Shown here in pieces: positions 1-64,000 of a DNA stretch of 64,000 nt (positions are counted from its first letter, which is position 1; the number at the start of each line of letters is the position of its first letter). The notes beneath the pieces are model-generated. The model was not told where the DNA came from and did not search any database. It saw nothing but the letters and a program-made list of their open reading frames with translations. The stretch lies in assembly GCF_000025565.1 (NCBI RefSeq), contig NC_014121.1, forward strand, positions 4,798,216 through 4,862,215. Direction: 5' to 3'. A program made the translations under genes and the position numbers. Source of the DNA: Enterobacter cloacae subsp. cloacae ATCC 13047. Its GTDB lineage: Bacteria > Pseudomonadota > Gammaproteobacteria > Enterobacterales > Enterobacteriaceae.

Positions 1-986
1 ATAATATTTATCGCCTGATCGAATATCCCGGCGCACTGCAGGTCGTGAACTTTGCAGAAGGGAAAGTGAGTCTGGCCGTTGTTAAGGCCTATTATGGCGG
101 TCCGTTGATCGGAAACGCGCTGTCTACGATGCGCGAACATATGCCGCATATCGATACCCGCGTCGCAGCCATTTTCCGTCACGACAGACCGATTCGACCT
201 CAGGGCTCGACCATTGTCGAAGCAGGAGATGAAGTCTTCTTCATTGCTGCCTCTCAACATATTCGTGCCGTAATGAGTGAACTTCAGCGCCTCGAAAAGC
301 CCTATAAACGCATCATGCTGGTCGGCGGGGGTAATATCGGCGCAGGTCTCGCTCGCCGTCTGGAAAAAGACTATAGCGTGAAGTTGATCGAGCGCGATCA
401 ACAGCGCGCCTCTGAACTTGCTGAAAAACTACAAAACACGATCGTGTTTTATGGCGATGCATCAGATCAGGAATTACTGGCAGAAGAGCATATCGATCAA
501 GTTGATCTGTTTATTGCCGTCACCAACGACGATGAAGCAAATATTATGTCCGCCATGCTCGCCAAGCGCATGGGAGCAAAAAAGGTCATGGTACTTATTC
601 AGCGTCGTGCCTATGTTGACCTGGTGCAGGGGAGCGTAATTGATATTGCGATTTCACCGCAGCAGGCAACGATTTCCGCACTGTTGAGCCACGTTCGTAA
701 AGCAGACATTGTTGGTGTGTCCTCACTGCGTCGCGGCGTCGCTGAAGCCATTGAAGCTGTCGCTCACGGTGATGAAACCACATCGCGCGTAGTGGGTCGC
801 GCCATCGATGAAATTAAGCTGCCACCCGGCACAATTATCGGCGCCGTAGTACGCGGGAATGATGTCATGATTGCCAATGATAATTTGCGTATTGAACAAG
901 GCGATCACGTTATTATGTTCCTGACCGATAAAAAATTTATTACCGACGTCGAACGTTTATTCCAGCCAAGTCCATTCTTCCTGTAA
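1..986 (+). CDS. trkA: TrkA, NAD-binding K+ uptake regulator (5'-truncated by window edge)
   Basis: Peripheral membrane protein that binds NAD(H) and gates the TrkH/TrkG potassium channels. The reading frame is open from base 3, so the gene enters from the left. About 327 of the usual 458 residues are visible, and the first roughly 130 lie outside the window. The GTG at 45 is an internal valine codon, not a start. Visible parts are the end of the first RCK unit and the second Rossmann fold with its glycine motif ([16 protein letters not shown], near base 330) and acidic strand end (KLIERD). A TrkA-C domain ending QPSPFFL follows. The sequence is nearly identical to E. coli TrkA as recalled. 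Confidence 0.98.
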
Positions 987-990
987 TGAT

Positions 991-1016
991 TCAGGTGCTC
1001 GCGATAGAGCACCTGA
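991..1016 (+). terminator. Hairpin after trkA
   Basis: Perfect 10-bp inverted repeat (tcaggtgctc / gagcacctga) with a 6-base loop, five bases after the trkA stop. No strong T-run follows, so it may be a weak terminator or an mRNA 3'-end stabiliser between trkA and mscL. Confidence 0.55.
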
Positions 1017-1131
1017 GTATTATCCTTCTGATTCCTGTGCCTTTTATTTTCATAACGTTTATTTATCCCCAATGGCAATTAGCTAATCATTTGTTAAACT
1101 TATAGTCGTCAGCTGGCACAAGGAGAACATA

Positions 1132-1542
1132 ATGAGTTTTGTTAAAGAATTTCGCGAATTTGCGATGCGCGGAAATGTGGTGGATTTGGCAGTGGGTGTC
1201 ATTATTGGTGCAGCGTTCGGCAAGATCGTTTCATCTTTAGTGGCTGATATCATCATGCCACCTTTAGGGCTATTAATTGGGGGCATTGATTTCAAACAAT
1301 TCGCCTTCACGCTTCGGGAAGCACAGGGGGATATCCCGGCAGTGGTGATGCACTATGGCGTGTTTATTCAGAACGTATTTGATTTCGTGATCGTCGCGTT
1401 TGCCATTTTTATGGCCATCAAGCTTATCAACAAGCTCAACCGTAAAAAAGAAGAACCTGCTGCGGCGCCCGCGCCTACGAAAGAAGAAGTATTACTGACT
1501 GAAATTCGCGATCTGTTAAAAGAGCAGAATAACCGCGTTTAA
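1132..1542 (+). CDS. mscL: MscL, large-conductance mechanosensitive channel
   Basis: Homopentameric inner-membrane channel that opens under membrane tension during hypo-osmotic shock. The 136-residue protein has the family layout. A short amphipathic N-terminal helix ([15 protein letters not shown]) precedes TM1 (about 16-45, with the gate glycines in [16 protein letters not shown]). A periplasmic loop, TM2 (about 75-100) and a charged C-terminal helical bundle follow. AAGGAG lies 7 bases before the ATG. The gene overlaps the 3' end of arfA, on the other strand, by 4 bases. Confidence 0.98.
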
Positions 1543-1754
1543 CAGCTAAAAGCAGGAAGGCCAGTGGTAAATAAGCGATTCGCTTGCTTGCCACTGGCCT
1601 CCCAGTTCCCCCGTTTTGCATGTTTGTTTTTGCGCAGATAACTTCCCTTCCCTTTTTTGTTCTTTTCAACTCGCTGTCGAAAAAGCGGGTCGTGAAGCAA
1701 AGCCTCAATGGCATTATCTTTAATTTGTCCCTTCGTATGCTGATAGTGACTCAT
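1539..1754 (-). CDS. arfA: ArfA, alternative ribosome-rescue factor
   Basis: Recruits RF2 to ribosomes stalled on non-stop mRNA as a backup to tmRNA. The 71-residue ORF matches E. coli ArfA (YhdL), starting [20 protein letters not shown] and carrying the basic segment ([20 protein letters not shown]) that enters the mRNA channel. The last third of the coding region lies inside a large hairpin (1559-1599). In E. coli this structure causes cleavage or termination before the stop codon, so the functional protein is truncated and is itself made from non-stop mRNA. The hydrophobic tail (TTGLPAFSC) is the part normally removed. The gene converges on mscL. Confidence 0.95.
1559..1599 (-). promoter_or_regulatory. 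Intragenic arfA hairpin (RNase III site / terminator)
   Basis: Nested inverted repeat. The outer arms ggccagtggtaa (1559-1570) and ttgccactggcc (1588-1599) pair over 12 positions, with one G-T pair. The inner arms aagcg (1573-1577) and cgctt (1581-1585) flank a 3-base loop. The structure lies inside the arfA coding region, as in E. coli, where it produces mRNA without a stop codon. It also follows the mscL stop by 16 bases and may mark the mscL mRNA 3' end. Confidence 0.85.
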
Positions 1755-1811
1755 AATTTCTCCTGAACATGATTAATGTCGAGGGGAGTCTAGACCCGGA
1801 CTGATAAAAAA

Positions 1812-2237
1812 TCAACAACCCCGGGTTTCTCCACTTGCCCCTTGTTCAAGGGCCTCCAGAATAGAACAATAGACACTGCTGTGGGCCGTACCACAGCACG
1901 CATCATTCAACCTTTGCAGAGAGCGCTGCATGGTTTGCAGTTCCTGAATACGCGCTTCAACTTCATCCAGCCTGGCCTGGACAATGCTTTTCGATTCCTG
2001 GCAGGTGTGATGTGCCGGATCGATACGGATCGACAATAACTCACGGATCGAATCCAGCGTGAATCCCAGTTGGCGTGCATAACGAATAAACCGCAGCCGT
2101 TGCAGATCGTTGTCGGTATAGAGGCGGAACCCACCTTCGGTGCGCACCTCATGATCAATCATCTGCTGTTTTTCATAGTAGCGGATGGTATCCGGCGTCA
2201 CGTTAGCAAGCTTTGCAAGTTCACCGATACGATACAT
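1812..2237 (-). CDS. zntR: ZntR, MerR-family Zn(II)-responsive activator
   Basis: Activates the zinc exporter gene zntA by distorting promoter DNA when Zn is bound. The 141 residues comprise an N-terminal winged helix (MYRIGELAKLANVTPDTIRY), a long dimerisation helix (about 75-113) and a C-terminal metal loop containing CCGTAHSSVYC. A further Cys (HTCQES) sits at the start of the dimer helix and a terminal Cys ends the protein. The gene ends 2 bases... from yhdN on the same strand: yhdN stops at 2240 and zntR starts at 2237, so the two are cotranscribed. Confidence 0.97.
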   Translation of the reverse strand: MYRIGELAKLANVTPDTIRYYEKQQMIDHEVRTEGGFRLYTDNDLQRLRFIRYARQLGFTLDSIRELLSIRIDPAHHTCQESKSIVQARLDEVEARIQELQTMQRSLQRLNDACCGTAHSSVYCSILEALEQGASGETRGC

Positions 2238-2239
2238 GG

Positions 2240-2608
2240 CTATTCCTCATTTATTTTCTGCATCAGTCTTTCACTATACTCGCCGTGCAGAAAATCAGTC
2301 GCAATTCCTGCCTGTCGTAGCTTGAGTTCAACCAGAGCCAACCGCCGGCTTAGTTCTCCATGACGGGGATCGTCTTTCCGTATCCCTTTTAGCAGGTCAG
2401 TAAGCTCAATCGCCTCTTTGCGCTGTTCAAGCTCGGGAGGCAGACACCCCGCATTTTTCAGTAAGCGATATCCAGCCCGTAGTTCAGGGGGTATATGCGA
2501 ATCATCTTCCAGTATTAGCGGTTCACCGCTACCGGACAGGTTATCGAATTCGCCTTTTGTTTGGGCATCGCGAATATGGCGTTCTGCCCACTGGTCGAGC
2601 AACCACAT
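2240..2608 (-). CDS. yhdN: YhdN, DUF1992 (DnaJ-homologue C28-like) protein
   Basis: Conserved small protein of unknown role, 122 residues, with the DUF1992 signature (WAERHIRDAQTKGEFDNL ... GSGEPL). Two adjacent ATGs occur at 2611 and 2608. The second is preferred because it gives the E. coli length and better spacing from GGAG. Two bases separate it from zntR, so the pair is probably cotranscribed. The sequence shows no catalytic motif. Confidence 0.9.
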   Translation of the reverse strand: MWLLDQWAERHIRDAQTKGEFDNLSGSGEPLILEDDSHIPPELRAGYRLLKNAGCLPPELEQRKEAIELTDLLKGIRKDDPRHGELSRRLALVELKLRQAGIATDFLHGEYSERLMQKINEE

Positions 2609-2674
2609 CATAAACTCCAGGGGATGAACAAAATTAATACAGATATTGTAGAGAAGTGGGGATAGTGCGGATAT

Positions 2675-2702
2675 AAAAAAACCCGCCGGAGCGGGTTTTT
2701 TT
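2675..2702 (-). terminator. Rho-independent terminator of the alpha operon
   Basis: GC-rich stem (acccgc / gcgggt with a short loop) flanked by an A-run and a T-run, directly after rplQ. It marks the end of the ribosomal protein superoperon. Confidence 0.95.
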
Positions 2703-2715
2703 ACGTTACTGCAGA

Positions 2716-3126
<411 letters not shown>

Positions 3127-3142
3127 TTAACCTGTGATCCGG

Positions 3143-4132
3143 TTACTCGTCAGCAATGCTTGCTGGTGGCCAGTTTTCCAGGCGCATGCCCAGAGACAGA
3201 CCACGTGAAGCCAGCACGTCTTTAATCTCAGTAAGAGATTTTTTACCCAGGTTCGGCGTTTTCAGCAACTCAACCTCGGTACGCTGTACCAGATCACCGA
3301 TATAGTGGATAGCTTCTGCCTTGAGGCAGTTAGCAGAGCGGACAGTCAATTCGAGATCGTCAACAGGGCGCAGCAGGATCGGATCGAATTCTGGTTTCTC
3401 TTCTTTCACTTCCGGCTGACGTACATCACGTAAGTCAACGAAAGCTTCCAGTTGTTCTGCCAGGATGGTTGCCGCACGACGAATCGCCTCTTCAGGATCG
3501 ATTGTGCCATTGGTTTCCATTTCGATGACCAGCTTGTCCAGGTCGGTACGCTGTTCTACACGCGCTGCTTCAACATTGTAGGCAATACGCTCTACAGGGC
3601 TGTAGCATGCGTCGACCAGCAGACGGCCGATTGGGCGCTCATCTTCTTCCGAATGAATTCGGGCAGAAGCCGGCACATAACCACGACCGCGCTGAACTTT
3701 GATACGCATGCTAATAGCTGCGTTCTCATCGGTCAGGTGGCAGATCACGTGCTGCGGCTTGACGATTTCAACATCACCGTCGTGGGTGATGTCGGCTGCA
3801 GTCACAGGGCCAATGCCAGATTTATTCAGAGTAAGAATAACTTCATCTTTACCCTGAACTCTCACCGCCAGCCCTTTCAGGTTGAGCAGGATTTCAAGGA
3901 TATCTTCCTGAACGCCTTCTTTGGTGCTGTACTCATGAAGTACACCATCAATCTCAACCTCGGTCACCGCGCAACCCGGCATCGATGAGAGCAGAATACG
4001 GCGCAGTGCGTTACCCAGAGTATGGCCAAAGCCACGCTCTAAAGGCTCAAGGGTCACCTTGGCGTGCGTCGAACTCACTTGCTCGATATCTACCAGGCGC
4101 GGTTTTAGAAACTCTGTCACAGAACCCTGCAT
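3143..4132 (-). CDS. rpoA: RNA polymerase alpha subunit
   Basis: The alpha subunit nucleates polymerase assembly and contacts UP elements and activators such as CRP, which is also encoded in this window. It is 329 residues, the exact E. coli length. The N-terminal domain (1-235) includes [18 protein letters not shown] linker and the C-terminal domain (about 249-329) follow, the latter with [17 protein letters not shown] and [19 protein letters not shown] for DNA and activator contacts. It sits between rpsD and rplQ, where its expression is coupled to ribosomal proteins. Confidence 0.99.
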
Positions 4133-4157
4133 TGTGTCCTCTCTTTGGTACTAAGCT

Positions 4158-4781
<624 letters not shown>

Positions 4782-4810
4782 CTATCTCCAACTAACCTAA
4801 AAAACGAGCG

Positions 4811-5203
<393 letters not shown>

Positions 5204-5216
5204 TCAATCACCCCGA

Positions 5217-5640
<424 letters not shown>

Positions 5641-5719
5641 AAACGTACAGACATACAAAAGATTGGCTGGCTAATCTAGCCAGCTCAACCCAACTTTGCA
5701 AGAAAAATATGCGAAATAA

Positions 5720-7199
<1,480 letters not shown>

Positions 7200-7206
7200 C
7201 TGCTAC

Positions 7207-8340
<1,134 letters not shown>

Positions 8341-8345
8341 CTACC

Positions 8346-9653
<1,308 letters not shown>

Positions 9654-9680
9654 TTACTCCCGTGATTCAATTGGTGACAA

Positions 9681-9986
<306 letters not shown>

Positions 9987-10000
9987 TCAGTAACCCTACC

Positions 10001-11263
<1,263 letters not shown>

Positions 11264-11331
11264 CTAATGTCAACTACTACCTGAGACTCTAAAATCAGAG
11301 CCGTTAAAAAGCCCCATATCGAGGGCGCGGC

Positions 11332-11337
11332 ATTATA
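11332..11337 (-). promoter_or_regulatory. Spc-operon promoter, -10 hexamer
   Basis: Read on the minus strand, the context GTGTTATAATGCCGCGCC has a perfect TATAAT followed by the GC-rich discriminator typical of stringently controlled ribosomal promoters. The -35 region 17 bases upstream is weak. It lies between the S10-operon terminator and rplN. Confidence 0.7.
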
Positions 11338-11361
11338 ACACCGCTTCTGCAATATGGGTAG

Positions 11362-11396
11362 AAAAAATAAACGGCTCATCGCTGAGCCGTTTATTC
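11362..11396 (-). terminator. S10-operon terminator
   Basis: Perfect 8-bp stem acggctca / tgagccgt (11371-11390) with a 4-base loop, flanked by an A/T-rich run that becomes a U-run on the minus-strand transcript. It lies 22 bases beyond the rpsQ stop. Confidence 0.8.
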
Positions 11397-11417
11397 GTAT
11401 CGAGAACGGGTACTGTA

Positions 11418-13346
<1,929 letters not shown>

Positions 13347-13351
13347 CTACC

Positions 13352-13633
<282 letters not shown>

Positions 13634-13646
13634 TTATCCTCTAAAA

Positions 13647-16042
<2,396 letters not shown>

Positions 16043-16062
16043 TCAATCGCTCGATGACCTGA

Positions 16063-16578
<516 letters not shown>

Positions 16579-16755
16579 TGCCGTTTAGAATTTAAGCGCT
16601 AAAGGTGTACCTTGCGTAAGGCCTCGCACTGTTTTCTGCAATCCGTCCCCTTTCTTCTGTTCTTATGAAACCACTACGCAATTACATTTTTTGGCTATTG
16701 CCAGGCATTCGTGGTGTGAAGAGTATTCGCTGAAATTCACCTTGAGGTTTCGTTC

Positions 16756-17229
16756 ATGCTTACTCTCCTCCCCTTCCTGCTCATCTATTTTGTTCTCTCA
16801 GGTTTACTGGTGCGTGAAGATATTCGCTCAGGCATTCTCCCTGATAAATACCTCTGTCCCCTGTTATGGGCTGGTTTGCTCTATCAACTCTGTCTTCACC
16901 CTGATTTTCTGCCTGGCGCAGTGGTCGGGGCGATGGCAGGGTATGTCGGCTTTGCCATGATCTACTGGGGTTATCGGCTTATATTTCGCCGTGAAGGGAT
17001 GGGCTATGGCGATGTGAAGTATCTTTCGGCACTCGGTGCATGGCATGGTTGGTGCGTGTTGCCCGAACTGGCACTGGTTGCCGCACTATTGGCGCTGCTC
17101 TACCTTCTTATGACTTCGTTGTTCAACCCTGCCAGACGGACATTAAAAAACCCACTGCCTTTTGGGCCATTTCTGGCGGCAGCGGGTTTATGCGTAGGTT
17201 GGCAGACGCTCGTTAATCTTCCACTTTAA
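16756..17229 (+). CDS. hopD: Short A24-family prepilin leader peptidase, HopD/GspO-like
   Basis: Integral-membrane aspartyl protease of the type IV prepilin/type II pseudopilin family. It is 157 residues with about five membrane helices. Both catalytic aspartate motifs are present: [14 protein letters not shown] (about 18-31) and GMGYGDVK (about 82-89). The N-terminal cysteine-motif methyltransferase domain of full-length PilD/GspO (about 225 residues or more) is absent. It resembles the short form called HopD in Salmonella. In E. coli a whole gsp operon lies between rpsJ and bfr; here only this gene remains. Its last 17 bases overlap the 3' end of bfr on the other strand. Confidence 0.85.
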
Positions 17230-17689
17230 TCTGCGACTGGAGATAGTTTTGCAGGCCAATTTTGCCAATGAGATCCAGCTCGGTTTCCAGCCAGTCGATA
17301 TGCCCTTCTTCATCGGCCAGAATCTGGATCATCATATCGCGGCTAACGTAGTCATGGACACTGTCTGCGTAGGCAATAGCTTCGCGAAGGTCTTTTGCGC
17401 CTTCAAGTTCAAGTCTGAGATCGGATCGCAGCATCTCTTCAACATCTTCACCGATGCCGAGTTTACCGAGGTCCTGCAGGTTGGGGATGCCTTCGAGAAA
17501 TAAAATACGCTCGATATATTTATCGGCATGTTTCATCTCATCGATGGATTCGTGATACTCAACGTCGTTGAGGCGCATGAGGCCCCAGTTTTTAAACATT
17601 CTCGCATGGAGAAAATACTGATTGATTGCGACAAGCTCATTTCCCAATAATTTATTGAGATAACTTATGATTTTAACATCACCTTTCAT
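17213..17689 (-). CDS. bfr: Bacterioferritin
   Basis: Haem-containing 24-mer iron-storage ferritin, 158 residues. Ferroxidase ligands are visible at Glu18, Glu51 and His54, with further Glu/His in [10 protein letters not shown] near 127-130. The haem-ligating Met52 is in DEMKH. It is the partner of Bfd, encoded 72 bases upstream on the same strand, which reduces and releases the stored iron. Confidence 0.98.
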
Positions 17690-17761
17690 TATATAGTCCC
17701 TCCGCTTCCACTCATTGAAGCGTAGATCGGGCTACAGGGATGTCAAAAAAAAGATGGGCGC

Positions 17762-17956
17762 TTACGCGATCTCTTTGTATTCCGGGATCTGCATCAGTTC
17801 ATCCTGCATGATTTCACGCGCTGCGCGTACGCATTTACCGCATTGATTTCCCACTGGAACAAACTTGCGAAGTTGCTGGAAGGACTGTGGCTGAAACTGG
17901 CGAACGGCCTGACGTATTTTTGTGTCACTCACACCATTACATAAACAAACGTACAT
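17762..17956 (-). CDS. bfd: Bfd, bacterioferritin-associated [2Fe-2S] ferredoxin
   Basis: Delivers electrons to bacterioferritin haem to mobilise ferric iron. It is 64 residues, with cluster cysteines at 4, 6, 39 and 42 (MYVCLCNG ... VGNQCGKCVRAA). A strong Fur box lies just upstream, matching the iron-starvation induction known for bfd. Confidence 0.98.
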   Translation of the reverse strand: MYVCLCNGVSDTKIRQAVRQFQPQSFQQLRKFVPVGNQCGKCVRAAREIMQDELMQIPEYKEIA

Positions 17957-17991
17957 AAAGACTCCCGTTCAAAATATGCGCAAAGTGTAAG

Positions 17992-18006
17992 TGAGAATGG
18001 TTATGA
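17992..18006 (-). promoter_or_regulatory. Fur box upstream of bfd
   Basis: The 15-mer tgagaatggttatga matches 12 of 14 informative positions of the 7-1-7 Fur consensus (tgataatnattatca). It lies 36 bases before the bfd start, where bound Fur would block the promoter. Confidence 0.75.
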
Positions 18007-18090
18007 TTACAATAGCACAAACGCCAGTATACGGGGCGGGAGCAAACAAAAAATGCGAAAATTTGTGACAAGTACACACGCTAAGAAAAC

Positions 18091-18119
18091 AAAAAAGGAC
18101 GCCGAAGCGTCCTTTTTTT
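18091..18119 (-). terminator. Terminator after tufA (str operon end)
   Basis: Stem ggacgc / gcgtcc with flanking A- and T-runs (aaaaaaggacgccgaagcgt then ccttttttt). It is correctly oriented for the minus-strand str operon, 17 bases beyond the tufA stop. Confidence 0.92.
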
Positions 18120-18135
18120 ATTCGGGGATAATTAA

Positions 18136-19352
<1,217 letters not shown>

Positions 19353-19391
19353 TCAGGAGAGAGCACGGGACTTAGGTTTTAATCCTGTGGA

Positions 19392-22088
<2,697 letters not shown>

Positions 22089-22169
22089 TTAATTCAGGAT
22101 TGTCCAAAACTCTACGAGTTTAGTTTGACATTAAGATAAATCAGTTTGGCCTTACTTAACGGAGAACCA

Positions 22170-22647
<478 letters not shown>

Positions 22648-22668
22648 GAAATATACAGCGATCTCAAA

Positions 22669-22956
22669 TCACCAGTTCATTTGACTGGCGTGCGTCACAG
22701 TAAGATTGACGAAATCAGTATAGCCAACCACGTCAATTTTGGCTGAAATTTGACCAGAAAGACCCCGCGCATCCAGATCGTCCTTTAGCGCAGAGACAGT
22801 TATGGGGGCATTTGTAAGGATTTCAACGAAACGGCTGCCTTCCAGCGCAGCAAGTACGCCATCCTGAATCAGCAGCAGGTCATCACCTTCGCGCAGCATG
22901 CTCAGTAGCGTGTCGATATCACATTGCCACGGTGAGCGGCTCAGGGTATGGAGCAT
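22669..22956 (-). CDS. tusB: TusB, sulfur-relay subunit
   Basis: Subunit of the TusBCD hexamer that passes persulfide sulfur from TusA to TusE for 2-thiolation of tRNA wobble uridine by MnmA. It is 95 residues, starting [20 protein letters not shown]. It lies 7 bases after tusC and is the last gene before the str promoter. Confidence 0.96.
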
Positions 22957-22963
22957 GGCAGCC

Positions 22964-23323
22964 TCAGAAAGTCAGAACAGTGTCGTAGTGAGAGAGTTGT
23001 TCGCGCAGCGCAGCAGAAGACAGGCACGTGACATCCAGAACAAAAGGCGTCTTCTCATCTAATCCGCGAGCGGCCAGCGAGTCGGCACACACATAGAAGG
23101 TTTCAATGTCGTACAGCGGCAACACTTTAAAGGTGGCGATGTAATCCCGCATCAAAATCGCCTGCGGTTGCTGGCCCGCCAGAAGCTGAAACACCCCGTC
23201 CCCTAAAAAGAAGACGCCGATCTCCTCGGTCAATGCAGATGTCGCGAGCAGCGCGTCCAGCCCTTCTCGGCCCGATGCGCTACCGTGCGGGGCAGTGGTA
23301 AAAACAAACGCGATGCGTTTCAT
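22964..23323 (-). CDS. tusC: TusC, sulfur-relay subunit
   Basis: DsrE/F-fold subunit of TusBCD, 119 residues ([20 protein letters not shown]). Its start shares one base with the tusD stop at 23323, indicating coupled translation. Confidence 0.96.
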
Positions 23324-23709
23324 CAGAATTGCACCACTCGGTCACAGGTGAGCGCAGCCTGCGCCAGCGCGCCCAGACCACTTAGTGAAAATCCGGGCTG
23401 CAGGTTGGAAGCGGCTAAACCAAGACGCGCGGCTTCGATTGTATCAGCGACACCGCGACGCAGGGCCGCTGCCACGCAGATATGCAATTCAACACCCTGC
23501 GTCTCATTTAACGCCTGCCAGGCGCGCACCAGATCAAACTCATCGCTGGCCGGCGACGTAAACTGGTTCGCGTTATAGACCCCTTCCCGATAAAAGAAGA
23601 CGCTCACCAGTTCATGTCCGGCTTTTAGCAGCGCCTGGGCAAATTGCAGCGCGCTGCTGGCCTGCTGAGTGCCATACGCCGGGCCTGTCACCATTAACGC
23701 AAAACGCAT
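23323..23709 (-). CDS. tusD: TusD, sulfurtransferase subunit
   Basis: Catalytic subunit of the TusBCD relay, 128 residues. The active cysteine is present at residue 78 ([10 protein letters not shown]), the same position as E. coli TusD. The gene shares one base with yheO (23709) and one with tusC, so yheO-tusD-tusC-tusB is a tight operon. Confidence 0.97.
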
Positions 23710-24431
23710 TACTTATCTTGCCCCAGGAAATCACCGCTTTTGAACTGGCGAATATAGAGGTAGACCGTATGTTTGGAAATGTTCAGGCGGTCAGCCACCT
23801 GATTGATGGCGTCTTTGATATCAAAAATGCCTTTTTCATAGAGATTCAGCACGATCTGACGGTTCTTGGCGTTGTTCGATACGTTGCGATCGGCATTCAC
23901 CTCTTCAATCGTGAACTCCAGCGTCTGCGTGACGAGATCCTCAACTGAAGAGGCAAAGTTAACAGAAGAGCCCACGTCTGGCGTTTCAGGCGGAATAAAG
24001 GTGCTCATGATTTGCGAGAATGGCACATCAAGGTTCATGTTGATGCACAGCAGTCCGATCACACGATGCTCGCGATTTCGAATAGCAATGGTTTCTGATT
24101 TCATCAGCACGCCGCTTTTGGCGCGAGTGAAATAGCATTTGGAGACGCTGCTGTCCGCGCCGGTCATGTCATGCAGCATACGCAATGCAAGGTCGGTAAT
24201 TGGCGAACCAATTTTACGGCCAGTATGCTCACCATTAGCAATGCGGATGGCGGAACACTTCAGATCTTGCAGGGAGTGCAATACGATTTCGCAGTGGGAC
24301 CCAATGAGCATCGCTAACCCGTCCACCACCGCTTCGTAGGATTTCAGAATATCGAAGTCGGTCTGGTCGAAAGGACGTTGATCCAGCAAATCAAGTTCAC
24401 TGGTTTCGTTGGTTAAAAGCGACCTGGACAT
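23709..24431 (-). CDS. yheO: YheO, PAS-like/HTH predicted transcriptional regulator
   Basis: 240 residues with an N-terminal YheO-type PAS-like sensor (about 30-150, containing [17 protein letters not shown]) and a C-terminal helix-turn-helix (about 195-235: [20 protein letters not shown]). It is the lead gene of the tus operon; its target and ligand are unknown to me. The E. coli homologue is the same length and position. Confidence 0.92.
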
Positions 24432-24556
24432 GAAAAAAACACTCCTTTTCAGGAGCCTGTCGTTAGGTTTTCAGGGCAGGCTCATTATCTACACGGACAA
24501 CTAAATTAATACAGCGTACCTGGCACTTTCCAGTGTTAATTATATCTGCCCCACAA

Positions 24557-24591
24557 TAAAAAAAACCGCCGCCTTAAAGGCGGCGGTTTTC
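24557..24591 (-). terminator. fkpA terminator
   Basis: Strong GC stem ccgccgcc / ggcggcgg with a tetraloop, an A-run before and a T-run after, immediately following the fkpA stop. Bases 24432-24556 upstream hold the yheO promoter region. Confidence 0.93.
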
Positions 24592-24597
24592 ATCACA

Positions 24598-25419
24598 TTA
24601 CTTCTTCGCGTCTGCGGCAGCTTTTTGATCTGCCTGCGCTTCTGGTTTCGCATCGGCTTTCGGTGCCGGTTTGATATCCAGCAGCTCTACGTCAAACACC
24701 AGCGTAGAGTTGGCAGGGATACCCGGAACGCCGGTTTTGCCATAGGCCAGATCCGGTGGGATAACCAGCTTGATCTTACCGCCTTTCTTGATGTTTTTCA
24801 GACCTTCGGTCCAGCCTGGGATCACACCATCCAGACGGAAGGAGAGCGGCTCACCGCGGGTGTAGGAGTTATCGAACTCTTTACCGTCGATCAGCGTACC
24901 TTTGTAGTTCACCACGACAGTATCGCTGTCTTTCGGTGCATCACCGGTACCTTCTTTCTCAACTTTGTATACCAGGCCGGTAGAAGAGGTTTTTACGCCC
25001 TTCTCTTTAGCAAAGGTATCGCGGTAGGCTTTGCCTTTCGCTTCGTTGTCTTTCGCGTCCGCTTCCATCTTCGTCTGAGCGGCACCTTTCACACGCGCTT
25101 CGAACGCCTGCAGAGTCTGTTCAATTTCCTGGTCAGACAGTTTGCTCTTATCAGCAAACGCATCCTGAACACCCGCGATCAGCTGAGCTTTGTCCAGTTT
25201 GATGCCCAGTTTCTCTTGTTCTTTCAGAGAATTTTCCATGTAACGACCCAGAGATGCGCCCAGTGCGTAGGCAGATTTCTGGTCGTCATTTTTGAACGCC
25301 GCTTTGCTGTCTGCAGTTGCAGCAGGCTTCGCAGCAGTATCAGCAGCGAAGGACAGCGGCGCGTTCAGCGCAACAGCCATCGTCGTCGCCAGCAGCGTTA
25401 CTTTAAACAGTGATTTCAT
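24598..25419 (-). CDS. fkpA: FkpA, periplasmic FKBP-type peptidyl-prolyl isomerase
   Basis: Dimeric periplasmic chaperone and proline isomerase, induced by envelope stress in E. coli. It is 273 residues. A signal peptide of about 25 residues ends APLSFA. An N-terminal helical dimerisation/chaperone domain (about 40-145) and a C-terminal FKBP domain (about 150-255) follow, with SYTRGEPLSFRLDGVIPGWT and PPDLAYGKTGVPGIPANSTL. A Lys/Ala/Gln-rich tail ends the protein. Confidence 0.98.
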   Translation of the reverse strand: MKSLFKVTLLATTMAVALNAPLSFAADTAAKPAATADSKAAFKNDDQKSAYALGASLGRYMENSLKEQEKLGIKLDKAQLIAGVQDAFADKSKLSDQEIEQTLQAFEARVKGAAQTKMEADAKDNEAKGKAYRDTFAKEKGVKTSSTGLVYKVEKEGTGDAPKDSDTVVVNYKGTLIDGKEFDNSYTRGEPLSFRLDGVIPGWTEGLKNIKKGGKIKLVIPPDLAYGKTGVPGIPANSTLVFDVELLDIKPAPKADAKPEAQADQKAAADAKK

Positions 25420-25657
25420 CCATATCTCCAGGGCCTGGGGACTCTCACCCCAGCATTAAACGTAAATGAGCTACGTACTATAAAACGTTGTGGAAGAAAT
25501 CTACAGACAGACTCTCCCGATTCTCGCCACTTTTAAGACTATTTTTGTTTAAATAAGTTTCTTGCCAAAGGGATGGATACTGCACTAAGGAACAAACTCA
25601 GTTAAACTTCGCCGCCGCTGGCCCATTATGGCGAATCAGAAACAGACGAGGTGAATG

Positions 25658-25876
25658 ATGAAGGACACAACGATTGAAGCGAGACTGGCTGAACTGGAAA
25701 GCCGCCTGGCTTTTCAGGACATCACCATCGAAGAGCTTAACCAGACCGTGACCGCGCATGAACTCGAAATGGCGAAACTGCGGGATCATATGCGCCTGCT
25801 GACGGAAAAGCTGAAGGCTACGCAGCCGTCAAACATCGCCTCACAGTCTGAAGAGACGCCACCACCTCACTATTGA
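25658..25876 (+). CDS. slyX: SlyX, small coiled-coil protein
   Basis: 72-residue protein of unknown function, mostly one amphipathic coiled coil ([20 protein letters not shown]), ending ETPPPHY. The start at 25658 is preferred over 25655 because it gives the E. coli length. It converges on slyD with a shared bidirectional terminator. Confidence 0.94.
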
Positions 25877-25879
25877 GGC

Positions 25880-25912
25880 GAAAAAAAAGCGGGATAATCC
25901 CGCTTTTTTATT
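25880..25912. terminator. Bidirectional terminator between slyX and slyD
   Basis: Stem aagcggga / tcccgctt with an A-run on the left and a T-run on the right, so it works for both convergent genes. Confidence 0.92.
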
Positions 25913-25927
25913 TTCCGTTATACGGAA

Positions 25928-26512
25928 TTAGTGGCAGCCACAGCCGCCGTTACCGCAACCACCTTTACCGTGGTCGTGACCATGGTCGTGGCCGTGGCCA
26001 CCGCAGCAGCCGTCATGGCCGTGATCGTGGTCATGGTCGTGACCGTGCGCACCGTGAACGTGGCCATGAGCCAGCTCTTCTTCGGTTGCTTCACGGATAG
26101 CGACAACTTCTACGTTGAACTTCAGGTTCTGGCCAGCCAGCATATGGTTGCCATCAACCACAACGTGGTCGTCTTCAACTTCAGTAATTTCAACCGGAAC
26201 CGGGCCCTGGTCAGTTTCCGCCAGGAAGCGCATGCCAACCTGCAGTTCGTCAACGCCCATGAACACGTCTTTAGGAACGCGCTGAACCAGGTTGTCGTCA
26301 TACTGGCCGTATGCGTCGTTCGCGCCTACAGCAACGTCAAATTTATCGCCAACTTCATGACCTTCCAGCGCGTTTTCCAGGCCGGAAATCAGGGAACCGT
26401 GACCATGCAGGTAGTCCAGCGGCGCACTCACCGGAGACTCATCAACCAACACACCGTCTTCTGTACGTACCTGATAAGCCAGGCTGACCACCAGGTCTTT
26501 TGCTACTTTCAT
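25928..26512 (-). CDS. slyD: SlyD, FKBP-type isomerase and nickel metallochaperone
   Basis: Cytosolic chaperone and proline isomerase that feeds Ni2+ to hydrogenase maturation. It is 194 residues. The FKBP domain (1-69 and 129-150) is interrupted by the insert-in-flap chaperone domain (about 70-128). A metal-binding tail of about 45 residues follows, built from His, Asp, Gly and Cys (HGHDHDHDHGHDGCCGGH; ends GCGCH). Confidence 0.98.
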   Translation of the reverse strand: MKVAKDLVVSLAYQVRTEDGVLVDESPVSAPLDYLHGHGSLISGLENALEGHEVGDKFDVAVGANDAYGQYDDNLVQRVPKDVFMGVDELQVGMRFLAETDQGPVPVEITEVEDDHVVVDGNHMLAGQNLKFNVEVVAIREATEEELAHGHVHGAHGHDHDHDHGHDGCCGGHGHDHGHDHGKGGCGNGGCGCH

Positions 26513-26606
26513 GATATCTCCTGAGCGTGGGAAAATTGCTGGCGCAGATTGTAGCGGAAATCTGCACCCGTGTACCCTTTAGCTTAAAAAAACTCAGGGC
26601 ATATCG

Positions 26607-26807
26607 CTAGTCCGGATGAAAAATGCCGATCACTTGCTCTTCTTTGCGTACATGATCGCGCGCTTCTTTGTCGGCCTCACGCATCTGGTGGCCGCACTTA
26701 ACACACTCAACAACATCAATATTATTTTCACGCCACATTGCCAGAGTATCTTGCGCCTGGCAGGAGGGGCACTTTGCGCCCGCAATAAAGCGTTTACGTA
26801 CAGCCAT
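26607..26807 (-). CDS. yheV: YheV, small zinc-ribbon protein
   Basis: 66-residue protein of unknown function with two CxxC pairs (AKCPSCQAQ and ECVKCGHQM) forming a predicted zinc ribbon. It starts 13 bases after kefB on the same strand and is likely cotranscribed with kefGB. Confidence 0.92.
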   Translation of the reverse strand: MAVRKRFIAGAKCPSCQAQDTLAMWRENNIDVVECVKCGHQMREADKEARDHVRKEEQVIGIFHPD

Positions 26808-26820
26808 ATTTGGTTACCCT

Positions 26821-28626
26821 TTATTCAAATTCGTCCCAGCCGTCCAGCTGGCGTCGTTCCTGCTGCATCTCGCGCTGGAAAATCTCCTCCAGCTCGCGAC
26901 GCGCTTCCCGCACGCGGGAAATCTGCGCCGTATCCGTGTGTACGGGCATCAGCTCGCGCAGCATTCGCATATCCAGCCGTCGGAAGTGCATCTGGGCCCG
27001 CTGCGCCTGATGCGGGTGCATACCCAGCGAAATCAACGCTTTGCGCCCCAGCTCCAGCGCACTGGAAAACGTCTCACGCGAGAAGTGTTTCACACCCGCC
27101 TGCAACAGTTCGTGCGCTTCAACACGTCCCCGCGCACGCGCCAGAATATGCAGATGCGGGAAATGCTGCTGGCAGAGTTCGACCAGCTTCATCGTATCTT
27201 CCGGATCGTTACAGGTTATGACGATCGACTCCGCCGCCTCCGCACCTGCGGATCGCAGCAGTTCGAGCTGCGTCGCATCGCCGTAGTAAACCTTATAACC
27301 ATATTTGCGCATCAGGTTGACCGCGCTGATATCCCGCTCCAGCACCGTGATGCGCATTTTGTTCGCCATCAGCAGACGACCAATCACCTGCCCGAAGCGG
27401 CCAAACCCCACCACAATCACCTGCGGCTTATCGTCTTCCACCCACGGGGCTTCGTCTTCATCGTCAGCCGGGTTTAAGCGGCGCGACAGCAGTTTATCCA
27501 CCAGCTTCATCAGCAGCGGTGTGGTCATCATCGACAGCGTGACCGTCACCAGCAGAAGCGCCATCTGATCGTCTTTGAACAGTTTCTGGGACGATGCCGT
27601 AGAGAACAGCACAAACGCGAACTCTCCCCCCTGGCTTAGCACGCTGGCAAACTGCATACGTTCCGAACTGCGCAGCCCGGATATACGCGCCAGGACATAC
27701 AGCACCAGCGTTTTCACCGCCACCAGCACAGCCACGCTCACAATAACCCACAGCAGATGGGTATAGAGCACACCGAGATTGAGCGCCATGCCCACCGAAA
27801 TAAAGAACAGCCCTAACAGCAGCCCTTTAAAGGGTTCGATCGCAATTTCCAGTTCGTGGCGGTATTCGCTCTCGGCGAGCAGCACCCCGGCGATAAACGT
27901 ACCCAGCGCCATCGACAGCCCCAGCGCGTCCATAAACAGCGCAGAGCCTAATACCAGCAGCAGCGTTGCGGCGGTAAACACCTCGCGCACGCCTGACGCG
28001 GCGATGAAGCGGAACACCGGCCGCAGCAGAAAACGTCCCCCAATTAGCATGCTCGCAAAAGCCAGCACCTTCATGGAGACTTTTGCCCAGTCAAAGTGAT
28101 CGTCACCCGGCCCGGCCAACAGCGGCACCAGCGCTAACGCCGGGATCACCGCTAAATCCTGAAACAGCAGCACCGAAAAGCCCAGTTGCCCCGACTCACT
28201 GCGGTTCATGCCCTTATCCCGCATCAGCTGCAATGCCATCGCCGTTGAGGACATGGCAAGGCCAATACCGCCGATGGTCGCCGCCTGCCACGAAAAGTCA
28301 GTGAGCATCAGCAACCCGGCCAGAATGGCCGCGCTGAACAGCACCTGCGCCGCACCAACGCCAAAGATAGAGCGCCGGAGCTGCCACAGCTTTGACGGAT
28401 TCAGCTCCAGGCCAATGATGAACATCAGGAAGACCACACCCAGCTCGGAGAAATGGAGAATTTCATCGACATCGCTGATGAATCCCAGCCCCCAGGGGCC
28501 AATCGCGATCCCCGCCAGCAGATACCCGAGTACCGCGCCAATACCGAGCCGTGCGGCCAACGGTACAGCCACCACCGCGGCAAACAAAAACAGCACCCCG
28601 GCGAGGAGTAAATTCGATCCTTCCAT
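26821..28626 (-). CDS. kefB: KefB, glutathione-gated K+/H+ antiporter
   Basis: Inner-membrane potassium efflux system that acidifies the cytoplasm to protect against electrophiles. It is 601 residues. An N-terminal CPA2 exchanger domain has about 12 helices, including [27 protein letters not shown] domain (from about 400) has the nucleotide motif [14 protein letters not shown] and the glutathione site. The start at 28626 ([13 protein letters not shown]) gives the E. coli N-terminus and shares one base with the kefG stop (TAATG). A longer reading frame upstream is not used. Confidence 0.97.
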
Positions 28627-29180
28627 TAACGCCCTCCTGCCGGAATCGGTGATGCCAGCCATTCGCCATACGCTCTGGCGTGGCTCGCCAGCTCCTTCGG
28701 ATCCTGACGCCGTGCCCAGTAGACAATAATCGGGCTCATCCAGTGCATTCGGCACATCGCCGCCGTCAGTTCAAACGGTCGCAGGATATCGCTCATCGGA
28801 TAACGGTTAAGGCCATCGTAGCGGTAGGCGCTCTCCGGCTCACCGGTGGTAATCACACTACGCCAGTACTTTCCCGCCAGTTGGTTGCCCCCCACCCCGC
28901 TGGAAAACCCCCGGCTCAGCACCCGATCCAGCCACTCTTTCAGCAGGGCCGGACAGCTATAGGTATAGAGCGGATGCTGGAACACAATCACATCATGCTG
29001 ACGCAGCAATTCCTGCTCGTACGGAATATCGATAAAGAAATCAGGGTAGTGCGCGTAGAGATCGTGCACCGTCACGTTACTGAGCTGAGTAGCCGGCTTA
29101 AGCAGGACGCGGTTTGCCACCGAGTCCTGAGATTCCGGATGGGCATACAGCAGCAGCACTTTTGCTGTCTGAGACATCAC
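28626..29180 (-). CDS. kefG: KefG, ancillary subunit of KefB (quinone-reductase-like)
   Basis: Flavodoxin-fold partner needed for full KefB activity, 184 residues. The N-terminal flavin-fold strand ([14 protein letters not shown]) and the motif [20 protein letters not shown] of the KefF/KefG/NQO1 group are present. It is coupled to kefB by a one-base overlap. Confidence 0.97.
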
Positions 29181-29315
29181 TCCCCTCCCGGTTCTGTTTC
29201 TGTTTTTGTGTATCGTCGTTGTTTTGGGCTACCATGGCGGCCCGGTGCGGAAAATGGCCCACACCTTACATTATCATAATGACAAATTAACATAGTCGGA
29301 ACATACGGCGCTTCT

Positions 29316-31220
29316 ATGATTGTTTTCTCCTCGTTACAAATTCGCCGCGGCGTGCGCGTCCTGCTGGATAACGCCACCGCCACCATTAATCCAGGTCAAA
29401 AAGTGGGTCTGGTCGGCAAAAATGGCTGCGGTAAATCCACCCTGCTGGCGCTGCTGAAAAACGAGATTAGCGCGGATGGCGGTAACTTTACTTATCCGGG
29501 AAACTGGCAGCTCGCCTGGGTAAACCAGGAGACGCCCGCCCTGAGTGAGCCGGCGCTCGACTATGTTATTGATGGCGATCGTGAATACCGTAAGCTGGAA
29601 GCGGAACTGAACGCCGCCAACGAGCGCAACGATGGCCACGCCATCGCCACTGTCCACGGCAAGCTGGACGCCATCGACGCGTGGACCATTCGCTCCCGCG
29701 CCTCCAGCCTGCTCCACGGTCTGGGGTTCAGCAACGAACAGCTTGAACGTCCCGTCAGCGACTTCTCCGGTGGCTGGCGTATGCGTCTTAACCTGGCGCA
29801 GGCGCTGATCTGCCGCTCCGATTTGCTGTTGCTCGATGAACCGACCAACCACCTCGATCTCGATGCGGTCATTTGGCTGGAGAAGTGGCTCAAGAGCTAT
29901 CAGGGCACTCTGATTCTGATCTCCCACGACCGCGACTTCCTCGATCCGGTGGTGGATAAAATCATTCATATCGAACAGCAAAATATGTTCGAATACACCG
30001 GAAACTACAGCTCTTTCGAACGCCAGCGGGCAACGCGCCTCGCCCAGCAGCAGGCGATGTACGAAAGCCAGCAGCAGCGCGTGGCGCATCTGCAGAGTTT
30101 TGTTGACCGCTTCAAGGCCAAAGCCTCAAAGGCCAAGCAGGCCCAGAGCCGCATCAAGATGCTGGAACGCATGGAGATGATTGCCCCGGCGCACGTGGAT
30201 AACCCGTTCCACTTCAGCTTCCGCGAGCCGGAGAGCCTGCCAAACCCGCTGCTGAAGATGGAAAAAGTGAGCGCCGGATACGGCGATCGCATCATCCTCG
30301 ACTCCATCAAACTCAACCTGGTACCGGGTTCGCGCATTGGTCTTCTGGGGCGTAACGGTGCCGGTAAGTCAACGCTCATCAAACTGCTGGCGGGCGAGCT
30401 TAACCCGGTAAGCGGCGAAATCGGTCTGGCGAAAGGCATCAAGCTTGGCTACTTCGCCCAGCATCAGCTGGAATTTTTACGCGCGGATGAATCCCCTATC
30501 CAGCATCTGGCGCGTCTGGCGCCGCAGGAGATGGAGCAGAAGCTGCGCGACTACCTCGGCGGCTTTGGCTTCCAGGGTGATAAGGTCACTGAAAACACAG
30601 AGCGTTTCTCCGGCGGCGAAAAAGCGCGTCTGGTGCTGGCGCTGATCGTCTGGCAGCGCCCGAACCTGCTGCTGCTCGATGAACCGACCAACCACCTAGA
30701 CCTTGACATGCGTCAGGCGCTGACCGAAGCGCTGATAGAGTTTGAGGGCGCGCTGGTTGTGGTCTCGCACGATCGTCACCTGATCCGCTCCACCACGGAC
30801 GATCTCTATCTGGTGCACGACGGTAAAGTCGAGCCGTTTGACGGCGACCTGGAAGACTATCAGCAGTGGCTGACGGACGTGCAGAAGCAAGAGAACCAGC
30901 CGGAAGAGTCGGCGAAAGAGAACGCCAACAGCGCGCAGGCGCGTAAAGATCAGAAGCGTCGTGAAGCTGAACTGCGTACTCAGACTCAACCACTGCGTAA
31001 AGAGATTGCCCGTCTCGAAAAAGAGATGGAAAAGCTCAACGCCACGCTTGCCGCCGTTGAAGAGAAGCTGGGCGACAGCGAACTGTATGACCAGAGCCGT
31101 AAAGCGGAGCTGACCGACTGTCTGCAAACCCAGGCGAAGACCAAATCCAGCCTCGAAGAGTGCGAAATGGCATGGCTGGATGCCCAGGAACAGCTGGAAG
31201 CGATGCTGCAGGCTGACTGA
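29316..31220 (+). CDS. yheS: YheS, ABC-F family ATPase
   Basis: Soluble tandem ABC protein of the ABC-F translation-factor family. It is 634 residues with no membrane segments. Cassette 1 has Walker A GKNGCGKST (about 34-42), signature SGGWRMR and Walker B LLLLDEPTNHLDL. Cassette 2 has GRNGAGKST, SGGEKAR and a second Walker B. Between them lies the charged P-site-tRNA-interaction linker (about 235-305). The C-terminal 110 residues form a predicted coiled coil. The mdcR gene follows 15 bases later on the same strand. Confidence 0.96.
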   Translation: MIVFSSLQIRRGVRVLLDNATATINPGQKVGLVGKNGCGKSTLLALLKNEISADGGNFTYPGNWQLAWVNQETPALSEPALDYVIDGDREYRKLEAELNAANERNDGHAIATVHGKLDAIDAWTIRSRASSLLHGLGFSNEQLERPVSDFSGGWRMRLNLAQALICRSDLLLLDEPTNHLDLDAVIWLEKWLKSYQGTLILISHDRDFLDPVVDKIIHIEQQNMFEYTGNYSSFERQRATRLAQQQAMYESQQQRVAHLQSFVDRFKAKASKAKQAQSRIKMLERMEMIAPAHVDNPFHFSFREPESLPNPLLKMEKVSAGYGDRIILDSIKLNLVPGSRIGLLGRNGAGKSTLIKLLAGELNPVSGEIGLAKGIKLGYFAQHQLEFLRADESPIQHLARLAPQEMEQKLRDYLGGFGFQGDKVTENTERFSGGEKARLVLALIVWQRPNLLLLDEPTNHLDLDMRQALTEALIEFEGALVVVSHDRHLIRSTTDDLYLVHDGKVEPFDGDLEDYQQWLTDVQKQENQPEESAKENANSAQARKDQKRREAELRTQTQPLRKEIARLEKEMEKLNATLAAVEEKLGDSELYDQSRKAELTDCLQTQAKTKSSLEECEMAWLDAQEQLEAMLQAD

Positions 31221-31235
31221 CACGCCGGGAGGGTT

Positions 31236-32168
31236 ATGGGTTTCGATATCACGAGCGACATTACATTCCGTAAGCTCAGCATCTTCATGACGTTTATGGA
31301 GAAGGGCAATATCGCGCGTACTGCCGAAACGCTGGGTCTGAGCGGCGTCAGCGTGCATCGTGCACTGCATACTCTGGAAGAGAACGTTCGCTGTCCGCTC
31401 TTTACCCATAAGGGACGTAACCTGATTGCCCTTCCGTCCGCCTGGACGCTGCTGGAGTATTGTCAGGAGGTTATGCAGGTGATGGAGCGCGGGCTGGAAG
31501 AGTCCCGTAAAGTCGCCGGTATTGGTCAGGGACGGTTGCGCGTCGGCACGCTCTACTCGCTGACGCTGGAAACCGTGCCGCGCCTGATCATGGGCATGAA
31601 GCTGCGTCGCCCGGATCTGGAGATGGATCTGACCATGGGCTCCAACGATACGTTGCTGCATATGCTTGACGACGGTACGCTGGACGCGATCCTCATCTCG
31701 ATTTCCGAAAGCAATATCGACCGCAACAGCCTTGAAGTCCTGCCCCTGTTTCATGATGACATTTTCCTGGCCGCGCCTGCCTCTGCCACGCTGAATACCA
31801 GCGGGCTGGCGGATTTACGCGATTACAAAGATCAGAAATTTGTCTCGCTGGCAGAAGGGTTTGCCACCTATGCGGGGTTCCAGGAAGCATTTCATATCGC
31901 CGGATTTGAACCGGAAATCGTCACCCGCGTGAATGACATTTTCTCAATGCTCAGCCTGGTTCAGGCGGGCGTCGGCTTTACGCTGATGCCGGGCAGGATG
32001 AAGAAGGTCTACGAAAATTCGGTGCAGCTACTGAAGCTGGCAGAACCGTACCAGATGCAGCAGCTTATCGCGATTGTGTTCGCCCGCAACCGCGAGCAGG
32101 ACCCGAGCCTGCGGGCATTAGCCGCCGAAGGGCGGATGTATGCGCGCAGCCTGCAGGAAAGTGTGTGA
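31236..32168 (+). CDS. mdcR: MdcR, LysR-family activator of malonate genes
   Basis: 310-residue LysR-type regulator. The N-terminal winged helix (about 10-70: FRKLSIFMTFMEKGNIARTA) is followed by a two-lobe effector domain with a periplasmic-binding-protein fold. The mdc operon lies next to it on the opposite strand and converges on it, so a role as its malonate-responsive regulator is inferred from context and family. A GGGAGGG ribosome site sits just before the ATG. It is 15 bases after yheS, so some read-through expression is likely. Confidence 0.88.
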   Translation: MGFDITSDITFRKLSIFMTFMEKGNIARTAETLGLSGVSVHRALHTLEENVRCPLFTHKGRNLIALPSAWTLLEYCQEVMQVMERGLEESRKVAGIGQGRLRVGTLYSLTLETVPRLIMGMKLRRPDLEMDLTMGSNDTLLHMLDDGTLDAILISISESNIDRNSLEVLPLFHDDIFLAAPASATLNTSGLADLRDYKDQKFVSLAEGFATYAGFQEAFHIAGFEPEIVTRVNDIFSMLSLVQAGVGFTLMPGRMKKVYENSVQLLKLAEPYQMQQLIAIVFARNREQDPSLRALAAEGRMYARSLQESV

Positions 32169-32189
32169 TACAAAACAAGGCAACCGAAC

Positions 32190-32223
32190 CCGTAGGCCCG
32201 GTAAGGCGTAGCCGCCACCGGGC
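32190..32223. repeat. REP-type palindromic element
   Basis: Sequence cgtaggcccggtaaggcgta then gccgccaccgggc is the standard enterobacterial REP (BIME) layout with an imperfect palindrome (cccggt / accggg). It lies between the convergent ends of mdcR and mdcH. Confidence 0.85.
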
Positions 32224-32230
32224 TAAAAAT

Positions 32231-33127
32231 TCACGCACGAAGCCTTCCTGCCAGATGCACCGCCACATCCACACCGCTGCGCTCGAGTGATATGGTCTCC
32301 CCTTCCCACGCCGCCTGACGTGTCAGGCAGGTCAGGACGCCACCGGGCGGCATCTCGATCGCCAGCCGGGCTTCGCGTTCGTTAGCGGAAATCATCGCCT
32401 CCTGCCAGCGCACCGTACGCGCCATGTTCATCGCCAGATCGTCCGCGATCTTTTCCGGCTGCCAGAGCACGCGCCCGGTGCTGCCGCTCAGGTACGCACA
32501 GCGTGGACGAGCCAGCGTGACGGACTCAAACGCCGCCGCCAGCTTTTGTGCCGGCTCCGCCAGCAGTTCACAATGGGATGGCACGCTGACTGCCAGCCTT
32601 TGCACTTTGCTCGCCCCCTTTTCCAGGGCGCGTTTTGCCACCTGCGCCATCCCTTCATCGGATCCGGCAATGACGATCTGCGTTTCGGCATTCAGGTTAG
32701 CAATATACGTTCCGCTACCCTCGATAAGCTGTTCCACCTGCGGCAGGGTTAAGCCCATGATGGCCGTCAGGCCGTAGCCGTGGGGCCAAGCCTGCTCCAT
32801 CAGGTCGCCACGCAGCGCCACCAGCTTAAGGGCGTCCGTAAATTCCAGCGCCCCTGCTACTACCGCCGCGGGATAAGCACCAATCGATAAACCGCTGACG
32901 ATGTCAGGCGACACGTCACGTCGCTCCAGCTCGCGCGCCCATGCGACGCCAGCAATGAGCAGGGAAAGCTGAACCGCACGGGTATGGGTTAACGAGGCGG
33001 CACTGTCCAGCGTATCAACTTCGGCACCCAGCACCTCACGCGCCTGAGCCAGTTCCGTTCCCGGCAGGTTTTGCAGCATACCTTCATGCTGCGTACCCTG
33101 CCCCGGAAAGGTAAACAGTATTTTCAT
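32231..33127 (-). CDS. mdcH: MdcH, malonyl-CoA:ACP transacylase of malonate decarboxylase
   Basis: Loads malonyl groups onto the MdcC acyl carrier to start the catalytic cycle. It is 298 residues with a FabD-like fold: FTFPGQGTQHEGML at the N-terminus, the nucleophile elbow GLSIGAYPAA with the active serine (about residue 90), and the catalytic-His region SVPSHCELL. The start at 33127 (MKILFTFPGQG) shares one base with the mdcG stop (TGATG), which decides against the ATG six codons upstream. Confidence 0.93.
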   Translation of the reverse strand: MKILFTFPGQGTQHEGMLQNLPGTELAQAREVLGAEVDTLDSAASLTHTRAVQLSLLIAGVAWARELERRDVSPDIVSGLSIGAYPAAVVAGALEFTDALKLVALRGDLMEQAWPHGYGLTAIMGLTLPQVEQLIEGSGTYIANLNAETQIVIAGSDEGMAQVAKRALEKGASKVQRLAVSVPSHCELLAEPAQKLAAAFESVTLARPRCAYLSGSTGRVLWQPEKIADDLAMNMARTVRWQEAMISANEREARLAIEMPPGGVLTCLTRQAAWEGETISLERSGVDVAVHLAGRLRA

Positions 33128-33744
33128 CACTCCTCCCTGCGCCATGGGTCAACCACCAGGCGTGGCCCACGGCGGGTTTTCAGCAGCGTTTTGCCATCGC
33201 GCAGCCACTCCGCCAGCGCGAATCCGCCCTCTGGCGTATCCACCTGGGTATCAGCCCGGCACAGCGCACCACTCAACTGCGACTGCCAGGCGGTAAACGC
33301 GTCGGGAGATATCGGCTGCGGGGCGCGGATCAGCAGATCAAGATCGCTGTCGGCATGGATCACCGGAATGCCGGTCGCCAGGGCATAGCCGGTGCTGCCG
33401 GTTATGCCCCACGTCCACGGCCACGGCTGCTGCGCAAGCTGTAACGCCACCTGAACCGGTGGCTCGGTGACAAACGGCGAACGCAGCAGATCGGCGGTGA
33501 CGCACAGCTCTTCAGGTGACACCACGCGTAACACATTCCCGGGCTTCACCCATCCGGCCGCCCGCTGGTCGCGGCGCAGTCCGCGCACGCCAACGGGGAT
33601 TCGGTCATCGTTATCAACATCACGCCGCACCACCACCGGCAGGCCGGTATGCCAGGCGGCATCCACCCAGGTTTCAGTAATACCTTCCAGCGCGTCGCGC
33701 GAGGTAAGCCAGATGAGGTCGTGGGGGCGTAATGTTGTGGTCAT
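33127..33744 (-). CDS. mdcG: MdcG, phosphoribosyl-dephospho-CoA transferase
   Basis: Nucleotidyltransferase that attaches the 2'-(5''-phosphoribosyl)-3'-dephospho-CoA group to serine of apo-MdcC. It is 205 residues with the nucleotidyltransferase motif GSTGYALATG ... HADSDLDLLI, supplying the paired acidic metal ligands. The start at 33744 (MTTTLRPHDLIWL) lies 2 bases after the mdcF stop; a longer reading frame into mdcF is not used. Confidence 0.92.
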   Translation of the reverse strand: MTTTLRPHDLIWLTSRDALEGITETWVDAAWHTGLPVVVRRDVDNDDRIPVGVRGLRRDQRAAGWVKPGNVLRVVSPEELCVTADLLRSPFVTEPPVQVALQLAQQPWPWTWGITGSTGYALATGIPVIHADSDLDLLIRAPQPISPDAFTAWQSQLSGALCRADTQVDTPEGGFALAEWLRDGKTLLKTRRGPRLVVDPWRREE

Positions 33745-33746
33745 GA

Positions 33747-34706
33747 TTACATTCCTGAAGTCAGCGAGATAAACAGCGGCAGCGACAGGATACACAGGAC
33801 TGAGCTTAACAGCAGTACCGCTTCTGCATCCGGTGACTGCACGCCAAAGCGGTTACCAAACACGACCCCGAAGAAGCCCGCAGACAGCGCAATCATCAGA
33901 ATGGCGGTGATCGCCACGGAGCCGTGCAGACCGAAGATTAAAACGATACCCCAGGCAATGGCTGGCTGGATAAGCAGCTTAGCGATGGTGGAAGTGATCA
34001 CCATGGTGTTGATCTGCAGCTTACGGGCAGAGAGGATCACCCCGGTCAGGAACAGCGCCGCAGCGGTGGCAGACAGCCCCAACGGTTTAATTGCAGAGAG
34101 GACCAGTTCCGGCATTGTGATGCCGATGGCGGATAAAATCACACCCAGCAGAGGCCCCATCACGATCGGTTTTTTAATGGATCGCCACATCAGCACCGGC
34201 AGCATAGAGAGGGTTGAGCCGGAGGTATTGCCCTCAGCGCGCGCTTTTTCCCGCTCCAGGATCAGCAGACAGAACGGCGTCATCAGCACGGACCCGCAGG
34301 CAATAGAGACCGCCACAGACAGAGACGTGGTAGATCCTTCACCCAGCACGCTGCCCAGAATCGGCAGGCCAAGCGCCGCATAGTTTGGCAGCGCGACGGT
34401 GAGCGTCAGCACGGCCGCATCCTGAGGGGATTTTTTAAAGACCTTCGTGGCAAGGAAATAGATGGCTGCGTAGGTGATCCACATCGCCAGAGTCAGTACC
34501 AGGATCAGCGGCGACTGCGCCACGATACCGGTCCACGGGGTTTGCACGGTCGCGCTGAACAGCGCGGCAGGCAGCGCAAAATCCATGACGAAGATATTGA
34601 GCAGGGAAACATTTTTGTTATCGACCATCTTTGCCTTACCGGCCCAGAATCCCAGCAGCATGATGACGAAAATCGGTGCGAGAGCATGAACAATTACGTA
34701 AGTCAT
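33747..34706 (-). CDS. mdcF: MdcF, malonate transporter (auxin efflux carrier family)
   Basis: Inner-membrane carrier of 319 residues with about ten helices in the AEC family fold, starting MTYVIVHALAPIFVIMLLGF. Position inside the mdc operon supports malonate uptake. Some bacteria use a two-gene MdcLM carrier instead; only the single MdcF form is seen here. Confidence 0.9.
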   Translation of the reverse strand: MTYVIVHALAPIFVIMLLGFWAGKAKMVDNKNVSLLNIFVMDFALPAALFSATVQTPWTGIVAQSPLILVLTLAMWITYAAIYFLATKVFKKSPQDAAVLTLTVALPNYAALGLPILGSVLGEGSTTSLSVAVSIACGSVLMTPFCLLILEREKARAEGNTSGSTLSMLPVLMWRSIKKPIVMGPLLGVILSAIGITMPELVLSAIKPLGLSATAAALFLTGVILSARKLQINTMVITSTIAKLLIQPAIAWGIVLIFGLHGSVAITAILMIALSAGFFGVVFGNRFGVQSPDAEAVLLLSSVLCILSLPLFISLTSGM

Positions 34707-34829
34707 AAATCACCTGTGATTAAAAAGAAGTAGCACTGGCGCGATGATTATTATTTTCAGGATGCAGTTTCCCGCACGGGCGTAACGGATACGCCCGTGA
34801 GGTTGTGCATCTGGCAGGTCTCTTTTTAC

Positions 34830-35633
34830 TTACCAGCTGGCGCGCATACGTTCGCGTACGAGCGCCGAGCTGCGGCGATTGTCAGCACCCAGACGGCTTT
34901 TCAGCGTCGGATCCTGACGAGCGTCACTGATGGCCTGTTGCAGGGTGGTTTTCACCAGCGTCAGGTCGCTATCGGATGGGGCATCCGGGTTGCTGATATC
35001 CAGCAGGCTCGAGAGCAGCCCCAGCGTGGCGTAGTTGCTGATGTCATACGCCATAGGTGGGATAGTGGCGGCCAGTTTTTCTAGCGCCTCCACGCTGCGC
35101 AGGGTGATCCGCGCGGCAGACGCTTTCCCCATGGCATGGATGAGCACCCCTTTATCGTTAAAAGCAATCAGGCGGTTGGCCTGGTAGCCATGCGCCAGAA
35201 ACGCGCCGGACATGGCTTTACCCACAATCAGGCCAATTACCGCATGACCCGCCAGGCGCGCGTTGGCGTAGGCGGCCGCAGCGCCTGCCAGCGCCTGGTG
35301 GATACCAAACGCCTCTTCGCGACGGCCATAAGCCTGGCTTGGGACGTCGATCACCGCCACAATCGGGCGTTTAACGGCTTTATCAGCATCTGCCGCGACG
35401 GTTTCGCTGACCACTTTCGCCAGCGTCCAGCCTTCAAGCAGGCCGACTTCCCCTTTCGCCGCGCGCGGGAAGTGGTTGTTGGCATCCGGCACTACGGCGA
35501 TAAAACGCACCGTTTCACCGTTCAGCTCGCCGTCTGCCGCCTGCACGGACGGGCACAGCCCCTCAATACGTTTGGCGTTCGGGGCGAGGGTTTCCAGCCA
35601 GCGTTCGCCACGGCTCATTGCGTTACTCATCAT
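34830..35633 (-). CDS. mdcE: MdcE, malonate decarboxylase gamma subunit
   Basis: Pairs with MdcD to form the malonyl-S-ACP decarboxylase. It is 267 residues with a crotonase/carboxyltransferase-like fold (GRREEAFGIHQALAGAAAAY; GLIVGKAMSGAFLAHG). Its start overlaps the mdcD stop by 4 bases (ATGA type). In-frame ATGs also occur at 35630 and 35618, so the exact start is uncertain. Bases 34707-34829 downstream, before mdcF, hold a short spacer. Confidence 0.92.
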   Translation of the reverse strand: MMSNAMSRGERWLETLAPNAKRIEGLCPSVQAADGELNGETVRFIAVVPDANNHFPRAAKGEVGLLEGWTLAKVVSETVAADADKAVKRPIVAVIDVPSQAYGRREEAFGIHQALAGAAAAYANARLAGHAVIGLIVGKAMSGAFLAHGYQANRLIAFNDKGVLIHAMGKASAARITLRSVEALEKLAATIPPMAYDISNYATLGLLSSLLDISNPDAPSDSDLTLVKTTLQQAISDARQDPTLKSRLGADNRRSSALVRERMRASW

Positions 35634-36463
35634 TTCACCTCCCGGGCAAAAAGCGCGTTAATCTGTTCGGCATCGGCCTGCTTGCGGGTGTCGAAATTCA
35701 TCAGGCGGTTCAGGTAATCGTCGTAGTTATCGGTGCGATGTTTTGCCGGGACGCCTTTGGCGATGGCCTCGTTCATCGCGGCTTTCACCGCATTCACCCC
35801 GTCGCCGACCAGCGCGTCCACCAGCCCGCTCTGATAGCGAACCTCACCGCCGGTCATGCTCCAGATAAACGGACGGTCACGGGAGTCGTACTCTTCAATG
35901 CCCGCTTCCTGCTCAATAACCTGCGGGCCGTTTAGCCCCAGACGCGCTTCGCGGGTCACAATCAGGTAGCTGCAAAGCGCCGCCGCGATGGACATCCCGC
36001 CGAAGCAGCCCACGGTTCCGGCCACAATCCCGATAACGGGCGTGTAGCGACGCAGGTCAACAATCGCCGCGTGGATATCGGCAATCGCCGCCAGGCCGAG
36101 GTTAGCTTCCTGCAGGCGTACGCCGCCGGTTTCGAGGCACAGCACCGCCTGAGTCGGAATGCCGTTGCGGTTATCTTCCGCCGCCAGCTCCAGCGCTGCT
36201 GCCATTTTCGCGCCGGAGACCTCGCCCATGCTGCCGCCCTGGAACGCGCCTTCAATCGCCACGACGACCGCAGGCTGGCCGTTGATAGTCCCTTTCGCGA
36301 CCACCATGCCGTCATCGGCCTGAGGCACAATGCCCTGTGGCCCCAACCACGGAGAGATAATGCCTGCAAACGGATCCAGCAGCTCGCGGTAGCTGCCCTC
36401 GTCGAGCAACGCCTGCGCACGCTGGCGCGCTTTTAATTCGATAAAGCTGCTATCATCACGCAT
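35630..36463 (-). CDS. mdcD: MdcD, malonate decarboxylase beta subunit
   Basis: Carboxyltransferase-like subunit of the malonyl-ACP decarboxylase with MdcE, 277 residues. Family segments include GTINGQPAVVVAIEGAFQGG and a glycine-rich oxyanion region GIVAGTVGCFGGMSIAAALC. The start overlaps mdcC by 8 bases and the end overlaps mdcE by 4. Confidence 0.93.
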   Translation of the reverse strand: MRDDSSFIELKARQRAQALLDEGSYRELLDPFAGIISPWLGPQGIVPQADDGMVVAKGTINGQPAVVVAIEGAFQGGSMGEVSGAKMAAALELAAEDNRNGIPTQAVLCLETGGVRLQEANLGLAAIADIHAAIVDLRRYTPVIGIVAGTVGCFGGMSIAAALCSYLIVTREARLGLNGPQVIEQEAGIEEYDSRDRPFIWSMTGGEVRYQSGLVDALVGDGVNAVKAAMNEAIAKGVPAKHRTDNYDDYLNRLMNFDTRKQADAEQINALFAREVK

Positions 36464-36755
36464 GGCTCACCCCTTCAAAAACCTGTTCGATACGAATGCG
36501 CGCCACGCCCGGCGTCGCGCCAAAGTCGTGGATGGTCAGCTTGCCTGCGGGCAGACTGCTGACGATCTCCAGGCGGCTGAATAACGCCTCCCAGCGCCCA
36601 CGGCTGTTGTCGACGGAGGTGGTGATATCAATGGTTAAGGTCTGGCCCGGTTCGGCGGTGAACAGCACCTCCATATCCCCGGATCCAACTACCCCTGCCA
36701 GCGCCCGGCCGCTTAACGTGCGGCTGGCTGGCATGGTCAATGTGATTTTTTCCAT
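36456..36755 (-). CDS. mdcC: MdcC, malonate decarboxylase acyl carrier protein
   Basis: Small acyl carrier (delta subunit) of 99 residues that holds the dephospho-CoA-type prosthetic group and cycles between acetyl and malonyl thioesters. Ser25 lies in LAGVVGSGDMEV, matching the modified serine known in Klebsiella MdcC. It is not a DSL-type ACP; the fold is that of the citrate lyase gamma-type carriers. Confidence 0.93.
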   Translation of the reverse strand: MEKITLTMPASRTLSGRALAGVVGSGDMEVLFTAEPGQTLTIDITTSVDNSRGRWEALFSRLEIVSSLPAGKLTIHDFGATPGVARIRIEQVFEGVSHA

Positions 36756-36764
36756 AACATCCTC

Positions 36765-37622
36765 TTAATGCTTTGAATAGGGCGTTTCGACACGGTCAAG
36801 AAACAGCGTGGCGGCAAGCAGGTCGGCTGCACCGCCCGGTGAGGCATTGAGCGTCAGCATCTGGCGATCTAACCGCGCCAGCGCCTGCTGCCCCGCGAGC
36901 GTTGCGCAACCTCCGGCATTCAGTACCGCCCGGGCGCCGTTCTGCATGGCGTCCAGCCCCTCCATTCCGGCGCGCGACAGCACGCAGGTATCGGTGAGCG
37001 AGGTCATGATTGCCATCAACGCGTCGAGTCTGGCGTTTGTTTCGCTGCTGCCGTTGAGGCGGCTCAGGCGAAGCTGCGGCAGCGCGCGCTGCATGATGTG
37101 CGGAAACGCCTGCTGAGCCTCTTCCCGCGCGCCAGGTACGCGGTAGCGGTGCGTGGCACGTAACCCCTTACTGAACACCTTCGGTGCCGCGTCGTCCGGG
37201 AGTTTCGCCAGCTGTGCGGCGGTGTTAGCGACGGTTTGCGCGCGGGCATCGCCGCCCAGCATCGCCACCGCGCTCACCAGCAGTCCCAGCGCCCAAATTG
37301 CGCCACGGTGCGTATTCACGCCGTCGGTGGCGATCATCATCTGCCGTTCGCCTTCACGGCCAAGGCGGCCAACGGTTTGCCGTAGGGCAATATCCGCCGG
37401 ACGCTGCCAGCTCTGCTGCGCCAGCGCCTGAAACGTGGAGGTCAGGCTGTGCGCGGAGCGCTCCATCAGCGCAAGCGATAAATCGTGGTGCGCGCCGTTC
37501 CCCCGACTGTCCACCAGACCGGGTTTCGGGCTTAAGCGTGCTTCGTCAATCAGACACTGCGTGGCGGTTCGCGCCAGCCATTCGGCACCGCCTTCAACCT
37601 GAATCTGGGGCAGTAGTGTCAT
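36765..37622 (-). CDS. mdcB: MdcB, triphosphoribosyl-dephospho-CoA synthase
   Basis: CitG-family enzyme that makes the prosthetic-group precursor from ATP and dephospho-CoA. It is 285 residues with the signature LSPKPGLVDSRGNGAHHD and TDGVNTHRGAIWALG. The start at 37622 (MTLLPQIQVEGG) shares one base with the mdcA stop (TAATG), preferred over the longer frame that runs back into mdcA. Confidence 0.92.
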   Translation of the reverse strand: MTLLPQIQVEGGAEWLARTATQCLIDEARLSPKPGLVDSRGNGAHHDLSLALMERSAHSLTSTFQALAQQSWQRPADIALRQTVGRLGREGERQMMIATDGVNTHRGAIWALGLLVSAVAMLGGDARAQTVANTAAQLAKLPDDAAPKVFSKGLRATHRYRVPGAREEAQQAFPHIMQRALPQLRLSRLNGSSETNARLDALMAIMTSLTDTCVLSRAGMEGLDAMQNGARAVLNAGGCATLAGQQALARLDRQMLTLNASPGGAADLLAATLFLDRVETPYSKH

Positions 37623-39277
37623 TACCAGCTCCGGAATTTCGCAGGTGGGTTGTAGAGACCGCCGGACCACTCAACGAGGTCAGCCACGCTGCCCGCCGCC
37701 AGCAGAGAGCGGGTGGCATCGGTACGGCGAATCCCCATGTCTTCCGGGTACACGACCTTGCCGCTCTGGCGCAGTTCCGCCACGCGTCTGGCATCCACGC
37801 CCAGACCGATATCGGTGATACCCGCCACGGCGGCGACCATGGCGCGACGCTCTTCCAGATCTTTTGCCCGGTAGAGGTAGGCAATCCCCTCTTCCGTCAG
37901 CACGTGGGTGACGTCATCGCCGTAAATCATCACCGGTGCCAGCGGCATGCCGGAGGCTTTCGCCACGTCAACGGCGTCCAGTTTTTCCACGAAGGTGGGC
38001 TTCACGCCCGCCTGGAAGGTTTCCACCATCTGCACGACCAGTTTTTTACCGCGTTGCATCGGGTCGGGTTCGGTGATCATGTTCAGCCAGGCCGGAGTGG
38101 CGTGGCGACGGCCGTGTGGATCATGGCCCATGTTCGGCGCGCCGCCGAAGCCGGAGAGACGACCGCGGGTCACCGTTGAGGAGTTGGCGTAACCATCCAC
38201 CTGCAGGGTTGAGCCGATAAACATATCCACCGCGTACTGGCCCGCCAGCTGGCAGAAGGCGCGGTTGGAGCGCATGGAGCCGTCAGCACCGGTGAAGAAC
38301 ACGTCCGGACGGGCGCGGATGTACTCTTCCATCCCCAGTTCGCCGCCGAAGCAGTGCACGCTCTCCACCCATCCGCTTTCAATCGCCGGGATCAGCGTCG
38401 GATGCGGGTTCAGCGTCCAGTGTTTACAGATTTTGCCCTTCAGGCCGAGCTGTTCACCGTAGGTGGGCAGCAGCAGCTCAATTGCCGCGGTGTTAAAACC
38501 GATCCCGTGGTTCAGAGACTGCACCTGGTGTTCAGCGTAGATGCCTTTGATGGCCATCATCGCCATCAGGATATGTTCCTGTTTGATCAGGCGCGGGTCG
38601 CGGGTAAACAGCGGTTCGATAAAGAATGGCTTGTCGGCCACCACCACGTAGTCAATCCAGGAGCCTGGGATATCAACGCGCGGCAGGTCGCATTCATCGT
38701 CCACCAGCTCGTTAACCTGTGCGATGACGATGCCATCGTGGAACGCGGCGGCCTCCACCAGCGCTGGGGTATCTTCGGTACTTGCCCCGGTGTAGAGATT
38801 GCCTTTGCGGTCTGCTTTAAACCCGGCGATCAGCGCCACGTTTGGTGAAAGGTCGACGTAGAGACGCGAATACAGTTCGATATAGGTATGAATAGCACCG
38901 ATTTCGAGTTGACCATCCTCCAGCAGCTGGGAGATGCGCAGGCTCTGCGTGCCGGAGAAGGAGAAGTCCAGCTTACGGGCAATGCCCTTCTCAAAGATAT
39001 CCAGATGTTCACTGCGGCCAACGCTAGGCATGATCATGTGCAGGTCATGCACAATTTGCGGGTTTACTTCGGCCAGCGAGCGGGAAAGAAAATCCGCCTG
39101 CTTCTGGTTGTTGCCTTCCAGAACGACTTTATCGCCTGGCGCGATCAGCTTTTCCAGCATGGCGACAAGGTCGCCGGTTGGCAGAACCTTGCCCTGCACC
39201 GGTACGGAGGCCAGACGACGCGCTTTTTCGCTGCGTCGGGTGTTCCATTGCCGGGTGGGTATTTGCCCAGATAACAT
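37622..39277 (-). CDS. mdcA: MdcA, malonate decarboxylase alpha subunit (acetyl-ACP:malonate transferase)
   Basis: Exchanges acetyl for malonyl on the MdcC carrier. It is 551 residues, the family length, with CoA-transferase-like folds. Visible segments include DKVVLEGNNQKQADFLSRSL, NHGIGFNTAAIELLLPTYGE and GRLSGFGGAPNMGHDPHGRR. It is first gene of the mdcABCDEFGH operon, with AGGAGG-type ribosome site before the ATG. The operon runs through four one- to eight-base overlaps. Confidence 0.96.
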   Translation of the reverse strand: MLSGQIPTRQWNTRRSEKARRLASVPVQGKVLPTGDLVAMLEKLIAPGDKVVLEGNNQKQADFLSRSLAEVNPQIVHDLHMIMPSVGRSEHLDIFEKGIARKLDFSFSGTQSLRISQLLEDGQLEIGAIHTYIELYSRLYVDLSPNVALIAGFKADRKGNLYTGASTEDTPALVEAAAFHDGIVIAQVNELVDDECDLPRVDIPGSWIDYVVVADKPFFIEPLFTRDPRLIKQEHILMAMMAIKGIYAEHQVQSLNHGIGFNTAAIELLLPTYGEQLGLKGKICKHWTLNPHPTLIPAIESGWVESVHCFGGELGMEEYIRARPDVFFTGADGSMRSNRAFCQLAGQYAVDMFIGSTLQVDGYANSSTVTRGRLSGFGGAPNMGHDPHGRRHATPAWLNMITEPDPMQRGKKLVVQMVETFQAGVKPTFVEKLDAVDVAKASGMPLAPVMIYGDDVTHVLTEEGIAYLYRAKDLEERRAMVAAVAGITDIGLGVDARRVAELRQSGKVVYPEDMGIRRTDATRSLLAAGSVADLVEWSGGLYNPPAKFRSW

Positions 39278-39505
39278 TATTAACCTCCTGATTCAGCACA
39301 TCATTTTGATTTGCTTAACGCTGAGTAAAGTCTGCACCCTGGCGGAAAAGGCATCAATTAAGCGTAGAGTGGAATCATTAGCCTGAGAGTAATAATCAAG
39401 GTAAATATTTGTGATCGGGATCAGTTCATGCTTCGGAAAACCAGGCTAAACGGGGTACAATTCGGAAGGTATAGTAAATTTCTGACAAGAATCAGCATCG
39501 CCCTT
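39278..39505. promoter_or_regulatory. Divergent mdcA/yheT intergenic control region with possible CRP site
   Basis: 228-base AT-rich spacer between the two starts. tgtgatcgggatcagt (39410-39425) has a perfect CRP left half (TGTGA) and a 3/5 right half. Several T-N11-A LysR-type motifs are possible but I cannot single one out. It must hold the mdc promoter and probably the yheT promoter. Confidence 0.45.
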
Positions 39506-40528
39506 ATGACCCAAATCATTCCCTCAGACTTCGACCTCACCGCCGAAGACAGCACTGATTTCGTGCCCATGCGCGGCGTGGCCAACTGCCACCTGCAGAC
39601 CATGCTGCCGCGCCTGATCCGCCGCAAGGTGCAGTTCACTCCGCACTGGCAGAGGCTGGATTTGCCGGACGGTGATTTTCTGGATCTCGCATGGAGCGAA
39701 GATCCCGAACAGGCGCGCCATAAACCCCGCCTGGTGGTGTTTCATGGTCTGGAAGGCAGCCTGCACAGCCCGTATGCCCATGGGTTAATCCAGGCGGCAA
39801 AAGCGCGCGGCTGGCTGGGCGTGGTAATGCATTTTCGGGGATGCAGCGGCGAGCCGAATCGCCAGAAACGCATCTATCACTCCGGCGAAACCGAAGATGG
39901 CACCTGGTTTTTGCATTGGCTGCGGGATAATTTCGGCACCGTGCCGACGGCGGCGGTGGGCTATTCGCTCGGCGGAAATATGCTGGCCTGTCTGCTGGCC
40001 AAAGAGGGAGACGCGGTACCGCTGAATGCCGCGGTGATTGTCTCTGCCCCCTTCATGCTGGAACAGTGCAGCTACCACATGGAGAAAGGCTTTTCCCGGG
40101 TCTATCAGCGCTATCTGCTCAACCTGCTAAAAGCCAATGCGGCGCGCAAGCTGAAGGCCTATCCGGATACCCTGCCAGTAAGCCTGCGTCAGTTGAAAAA
40201 GGTCCGCCGCATTCGTGAGTTCGACGACCTGATCACCGCCAAAATTCATGGGTTCGCCGATGCCATTGACTACTATCGTCAGTGCAGCGCCATGCCGCTG
40301 CTCAGCAAGATCACTCAGCCGACGCTGATCATTCACGCGAAAGATGACCCGTTTATGGATCATCACTCCATCCCTGCACAGGAATTTCTGCCCGACAACG
40401 TTCACTACCAGCTGACCGAGCACGGCGGTCACGTGGGGTTTGTCGGCGGAACGCTGCGTCGCCCGAAAATGTGGCTGGAGACGCGCATTCCTGACTGGTT
40501 AACCCCTTACCTGGACGGTGCAACATGA
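39506..40528 (+). CDS. yheT: YheT, AB-hydrolase-4 family protein
   Basis: Putative alpha/beta hydrolase of 340 residues. Signatures are [17 protein letters not shown], the nucleophile elbow GYSLGGNML (Ser about 148), an acid in HAKDDPFM and the catalytic His in [11 protein letters not shown]. The start at 39506 ([11 protein letters not shown]) gives the E. coli length; the open frame back to 39428 has no family match. It overlaps yheU by 4 bases. Substrate is unknown. Confidence 0.93.
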
Positions 40529-40743
40529 TTATCCCCTGGCAGGATCTGGCGCCCGAAACGCTCGATAATCTGATTGAAAGCTTTGTCTTGCGTGAAGGCA
40601 CCGATTATGGTGAACATGAACGCTCGCTTGAGCAAAAGGTCAACGATGTTAAACGCCAGCTTAAAAGCGGCGACGTGGTGCTGGTGTGGTCTGAACTGCA
40701 TGAGACGGTCAATATCATGCCCCGCAACGCGTTTCACGGCTGA
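40525..40743 (+). CDS. yheU: YheU, UPF0270 protein
   Basis: 72-residue conserved protein of unknown function ([20 protein letters not shown]). Its ATG overlaps the yheT TGA (ATGA), so translation is coupled. Confidence 0.93.
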
Positions 40744-40773
40744 TCTTTCAACCTTTCCAGTCAGGGAGTTGCT

Positions 40774-41643
40774 ATGTCTGCCAGACATCCGGTTATTGCC
40801 GTTACGGGGTCGAGTGGTGCGGGAACCACCACCACCAGCCTCGCGTTTCGCAAGATTTTCGCCCAGTTGAATCTCCGCGCGGCGGAGGTCGAAGGCGACA
40901 GCTTTCACCGCTATACGCGCCCGGAGATGGATATGGCCATCCGCAAAGCGCGTGATTTAGGCAAACACATCAGCTACTTCGGCCCGGAGGCCAATGACTT
41001 CGGCCTGCTGGAGCAAACGTTTCAGGAGTACGGCCTAAGCGGCAAAGGCCAGTCCCGCAAGTATCTGCACACCTACGACGAAGCCGTTCCCTGGAATCAG
41101 GTCCCGGGCACCTTTACTCCCTGGCAGCCGCTGCCGGAACCTACCGACGTGCTGTTTTACGAAGGATTGCACGGCGGCGTGGTGACGCCGCATCACGACG
41201 TGGCGCGACATGTGGATCTGCTGGTCGGCGTGGTGCCAATCGTGAACCTGGAGTGGATCCAGAAGCTGACGCGAGACATCAGCGAGCGCGGCCATTCACG
41301 CGAGGCGGTGATGGATTCGGTTGTGCGCTCAATGGAAGATTACATCAATTATCTGACACCACAGTTTTCCCGCACCCACATCAACTTCCAGCGTGTGCCG
41401 ACGGTGGACACCTCCAACCCGTTCGCGGCCAAAAGTATCCCGTCGCTGGATGAGAGCTTTGTGGTGATCCATTTCCGCAATCTCGACGGCATCGATTACC
41501 CCTGGCTGCTGGCGATGCTGCAGGGCTCGTTTATTTCTCACATGAATACGTTAGTGGTGCCCGGCGGAAAAATGGGGCTGGCGATGGAGCTGATCATGAC
41601 GCCGCTGGTGCAGCGGTTGATGGAAGGGAAACAGATCGCATAA
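40774..41643 (+). CDS. prkB: PrkB, phosphoribulokinase-like P-loop protein
   Basis: 289 residues of the phosphoribulokinase/uridine kinase family. Walker A is GSSGAGTTTTS (about 12-22), followed by DSFHRY and FYEGLHGG. No Calvin-cycle partner is present and the true substrate in enterobacteria is unknown to me. It ends yheT-yheU-prkB and is followed by the repeat carrying the IS. Confidence 0.93.
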   Translation: MSARHPVIAVTGSSGAGTTTTSLAFRKIFAQLNLRAAEVEGDSFHRYTRPEMDMAIRKARDLGKHISYFGPEANDFGLLEQTFQEYGLSGKGQSRKYLHTYDEAVPWNQVPGTFTPWQPLPEPTDVLFYEGLHGGVVTPHHDVARHVDLLVGVVPIVNLEWIQKLTRDISERGHSREAVMDSVVRSMEDYINYLTPQFSRTHINFQRVPTVDTSNPFAAKSIPSLDESFVVIHFRNLDGIDYPWLLAMLQGSFISHMNTLVVPGGKMGLAMELIMTPLVQRLMEGKQIA

Positions 41644-41650
41644 TCATATT

Positions 41651-41665
41651 CCCTCTCCCGGTGGG
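41651..41665. repeat. Left part of palindromic intergenic repeat, interrupted by IS
   Basis: ccctctcccggtggg is the left half of a repeat whose right half resumes at 42946. Removing the IS and one 9-bp duplicate restores the hairpin ccctctccc-ggt-gggagaggg. Confidence 0.85.
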
Positions 41666-41691
41666 CTGAGGGTTCCCCAGAAAAATGAAAA

Positions 41692-41749
41692 GCACGATGA
41701 AGTGTGATCTACTGGTTGCGCTAACAAATCAGAAGAGACCTCATCGTGC
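41692..41749 (+). promoter_or_regulatory. Inverted repeat enclosing the transposase start
   Basis: gcacgatga (41692-41700) is perfectly complementary to tcatcgtgc (41741-41749), which contains the GTG start (41746). A transcript entering from outside would fold the start codon into a 9-bp stem, while one starting inside the element past 41700 would not. Confidence 0.7.
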
Positions 41750-42903
41750 CTTTACAGACAGTCTGCCAGAAATTTTTCTCCGCGTCTTTACCGGACGTTC
41801 ACAGCTTCCGGATTAATGTTCTTGTTTCCATGGCAGTTGCCCTCACGCACGGTGCGGATCTGACCCTGACCAGCCTTGGTCGCTCTCTTCCCGGCAGGGC
41901 GCACGTCAAAAATAAAATTAAACGTGTTGACCGTGCCCTGGGTAATACCGCCCTTCACCGGGATATTCCCCGTATTCAGCACCTGCTCACACATACCATC
42001 ACCTCCCTGATGCCCTTCTGTGTGATTGCTGTCGACTGGACAGGCTGGCATGACAGGAACTGGTATCTTCTGCGGGCAAGCCTGGTCTGTAATGGTCGCT
42101 CACTGCCGCTTATGAGTGAGGTTGTCCCCGCAGAGCTGGCGCAGAACAGCGATGTACAGTGCCGCTTCCTTGACCGCCTGCATGATGCCATCCCGAAAGA
42201 TAAAGCCGTCACCATCATTACGGATGCAGGCTTCCGGACAGACTGGTTCCGGCATGTCAGCCAGCTGGGCTGGAGCTTCACCGGCAGGGTCAGGGGCTGC
42301 ATCAGCTTCCGGCTGGACGGAGATAAAAAGTGGATGAAAATCAGTGAGCTTGAGGCTACCGGACAACCGGTCTGCGTGGGTTACGGTGTCCTGTCCCGTA
42401 AACCACGAACGCCCTGTTACGGCCGGTTCTATCTGCATAAGCGCCCTGACGCAGGGCGTCAGGGAAAAGGGGGGATGCCGAAAACACAGCGGGAACACCG
42501 CAGTAGCGCGCGGGAGCCCTGGCTGCTGTTCAGTAATGCAGAGGGACTGGAGCCGCACCAGATAATGGCCCTGTACAGCCGCAGAATGCAGATAGAACAA
42601 AACTTCCGGGACGACAAAAGTCCACGCTTCGGGTTCGGTCTGAGGCTGAGCCGGAGTCAGGGAAAAGGGCGACTGGAAGTGCTGAATATGGTCGCGGCAA
42701 TGGCAAGCCTGGTGATGTGGCTGGCAGGTTACAGGGCAGAAAGGCAGTGTTTACACTGGCACTATCAGGCAAGCAGCATCAGGCACAGACGGGTTCTGTC
42801 ATACCTGAGTCTGGCAGAAGAAGTCATCCGGCATGAGCCAGGAAAAGTGAGACGGCTGAATATAGTTAACGAGATGAAAAAGCTGGGAAAAGAGTACCAG
42901 TAA
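41746..42903 (+). CDS. IS4-family transposase (IS10-type)
   Basis: 385-residue DDE transposase starting at GTG. Catalytic residues fit IS10: Asp97 in VIAVDWTGWHD, Asp160 in ITDAGFRTDW, and Glu284 in the YREK-type signature YSRRMQIEQNFRDDK, which obeys Y-2-R-3-E-6-K exactly. Full length with no internal stop, so probably active. It ends inside a perfect hairpin. An SD-like AGAAGAG lies about 10 bases before the start. Confidence 0.95.
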   Translation: MPLQTVCQKFFSASLPDVHSFRINVLVSMAVALTHGADLTLTSLGRSLPGRAHVKNKIKRVDRALGNTALHRDIPRIQHLLTHTITSLMPFCVIAVDWTGWHDRNWYLLRASLVCNGRSLPLMSEVVPAELAQNSDVQCRFLDRLHDAIPKDKAVTIITDAGFRTDWFRHVSQLGWSFTGRVRGCISFRLDGDKKWMKISELEATGQPVCVGYGVLSRKPRTPCYGRFYLHKRPDAGRQGKGGMPKTQREHRSSAREPWLLFSNAEGLEPHQIMALYSRRMQIEQNFRDDKSPRFGFGLRLSRSQGKGRLEVLNMVAAMASLVMWLAGYRAERQCLHWHYQASSIRHRRVLSYLSLAEEVIRHEPGKVRRLNIVNEMKKLGKEYQ

Positions 42904-42930
42904 TATGGTCATGGTGGCATGACCATATTA
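42901..42930 (+). terminator. Perfect 13-bp hairpin at transposase stop
   Basis: taatatggtcatg / catgaccatatta with loop gtgg. The transposase TAA is its first three bases. No T-run follows, so it may stop or stabilise the transposase mRNA or insulate the right end. Confidence 0.6.
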
Positions 42931-42945
42931 CTGGGGATCCCTCAG

Positions 42946-42974
42946 CCCGGTGGGAGAGGGTTAGGGTGAGGGCA
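42946..42974. repeat. Right part of palindromic intergenic repeat
   Basis: cccggtgggagagggttagg then gtgagggcat continues the repeat begun at 41651. A second member with the same core (opposite orientation) is at 57432-57467. Confidence 0.8.
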
Positions 42975-42998
42975 TCAACACGCACGATGCCCCATCAA

Positions 42999-43403
42999 TC
43001 ACGCCTCGATCACTTCATACGAATGGGTAATTTTTACCGCTTTCTCCAGCATTAACGCCACAGAGCAGTATTTCTCCGCAGACAGATCCACCGCGCGTGA
43101 GACGGCAGCATCTTTCAGCGCGTTCCCGGTGACAACAAAATGCAGGTTAATGTGCGTGAACAGGCGTGGCGCCTCTTCGCGACGTTCTGACGTGAGCTTG
43201 ACTTCACAGTCGGTCACATCATGACGGCCCTTTTGCAGAATCGACACCACGTCAATCGCGCTGCATCCACCTGCCGCCATCAGCACCATTTCCATTGGGC
43301 TGGGTGCTTTATCGCCGGAGTTACCGTCCATCAAAATCTGGTGTCCCGACGAGGACTCGCCCAGGAACGTTAAACCTTCTACCCATTTCACGCGCGCTTG
43401 CAT
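42999..43403 (-). CDS. yhfA: YhfA, OsmC-family protein
   Basis: 134-residue OsmC/Ohr-fold protein (MQARVKWVEGLTFLGESSSG). It has the conserved cysteines in AAGGCSAIDVV and AEKYCSVALML that form the peroxidatic pair of the family. The specific substrate is unproven. The start at 43403 gives the E. coli length. It is divergent from crp. Confidence 0.93.
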   Translation of the reverse strand: MQARVKWVEGLTFLGESSSGHQILMDGNSGDKAPSPMEMVLMAAGGCSAIDVVSILQKGRHDVTDCEVKLTSERREEAPRLFTHINLHFVVTGNALKDAAVSRAVDLSAEKYCSVALMLEKAVKITHSYEVIEA

Positions 43404-43713
43404 ATTCATTAGCTCCAACGTTGCATTTTTGGTGACAGATTACGCGTGCGTTACATTTCTCGCAATGGAAGGCGACCTGCGTCATGCTGAAGCGAGACAC
43501 CAGGAGACACGCGGCGAAAGCTATGCTAAAACACTCTGGATGCTACAGTAATACATTGACGTTACACATGTATGCAGAGGACATCAAACTTTACTGGCTG
43601 CGAAACGTTACGACAGCCGACTTCCCAGGTATGGGTAAGAATTCGATTGCAACCCCAGAGTCCGGATGCATCTTATGACTCTGGTGACAGCTTATAACAG
43701 AGGATAACAGCGC
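43404..43713 (+). promoter_or_regulatory. Divergent yhfA/crp control region
   Basis: 310-base spacer. The segment around 43541-43605 (ggatgctacagtaatacatt, then cacatgtatgcagaggacat) closely matches the E. coli crp promoter and its downstream CRP-binding region as recalled, so autoregulation is probably conserved. A short 64-codon open frame within it has no sign of being a gene. The ribosome site before crp is AGAGGATAACAG. Confidence 0.7.
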
Positions 43714-44346
43714 ATGGTGCTTGGCAAACCGCAAACAGACCCGACTCTCGAATGGTTCTTGTCTCATTGCCACATTCATAAGTACCCATCGAAGAGCACG
43801 CTGATTCACCAGGGTGAAAAAGCGGAAACGTTGTATTACATCGTCAAAGGCTCGGTGGCAGTGCTGATCAAAGATGAAGAAGGGAAAGAGATGATCCTTT
43901 CTTATCTGAACCAGGGCGATTTTATCGGTGAACTGGGCCTGTTTGAAGAAGGCCAGGAACGTAGCGCCTGGGTTCGTGCAAAGACAGCATGTGAAGTGGC
44001 TGAAATTTCCTACAAGAAATTCCGTCAGTTGATTCAGGTTAACCCTGACATCCTGATGCGTCTTTCTTCGCAGATGGCTCGCCGTCTGCAGGTGACATCA
44101 GAGAAAGTGGGTAACCTCGCCTTCCTGGACGTGACCGGCCGTATCGCGCAGACCCTGCTGAACCTGGCGAAACAGCCAGACGCTATGACCCACCCTGACG
44201 GCATGCAAATTAAAATTACCCGCCAGGAAATTGGTCAGATCGTCGGTTGCTCCCGTGAAACAGTGGGCCGTATCCTGAAAATGCTGGAAGATCAGAACCT
44301 GATCTCCGCCCACGGTAAAACCATCGTGGTTTACGGAACCCGTTAA
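43714..44346 (+). CDS. crp: CRP, cAMP receptor protein
   Basis: Global cAMP-dependent regulator, 210 residues, nearly identical to E. coli. The cAMP-binding beta-roll (1-130) contains [20 protein letters not shown] with the cAMP contacts. The C-terminal helix-turn-helix (about 169-190) is [20 protein letters not shown], containing the DNA-contact residues Arg, Glu and Arg. A terminator follows directly. Confidence 0.99.
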
Positions 44347-44353
44347 TCCCGAT

Positions 44354-44391
44354 AAAACGGCGTGCCATCGCAAGGTGTCACGCCGTTTTTG
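44354..44391 (+). terminator. crp terminator
   Basis: aaaacggcgtg / cacgccgttttt arms with a T-run. It lies 8 bases after the crp stop and ends just before the yhfK start. Confidence 0.88.
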
Positions 44392-44403
44392 TCTCTACTC
44401 CCC

Positions 44404-47729
<3,326 letters not shown>

Positions 47730-47739
47730 TCACATTGAT

Positions 47740-47778
47740 TGTGAAAATATAATCACAAAATATGCATAAAAAATCACA
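47740..47778 (-). promoter_or_regulatory. Tandem ARG boxes (ArgR operator) upstream of argD
   Basis: Two 18-bp AT-rich imperfect palindromes, tgtgaaaatataatcaca (47740-47757) and tatgcataaaaaatcaca (47761-47778), are separated by exactly 3 bp. That is the usual geometry for one ArgR hexamer. They lie between pabA and argD and should give arginine repression of argD. Confidence 0.82.
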
Positions 47779-47794
47779 GCAAGGCAACAGATAT

Positions 47795-48358
47795 TCAGCG
47801 ATTGAGGAAATTAGCCAGCAGCTGGTGCCCCTGTTCGCTGAGAATACTCTCCGGGTGGAACTGCACCCCTTCGAGATCCCATTCACGATGGCGAATGCCC
47901 ATGATCTCCTGCGTCTCGCTCCAGGCGGTCACCTCAAAGCAGTCGGGCAGCGTCGGCGGGTCAATCACCAGAGAATGGTAGCGCGTGACGGTTAACGGGT
48001 TATTTAACCCACTAAACACGCCCGTGCCGGTGTGGGTAACCGGTGAGGTTTTACCGTGCATCACCCTGGCAGCGCGGACGATGGTGGCGCCAAACACCTG
48101 CCCGATGGCCTGATGGCCAAGGCAGACGCCAAGAATCGGCAGCCTGCCGGCGTAGTGGCGGATCACATCCAGAGAAATACCCGATTCCGATGGGGTACAC
48201 GGCCCCGGCGAGATAACGATTTTCTTCGGGGCCAGCGCGTCAATCTCGGTCAGGCTGATGTCGTCGTTACGGCGGACAACCACCTCTGCACCCAGTTCAC
48301 AAAAATACTGGTAAAGGTTCCAGGTGAAGGAATCGTAGTTATCAATCAGCAGAATCAT
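47795..48358 (-). CDS. pabA: PabA, aminodeoxychorismate synthase glutaminase subunit
   Basis: Supplies ammonia to PabB for p-aminobenzoate and folate synthesis. It is 187 residues, a class I glutamine amidotransferase with nucleophile elbow [11 protein letters not shown] (Cys79) and the His/Glu pair in GVQFHPESI. It lies 30 bases after the fic-like gene and just before the argD operators. Confidence 0.97.
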
Positions 48359-48388
48359 GGCGGCTCCCGAAAAAAATGCCGCCCTATT

Positions 48389-48973
48389 CTACTCAGATTC
48401 CCGCGCTTCGCTCACTACTTTGGCAAAGATAGCGTTCAGGGCGGACAAATCTCCCGTTGCGCCGCTCTGGTTAGCCGCGACCCACTGCTCAGGATCGATA
48501 TCGCGCCAGTCCAGCAGGTAACCCGCATGGATCGCCAGCTGTTCAAAGAAAACGCGCTGCGCAATGCCATTACCGCTCGCAAAAGGATGCAGCATGTTGA
48601 TTTCACAATAGTAATGGCTTATCCGCTCGATAAACTCCTCTTTCTGAAGACCCACTAGGTACCGGTCGCTTTCCAGTGCCGACATCAACTCATTGCCCAT
48701 CTTCTCAATGTATTCGAAATGGCAAAAAGGAATGTCCCCTTTGAAAATATCGTCCGTACGGTATTCACCTGCGCGTTTCATCTCTCTGCGATACAGATGG
48801 CGGTGAATAAGGCACAGATGGGGCAACCCAGGCGCTGAAGGCCCAAGTTCCAGCGTCTCAATCTGGGGATCTGAAGGACCATGACCCTTTTCAAGGAGAC
48901 AACTGGCCTGAAAATTGACGTTACGCTGCTGCTCCCAGAGACGGGATTTTTGCTTATCGGTGAGTTTTTTCAC
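48389..48973 (-). CDS. fic: YhfG-Fic fusion: antitoxin N-terminus joined to Fic AMPylation domain
   Basis: 194-residue ORF. Residues 1 to about 29 match E. coli YhfG (FicA antitoxin): MKKLTDKQKSRLWEQQRN, then FQASCLLEK. From about residue 38 (IETLELGPSAPGLPHL) the sequence is Fic, with the flap GDIPFCHFEYIEK and active helix HPFASGNGIAQR (129-140). In E. coli these are two adjacent genes, yhfG then fic. Here the end of yhfG and about the first 40 codons of fic are gone and the frames are joined. The antitoxin's inhibitory motif [S/T]xxxE[G/N] is present as S24-E28 but followed by Lys. The Fic motif lacks the acidic residue and has Ile for the first Arg. It could be a self-inhibited Fic or a harmless relic. 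Confidence 0.85.
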   Translation of the reverse strand: MKKLTDKQKSRLWEQQRNVNFQASCLLEKGHGPSDPQIETLELGPSAPGLPHLCLIHRHLYRREMKRAGEYRTDDIFKGDIPFCHFEYIEKMGNELMSALESDRYLVGLQKEEFIERISHYYCEINMLHPFASGNGIAQRVFFEQLAIHAGYLLDWRDIDPEQWVAANQSGATGDLSALNAIFAKVVSEARESE

Positions 48974-49047
48974 TTAACGCCTCCCTGAATATGTCCGTTT
49001 GCCAAAGTATAAGCAGCAAAACGCGCTTTCGCAGGGAGGGCTAACAA

Positions 49048-49070
49048 CACGGGCGAGACGCGCCCGTGTC
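49048..49070 (-). terminator. ppiA 3' hairpin
   Basis: acacgggcg / cgcccgtgt arms with a short loop, 9 bases beyond the ppiA stop. It is a likely terminator although the T-run is poor. Confidence 0.65.
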
Positions 49071-49078
49071 AAAGAGGA

Positions 49079-49660
<582 letters not shown>

Positions 49661-49788
49661 TTAACAAAGCGCAGTATAAAAAGCGAATGGCTTGATTCTA
49701 AAGAGCAGTATGAACGGAGACCAGCCTTTTACCTAATTTTACGAAATTGAAACAGTTGTTACCGCGCAAACGATTGGTTATGACGCAA

Positions 49789-49814
49789 TTTTATGTGATC
49801 GCGATCACATAAAA
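49789..49814. promoter_or_regulatory. Perfect 26-bp CRP-type palindrome between ppiA and tsgA
   Basis: The core tgtgatcgcgatcaca (49794-49809) is an ideal CRP site and the symmetry extends through flanking tttta/taaaa. It lies 138 bases from the ppiA start and 115 from the tsgA start. CRP control of ppiA is known in E. coli. Confidence 0.88.
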
Positions 49815-49929
49815 ACCTGCAATGAAGCTCATATTTTCTTTAAAAGATATTAATGGATCACTTTCACGACTAAAATCTGCCCGCTCTCAGCGCCTATCCG
49901 GCGCTTTTCTTTTCCTGAACAGGCCAGAC

Positions 49930-51114
49930 ATGACTAACAGCAATCGTATCAAGCTCACATGGATCAGCTTCTTCTCCTACGCCCTGACCGGCGCGTTGGT
50001 GATCGTCACCGGGATGGTGATGGGAAATATCGCAGACTACTTCCAGCTGCCCGTTTCCAGCATGAGTAACACCTTCACCTTCCTCAACGCGGGGATCCTG
50101 ATCTCCATTTTCCTGAATGCCTGGCTGATGGAAATTGTTCCGCTGAAAACGCAGCTGCGTTTTGGTTTTGTGCTGATGGTCGCCGCCGTGGCGGGTCTGA
50201 TGCTGAGCCACAGCATCGCCCTGTTCTCCGCCGCCATGTTCGTGCTCGGTCTGGTCAGCGGGATCACCATGTCGATTGGTACCTTCCTGATTACCCATAT
50301 GTATGAAGGCCGTCAGCGCGGCGCGCGCCTGCTGTTTACCGACTCCTTCTTCAGCATGGCCGGGATGATTTTCCCGATGGTCGCGGCCGTTCTGCTGGCG
50401 CGCAGCATTGAGTGGTACTGGGTCTACGCCTGTATCGGCCTGGTTTACGTGGCCATCTTCATCCTGACCTTCGGCTGCGAATTCCCGGTTCTGGGTAAAA
50501 AAGCACAGACCACGGCAGAGCCTGTGGCGAAAGAGAAATGGGGTATCGGCGTACTGTTCCTCTCCATTGCCGCACTGTGCTACATCCTGGGTCAGCTGGG
50601 CTTTATCTCCTGGGTGCCGGAATACGCCAAAGGTCTGGGCATGAGCCTGAACGACGCGGGTAAACTGGTGAGCGATTTCTGGATGTCTTACATGTTTGGC
50701 ATGTGGGCGTTTAGCTTCATCCTGCGCTTCTTCGATCTGCAGCGCATCCTGACCGTGCTGGCAGGCCTGGCTACCGTGCTGATGTATCTGTTCATCAACG
50801 GTTCCCCGGACCACATGCCGTGGTTCATTCTGACCCTGGGCTTCTTCTCCAGCGCCATTTATACGTCGATCATCACCCTGGGCTCCCTGCAGACCAAAGT
50901 GGCCTCGCCGAAGCTGGTGAACTTCGTACTGACCTGCGGCACCATCGGCACCATGCTGACCTTTGTGGTGACGGGCCCGATCGTCGCCCACAGCGGTCCG
51001 CTGGCGGCGCTGCACACCGCTAACGGCCTGTACGCCGTGGTGTTCATCATGTGCTTCATCCTGGGCTTTGTAACCCGCCACCGCCAGCATAACGCTGCAG
51101 CGGCGTCGCACTAA
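49930..51114 (+). CDS. tsgA: TsgA, MFS-type inner-membrane transporter
   Basis: 394-residue major-facilitator protein with 12 predicted helices, starting [20 protein letters not shown]. The E. coli/Salmonella homologue is linked to tellurite/selenite growth phenotypes, but the substrate is unknown. The start at 49930 gives the family length; an open frame back to 49822 begins close to the CRP site and is less likely. Confidence 0.93.
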
Positions 51115-51121
51115 TCCCTGC

Positions 51122-51146
51122 GCCCCTCTGCGCTACGCAGAGGGGC
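51122..51146. terminator. Hairpin shared by convergent tsgA and codA
   Basis: Perfect 11-bp arms gcccctctgcg / cgcagaggggc with loop cta. The loop is the codA TAG stop codon read on the minus strand. A short T-run follows on the plus strand. Confidence 0.8.
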
Positions 51147-52434
51147 TGTTTCTGGCAAAACTTATCTCTTCTCCCCCGCTATCCATCTGGATCCAGGTCT
51201 GCGCCAGCTGCGTGGTGGCAATAATCCGCCCCTGCCGAATGGACCAGCGCACCGGCACCTGACAGCGTACCGCCTCAAACCCACTCTCTGCAGGCAAAAT
51301 CACCAGGTTCGCCGGGTTCCCCGTCTCAATACCGTAATCGCTCAGGCCAAAGGTGCGGGCGCTGTTATGGGTGACCAGGTTCAGGCCGCTGTCAATTTGC
51401 GGGTAGCCCATCATCTGACAGACGTGCAGCCCCATATGCAGCACCTGCAGCATATTGCCGGTACCGAGCGGATACCATGGATCAAACACATCATCATGAC
51501 CAAAGCAGACGTTAATGCCCGCCGCCTGTAGCTCCTTCACGCGGGTAATGCCCCGACGCTTCGGATAGTCGTCAAAGCGCCCCTGCAGGTGGATATTCAC
51601 CAGCGGATTCGCCACGAAGTTAATACCCGACATCTTCAGCAGGCGGAACAGCCGCGAGGTATACGCGCCGTTGTAGGAATGCATGGCGGTGGTGTGGCTG
51701 GCCGTGACCCGCGCGCCAATGCCAGCTTCATAGGCCAGCGTGGCGACCGTCTCCACAAAGCGGGACTGCTCATCGTCGATTTCATCACAATGAATATCCA
51801 GCGGACGGTCGTATTTCTTCGCCAGGTCAAAGGCGATATGCAGGGACTGCACGCCGTATTCCCGGGTGAATTCGAAGTGCGGGATGGCACCCACCACATC
51901 CGCGCCCAGCGTTAATGCCTCTTCCAGCAGCGCCGCGCCGTTCGGGTAAGAGAGAATGCCTTCCTGCGGGAATGCCACGATTTGCAGCGTCACCCACGGG
52001 GCGACCTCCTGTTTAACCTCCAGCATCGCCTTCAGGGCGGTAAGCGTCGGGTCGGAGACATCCACGTGGGTGCGGACAAACTGGATCCCGTTGGCAATTT
52101 GCCACTTCAGCGTTTTCCATGCGCGCGCTTTGACATCTTCATGGCTGAGCAGCGCCTTACGCTCCGCCCAGCGTTCAATCCCTTCAAACAGCGTGCCGGA
52201 CTGGTTCCAGTGTGGCTCGCCCGCCGTCTGCGTGGTATCCAGGTGAATATGCGGCTCAATAAACGGTGGAATGGCAAGTCCGCCGCGGGCATTCAAGACC
52301 TCATAGCTTTCGCTGTGGGTCTTGTCCATGGGCGTGATATCACCAAACCGACCGTTCTCGATGGCGATCTGCCACAGCCCTTCGCGATCCGGTAAACGAA
52401 CATTCTGCACAAGCCAAAGCGGTGTTGTAGACAT
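51133..52434 (-). CDS. codA: CodA, cytosine deaminase
   Basis: Amidohydrolase converting cytosine to uracil and ammonia for pyrimidine salvage. It is 433 residues and very similar to E. coli CodA. Metal and catalytic motifs are [13 protein letters not shown], the His in [20 protein letters not shown] and the Asp in [10 protein letters not shown]. The start at 52434 ([11 protein letters not shown]) follows AGGAAAG; the long open frame upstream is not coding. In E. coli codA follows codB at another locus; here no codB permease is adjacent and the gene is divergent from nirB. Confidence 0.94.
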
Positions 52435-52574
52435 ACCTTTCCCCTGAAAAACGCGGCTGAAATTAAGGAGTACCTGTTTTTCCAAAAATAGCCACTCTTT
52501 TTGTACATAAAATCGACGACAACGAAAAGCCAGCGATTTCCATAACTTAGAAAAATCCTGACAAATCATACATC

Positions 52575-52617
52575 TACCACCTAGGGAGTAGGCGAAGGCG
52601 TATTTGATTTGCATCAA
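52575..52617 (+). promoter_or_regulatory. nirB control region: NarL/NarP site and FNR box
   Basis: A 7-2-7 inverted NarL/NarP pair taccacc-ta-gggagta (52575-52590) and an FNR box ttgat-ttgc-atcaa (52604-52617) have centres exactly 28 bp apart. This equals the E. coli nirB spacing (-69.5 and -41.5). It predicts a transcription start near 52652 and anaerobic, nitrate/nitrite-induced expression. Confidence 0.88.
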
Positions 52618-52675
52618 TAAGTGCCCCTGCTGAATCGTTAAGGTAGGCAGTAATAGAAAAGAAATCGAGGCAAAA

Positions 52676-55219
52676 ATGAGCAAAGTCAGACTCGCTATCA
52701 TCGGTAACGGCATGGTCGGCCACCGCTTTATTGAGGATCTTCTCGATAAAGCCAGCGCTGAGCAGTTCGATATTACCGTGTTCTGTGAAGAACCCCGCAA
52801 GGCGTACGACCGTGTGCACTTGTCTTCCTACTTCTCCCATCATACCGCCGAAGAGCTCTCTCTGGTGCGTGAAGGTTTCTATGAGAAGCATGGCGTAAAA
52901 GTGCTGGTGGGCGAACGCGCTATTACCATCAACCGTCAGGAGAAAGTGATCCACTCCAGCGCTGGCCGTACGGTTTTTTACGACAAGCTGATCATGGCGA
53001 CTGGCTCATATCCGTGGATCCCGCCTATCAAAGGTTCGGAAACACAGGATTGCTTCGTTTACCGTACCATTGAAGATCTCAACGCCATCGAATCCTGTGC
53101 ACGTCGCAGTAAACGCGGCGCGGTGGTCGGGGGCGGCCTGCTGGGTCTGGAAGCAGCCGGAGCGTTGAAAAACCTCGGCGTTGAAACGCACGTCATCGAA
53201 TTTGCCCCGATGCTGATGGCCGAACAGCTGGACCACATGGGTGGCGATCAGCTGCGCCGTAAGATTGAAAGCATGGGTGTGAAAGTCCACACCAGCAAAA
53301 ACACCAAAGAGATTGTGCAGGAAGGCACCGAAGCGCGTAAAACCATGCGCTTTGCCGACGGCAGCGAGCTCGAAGTTGACTTTATCGTCTTCTCCACCGG
53401 TATTCGCCCACGCGACAAGCTGGCCACCCAGTGCGGTCTGGCGGTTGCCCAGCGCGGTGGGATCATGGTGAACGATACCTGCCAGACCTCCGACCCGGAT
53501 ATCTATGCTATCGGCGAATGTGCCAGCTGGAATAACCGCGTGTACGGTCTGGTGGCGCCGGGCTACAAAATGGCGCAGGTCGCCGTTGACCATATCCTCG
53601 GAAACGAAAACGCCTTCGAAGGCGCGGACTTGAGCGCCAAGCTGAAGCTGCTGGGCGTGGACGTGGGCGGCATCGGCGATGCGCATGGCCGCACGCCGGG
53701 CGCGCGCAGCTACGTTTATCTCGACGAGAGCAAAGAGATCTATAAACGCCTGATCGTCAGCCAGGACAACAAAACCCTGCTCGGTGCGGTGCTGGTGGGC
53801 GACACCAGCGACTACGGCAACCTGCTGCAACTGGTGCTGAACGCCATCGAACTGCCGGAGAATCCGGACGCGCTGATCCTCCCGGCGCACGCTTCCAGCG
53901 GCAAGCCGTCTATCGGCGTCGATAAACTGCCGGACAGCGCGCAGATCTGCTCCTGCTTCGACGTCACCAAAGGCATGTTGATCTCCGCCATCAACAAAGG
54001 CTGTCACACCGTTGCGGCGCTGAAAGCGGAAACCAAAGCCGGAACCGGCTGCGGCGGCTGTATTCCTCTGGTCACACAGGTGCTTAACGCCGAACTGGCG
54101 AAACAGGGCATCGAAGTGAACAACAACCTGTGCGAGCACTTCGCGTACTCTCGCCAGGAGCTGTATCACCTGATCCGCGTGGAAGGCATTAAATCCTTCG
54201 ACGAACTGCTGGCCAAGCACGGCCAGGGCTATGGCTGCGAAGTGTGTAAACCGACCGTCGGCTCCCTGCTGGCCTCTTGCTGGAATGAGTACATCCTCAA
54301 ACCAGAACATACGCCGCTGCAGGACACCAACGACAACTTCCTGGCAAATATCCAGAAAGACGGGACTTACTCCGTTATCCCACGCTCTGCGGGCGGTGAA
54401 ATCACCCCGGAAGGGCTGGTGGCCGTGGGCCGTATCGCGCGTGAATTTAACCTCTACACCAAAATCACCGGTTCCCAGCGTATCGGCCTGTTTGGTGCAC
54501 AGAAAGATGACCTGCCGGAGATCTGGCGTCAGCTGATTGAGGCGGGCTTCGAAACCGGTCACGCGTATGCCAAAGCGCTGCGCATGGCAAAAACCTGCGT
54601 GGGCAGCACCTGGTGCCGCTACGGCGTGGGCGACAGCGTGGGCTTCGGCGTCGAGCTGGAAAACCGCTACAAAGGCATCCGTACCCCGCACAAAATGAAG
54701 TTCGGCGTCTCCGGCTGTACGCGTGAATGTGCCGAAGCGCAGGGGAAAGACGTGGGGATCATCGCCACCGAGAAAGGCTGGAACCTGTACGTCTGCGGTA
54801 ACGGCGGGATGAAACCACGCCACGCTGACCTGCTGGCGGCCGATCTTGACCACGACACGCTGATTCAGTATCTCGACCGCTTCATGATGTTCTACATCCG
54901 TACCGCCGACAAACTGACCCGTACCGCTTCCTGGCTGGATAATCTGGAGGGCGGCATCGACTACCTGAAGTCGGTCATCATCGACGACAAGCTGGGGCTT
55001 AACGAACATCTGGAAGCCGAGATGGCGCGCCTGCGCGCGGCGGTGATCTGCGAGTGGACGGAAACCGTCAACACGCCAGCGGCACAGACACGCTTCAAAC
55101 ACTTCATCAACAGCACCCAGCGCGACCCGAACGTGCAGGTAGTAGCAGAGCGCGAACAGCATCGTCCGGCGACACCTTATGAACGTATTCCGGTGACGCT
55201 GGTGGAGGAAAACGCATGA
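52676..55219 (+). CDS. nirB: NirB, NADH-dependent nitrite reductase large subunit
   Basis: Cytosolic sirohaem enzyme reducing nitrite to ammonia with NADH. It is 847 residues, the E. coli length. An N-terminal FAD/NAD reductase ([33 protein letters not shown]) leads to a Bfd-like [2Fe-2S] domain with ICSCF and GTGCGGC, then a second cysteine region ([10 protein letters not shown]). The C-terminal sirohaem/[4Fe-4S] half has [10 protein letters not shown] and [14 protein letters not shown]. It overlaps nirD by 4 bases; cysG downstream makes its sirohaem. Confidence 0.98.
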
Positions 55220-55542
55220 GCCAGTGGGTAAACATCTGCAACATTAACGACATTCTGCCGGCAACCGGCGTCTGTGCGCTGCTGGGAAACGAGCAGGTCG
55301 CGATTTTCCGCCCACGCCACGACGAACAGGTTTTTGCCATCAGCAATATCGATCCGTTTTTTGAGGCCAGCGTCCTCTCCCGCGGGCTGATTGCCGAGCA
55401 TCAGGGTGAACTGTGGGTCGCCAGTCCGCTGAAAAAACAGCGTTTCCGTTTAAGCGACGGACTGTGCATGGAAGATGAAAGCTACTCGGTGAAGCACTAC
55501 GACGTTCGCGTGAAGGACGGCCAGGTGCAGTTAAAAGCCTAA
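55216..55542 (+). CDS. nirD: NirD, nitrite reductase small subunit
   Basis: 108-residue Rieske-fold subunit that lacks the Cys/His cluster ligands, as in all NirD proteins. It starts [20 protein letters not shown]. It overlaps the nirB stop (ATGA), so translation is coupled. The next gene is cysG, not the expected nirC. Confidence 0.97.
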   Translation: MSQWVNICNINDILPATGVCALLGNEQVAIFRPRHDEQVFAISNIDPFFEASVLSRGLIAEHQGELWVASPLKKQRFRLSDGLCMEDESYSVKHYDVRVKDGQVQLKA

Positions 55543-55677
55543 CCCCCCGCCTTTCCTATAGGAAAGGCTTATGACCCCTTATGGGTAACGGCAGGAAAAA
55601 CCGTATATTTCCGACGATTCCTGCTGTTATTCTGACGTCAATTCTTACCCCCTCCATGAATGCTGTGAGGTAATGTC
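55543..55677 (+). other. nirD-cysG spacer where nirC would be expected
   Basis: 135 bases with no ORF. A perfect inverted repeat gcctttcct-at-aggaaaggc (55549-55568) lies 7 bases after the nirD stop. No fragment of nirC is recognisable. The segment may carry a cysG promoter. Confidence 0.7.
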
Positions 55678-57051
55678 GTGGACCACCTGCCGATTTTCTG
55701 TCAATTACGCCATCGCGACTGCCTGCTTGTGGGTGGCGGCGATGTGGCTGAACGCAAAGCCCGCTTGCTGTTAGAGGCAGGTGCCCGTCTTACGGTTAAC
55801 GCCCTCGCCTTCGCACCACAGTTTGAAGCCTGGGCGAAGGAAGGGATGCTCACGCTGAATCAGGGGGAGTTTAACGAGTCCCTGCTGGATACCTGCTGGC
55901 TGACTATTGCCGCGACGGATGACGATGAAGTGAATCAGCGCGTCAGCGATGCCTGCGAAGCGCGCCGTATATTCTGCAACGTGGTGGATGCGCCGAAAGA
56001 AGCCAGCTTTATCATGCCGTCGATAATCGACCGTTCACCACTGATGATTGCGGTGTCGTCAGGTGGCCGCTCGCCGGTTCTCGCCCGCCTGCTGCGGGAA
56101 AAACTGGAAGCACTGCTGCCGCAACATCTTGGACAAATTGCCCACTATGCAGGGCAACTGCGTTCACGAGTGAAGCAAACCTTCGCGACCGTGGGCGAGC
56201 GCCGTCGCTTCTGGGAAAAATTCTTCGTCAATGACCGGCTGGCCCAGTCGCTGGCCAATCAGGACGTGAAGGCGGTTGAAGAGACGACCGAGCAGTTACT
56301 CTCTGAACCGCTGGATCATCGTGGCGAGGTGGTTCTGGTGGGTGCAGGCCCCGGCGATGCGGGATTACTGACGCTGAAAGGACTCCAGCAGATCCAGCAG
56401 GCCGATACCGTTGTGTATGACCGTCTGGTCTCCGATGAGATCATGAATCTGGTACGTCGCGATGCGGACCGGGTGTTTGTGGGTAAACGTGCGGGTTATC
56501 ACTGCGTGCCGCAGGAAGAGATTAACCAGATCCTGCTGCGGGAAGCGCAAAAAGGAAAACGTGTGGTGCGCCTGAAGGGCGGGGATCCGTTTATCTTTGG
56601 TCGCGGCGGCGAGGAACTGGAAACCCTCTGCAACGCAGGTATTCCGTTCTCTGTGGTGCCTGGCATTACGGCGGCATCCGGCTGTTCGGCATACTCCGGT
56701 ATTCCATTGACCCATCGTGATTACGCGCAGAGCGTGCGTCTGGTGACGGGGCACCTGAAAACCGGCAGCGAACTGGACTGGCACAACCTGGCCGCCGAAA
56801 AGCAGACGCTGGTCTTCTATATGGGGCTGAATCAGGCCGCTACGATCCAGGCGAAATTACTGGAACACGGCATGGAAGCGGATATGCCCGTCGCGCTGGT
56901 GGAAAACGGCACCTCCATTAAGCAGCGCGTGGTAAATGGCGTGCTGACACAGCTGGGTGAGCTGGCGCAGCAGGTTGAAAGCCCGGCGCTGATTATTGTC
57001 GGCCGCGTGGTCGAGCTGCGCGATAAACTCAACTGGTTCTCAAATCACTAG
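55678..57051 (+). CDS. cysG: CysG, sirohaem synthase (GTG start)
   Basis: Trifunctional enzyme making sirohaem for NirB and sulfite reductase from uroporphyrinogen III. It is 457 residues. The N-terminal dehydrogenase/ferrochelatase (1-~200) has NAD motif [20 protein letters not shown] and the catalytic-Asp region [10 protein letters not shown]. The C-terminal methyltransferase (~216-457) has [16 protein letters not shown] and [16 protein letters not shown]. It starts at GTG, as required by the [12 protein letters not shown]-terminus. Confidence 0.97.
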
Positions 57052-57196
57052 CGCATATTCTCCCTTCTTCGAGTAGTCCTTAACCGGACTACTCCCCTGT
57101 TACTGCTGTCGATAACATACCTCCCGCGAAATGGAACTTTTCCATTTATTCCCTCGTGTTACATCCAATTTAGTTTTTTTAAGACAAGGAATGCGT

Positions 57197-57367
57197 ATGT
57201 TCAAACTGGCTAAAGCTGCCGTTCTGGTAGGCCTGTTATCGACTCTGACGGCCTGCACCGGCCACGTGCAAAACACCAAAAATAACTGCAGCTACGATTA
57301 CCTGCTGCATCCGGCGATCTCCATTTCGAAGATCATCGGGGGTTGTGGCCCGGCGGCACAGCAGTAA
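57197..57367 (+). CDS. yhfL: YhfL, small predicted lipoprotein
   Basis: 56-residue protein. The signal peptide MFKLAKAAVLVGLLSTLTAC ends in a lipobox (LTAC) with Cys20 as the lipidated residue. The mature part CTGHVQNTKNNCSYDYLLHP through the GGCGP motif has two more cysteines that may pair. The start at 57197 has AAGGA 6 bases upstream; other ATGs at 57191 and 57131 are too close or lack a ribosome site. Function unknown. Confidence 0.88.
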   Translation: MFKLAKAAVLVGLLSTLTACTGHVQNTKNNCSYDYLLHPAISISKIIGGCGPAAQQ

Positions 57368-57383
57368 GCTGTTTTACAGGTGT

Positions 57384-57412
57384 AAAAAAACCGGGGATTC
57401 CCCGGTTTTTTT
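57384..57412 (+). terminator. yhfL terminator
   Basis: accgggga / tccccggt stem with A-run before and seven Ts after. Confidence 0.93.
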
Positions 57413-57431
57413 GTTTAGAAAAGTGCGGCGT

Positions 57432-57467
57432 GATGCCCTCACCCTGGCCCTCTCCCTGTGGGAGAGG
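57432..57467. repeat. Palindromic intergenic repeat, second copy
   Basis: gatgccctcaccctggccct then ctccctgtgggagagg has a cctctccc-tgt-gggagagg hairpin. Its reverse orientation matches the repeat that holds the IS (41651/42946). Confidence 0.82.
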
Positions 57468-57475
57468 ATACAAAC

Positions 57476-57503
57476 CCTAAAAACGGTAACGCCGTTACCG
57501 TTT
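57476..57503 (-). terminator. trpS terminator
   Basis: Perfect stem aaacggtaac / gttaccgttt with loop gcc. On the minus strand it is followed by a short U-run. It lies 10 bases beyond the trpS stop. Confidence 0.85.
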
Positions 57504-57512
57504 TGCTTTTAC

Positions 57513-58517
57513 CTACGGCTTACCCACAAACCCAATCGCTTCGTACACCGCTTTCAGGGTTTCTGACGCGCGCGCGCTGGCTTTTTCAGCGCCCTCTTTC
57601 ATCACCTTCTGCAGGAAGGCTTCATCGTTACGGTAGCGGTGATAACGCTCCTGCAGCTCGGTCAGCATACCGGAAACGGCATCCGCCACTTCGCCTTTCA
57701 GGTGGCCGTACATCTTGCCTTCAAAGTGCTGTTCCAGCTCAGGAATGCTCTGGCCGGTCACACCGGAGAGGATATCCAGCAGGTTGGAGACCCCCGCTTT
57801 GTTCTGCACATCGTAGCGCACAACAGGCGGCTCGTCGGAGTCGGTCACGGCACGCTTGAGCTTTTTAACCACAGATTTCGGATCTTCCAGCAGGCCGATA
57901 ACGTTGTTGCGGTTATCGTCAGACTTGGACATCTTTTTGGTCGGCTCCAGCAGCGACATCACGCGTGCACCGGATTTTGGAATAAATGGCTCTGGCACTT
58001 TGAACACTTCGCCATACAGGGCGTTAAAGCGCTGGGCGATATCACGGCTCAGCTCCAGGTGTTGCTTCTGGTCTTCACCCACCGGCACCTGGTTAGTCTG
58101 ATACAGCAGAATGTCAGCCGCCATCAGCACCGGATAGTCAAACAGACCGGCGTTAATGTTCTCGGAATAGCGCGCGGATTTATCCTTGAACTGCGTCATA
58201 CGGCTCAGTTCACCAAAGTAGGTGTAGCAGTTCAGCGCCCAGCCAAGCTGTGCATGCTCCGGCACGTGAGACTGAACGAAGATGGTGCTCTTTTCAGGAT
58301 CGATCCCGCAGGCCAGATAGAGCGCCAGGGTGTCCAGCGTGGCTTTACGCAGCTTCTCAGGATCCTGCCGGGCGGTAATAGCATGCAGATCCACAATGCA
58401 GTAAATGCAATGGTAGTCATCCTGCATGCTAACCCATTGACGTAACGCACCCATGTAGTTACCAATGGTCAATTCACCTGACGGCTGGGCGCCACTAAAA
58501 ACGATGGGCTTAGTCAT
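57513..58517 (-). CDS. trpS: TrpS, tryptophanyl-tRNA synthetase
   Basis: Class Ic synthetase of 334 residues. The HIGH-like motif is [17 protein letters not shown] (about 9-25), and the KMSKS motif is [12 protein letters not shown] (about 194). It is the last gene of the dam-rpe-gph-trpS run; its start overlaps the gph stop by 8 bases. In E. coli the frl and yhfS-Z genes lie between yhfL and trpS; here they are adjacent. Confidence 0.98.
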
Positions 58518-59271
58518 TTTTCAATTCCTGATGTTCACTGTATGAAAGCCCGAGTGCGGGCAACAAATCTTTGAAGCGATCGAACACGACGTCCGGCTCA
58601 CTCAGGGTAATGGCCTCACCGTAGTTGTAGCCATAGGTTAACCCCACGGAGGGACAACCCGCCGCTCTGGCAGCCAGAATATCATTGCGTGAATCACCGA
58701 CAAAGAGCAGCTCGGCAGGTGTTAAGGATAATTTTCCTGCCACCAGCAATAGCGGTTCCGGGTGCGGCTTTTTATTCTGTACGTCATCACCGCCCACAAT
58801 CACGGTGAAGTATTTCGCGATATCCAGCGCGTCCAGCAATGGCGCAACAAACGGCGTCGGCTTGTTGGTAACCAGCCCCAGCGGAATGCCTTTCGCATGC
58901 AGCGCGCTCAGCGTTTCCTTCACGTCCGGGAACAGGAAGCTGCCTTCTTCAACGGTTTCTTCGTAGAAACGGTCAAACAGTTTGCGCAGAATCCGTAGCT
59001 GTTCTTCCTGCGGGATATCCGCGTGATCAACGCTCGGTTTACCCTGTGCGGAACGTTGTGACGCACGCTCCTGGCGAGCCCACGTCAGGGCGCGCTCCAT
59101 CAGGACATCTGCGCCATTACCAATCCACGTCACGACGCGATCTTCGCCCGCGACAGGCAGTTCAAGGGCGTACAGCGCCTGGTCGACGGCGCTCGTTAAG
59201 CCCGGCGCGCTGTCGACCAGCGTGCCATCGAGGTCAAATGCAATACCCCGGGTTGCCTGCAATTTATCCAT
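58510..59271 (-). CDS. gph: Gph, phosphoglycolate phosphatase
   Basis: HAD-family phosphatase that removes 2-phosphoglycolate formed in DNA repair. It is 253 residues: nucleophile motif [11 protein letters not shown] (about 12-22), a cap domain, the Ser/Thr motif LVTNKP, the Lys in KPHPEPLLL and acidic motif [16 protein letters not shown]. It overlaps rpe and trpS by 8 bases each. Confidence 0.97.
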
Positions 59272-59941
59272 GACTTACCTTCGCCAGCTCGCGGCGCATT
59301 TCATCTATAACTTTTTTGTAATCCGGTTGGTCGAAAATTGCCGAACCGGCAACGAACATATCCGCGCCCGCAGCCGCAATTTCGCCAATGTTATTCACCT
59401 TCACGCCACCATCCACTTCCAGACGGATGTCATAGCCGGACTCATCAATACGACGGCGCACTTCACGCAGTTTATCGAGCGTGTGAGGAATGAATGACTG
59501 CCCGCCAAAGCCCGGGTTAACGGACATCAGCAAGATAACGTCCAGCTTATCCATCACATAGTCGAGATAGCTCAGCGGCGTTGCCGGGTTAAAGACCAGG
59601 CCCGCTTTACAGCCGTTTTCTTTAATCAGCTGCAGCGTGCGGTCAACGTGTTCAGACGCTTCCGGGTGAAAAGTAATGATACTGGCGCCCGCCGCGGCAA
59701 AATCAGGCACGATGCGGTCAACCGGTTTCACCATCAGATGGACGTCAATGGGCGCGGTAATACCGTAGTTACGCAGCGCCTTGAGCACCATGGGGCCAAT
59801 GGTCAGATTAGGAACGTAGTGGTTATCCATAACGTCGAAATGTACGACATCCGCACCCGCGGCGAGCGCGTTAGCAGTGTCCTCACCCAGGCGGGCAAAA
59901 TCGGCCGACAGAATTGAGGGAGCAATCAAAAACTGTTTCAT
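59264..59941 (-). CDS. rpe: Rpe, ribulose-5-phosphate 3-epimerase
   Basis: Pentose-phosphate TIM-barrel metalloenzyme of 225 residues. Signatures are [24 protein letters not shown] and [16 protein letters not shown]. The start at 59941 ([15 protein letters not shown]) gives the E. coli length; an ATG-like codon two residues upstream is not needed. Confidence 0.98.
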
Positions 59942-59982
59942 CCGCATCTCCTTGAAATGTGTTTACCGGCGGGCAAAACGGC

Positions 59983-60795
59983 TCAGGGGCGATAAAGAGC
60001 CAGGAGTTCGTCCACCTTTTTACGTGTGCCGCCGTTGCTGCTAATGCTACGCCGCACTTTGACCTGAAAATGCTTCGCGGCTTTGTACCATTCGCGCGTA
60101 TCAGGGGTATCGTGATTCGAAATTAACACCGGAATTCTTTTGCTGACCAGCTTTTCCGCCATCTCCGCCAGACGGGCCTGCTCGGCCGGACTGAAGCTGT
60201 TGGTGTGATAGGCGGTAAAATTCGCCGTCGCAGACAGCGGGGCGTAAGGCGGATCGCAGTAAACCACCGAGTCTACCCCCGCCAGTTCCATACACTCTTC
60301 ATATGAGAGGCAGTGGAATTCTGCATTCTGCGCTTTTTCAGCAAAGTGATACAGCTCGTCCTGCGGGAAGTAAGGGCGCTTATAGCGGCCAAACGGCACG
60401 TTGAATTCCCCACGCAGATTATACCGGCACAGGCCGTTGTAACCATGGCGGTTGAGATAGAGGAACAACAGTGCCCGACGGAACGGATCCTGGCTCTGGT
60501 TAAACTCAGTGCGCAGCTGGTAGTAAACATCCGGATGATTGTTCTCGGGCGTAAACAGCTTGCGCGCCTCTTCCACATACTCATCGGTACGCAGTTTGAC
60601 GATGTTATAGAGGCTGATGAGATCGCTGTTGATATCCGCCAGGATATAACGAGAAAAATCGGTGTTCAGGAACACCGATCCTGCGCCCACAAAGGGCTCG
60701 ATAAGACACTCGCCTTTAGGCAGGTGCTTTTTAATATCATCAAGCAGGGGGTATTTCCCCCCTGCCCATTTCAGAAAAGCGCGATTTTTTTTCAT
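59983..60795 (-). CDS. dam: Dam, DNA adenine-N6 methyltransferase (GATC)
   Basis: Orphan methylase guiding mismatch repair, replication timing and some promoters, and in IS10-type elements transposition. It is 270 residues. The AdoMet motif is FLKWAGGKYPLLDD (about 7-20) plus EPFVGAGSVF, catalytic motif DPPYAPL (about 181), and target-recognition hairpin RYNLRGEFNVPFGRYKRPYF. It is 8 residues shorter at the C-terminus than E. coli Dam. Confidence 0.98.
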   Translation of the reverse strand: MKKNRAFLKWAGGKYPLLDDIKKHLPKGECLIEPFVGAGSVFLNTDFSRYILADINSDLISLYNIVKLRTDEYVEEARKLFTPENNHPDVYYQLRTEFNQSQDPFRRALLFLYLNRHGYNGLCRYNLRGEFNVPFGRYKRPYFPQDELYHFAEKAQNAEFHCLSYEECMELAGVDSVVYCDPPYAPLSATANFTAYHTNSFSPAEQARLAEMAEKLVSKRIPVLISNHDTPDTREWYKAAKHFQVKVRRSISSNGGTRKKVDELLALYRP

Positions 60796-60862
60796 GCTGA
60801 CTAACTGATTACACCTTCTCCGGCTGTGGAGAAAGCTCCGACAGCATCCTGCGCTTTAAACA

Positions 60863-62164
60863 TTACTTAAGATCGGCCTGAACCTGATGAATGGGCTTCG
60901 CCCACGGGTTTTTCGCCTGAACGTCTGCTGGCAGTGTCGCCACGGCACGTTTCGCTTCATCTTTAGAAGCATACACACCGCTCACCAGCACATACCACGG
61001 CTGCCCGTTACGGGTCGTCTGATAAACCACGTAGTTTTTCAGATTCGATTTCTTCGCCCAACCGTTGAGGTTGTCATAGTTGGACGAACTGCTCAGCTGC
61101 AGCGTGTAGTTACTGGATGGCGCAGATTTCAGTGAACCGACGTTACCCGTCGTTTTACCGGTTGTGCCAGCCGATGCAGTGGCGGTTGCAGCTGGAGCCG
61201 TTGTCGCCGCAGGTGCAGTGGTGGTGGCCGTGGCTTTCGGTGCAGTCTGCGTCACTGGCGCTTTTGCGGGCTCGCTTGCCGCAGCGGTTTCAGTCCGTTT
61301 CGGCTGCGCCGGGGTCGCTTTGACTTCTGGTGCTTTTACCACAGCCTGAGGTTTGGTTTCACGCTTAGGTTCAATGACCGCCTGCTTACGTTCCTGACGT
61401 GGTGCAGTCTGAGTCTGACGCGGCTTGCTTTCCGTTGCTGCGGTTTGTGGCTGAGCGTTGCCACCGCGAACAGGCGCAACGGTTGCAGGTTCAGTTGGCA
61501 GCGTAGAATTCACCACGACGTTATCCACCTGCTGCTGGTTTTGCGGCTGCATCAGCGCATTGTTCAGATCGCCCTGAACTTCTACACGCTGCTGGCCTTC
61601 TGGCGTGGCAGGTGCCTGATTCTGAGCGGGGGTAGAAGAGACTGGCGGCAGGGAAACATCCTGCGGCGTCGTTGTGTTACTGGCGGTCTGCTCTGCGGAG
61701 GTGGTCCCCGGCGCTGGCTGTGCACCATTTGCCTGATCTGCCGCATCGTTACCGGAGAGGTTGATGCTCTTCTCAGTGGAAGCCGTTTGCTCGCCAGAAT
61801 TCGTGGAAGGCGCTTTCAGCGCGGAGCCAATGCCGACAATCAGCAGCACAAGCACCAGAACGCCCAGTCCCATCATGATGTACTGGCGGGAGGCCGGTTT
61901 CTGCGCGGCCGCTTTTTTACGTTTACGCGGGCGACGCTCTACTGGCTCTTCGTCCATTGAATCTTCTTCGGACTCATAATCCTCTTCTTCTCGCTCATCA
62001 CGCGCATTGCGGCTACGTGAAGGGCGACGATCGTCTGCATCCAGATCAACATCGTCAAAGTTGATCTGCGGCTCGTTATCACGTTCTGAAGATTGACGAG
62101 AACGACCAGTACGACGATCGCTGGGATCGGGTTTCAGCTCGTCTTCTGGTTTGAATTCATCCAT
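60863..62164 (-). CDS. damX: DamX, SPOR-domain cell-division protein
   Basis: Bitopic inner-membrane protein recruited to the septal ring. It is 433 residues: an acidic/Arg-rich cytoplasmic region (1-90), one membrane helix (about 95-116), and a long Ala/Thr/Pro/Gln-rich periplasmic linker (about 120-350, low complexity). A C-terminal SPOR domain (about 353-433, [20 protein letters not shown]) binds denuded glycan. It lies 67 bases upstream of dam. Confidence 0.97.
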
Positions 62165-62256
62165 TTAACACCCCACTCAAAGGCTTATGCCAACGACTTT
62201 GCATTTCGCCTGAAGCTAAACGACCACCGGTAACAGTGGCCTGACCTTTCTAGTTG

Positions 62257-63345
62257 TTACGCCTGCTGACAATCAGCGATAGCGCCAAGAACGACATCGT
62301 GCGGCACTCCGCCGCGCACTTCACTCTTCCCTATTGCAAGCGGGAGTACAAGACGCATCTCACCTGCCAATACTTTTTTATCGCGCATCATGTGGGGTAA
62401 ATACGCTTGCGCCGACATCTCCTGCGGCCCGGTTACCGGCAAGCCAGCACGTTCCAGCAGTGCGATGATACGTGCCGTCTCTTCCGGTTTGAACTGACCC
62501 AGACGTTCGGAGGTACGGGCAGCCATCACCATGCCAGCAGCGACAGCTTCACCGTGGAGCCAGTTTCCGTAACCCATTTCGGCTTCAATCGCGTGGCCAA
62601 ACGTATGCCCAAGATTCAGTAAAGCACGTAAGCCCGTTTCACGCTCGTCTGCTGCAACAACTTCTGCTTTCAGCTCACAACAACGGCGAATGCAGTATGC
62701 CAGTTTAGCCTCATCCAGGCGCAGCAGCGCATCCATATTCTCTTCCAGCCAGTTAAAGAACTCGCCGTCGAGAATAATGCCGTATTTGATCACTTCAGCC
62801 AGGCCAGAGGCCAGTTCGCGTGCTGGCAGGGTTTTCAGACAGTCGAGATCCACCACCACCGAAGCAGGCTGGTAGAACGCGCCAATCATGTTTTTGCCGA
62901 GCGGATGGTTGACCGCGGTTTTGCCGCCAACGGAAGAGTCGACCTGAGACAGTAAGGTGGTCGGAATCTGAATAAAACGGACACCACGTTGATAGCTTGC
63001 TGCCGCAAAGCCCGTCAGATCGCCCACAACACCGCCGCCGAGAGCAAGCAGTGTCGTATCGCGACCATGGGGTTTTTGCAGCAATGCGGTAAAGACGGTA
63101 TCCAGTACCGTCAGGCTTTTATACTGCTCGCCATCGGGCAGAATTACACTGTCGACCTTCACGCCCGCCTGCTCAAGCAGGTGGCGAACGCGGTCAAGAT
63201 AAAGCGGAGCCAGCGTCTCATTGGTGACCAGCATCGCCTGATCACCCGCTTTCAGTGGTAAAAAGGAAGCTGGGTCGTTAAACAAACCAGCCGCGATGGT
63301 GATAGGGTAACTACGTTCCCCGAGAGTAACTGTAATCCTCTCCAT
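62257..63345 (-). CDS. aroB: AroB, 3-dehydroquinate synthase
   Basis: Second shikimate-pathway enzyme, NAD- and Zn-dependent. It is 362 residues with [42 protein letters not shown] and the zinc His in [12 protein letters not shown]. It lies 57 bases after aroK in the aroK-aroB-damX-dam-rpe-gph-trpS superoperon. Confidence 0.98.
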
Positions 63346-63402
63346 GACGCGACATCCACCTTTAATGCTTTTACCCGCAGGCGAGTGTATATAAAGCCAG
63401 AA

Positions 63403-63924
63403 TCAGTTGCTTTCCAGCATATGAATAATCTGGTTTGCAACCACTTTAGCGCTCTGATCATCAGTACGAATGGTCACATCAGCAATCTCTTCGTACAGAG
63501 GATTGCGTTCATCGGCCAACGCTTCCAGAACTTCGCGTGGTGGCGTTTCAACCTGCAGCAGCGGGCGCTTTTTATCGCGCTGCGTACGTGCCAGCTGTTT
63601 TTCAATGGTCGTCTCAAGATAGACCACTACGCCACGGGCGGAGAGACGGTTGCGGGTTTCGCGAGATTTTACAGAACCGCCGCCGGTCGCCAGCACGATG
63701 CCCTGTTTTTCCGTGAGTTCGTTGATCACTTTTTCTTCTCGGTCACGGAAACCTTCTTCGCCTTCTACATCGAAGACCCAGCCCACATCAGCTCCGGTTC
63801 GTTTCTCAATCTCTTGATCAGAATCGTAAAATTCCATATTGAGTTGTTGAGCTAACTGACGCCCAATAGTGCTTTTGCCGGCACCCATAGGCCCAACCAG
63901 AAAGATATTGCGTTTCTCTGCCAT
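63403..63924 (-). CDS. aroK: AroK, shikimate kinase I
   Basis: Phosphorylates shikimate at the 3-hydroxyl. It is 173 residues, with Walker [13 protein letters not shown] (about 11-22), shikimate-binding [11 protein letters not shown] and [12 protein letters not shown]. The start at 63924 ([11 protein letters not shown]) gives the E. coli length; the frame stays open upstream to the window edge without a family match. Bases 63925-64000 are therefore treated as upstream leader; no hofQ end is recognisable in them. Confidence 0.97.
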
Positions 63925-64000
63925 TTTTTCGGTACTACTAAGACTATTCGTTAATGGTAATCCCCGCTTCGCAGACACCCGGCGTAGCAGGACATGAACT

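What the first reader, a model, noticed from the sequence alone, without database searches (positions are those of the whole stretch)
48389..48973. In-frame yhfG-fic fusion: antitoxin head joined to Fic toxin body
The ORF begins with about 29 residues that match YhfG (FicA), the small antitoxin normally encoded as a separate gene just upstream of fic. It continues directly into Fic from about its 40th codon. An in-frame deletion would have turned a two-gene toxin-antitoxin pair into one polypeptide, giving an arrangement like Fic proteins that carry their inhibitory helix in cis. The inhibitory Ser and Glu survive (S24, E28) but the next residue is Lys rather than Gly/Asn. The active helix HPFASGNGIAQR keeps His and GNG but lacks the acidic residue and the first Arg. 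Either a natural self-inhibited Fic or a decayed relic would be informative.
Basis: partly seen in the sequence, partly recalled or inferred. Interest (0 to 1): 0.72.

Follow-up and report, generated by a model that had tools for sequence, protein, structure and literature searches.

The report
Antitoxin and Fic toxin in one chain
In most of the core Enterobacter genomes examined, a small antitoxin and its Fic partner, normally made from two genes, have become one well-preserved protein, which suggests that the two parts work as a permanent unit.

Summary
The fusion is real and is not a relic. The ORF at 48973-48389 (minus strand, 194 aa) starts with 28 residues of YhfG/FicA (Pfam E 1.7e-10), then a short linker and the Fic body. 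In the window's genus 32 of 61 genomes carry this single ORF without a stop, 28 carry separate yhfG and fic, none carries both, one has neither. dN/dS is about 0.11 in head and body. S24 and E28 of the inhibitory helix are kept in 33 of 33 distinct type-1 fusions. The 'degenerate' active site mostly predates the fusion. Fusions with other junctions occur in Buttiauxella, Cedecea and further lineages. AlphaFold models of two fusion types align over their heads only with Fic proteins that carry the inhibitory helix N-terminally in cis. Stanger et al. 2016 noted an Enterobacter FicT group with a 'distinctive' N-terminus but, in the text I read, not that it is the antitoxin. Best reading: a selected, permanently locked FicTA complex, a class I to class II-like conversion; its biochemical activity is unknown.

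The parts
48389..48973 (-). yhfG-fic fusion gene, 194 codons plus stop, GTG start
48890..48973 (-). Head, residues 1-28: N-terminal half of YhfG/FicA, inhibitory helix (model helix 6-27)
   Evidence: Pfam YhfG 2-28; NCBIfam 1-28; model
48890..48904 (-). S24-E28 of the inhibitory motif (S C L L E, followed by K29)
   Evidence: S24 and E28 33 of 33, K29 32 of 33 type-1 fusions
48848..48889 (-). Linker, residues 29-42, in place of the YhfG second half, the FicT DPY segment and most of FicT helix 1
   Evidence: dN/dS 0.227; DNA comparison with two-gene sisters
48392..48847 (-). Fic-derived body, residues 43-194
   Evidence: NCBIfam PRK10347 from residue 38; VIA alignment to EcFicT
48725..48769 (-). 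Flap region, residues 69-83, low model confidence; contains F77 (Ec Y83)
   Evidence: pLDDT below 50; column 83 changed in all six fused lineages counted
48554..48589 (-). Fic motif HPFASGNGIAQR, residues 129-140 (H129, R140 = R2)
48974..49033 (-). Upstream 60 nt with AGGGAGG ribosome-binding site and a TTATACTT box, nearly the same in the fused and two-gene relatives shown
   Evidence: no sigma-70 consensus match
49079..49651 (-). ppiA, upstream neighbour (name recalled; locus as in PMC5033356)
47795..48358 (-). pabA, downstream neighbour, 30 nt after the fusion's stop (name recalled; locus as in PMC5033356)

Best explanation
A naturally fused FicA-FicT protein. A net 175-nt deletion at the ppiA-yhfG-fic-pabA locus joined the first 28 codons of yhfG to fic, removing the antitoxin's second half and FicT's N-terminal DPY segment and most of its first helix. 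[Shown] The single chain is kept under purifying selection in most core Enterobacter genomes. [Inferred from models and homology] The head folds back as the inhibitory helix beside the active site, with S24 and E28 set to bond R140, so that the two-chain EcFicTA complex is reproduced in class II order. [Inferred] The antitoxin can no longer be degraded or released separately, so the locked complex, not a freed toxin, is the selected working state. The protein should not be an AMPylator, since nearly all its two-gene relatives had already lost the ATP-binding Arg and the acidic residue. Its activity, perhaps on the unidentified substrate proposed for the E. coli-type subfamily, is unknown.
For: Two-domain ORF at high significance. 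32 of 61 genus genomes fused and without a stop, 28 two-gene, 0 both, 1 neither. dN/dS head 0.113, linker 0.227, body 0.106 over 31 fusions. S24 and E28 33 of 33; R2 33 of 33. Model pLDDT 83.7, pTM 0.83, head helix 6-27. In the VIA table 21 of 50 rows start at model residue 1-3 and are Fic proteins with an N-terminal inhibitory helix (FICD, SoFic, C. elegans FIC-1, C. difficile Fic, BT_2513; class labels partly recalled); the other 29, with the class I chains among them, start at 29-32. The same split for a Buttiauxella fusion: 16 rows from 1-4, 34 from 31-35. EcFicTA is a stable 1:1 complex in which S24 and E28 bond R146 (PMC5033356).
Against: Residue 29 is Lys, not Gly/Asn, and the second type has Asp at 28 (15 of 15), so the lock may be looser than in EcFicTA. 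Selection on the head is weaker than on the free antitoxin's head (0.113 against 0.039). The models show topology only: I had no coordinates, so the E28-R140 contact was not measured, and VIA ranges do not show which residues pair. No expression or activity data.
Confidence: 0.62

Rival explanations
1. A regulated class II-like enzyme: the head inhibits in cis but swings out on a signal (oligomer change, ligand, modification), and the body then acts on its own substrate. The fusion changes how release works, not whether it happens.
For: FICD and other class II proteins are switched without loss of their helix (PMC13327609); weaker head motif (K29, D28) could ease opening; His129 and R140 kept.
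Against: No substrate or activity is known for the two-gene relatives (PMC5033356); flap poorly predicted in type 1; nothing here shows a switch.
Confidence: 0.2
2. The head is now only a structural part: it stabilises a body that lost helix 1 and no longer serves inhibition.
For: Most of FicT helix 1 is gone in type 1; in type 2 the inhibitory Glu is Asp in 15 of 15, in L119 it is Thr; R26 is Leu in 30 of 33 type-1 heads.
Against: S24 and E28 are kept in 33 of 33 type-1 fusions; no class I chain aligns over the head, so the head does not take the place of helix 1.
Confidence: 0.12
3. A decaying relic whose ORF happens to be open, or one kept open only for transcription of pabA.
For: Degenerate Fic motif; the last 12 codons have very low synonymous divergence, 0.10, which may reflect signals for pabA 30 nt downstream.
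Against: 32 of 32 without a stop; dN/dS about 0.11 in head and body; motif changes largely older than the fusion.
Confidence: 0.04

Closest known systems
EcFicTA (Fic-YhfG of E. coli; PDB 5JFF/5JFZ), class I Fic
   Same: Same locus between ppiA and pabA; head is the FicA inhibitory helix; body 56-58% identical over the aligned part; S24, E28 and R2 kept; R1 and acidic residue already lost
   Different: One chain instead of two; FicA second helix, FicT DPY segment and most of helix 1 missing; R0 lost; flap changed
'Subgroup 2' Enterobacter FicT of Stanger et al. 2016 (PMC5033356)
   Same: By description: Enterobacter, five-residue shorter N-terminus of distinctive sequence, no DPY, non-Arg at R0, hydrophobic R1
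   Different: In the parts I read it is treated as a FicT with an N-terminal variant; that this N-terminus is the antitoxin is not said
Class II Fic proteins (FICD/HYPE, SoFic, C. difficile Fic)
   Same: Inhibitory helix N-terminal in the same chain; models align over the head with these
   Different: Derived from class I by fusion; non-canonical Fic motif; most of helix 1 missing; inhibition motif ends E-K
Fic-1-AntF of Pseudomonas bijieensis (PMC13327609; PDB 8WT0)
   Same: There the complex with the antitoxin is an active form (deAMPylase needing AntF Glu28); same S24/E28-R146 contact
   Different: Two chains with a canonical Fic motif; here the acidic and first Arg positions are lost, so deAMPylation is not expected

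Membership tests
Class II Fic proteins | Inhibitory helix N-terminal to the Fic fold in the same polypeptide | tested here: met
   Sequence; models of two fusion types align over the head with chains of this kind and not with class I or III chains among the 50 rows listed for each
Class II Fic proteins | [S/T]xxxE[G/N] inhibition motif | tested here: not met
   S24xxxE28 present, but position 29 is K in 32 of 33 type-1 fusions and E in 1
Class II Fic proteins | Canonical HxFx[D/E]GNGRxxR motif of AMPylating members | tested here: not met
   HPFASGNGIAQR: acidic residue and R1 missing
Class II Fic proteins | Glu of the helix bonds R2 of the Fic motif | not testable with these tools
   No model coordinates available; both residues conserved in type 1
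Class I FicTA toxin-antitoxin modules | Separate antitoxin gene directly upstream of ficT | tested here: not met
   One ORF; no second YhfG match in the own genome or the other 31 fused genomes of the genus
EcFicT-like subfamily (Stanger subgroup 3) | N-terminal DPY segment together with R0 of the Fic motif | tested here: not met
   DPY in 69 of 71 distinct two-gene Fics and 0 of 51 fusions; R0 in 71 of 71 and 2 of 51
EcFicT-like family, locus | Position between ppiA and pabA | tested here: met
   Window order; ppiA found in 161 of 161 fetched loci and pabA in 159 of 161
Stanger subgroup 2 | Enterobacter, shorter distinctive N-terminus, no DPY, R0 not Arg, R1 hydrophobic | tested here: met
   Features met; their alignment (S3 Fig) is not held, so identity of the rows was not checked
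Fic-1-AntF-type deAMPylase | Complex of Fic and antitoxin removes AMP from GyrB, needs Glu28 | not testable with these tools
   Glu28 kept in type 1; acidic residue of the Fic motif lost

The most novel reading that the evidence does not exclude
In the Enterobacteriaceae the YhfG 'antitoxin' is really a subunit: the FicA-FicT complex itself is the functional state, and selection has welded it into one chain more than once (a type in Enterobacter, a type in Buttiauxella, Cedecea and relatives, and several singletons). The weldings turn class I Fic proteins into class II-like ones and are followed by convergent loss of residues tied to FicT's N-terminal lock (Ec Y83 in all six fused lineages counted, R0 in three).
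Probability: 0.42. Interest if true: 0.75.

Novelty: new variant of a known kind. Interest (0 to 1): 0.6.

Why it matters
Fic proteins are sorted by where their inhibitory helix sits, and PMC13327609 (citing a 2016 review that I could not read) holds that the two-gene class I came from class II by fission. Here is the reverse step, caught at one syntenic locus with two-gene sisters for comparison: 32 of 61 genomes of the genus as the tool defines it, 32 of 36 in its core clade. It gives a natural test of what enterobacterial Fic is for. PMC5033356 says that the E. coli protein, the founding member, has no known activity; lineages that cannot release the antitoxin separately keep the protein under selection. 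That points experiments at the complex rather than at a freed toxin, in line with the Pseudomonas complex that is a deAMPylase. It may also explain a published oddity, the Enterobacter FicTs without DPY and R0. NCBIfam's Fic model covers only residues 38-194 here, and named records call such proteins plain Fic.

Tried and rejected
Rejected: chance match of the head (E 1e-10 to 5e-15; same residues start yhfG in two-gene sisters). Rejected: sequencing error (32 species-level genomes). Rejected: relic.

Not decided: one origin or several. On a careful tree of 53 of the 124 rows (fast-evolving fusions L117, L118, L119, P0041, L045, L046 and others left out) type 1 is one side of a branch at 100/99 and type 2 at 94/91, and in 0% of 200 bootstrap trees are the two-gene rows one side of a branch; but the AU test of types 1+2 held together gives p 0.08 and does not reject it. 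On the 124-row quick tree the label needs 5 changes, of which starred branches force 2, and three Cedecea-like two-gene rows fall inside type 2. Different junction lengths and sequences speak for separate events, but later indels could mimic that.

Led nowhere: plain Foldseek search (not completed); Rfam in 46500-50500, no match; sigma-70 and terminator scans, none found. Literature on such a fusion: searches; nothing describing it in the listings and passages I saw, but subscription papers (such as Engel 2012 and the Harms 2016 review, both recalled or cited) are not held.

Full report
What is there. The minus-strand ORF 48973-48389 (194 codons, GTG start, AGGGAGG upstream) lies between ppiA (49079-49651) and pabA (47795-48358), all in one direction; I recognised these neighbours from recall, and PMC5033356 reports the same locus. 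Pfam finds YhfG at residues 2-28 (profile 1-27 of 54, E 1.7e-10) and Fic at 52-146. NCBIfam finds YhfG at 1-28 (E 4.8e-15, 55 bits, below that model's own cut-off of 77, as half the model is missing) and the Fic equivalog at 38-194. Among solved structures the body matches E. coli Fic and the head matches E. coli YhfG, both of entries 5JFF and 5JFZ.

How common. A protein search (120 of 447 hits listed) is headed by 194-residue proteins at 76-89% identity with both Pfam domains; those with names are plain Fic of Enterobacter bugandensis, chengduensis, huaxiensis, soli and hormaechei and of Enterobacteriaceae bacterium 89. A search with the YhfG family agrees: 32 partial matches (profile 1-27) inside the long ORF, 28 full matches in a separate gene, no genome with two. 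Of 161 fetched loci 73 were classed fused and 88 not; ppiA was found in 161 and pabA in 159. One of the 88 (L060, a Citrobacter-named genome) is a fusion interrupted by an in-frame stop. Without duplicates there are 51 fused, 71 two-gene and L060.

Anatomy of the event. In 70 of 71 distinct two-gene loci fic begins 11 nt before the end of yhfG, in another frame; in 1 the overlap is 4 nt. The matched stretch is 757 nt in most listed two-gene loci and 582 nt in type-1 fusions, so 175 nt are missing on balance. Lost are YhfG from residue 29 on and FicT to about residue 40-43, with its DPY segment and most of helix 1. The origin of linker residues 29-42 is unclear.

Relic or gene. Nei-Gojobori dN/dS, pooled over pairs of 31 type-1 fusions, is 0.113 for the head, 0.227 for the linker and 0.106 for the body; in 27 two-gene relatives it is 0.039 for the YhfG head and 0.068 for the Fic body. 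So the fused protein is under purifying selection, somewhat relaxed compared with the pair. For ten Buttiauxella fusions the values are 0.126, 0.102 and 0.089. In 33 distinct type-1 rows 90 of 194 positions do not vary (first residue taken as Met). The upstream 60 nt, with the ribosome-binding site and a TTATACTT box, are nearly the same in the fused and two-gene relatives shown.

The inhibitory helix. S24 and E28 are present in 33 of 33 distinct type-1 fusions; position 29 is K in 32 and E in 1, whereas 67 of 71 two-gene relatives have the full SxxxE[G/N]. In 15 of 15 type-2 fusions S24 is kept and 28 is Asp. The partner Arg of the Fic motif (R2) is kept in 33 of 33, 16 of 16 and 71 of 71. 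Of head positions named as contacts in the Pseudomonas complex (PMC13327609), K9, R17, N20, S24 and E28 are the same in 33 of 33 type-1 heads, while R26 has become Leu in 30 of 33.

The active site. At Ec143 (R1) two-gene relatives have I, L, V or M in 66 of 71 and R in 5; at Ec139 they have I, L, V, A or F in 70 of 71 and E in 1. Stanger et al. already concluded that such proteins are unlikely to AMPylate (PMC5033356). Type 1 has I or V at R1 (33 of 33) and S, R or N at Ec139; type 2 has kept Arg at R1 (16 of 16) with V or I at Ec139, so the two types differ in the active site. What comes with the fusion is at R0 (Arg in 71 of 71 two-gene rows; 0 of 33 in type 1, 0 of 16 in type 2) and in the flap.

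Convergence. I counted six fused lineages: type 1, type 2, L117, L118, L119 and P0041. That all six are independent is assumed, and L117 and L119 evolve fast. Of 97 Fic columns at least 90% conserved in two-gene rows, one has changed in all six: Ec Y83 in the flap (Tyr in 69 of 71 two-gene rows, 0 of 53 fusions). E79 and D69 changed in five. In 20,000 random placements a column changed in all six arose with frequency 0.00095; with four lineages (without L117 and L119) 0.0125. In the E. coli structure the lost DPY segment packs on R0 and on the backbone at residue 79 (PMC5033356), so these changes fit loss of the N-terminal lock. Against a strict rule: L118, L119 and P0041 keep R0. Of two-gene rows without DPY, L065 (DAY) keeps Y83 and L101 (DPD) has lost it; L087 has DPY and Trp at 83.

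History. On the Fic core tree the 33 type-1 rows form one group (99*). On a pabA+ppiA tree 36 genomes form a core group (99*) with 32 fusions and 4 two-gene loci; the other 24 genomes of the genus on that tree are two-gene. Enterobacteriaceae bacterium 89 (L046) carries a type-1 allele although its flanks group with another genus code (97* and 99*), and its C-terminus resembles that genus's Fic by eye, which suggests transfer by recombination. A 392-genome survey, drawn evenly from the family, had matches in 182; 14 genomes outside the genus showed the fusion and all 14 were confirmed as one ORF: five Buttiauxella, three of the genus code that holds Cedecea sulfonylureivorans, three of code g42, and G295, G087, G230. 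All 10 Buttiauxella-named loci are fused. Named database records add Dryocola, a Scandinavium MAG and Erwinia sp. CPCC 100877. Separate origins of types 1 and 2 are likely but not proven.

How it most likely works. Shown: one chain, conserved, antitoxin helix in cis by sequence and by model topology. Inferred: the helix sits in the groove as in EcFicTA. Inferred: separate release of the antitoxin, on which toxin-antitoxin models rest, is impossible unless the chain is cut; hence the complex is the working form. PMC13327609 (parts 1 and 2 of 7, the Discussion and passages seen) shows for a Pseudomonas relative that the complex can be the enzyme, there a deAMPylase needing Glu28; with the acidic residue of the motif gone, the protein here is not expected to do the same chemistry.

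Known or new. Stanger et al. 2016 (PMC5033356; parts 1-4 of 7, Discussion, supplement legends and passages seen) report an Enterobacter subgroup with a distinctive N-terminus, five residues shorter, lacking DPY and R0, and state that a FicA homologue is encoded upstream of all EcFicT in their figure save one. The features match the proteins here; the parts I saw do not identify that N-terminus as FicA. PMC13327609 argues for class II to class I by fission. Passages of PMC5675462, PMC2701414, PMC5664417, PMC5651007 and PMC3667792 do not mention a YhfG-Fic fusion. The fusion direction thus appears undescribed in what I could search.

Noticed in passing
L060 (Citrobacter sp. 18056): A type-2 fusion interrupted by an in-frame stop in the body: a broken copy, described only.
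   Followed up: partly
L119 (G230): Most divergent fusion (182 aa): the catalytic His position is Ser and the inhibitory Glu position is Thr, in an ORF without a stop.
   Followed up: no
L046/L111 (Enterobacteriaceae bacterium 89): Mosaic allele: type-1 fusion with a C-terminus and flanks like another genus, suggesting that the fused allele moved by homologous recombination.
   Followed up: partly
window 48392-48427 and 48932-48973: Synonymous divergence among type-1 fusions is very low in the first 14 codons (0.15) and the last 12 (0.10) against 0.3-0.8 elsewhere, hinting at overlapping signals. Two-gene loci show less of it: 0.38 in the first 14 yhfG codons, 0.11 only in the last 4 fic codons.
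   Followed up: partly
P0063 and P0068: Two E. coli-like predicted proteins join much or all of YhfG to Fic (233 and 252 aa), as if the gene overlap made fusion easy; they may be sequencing errors.
   Followed up: no
G051: One genome of the genus (93% complete) has neither yhfG nor fic; loss or assembly gap not resolved.
   Followed up: no
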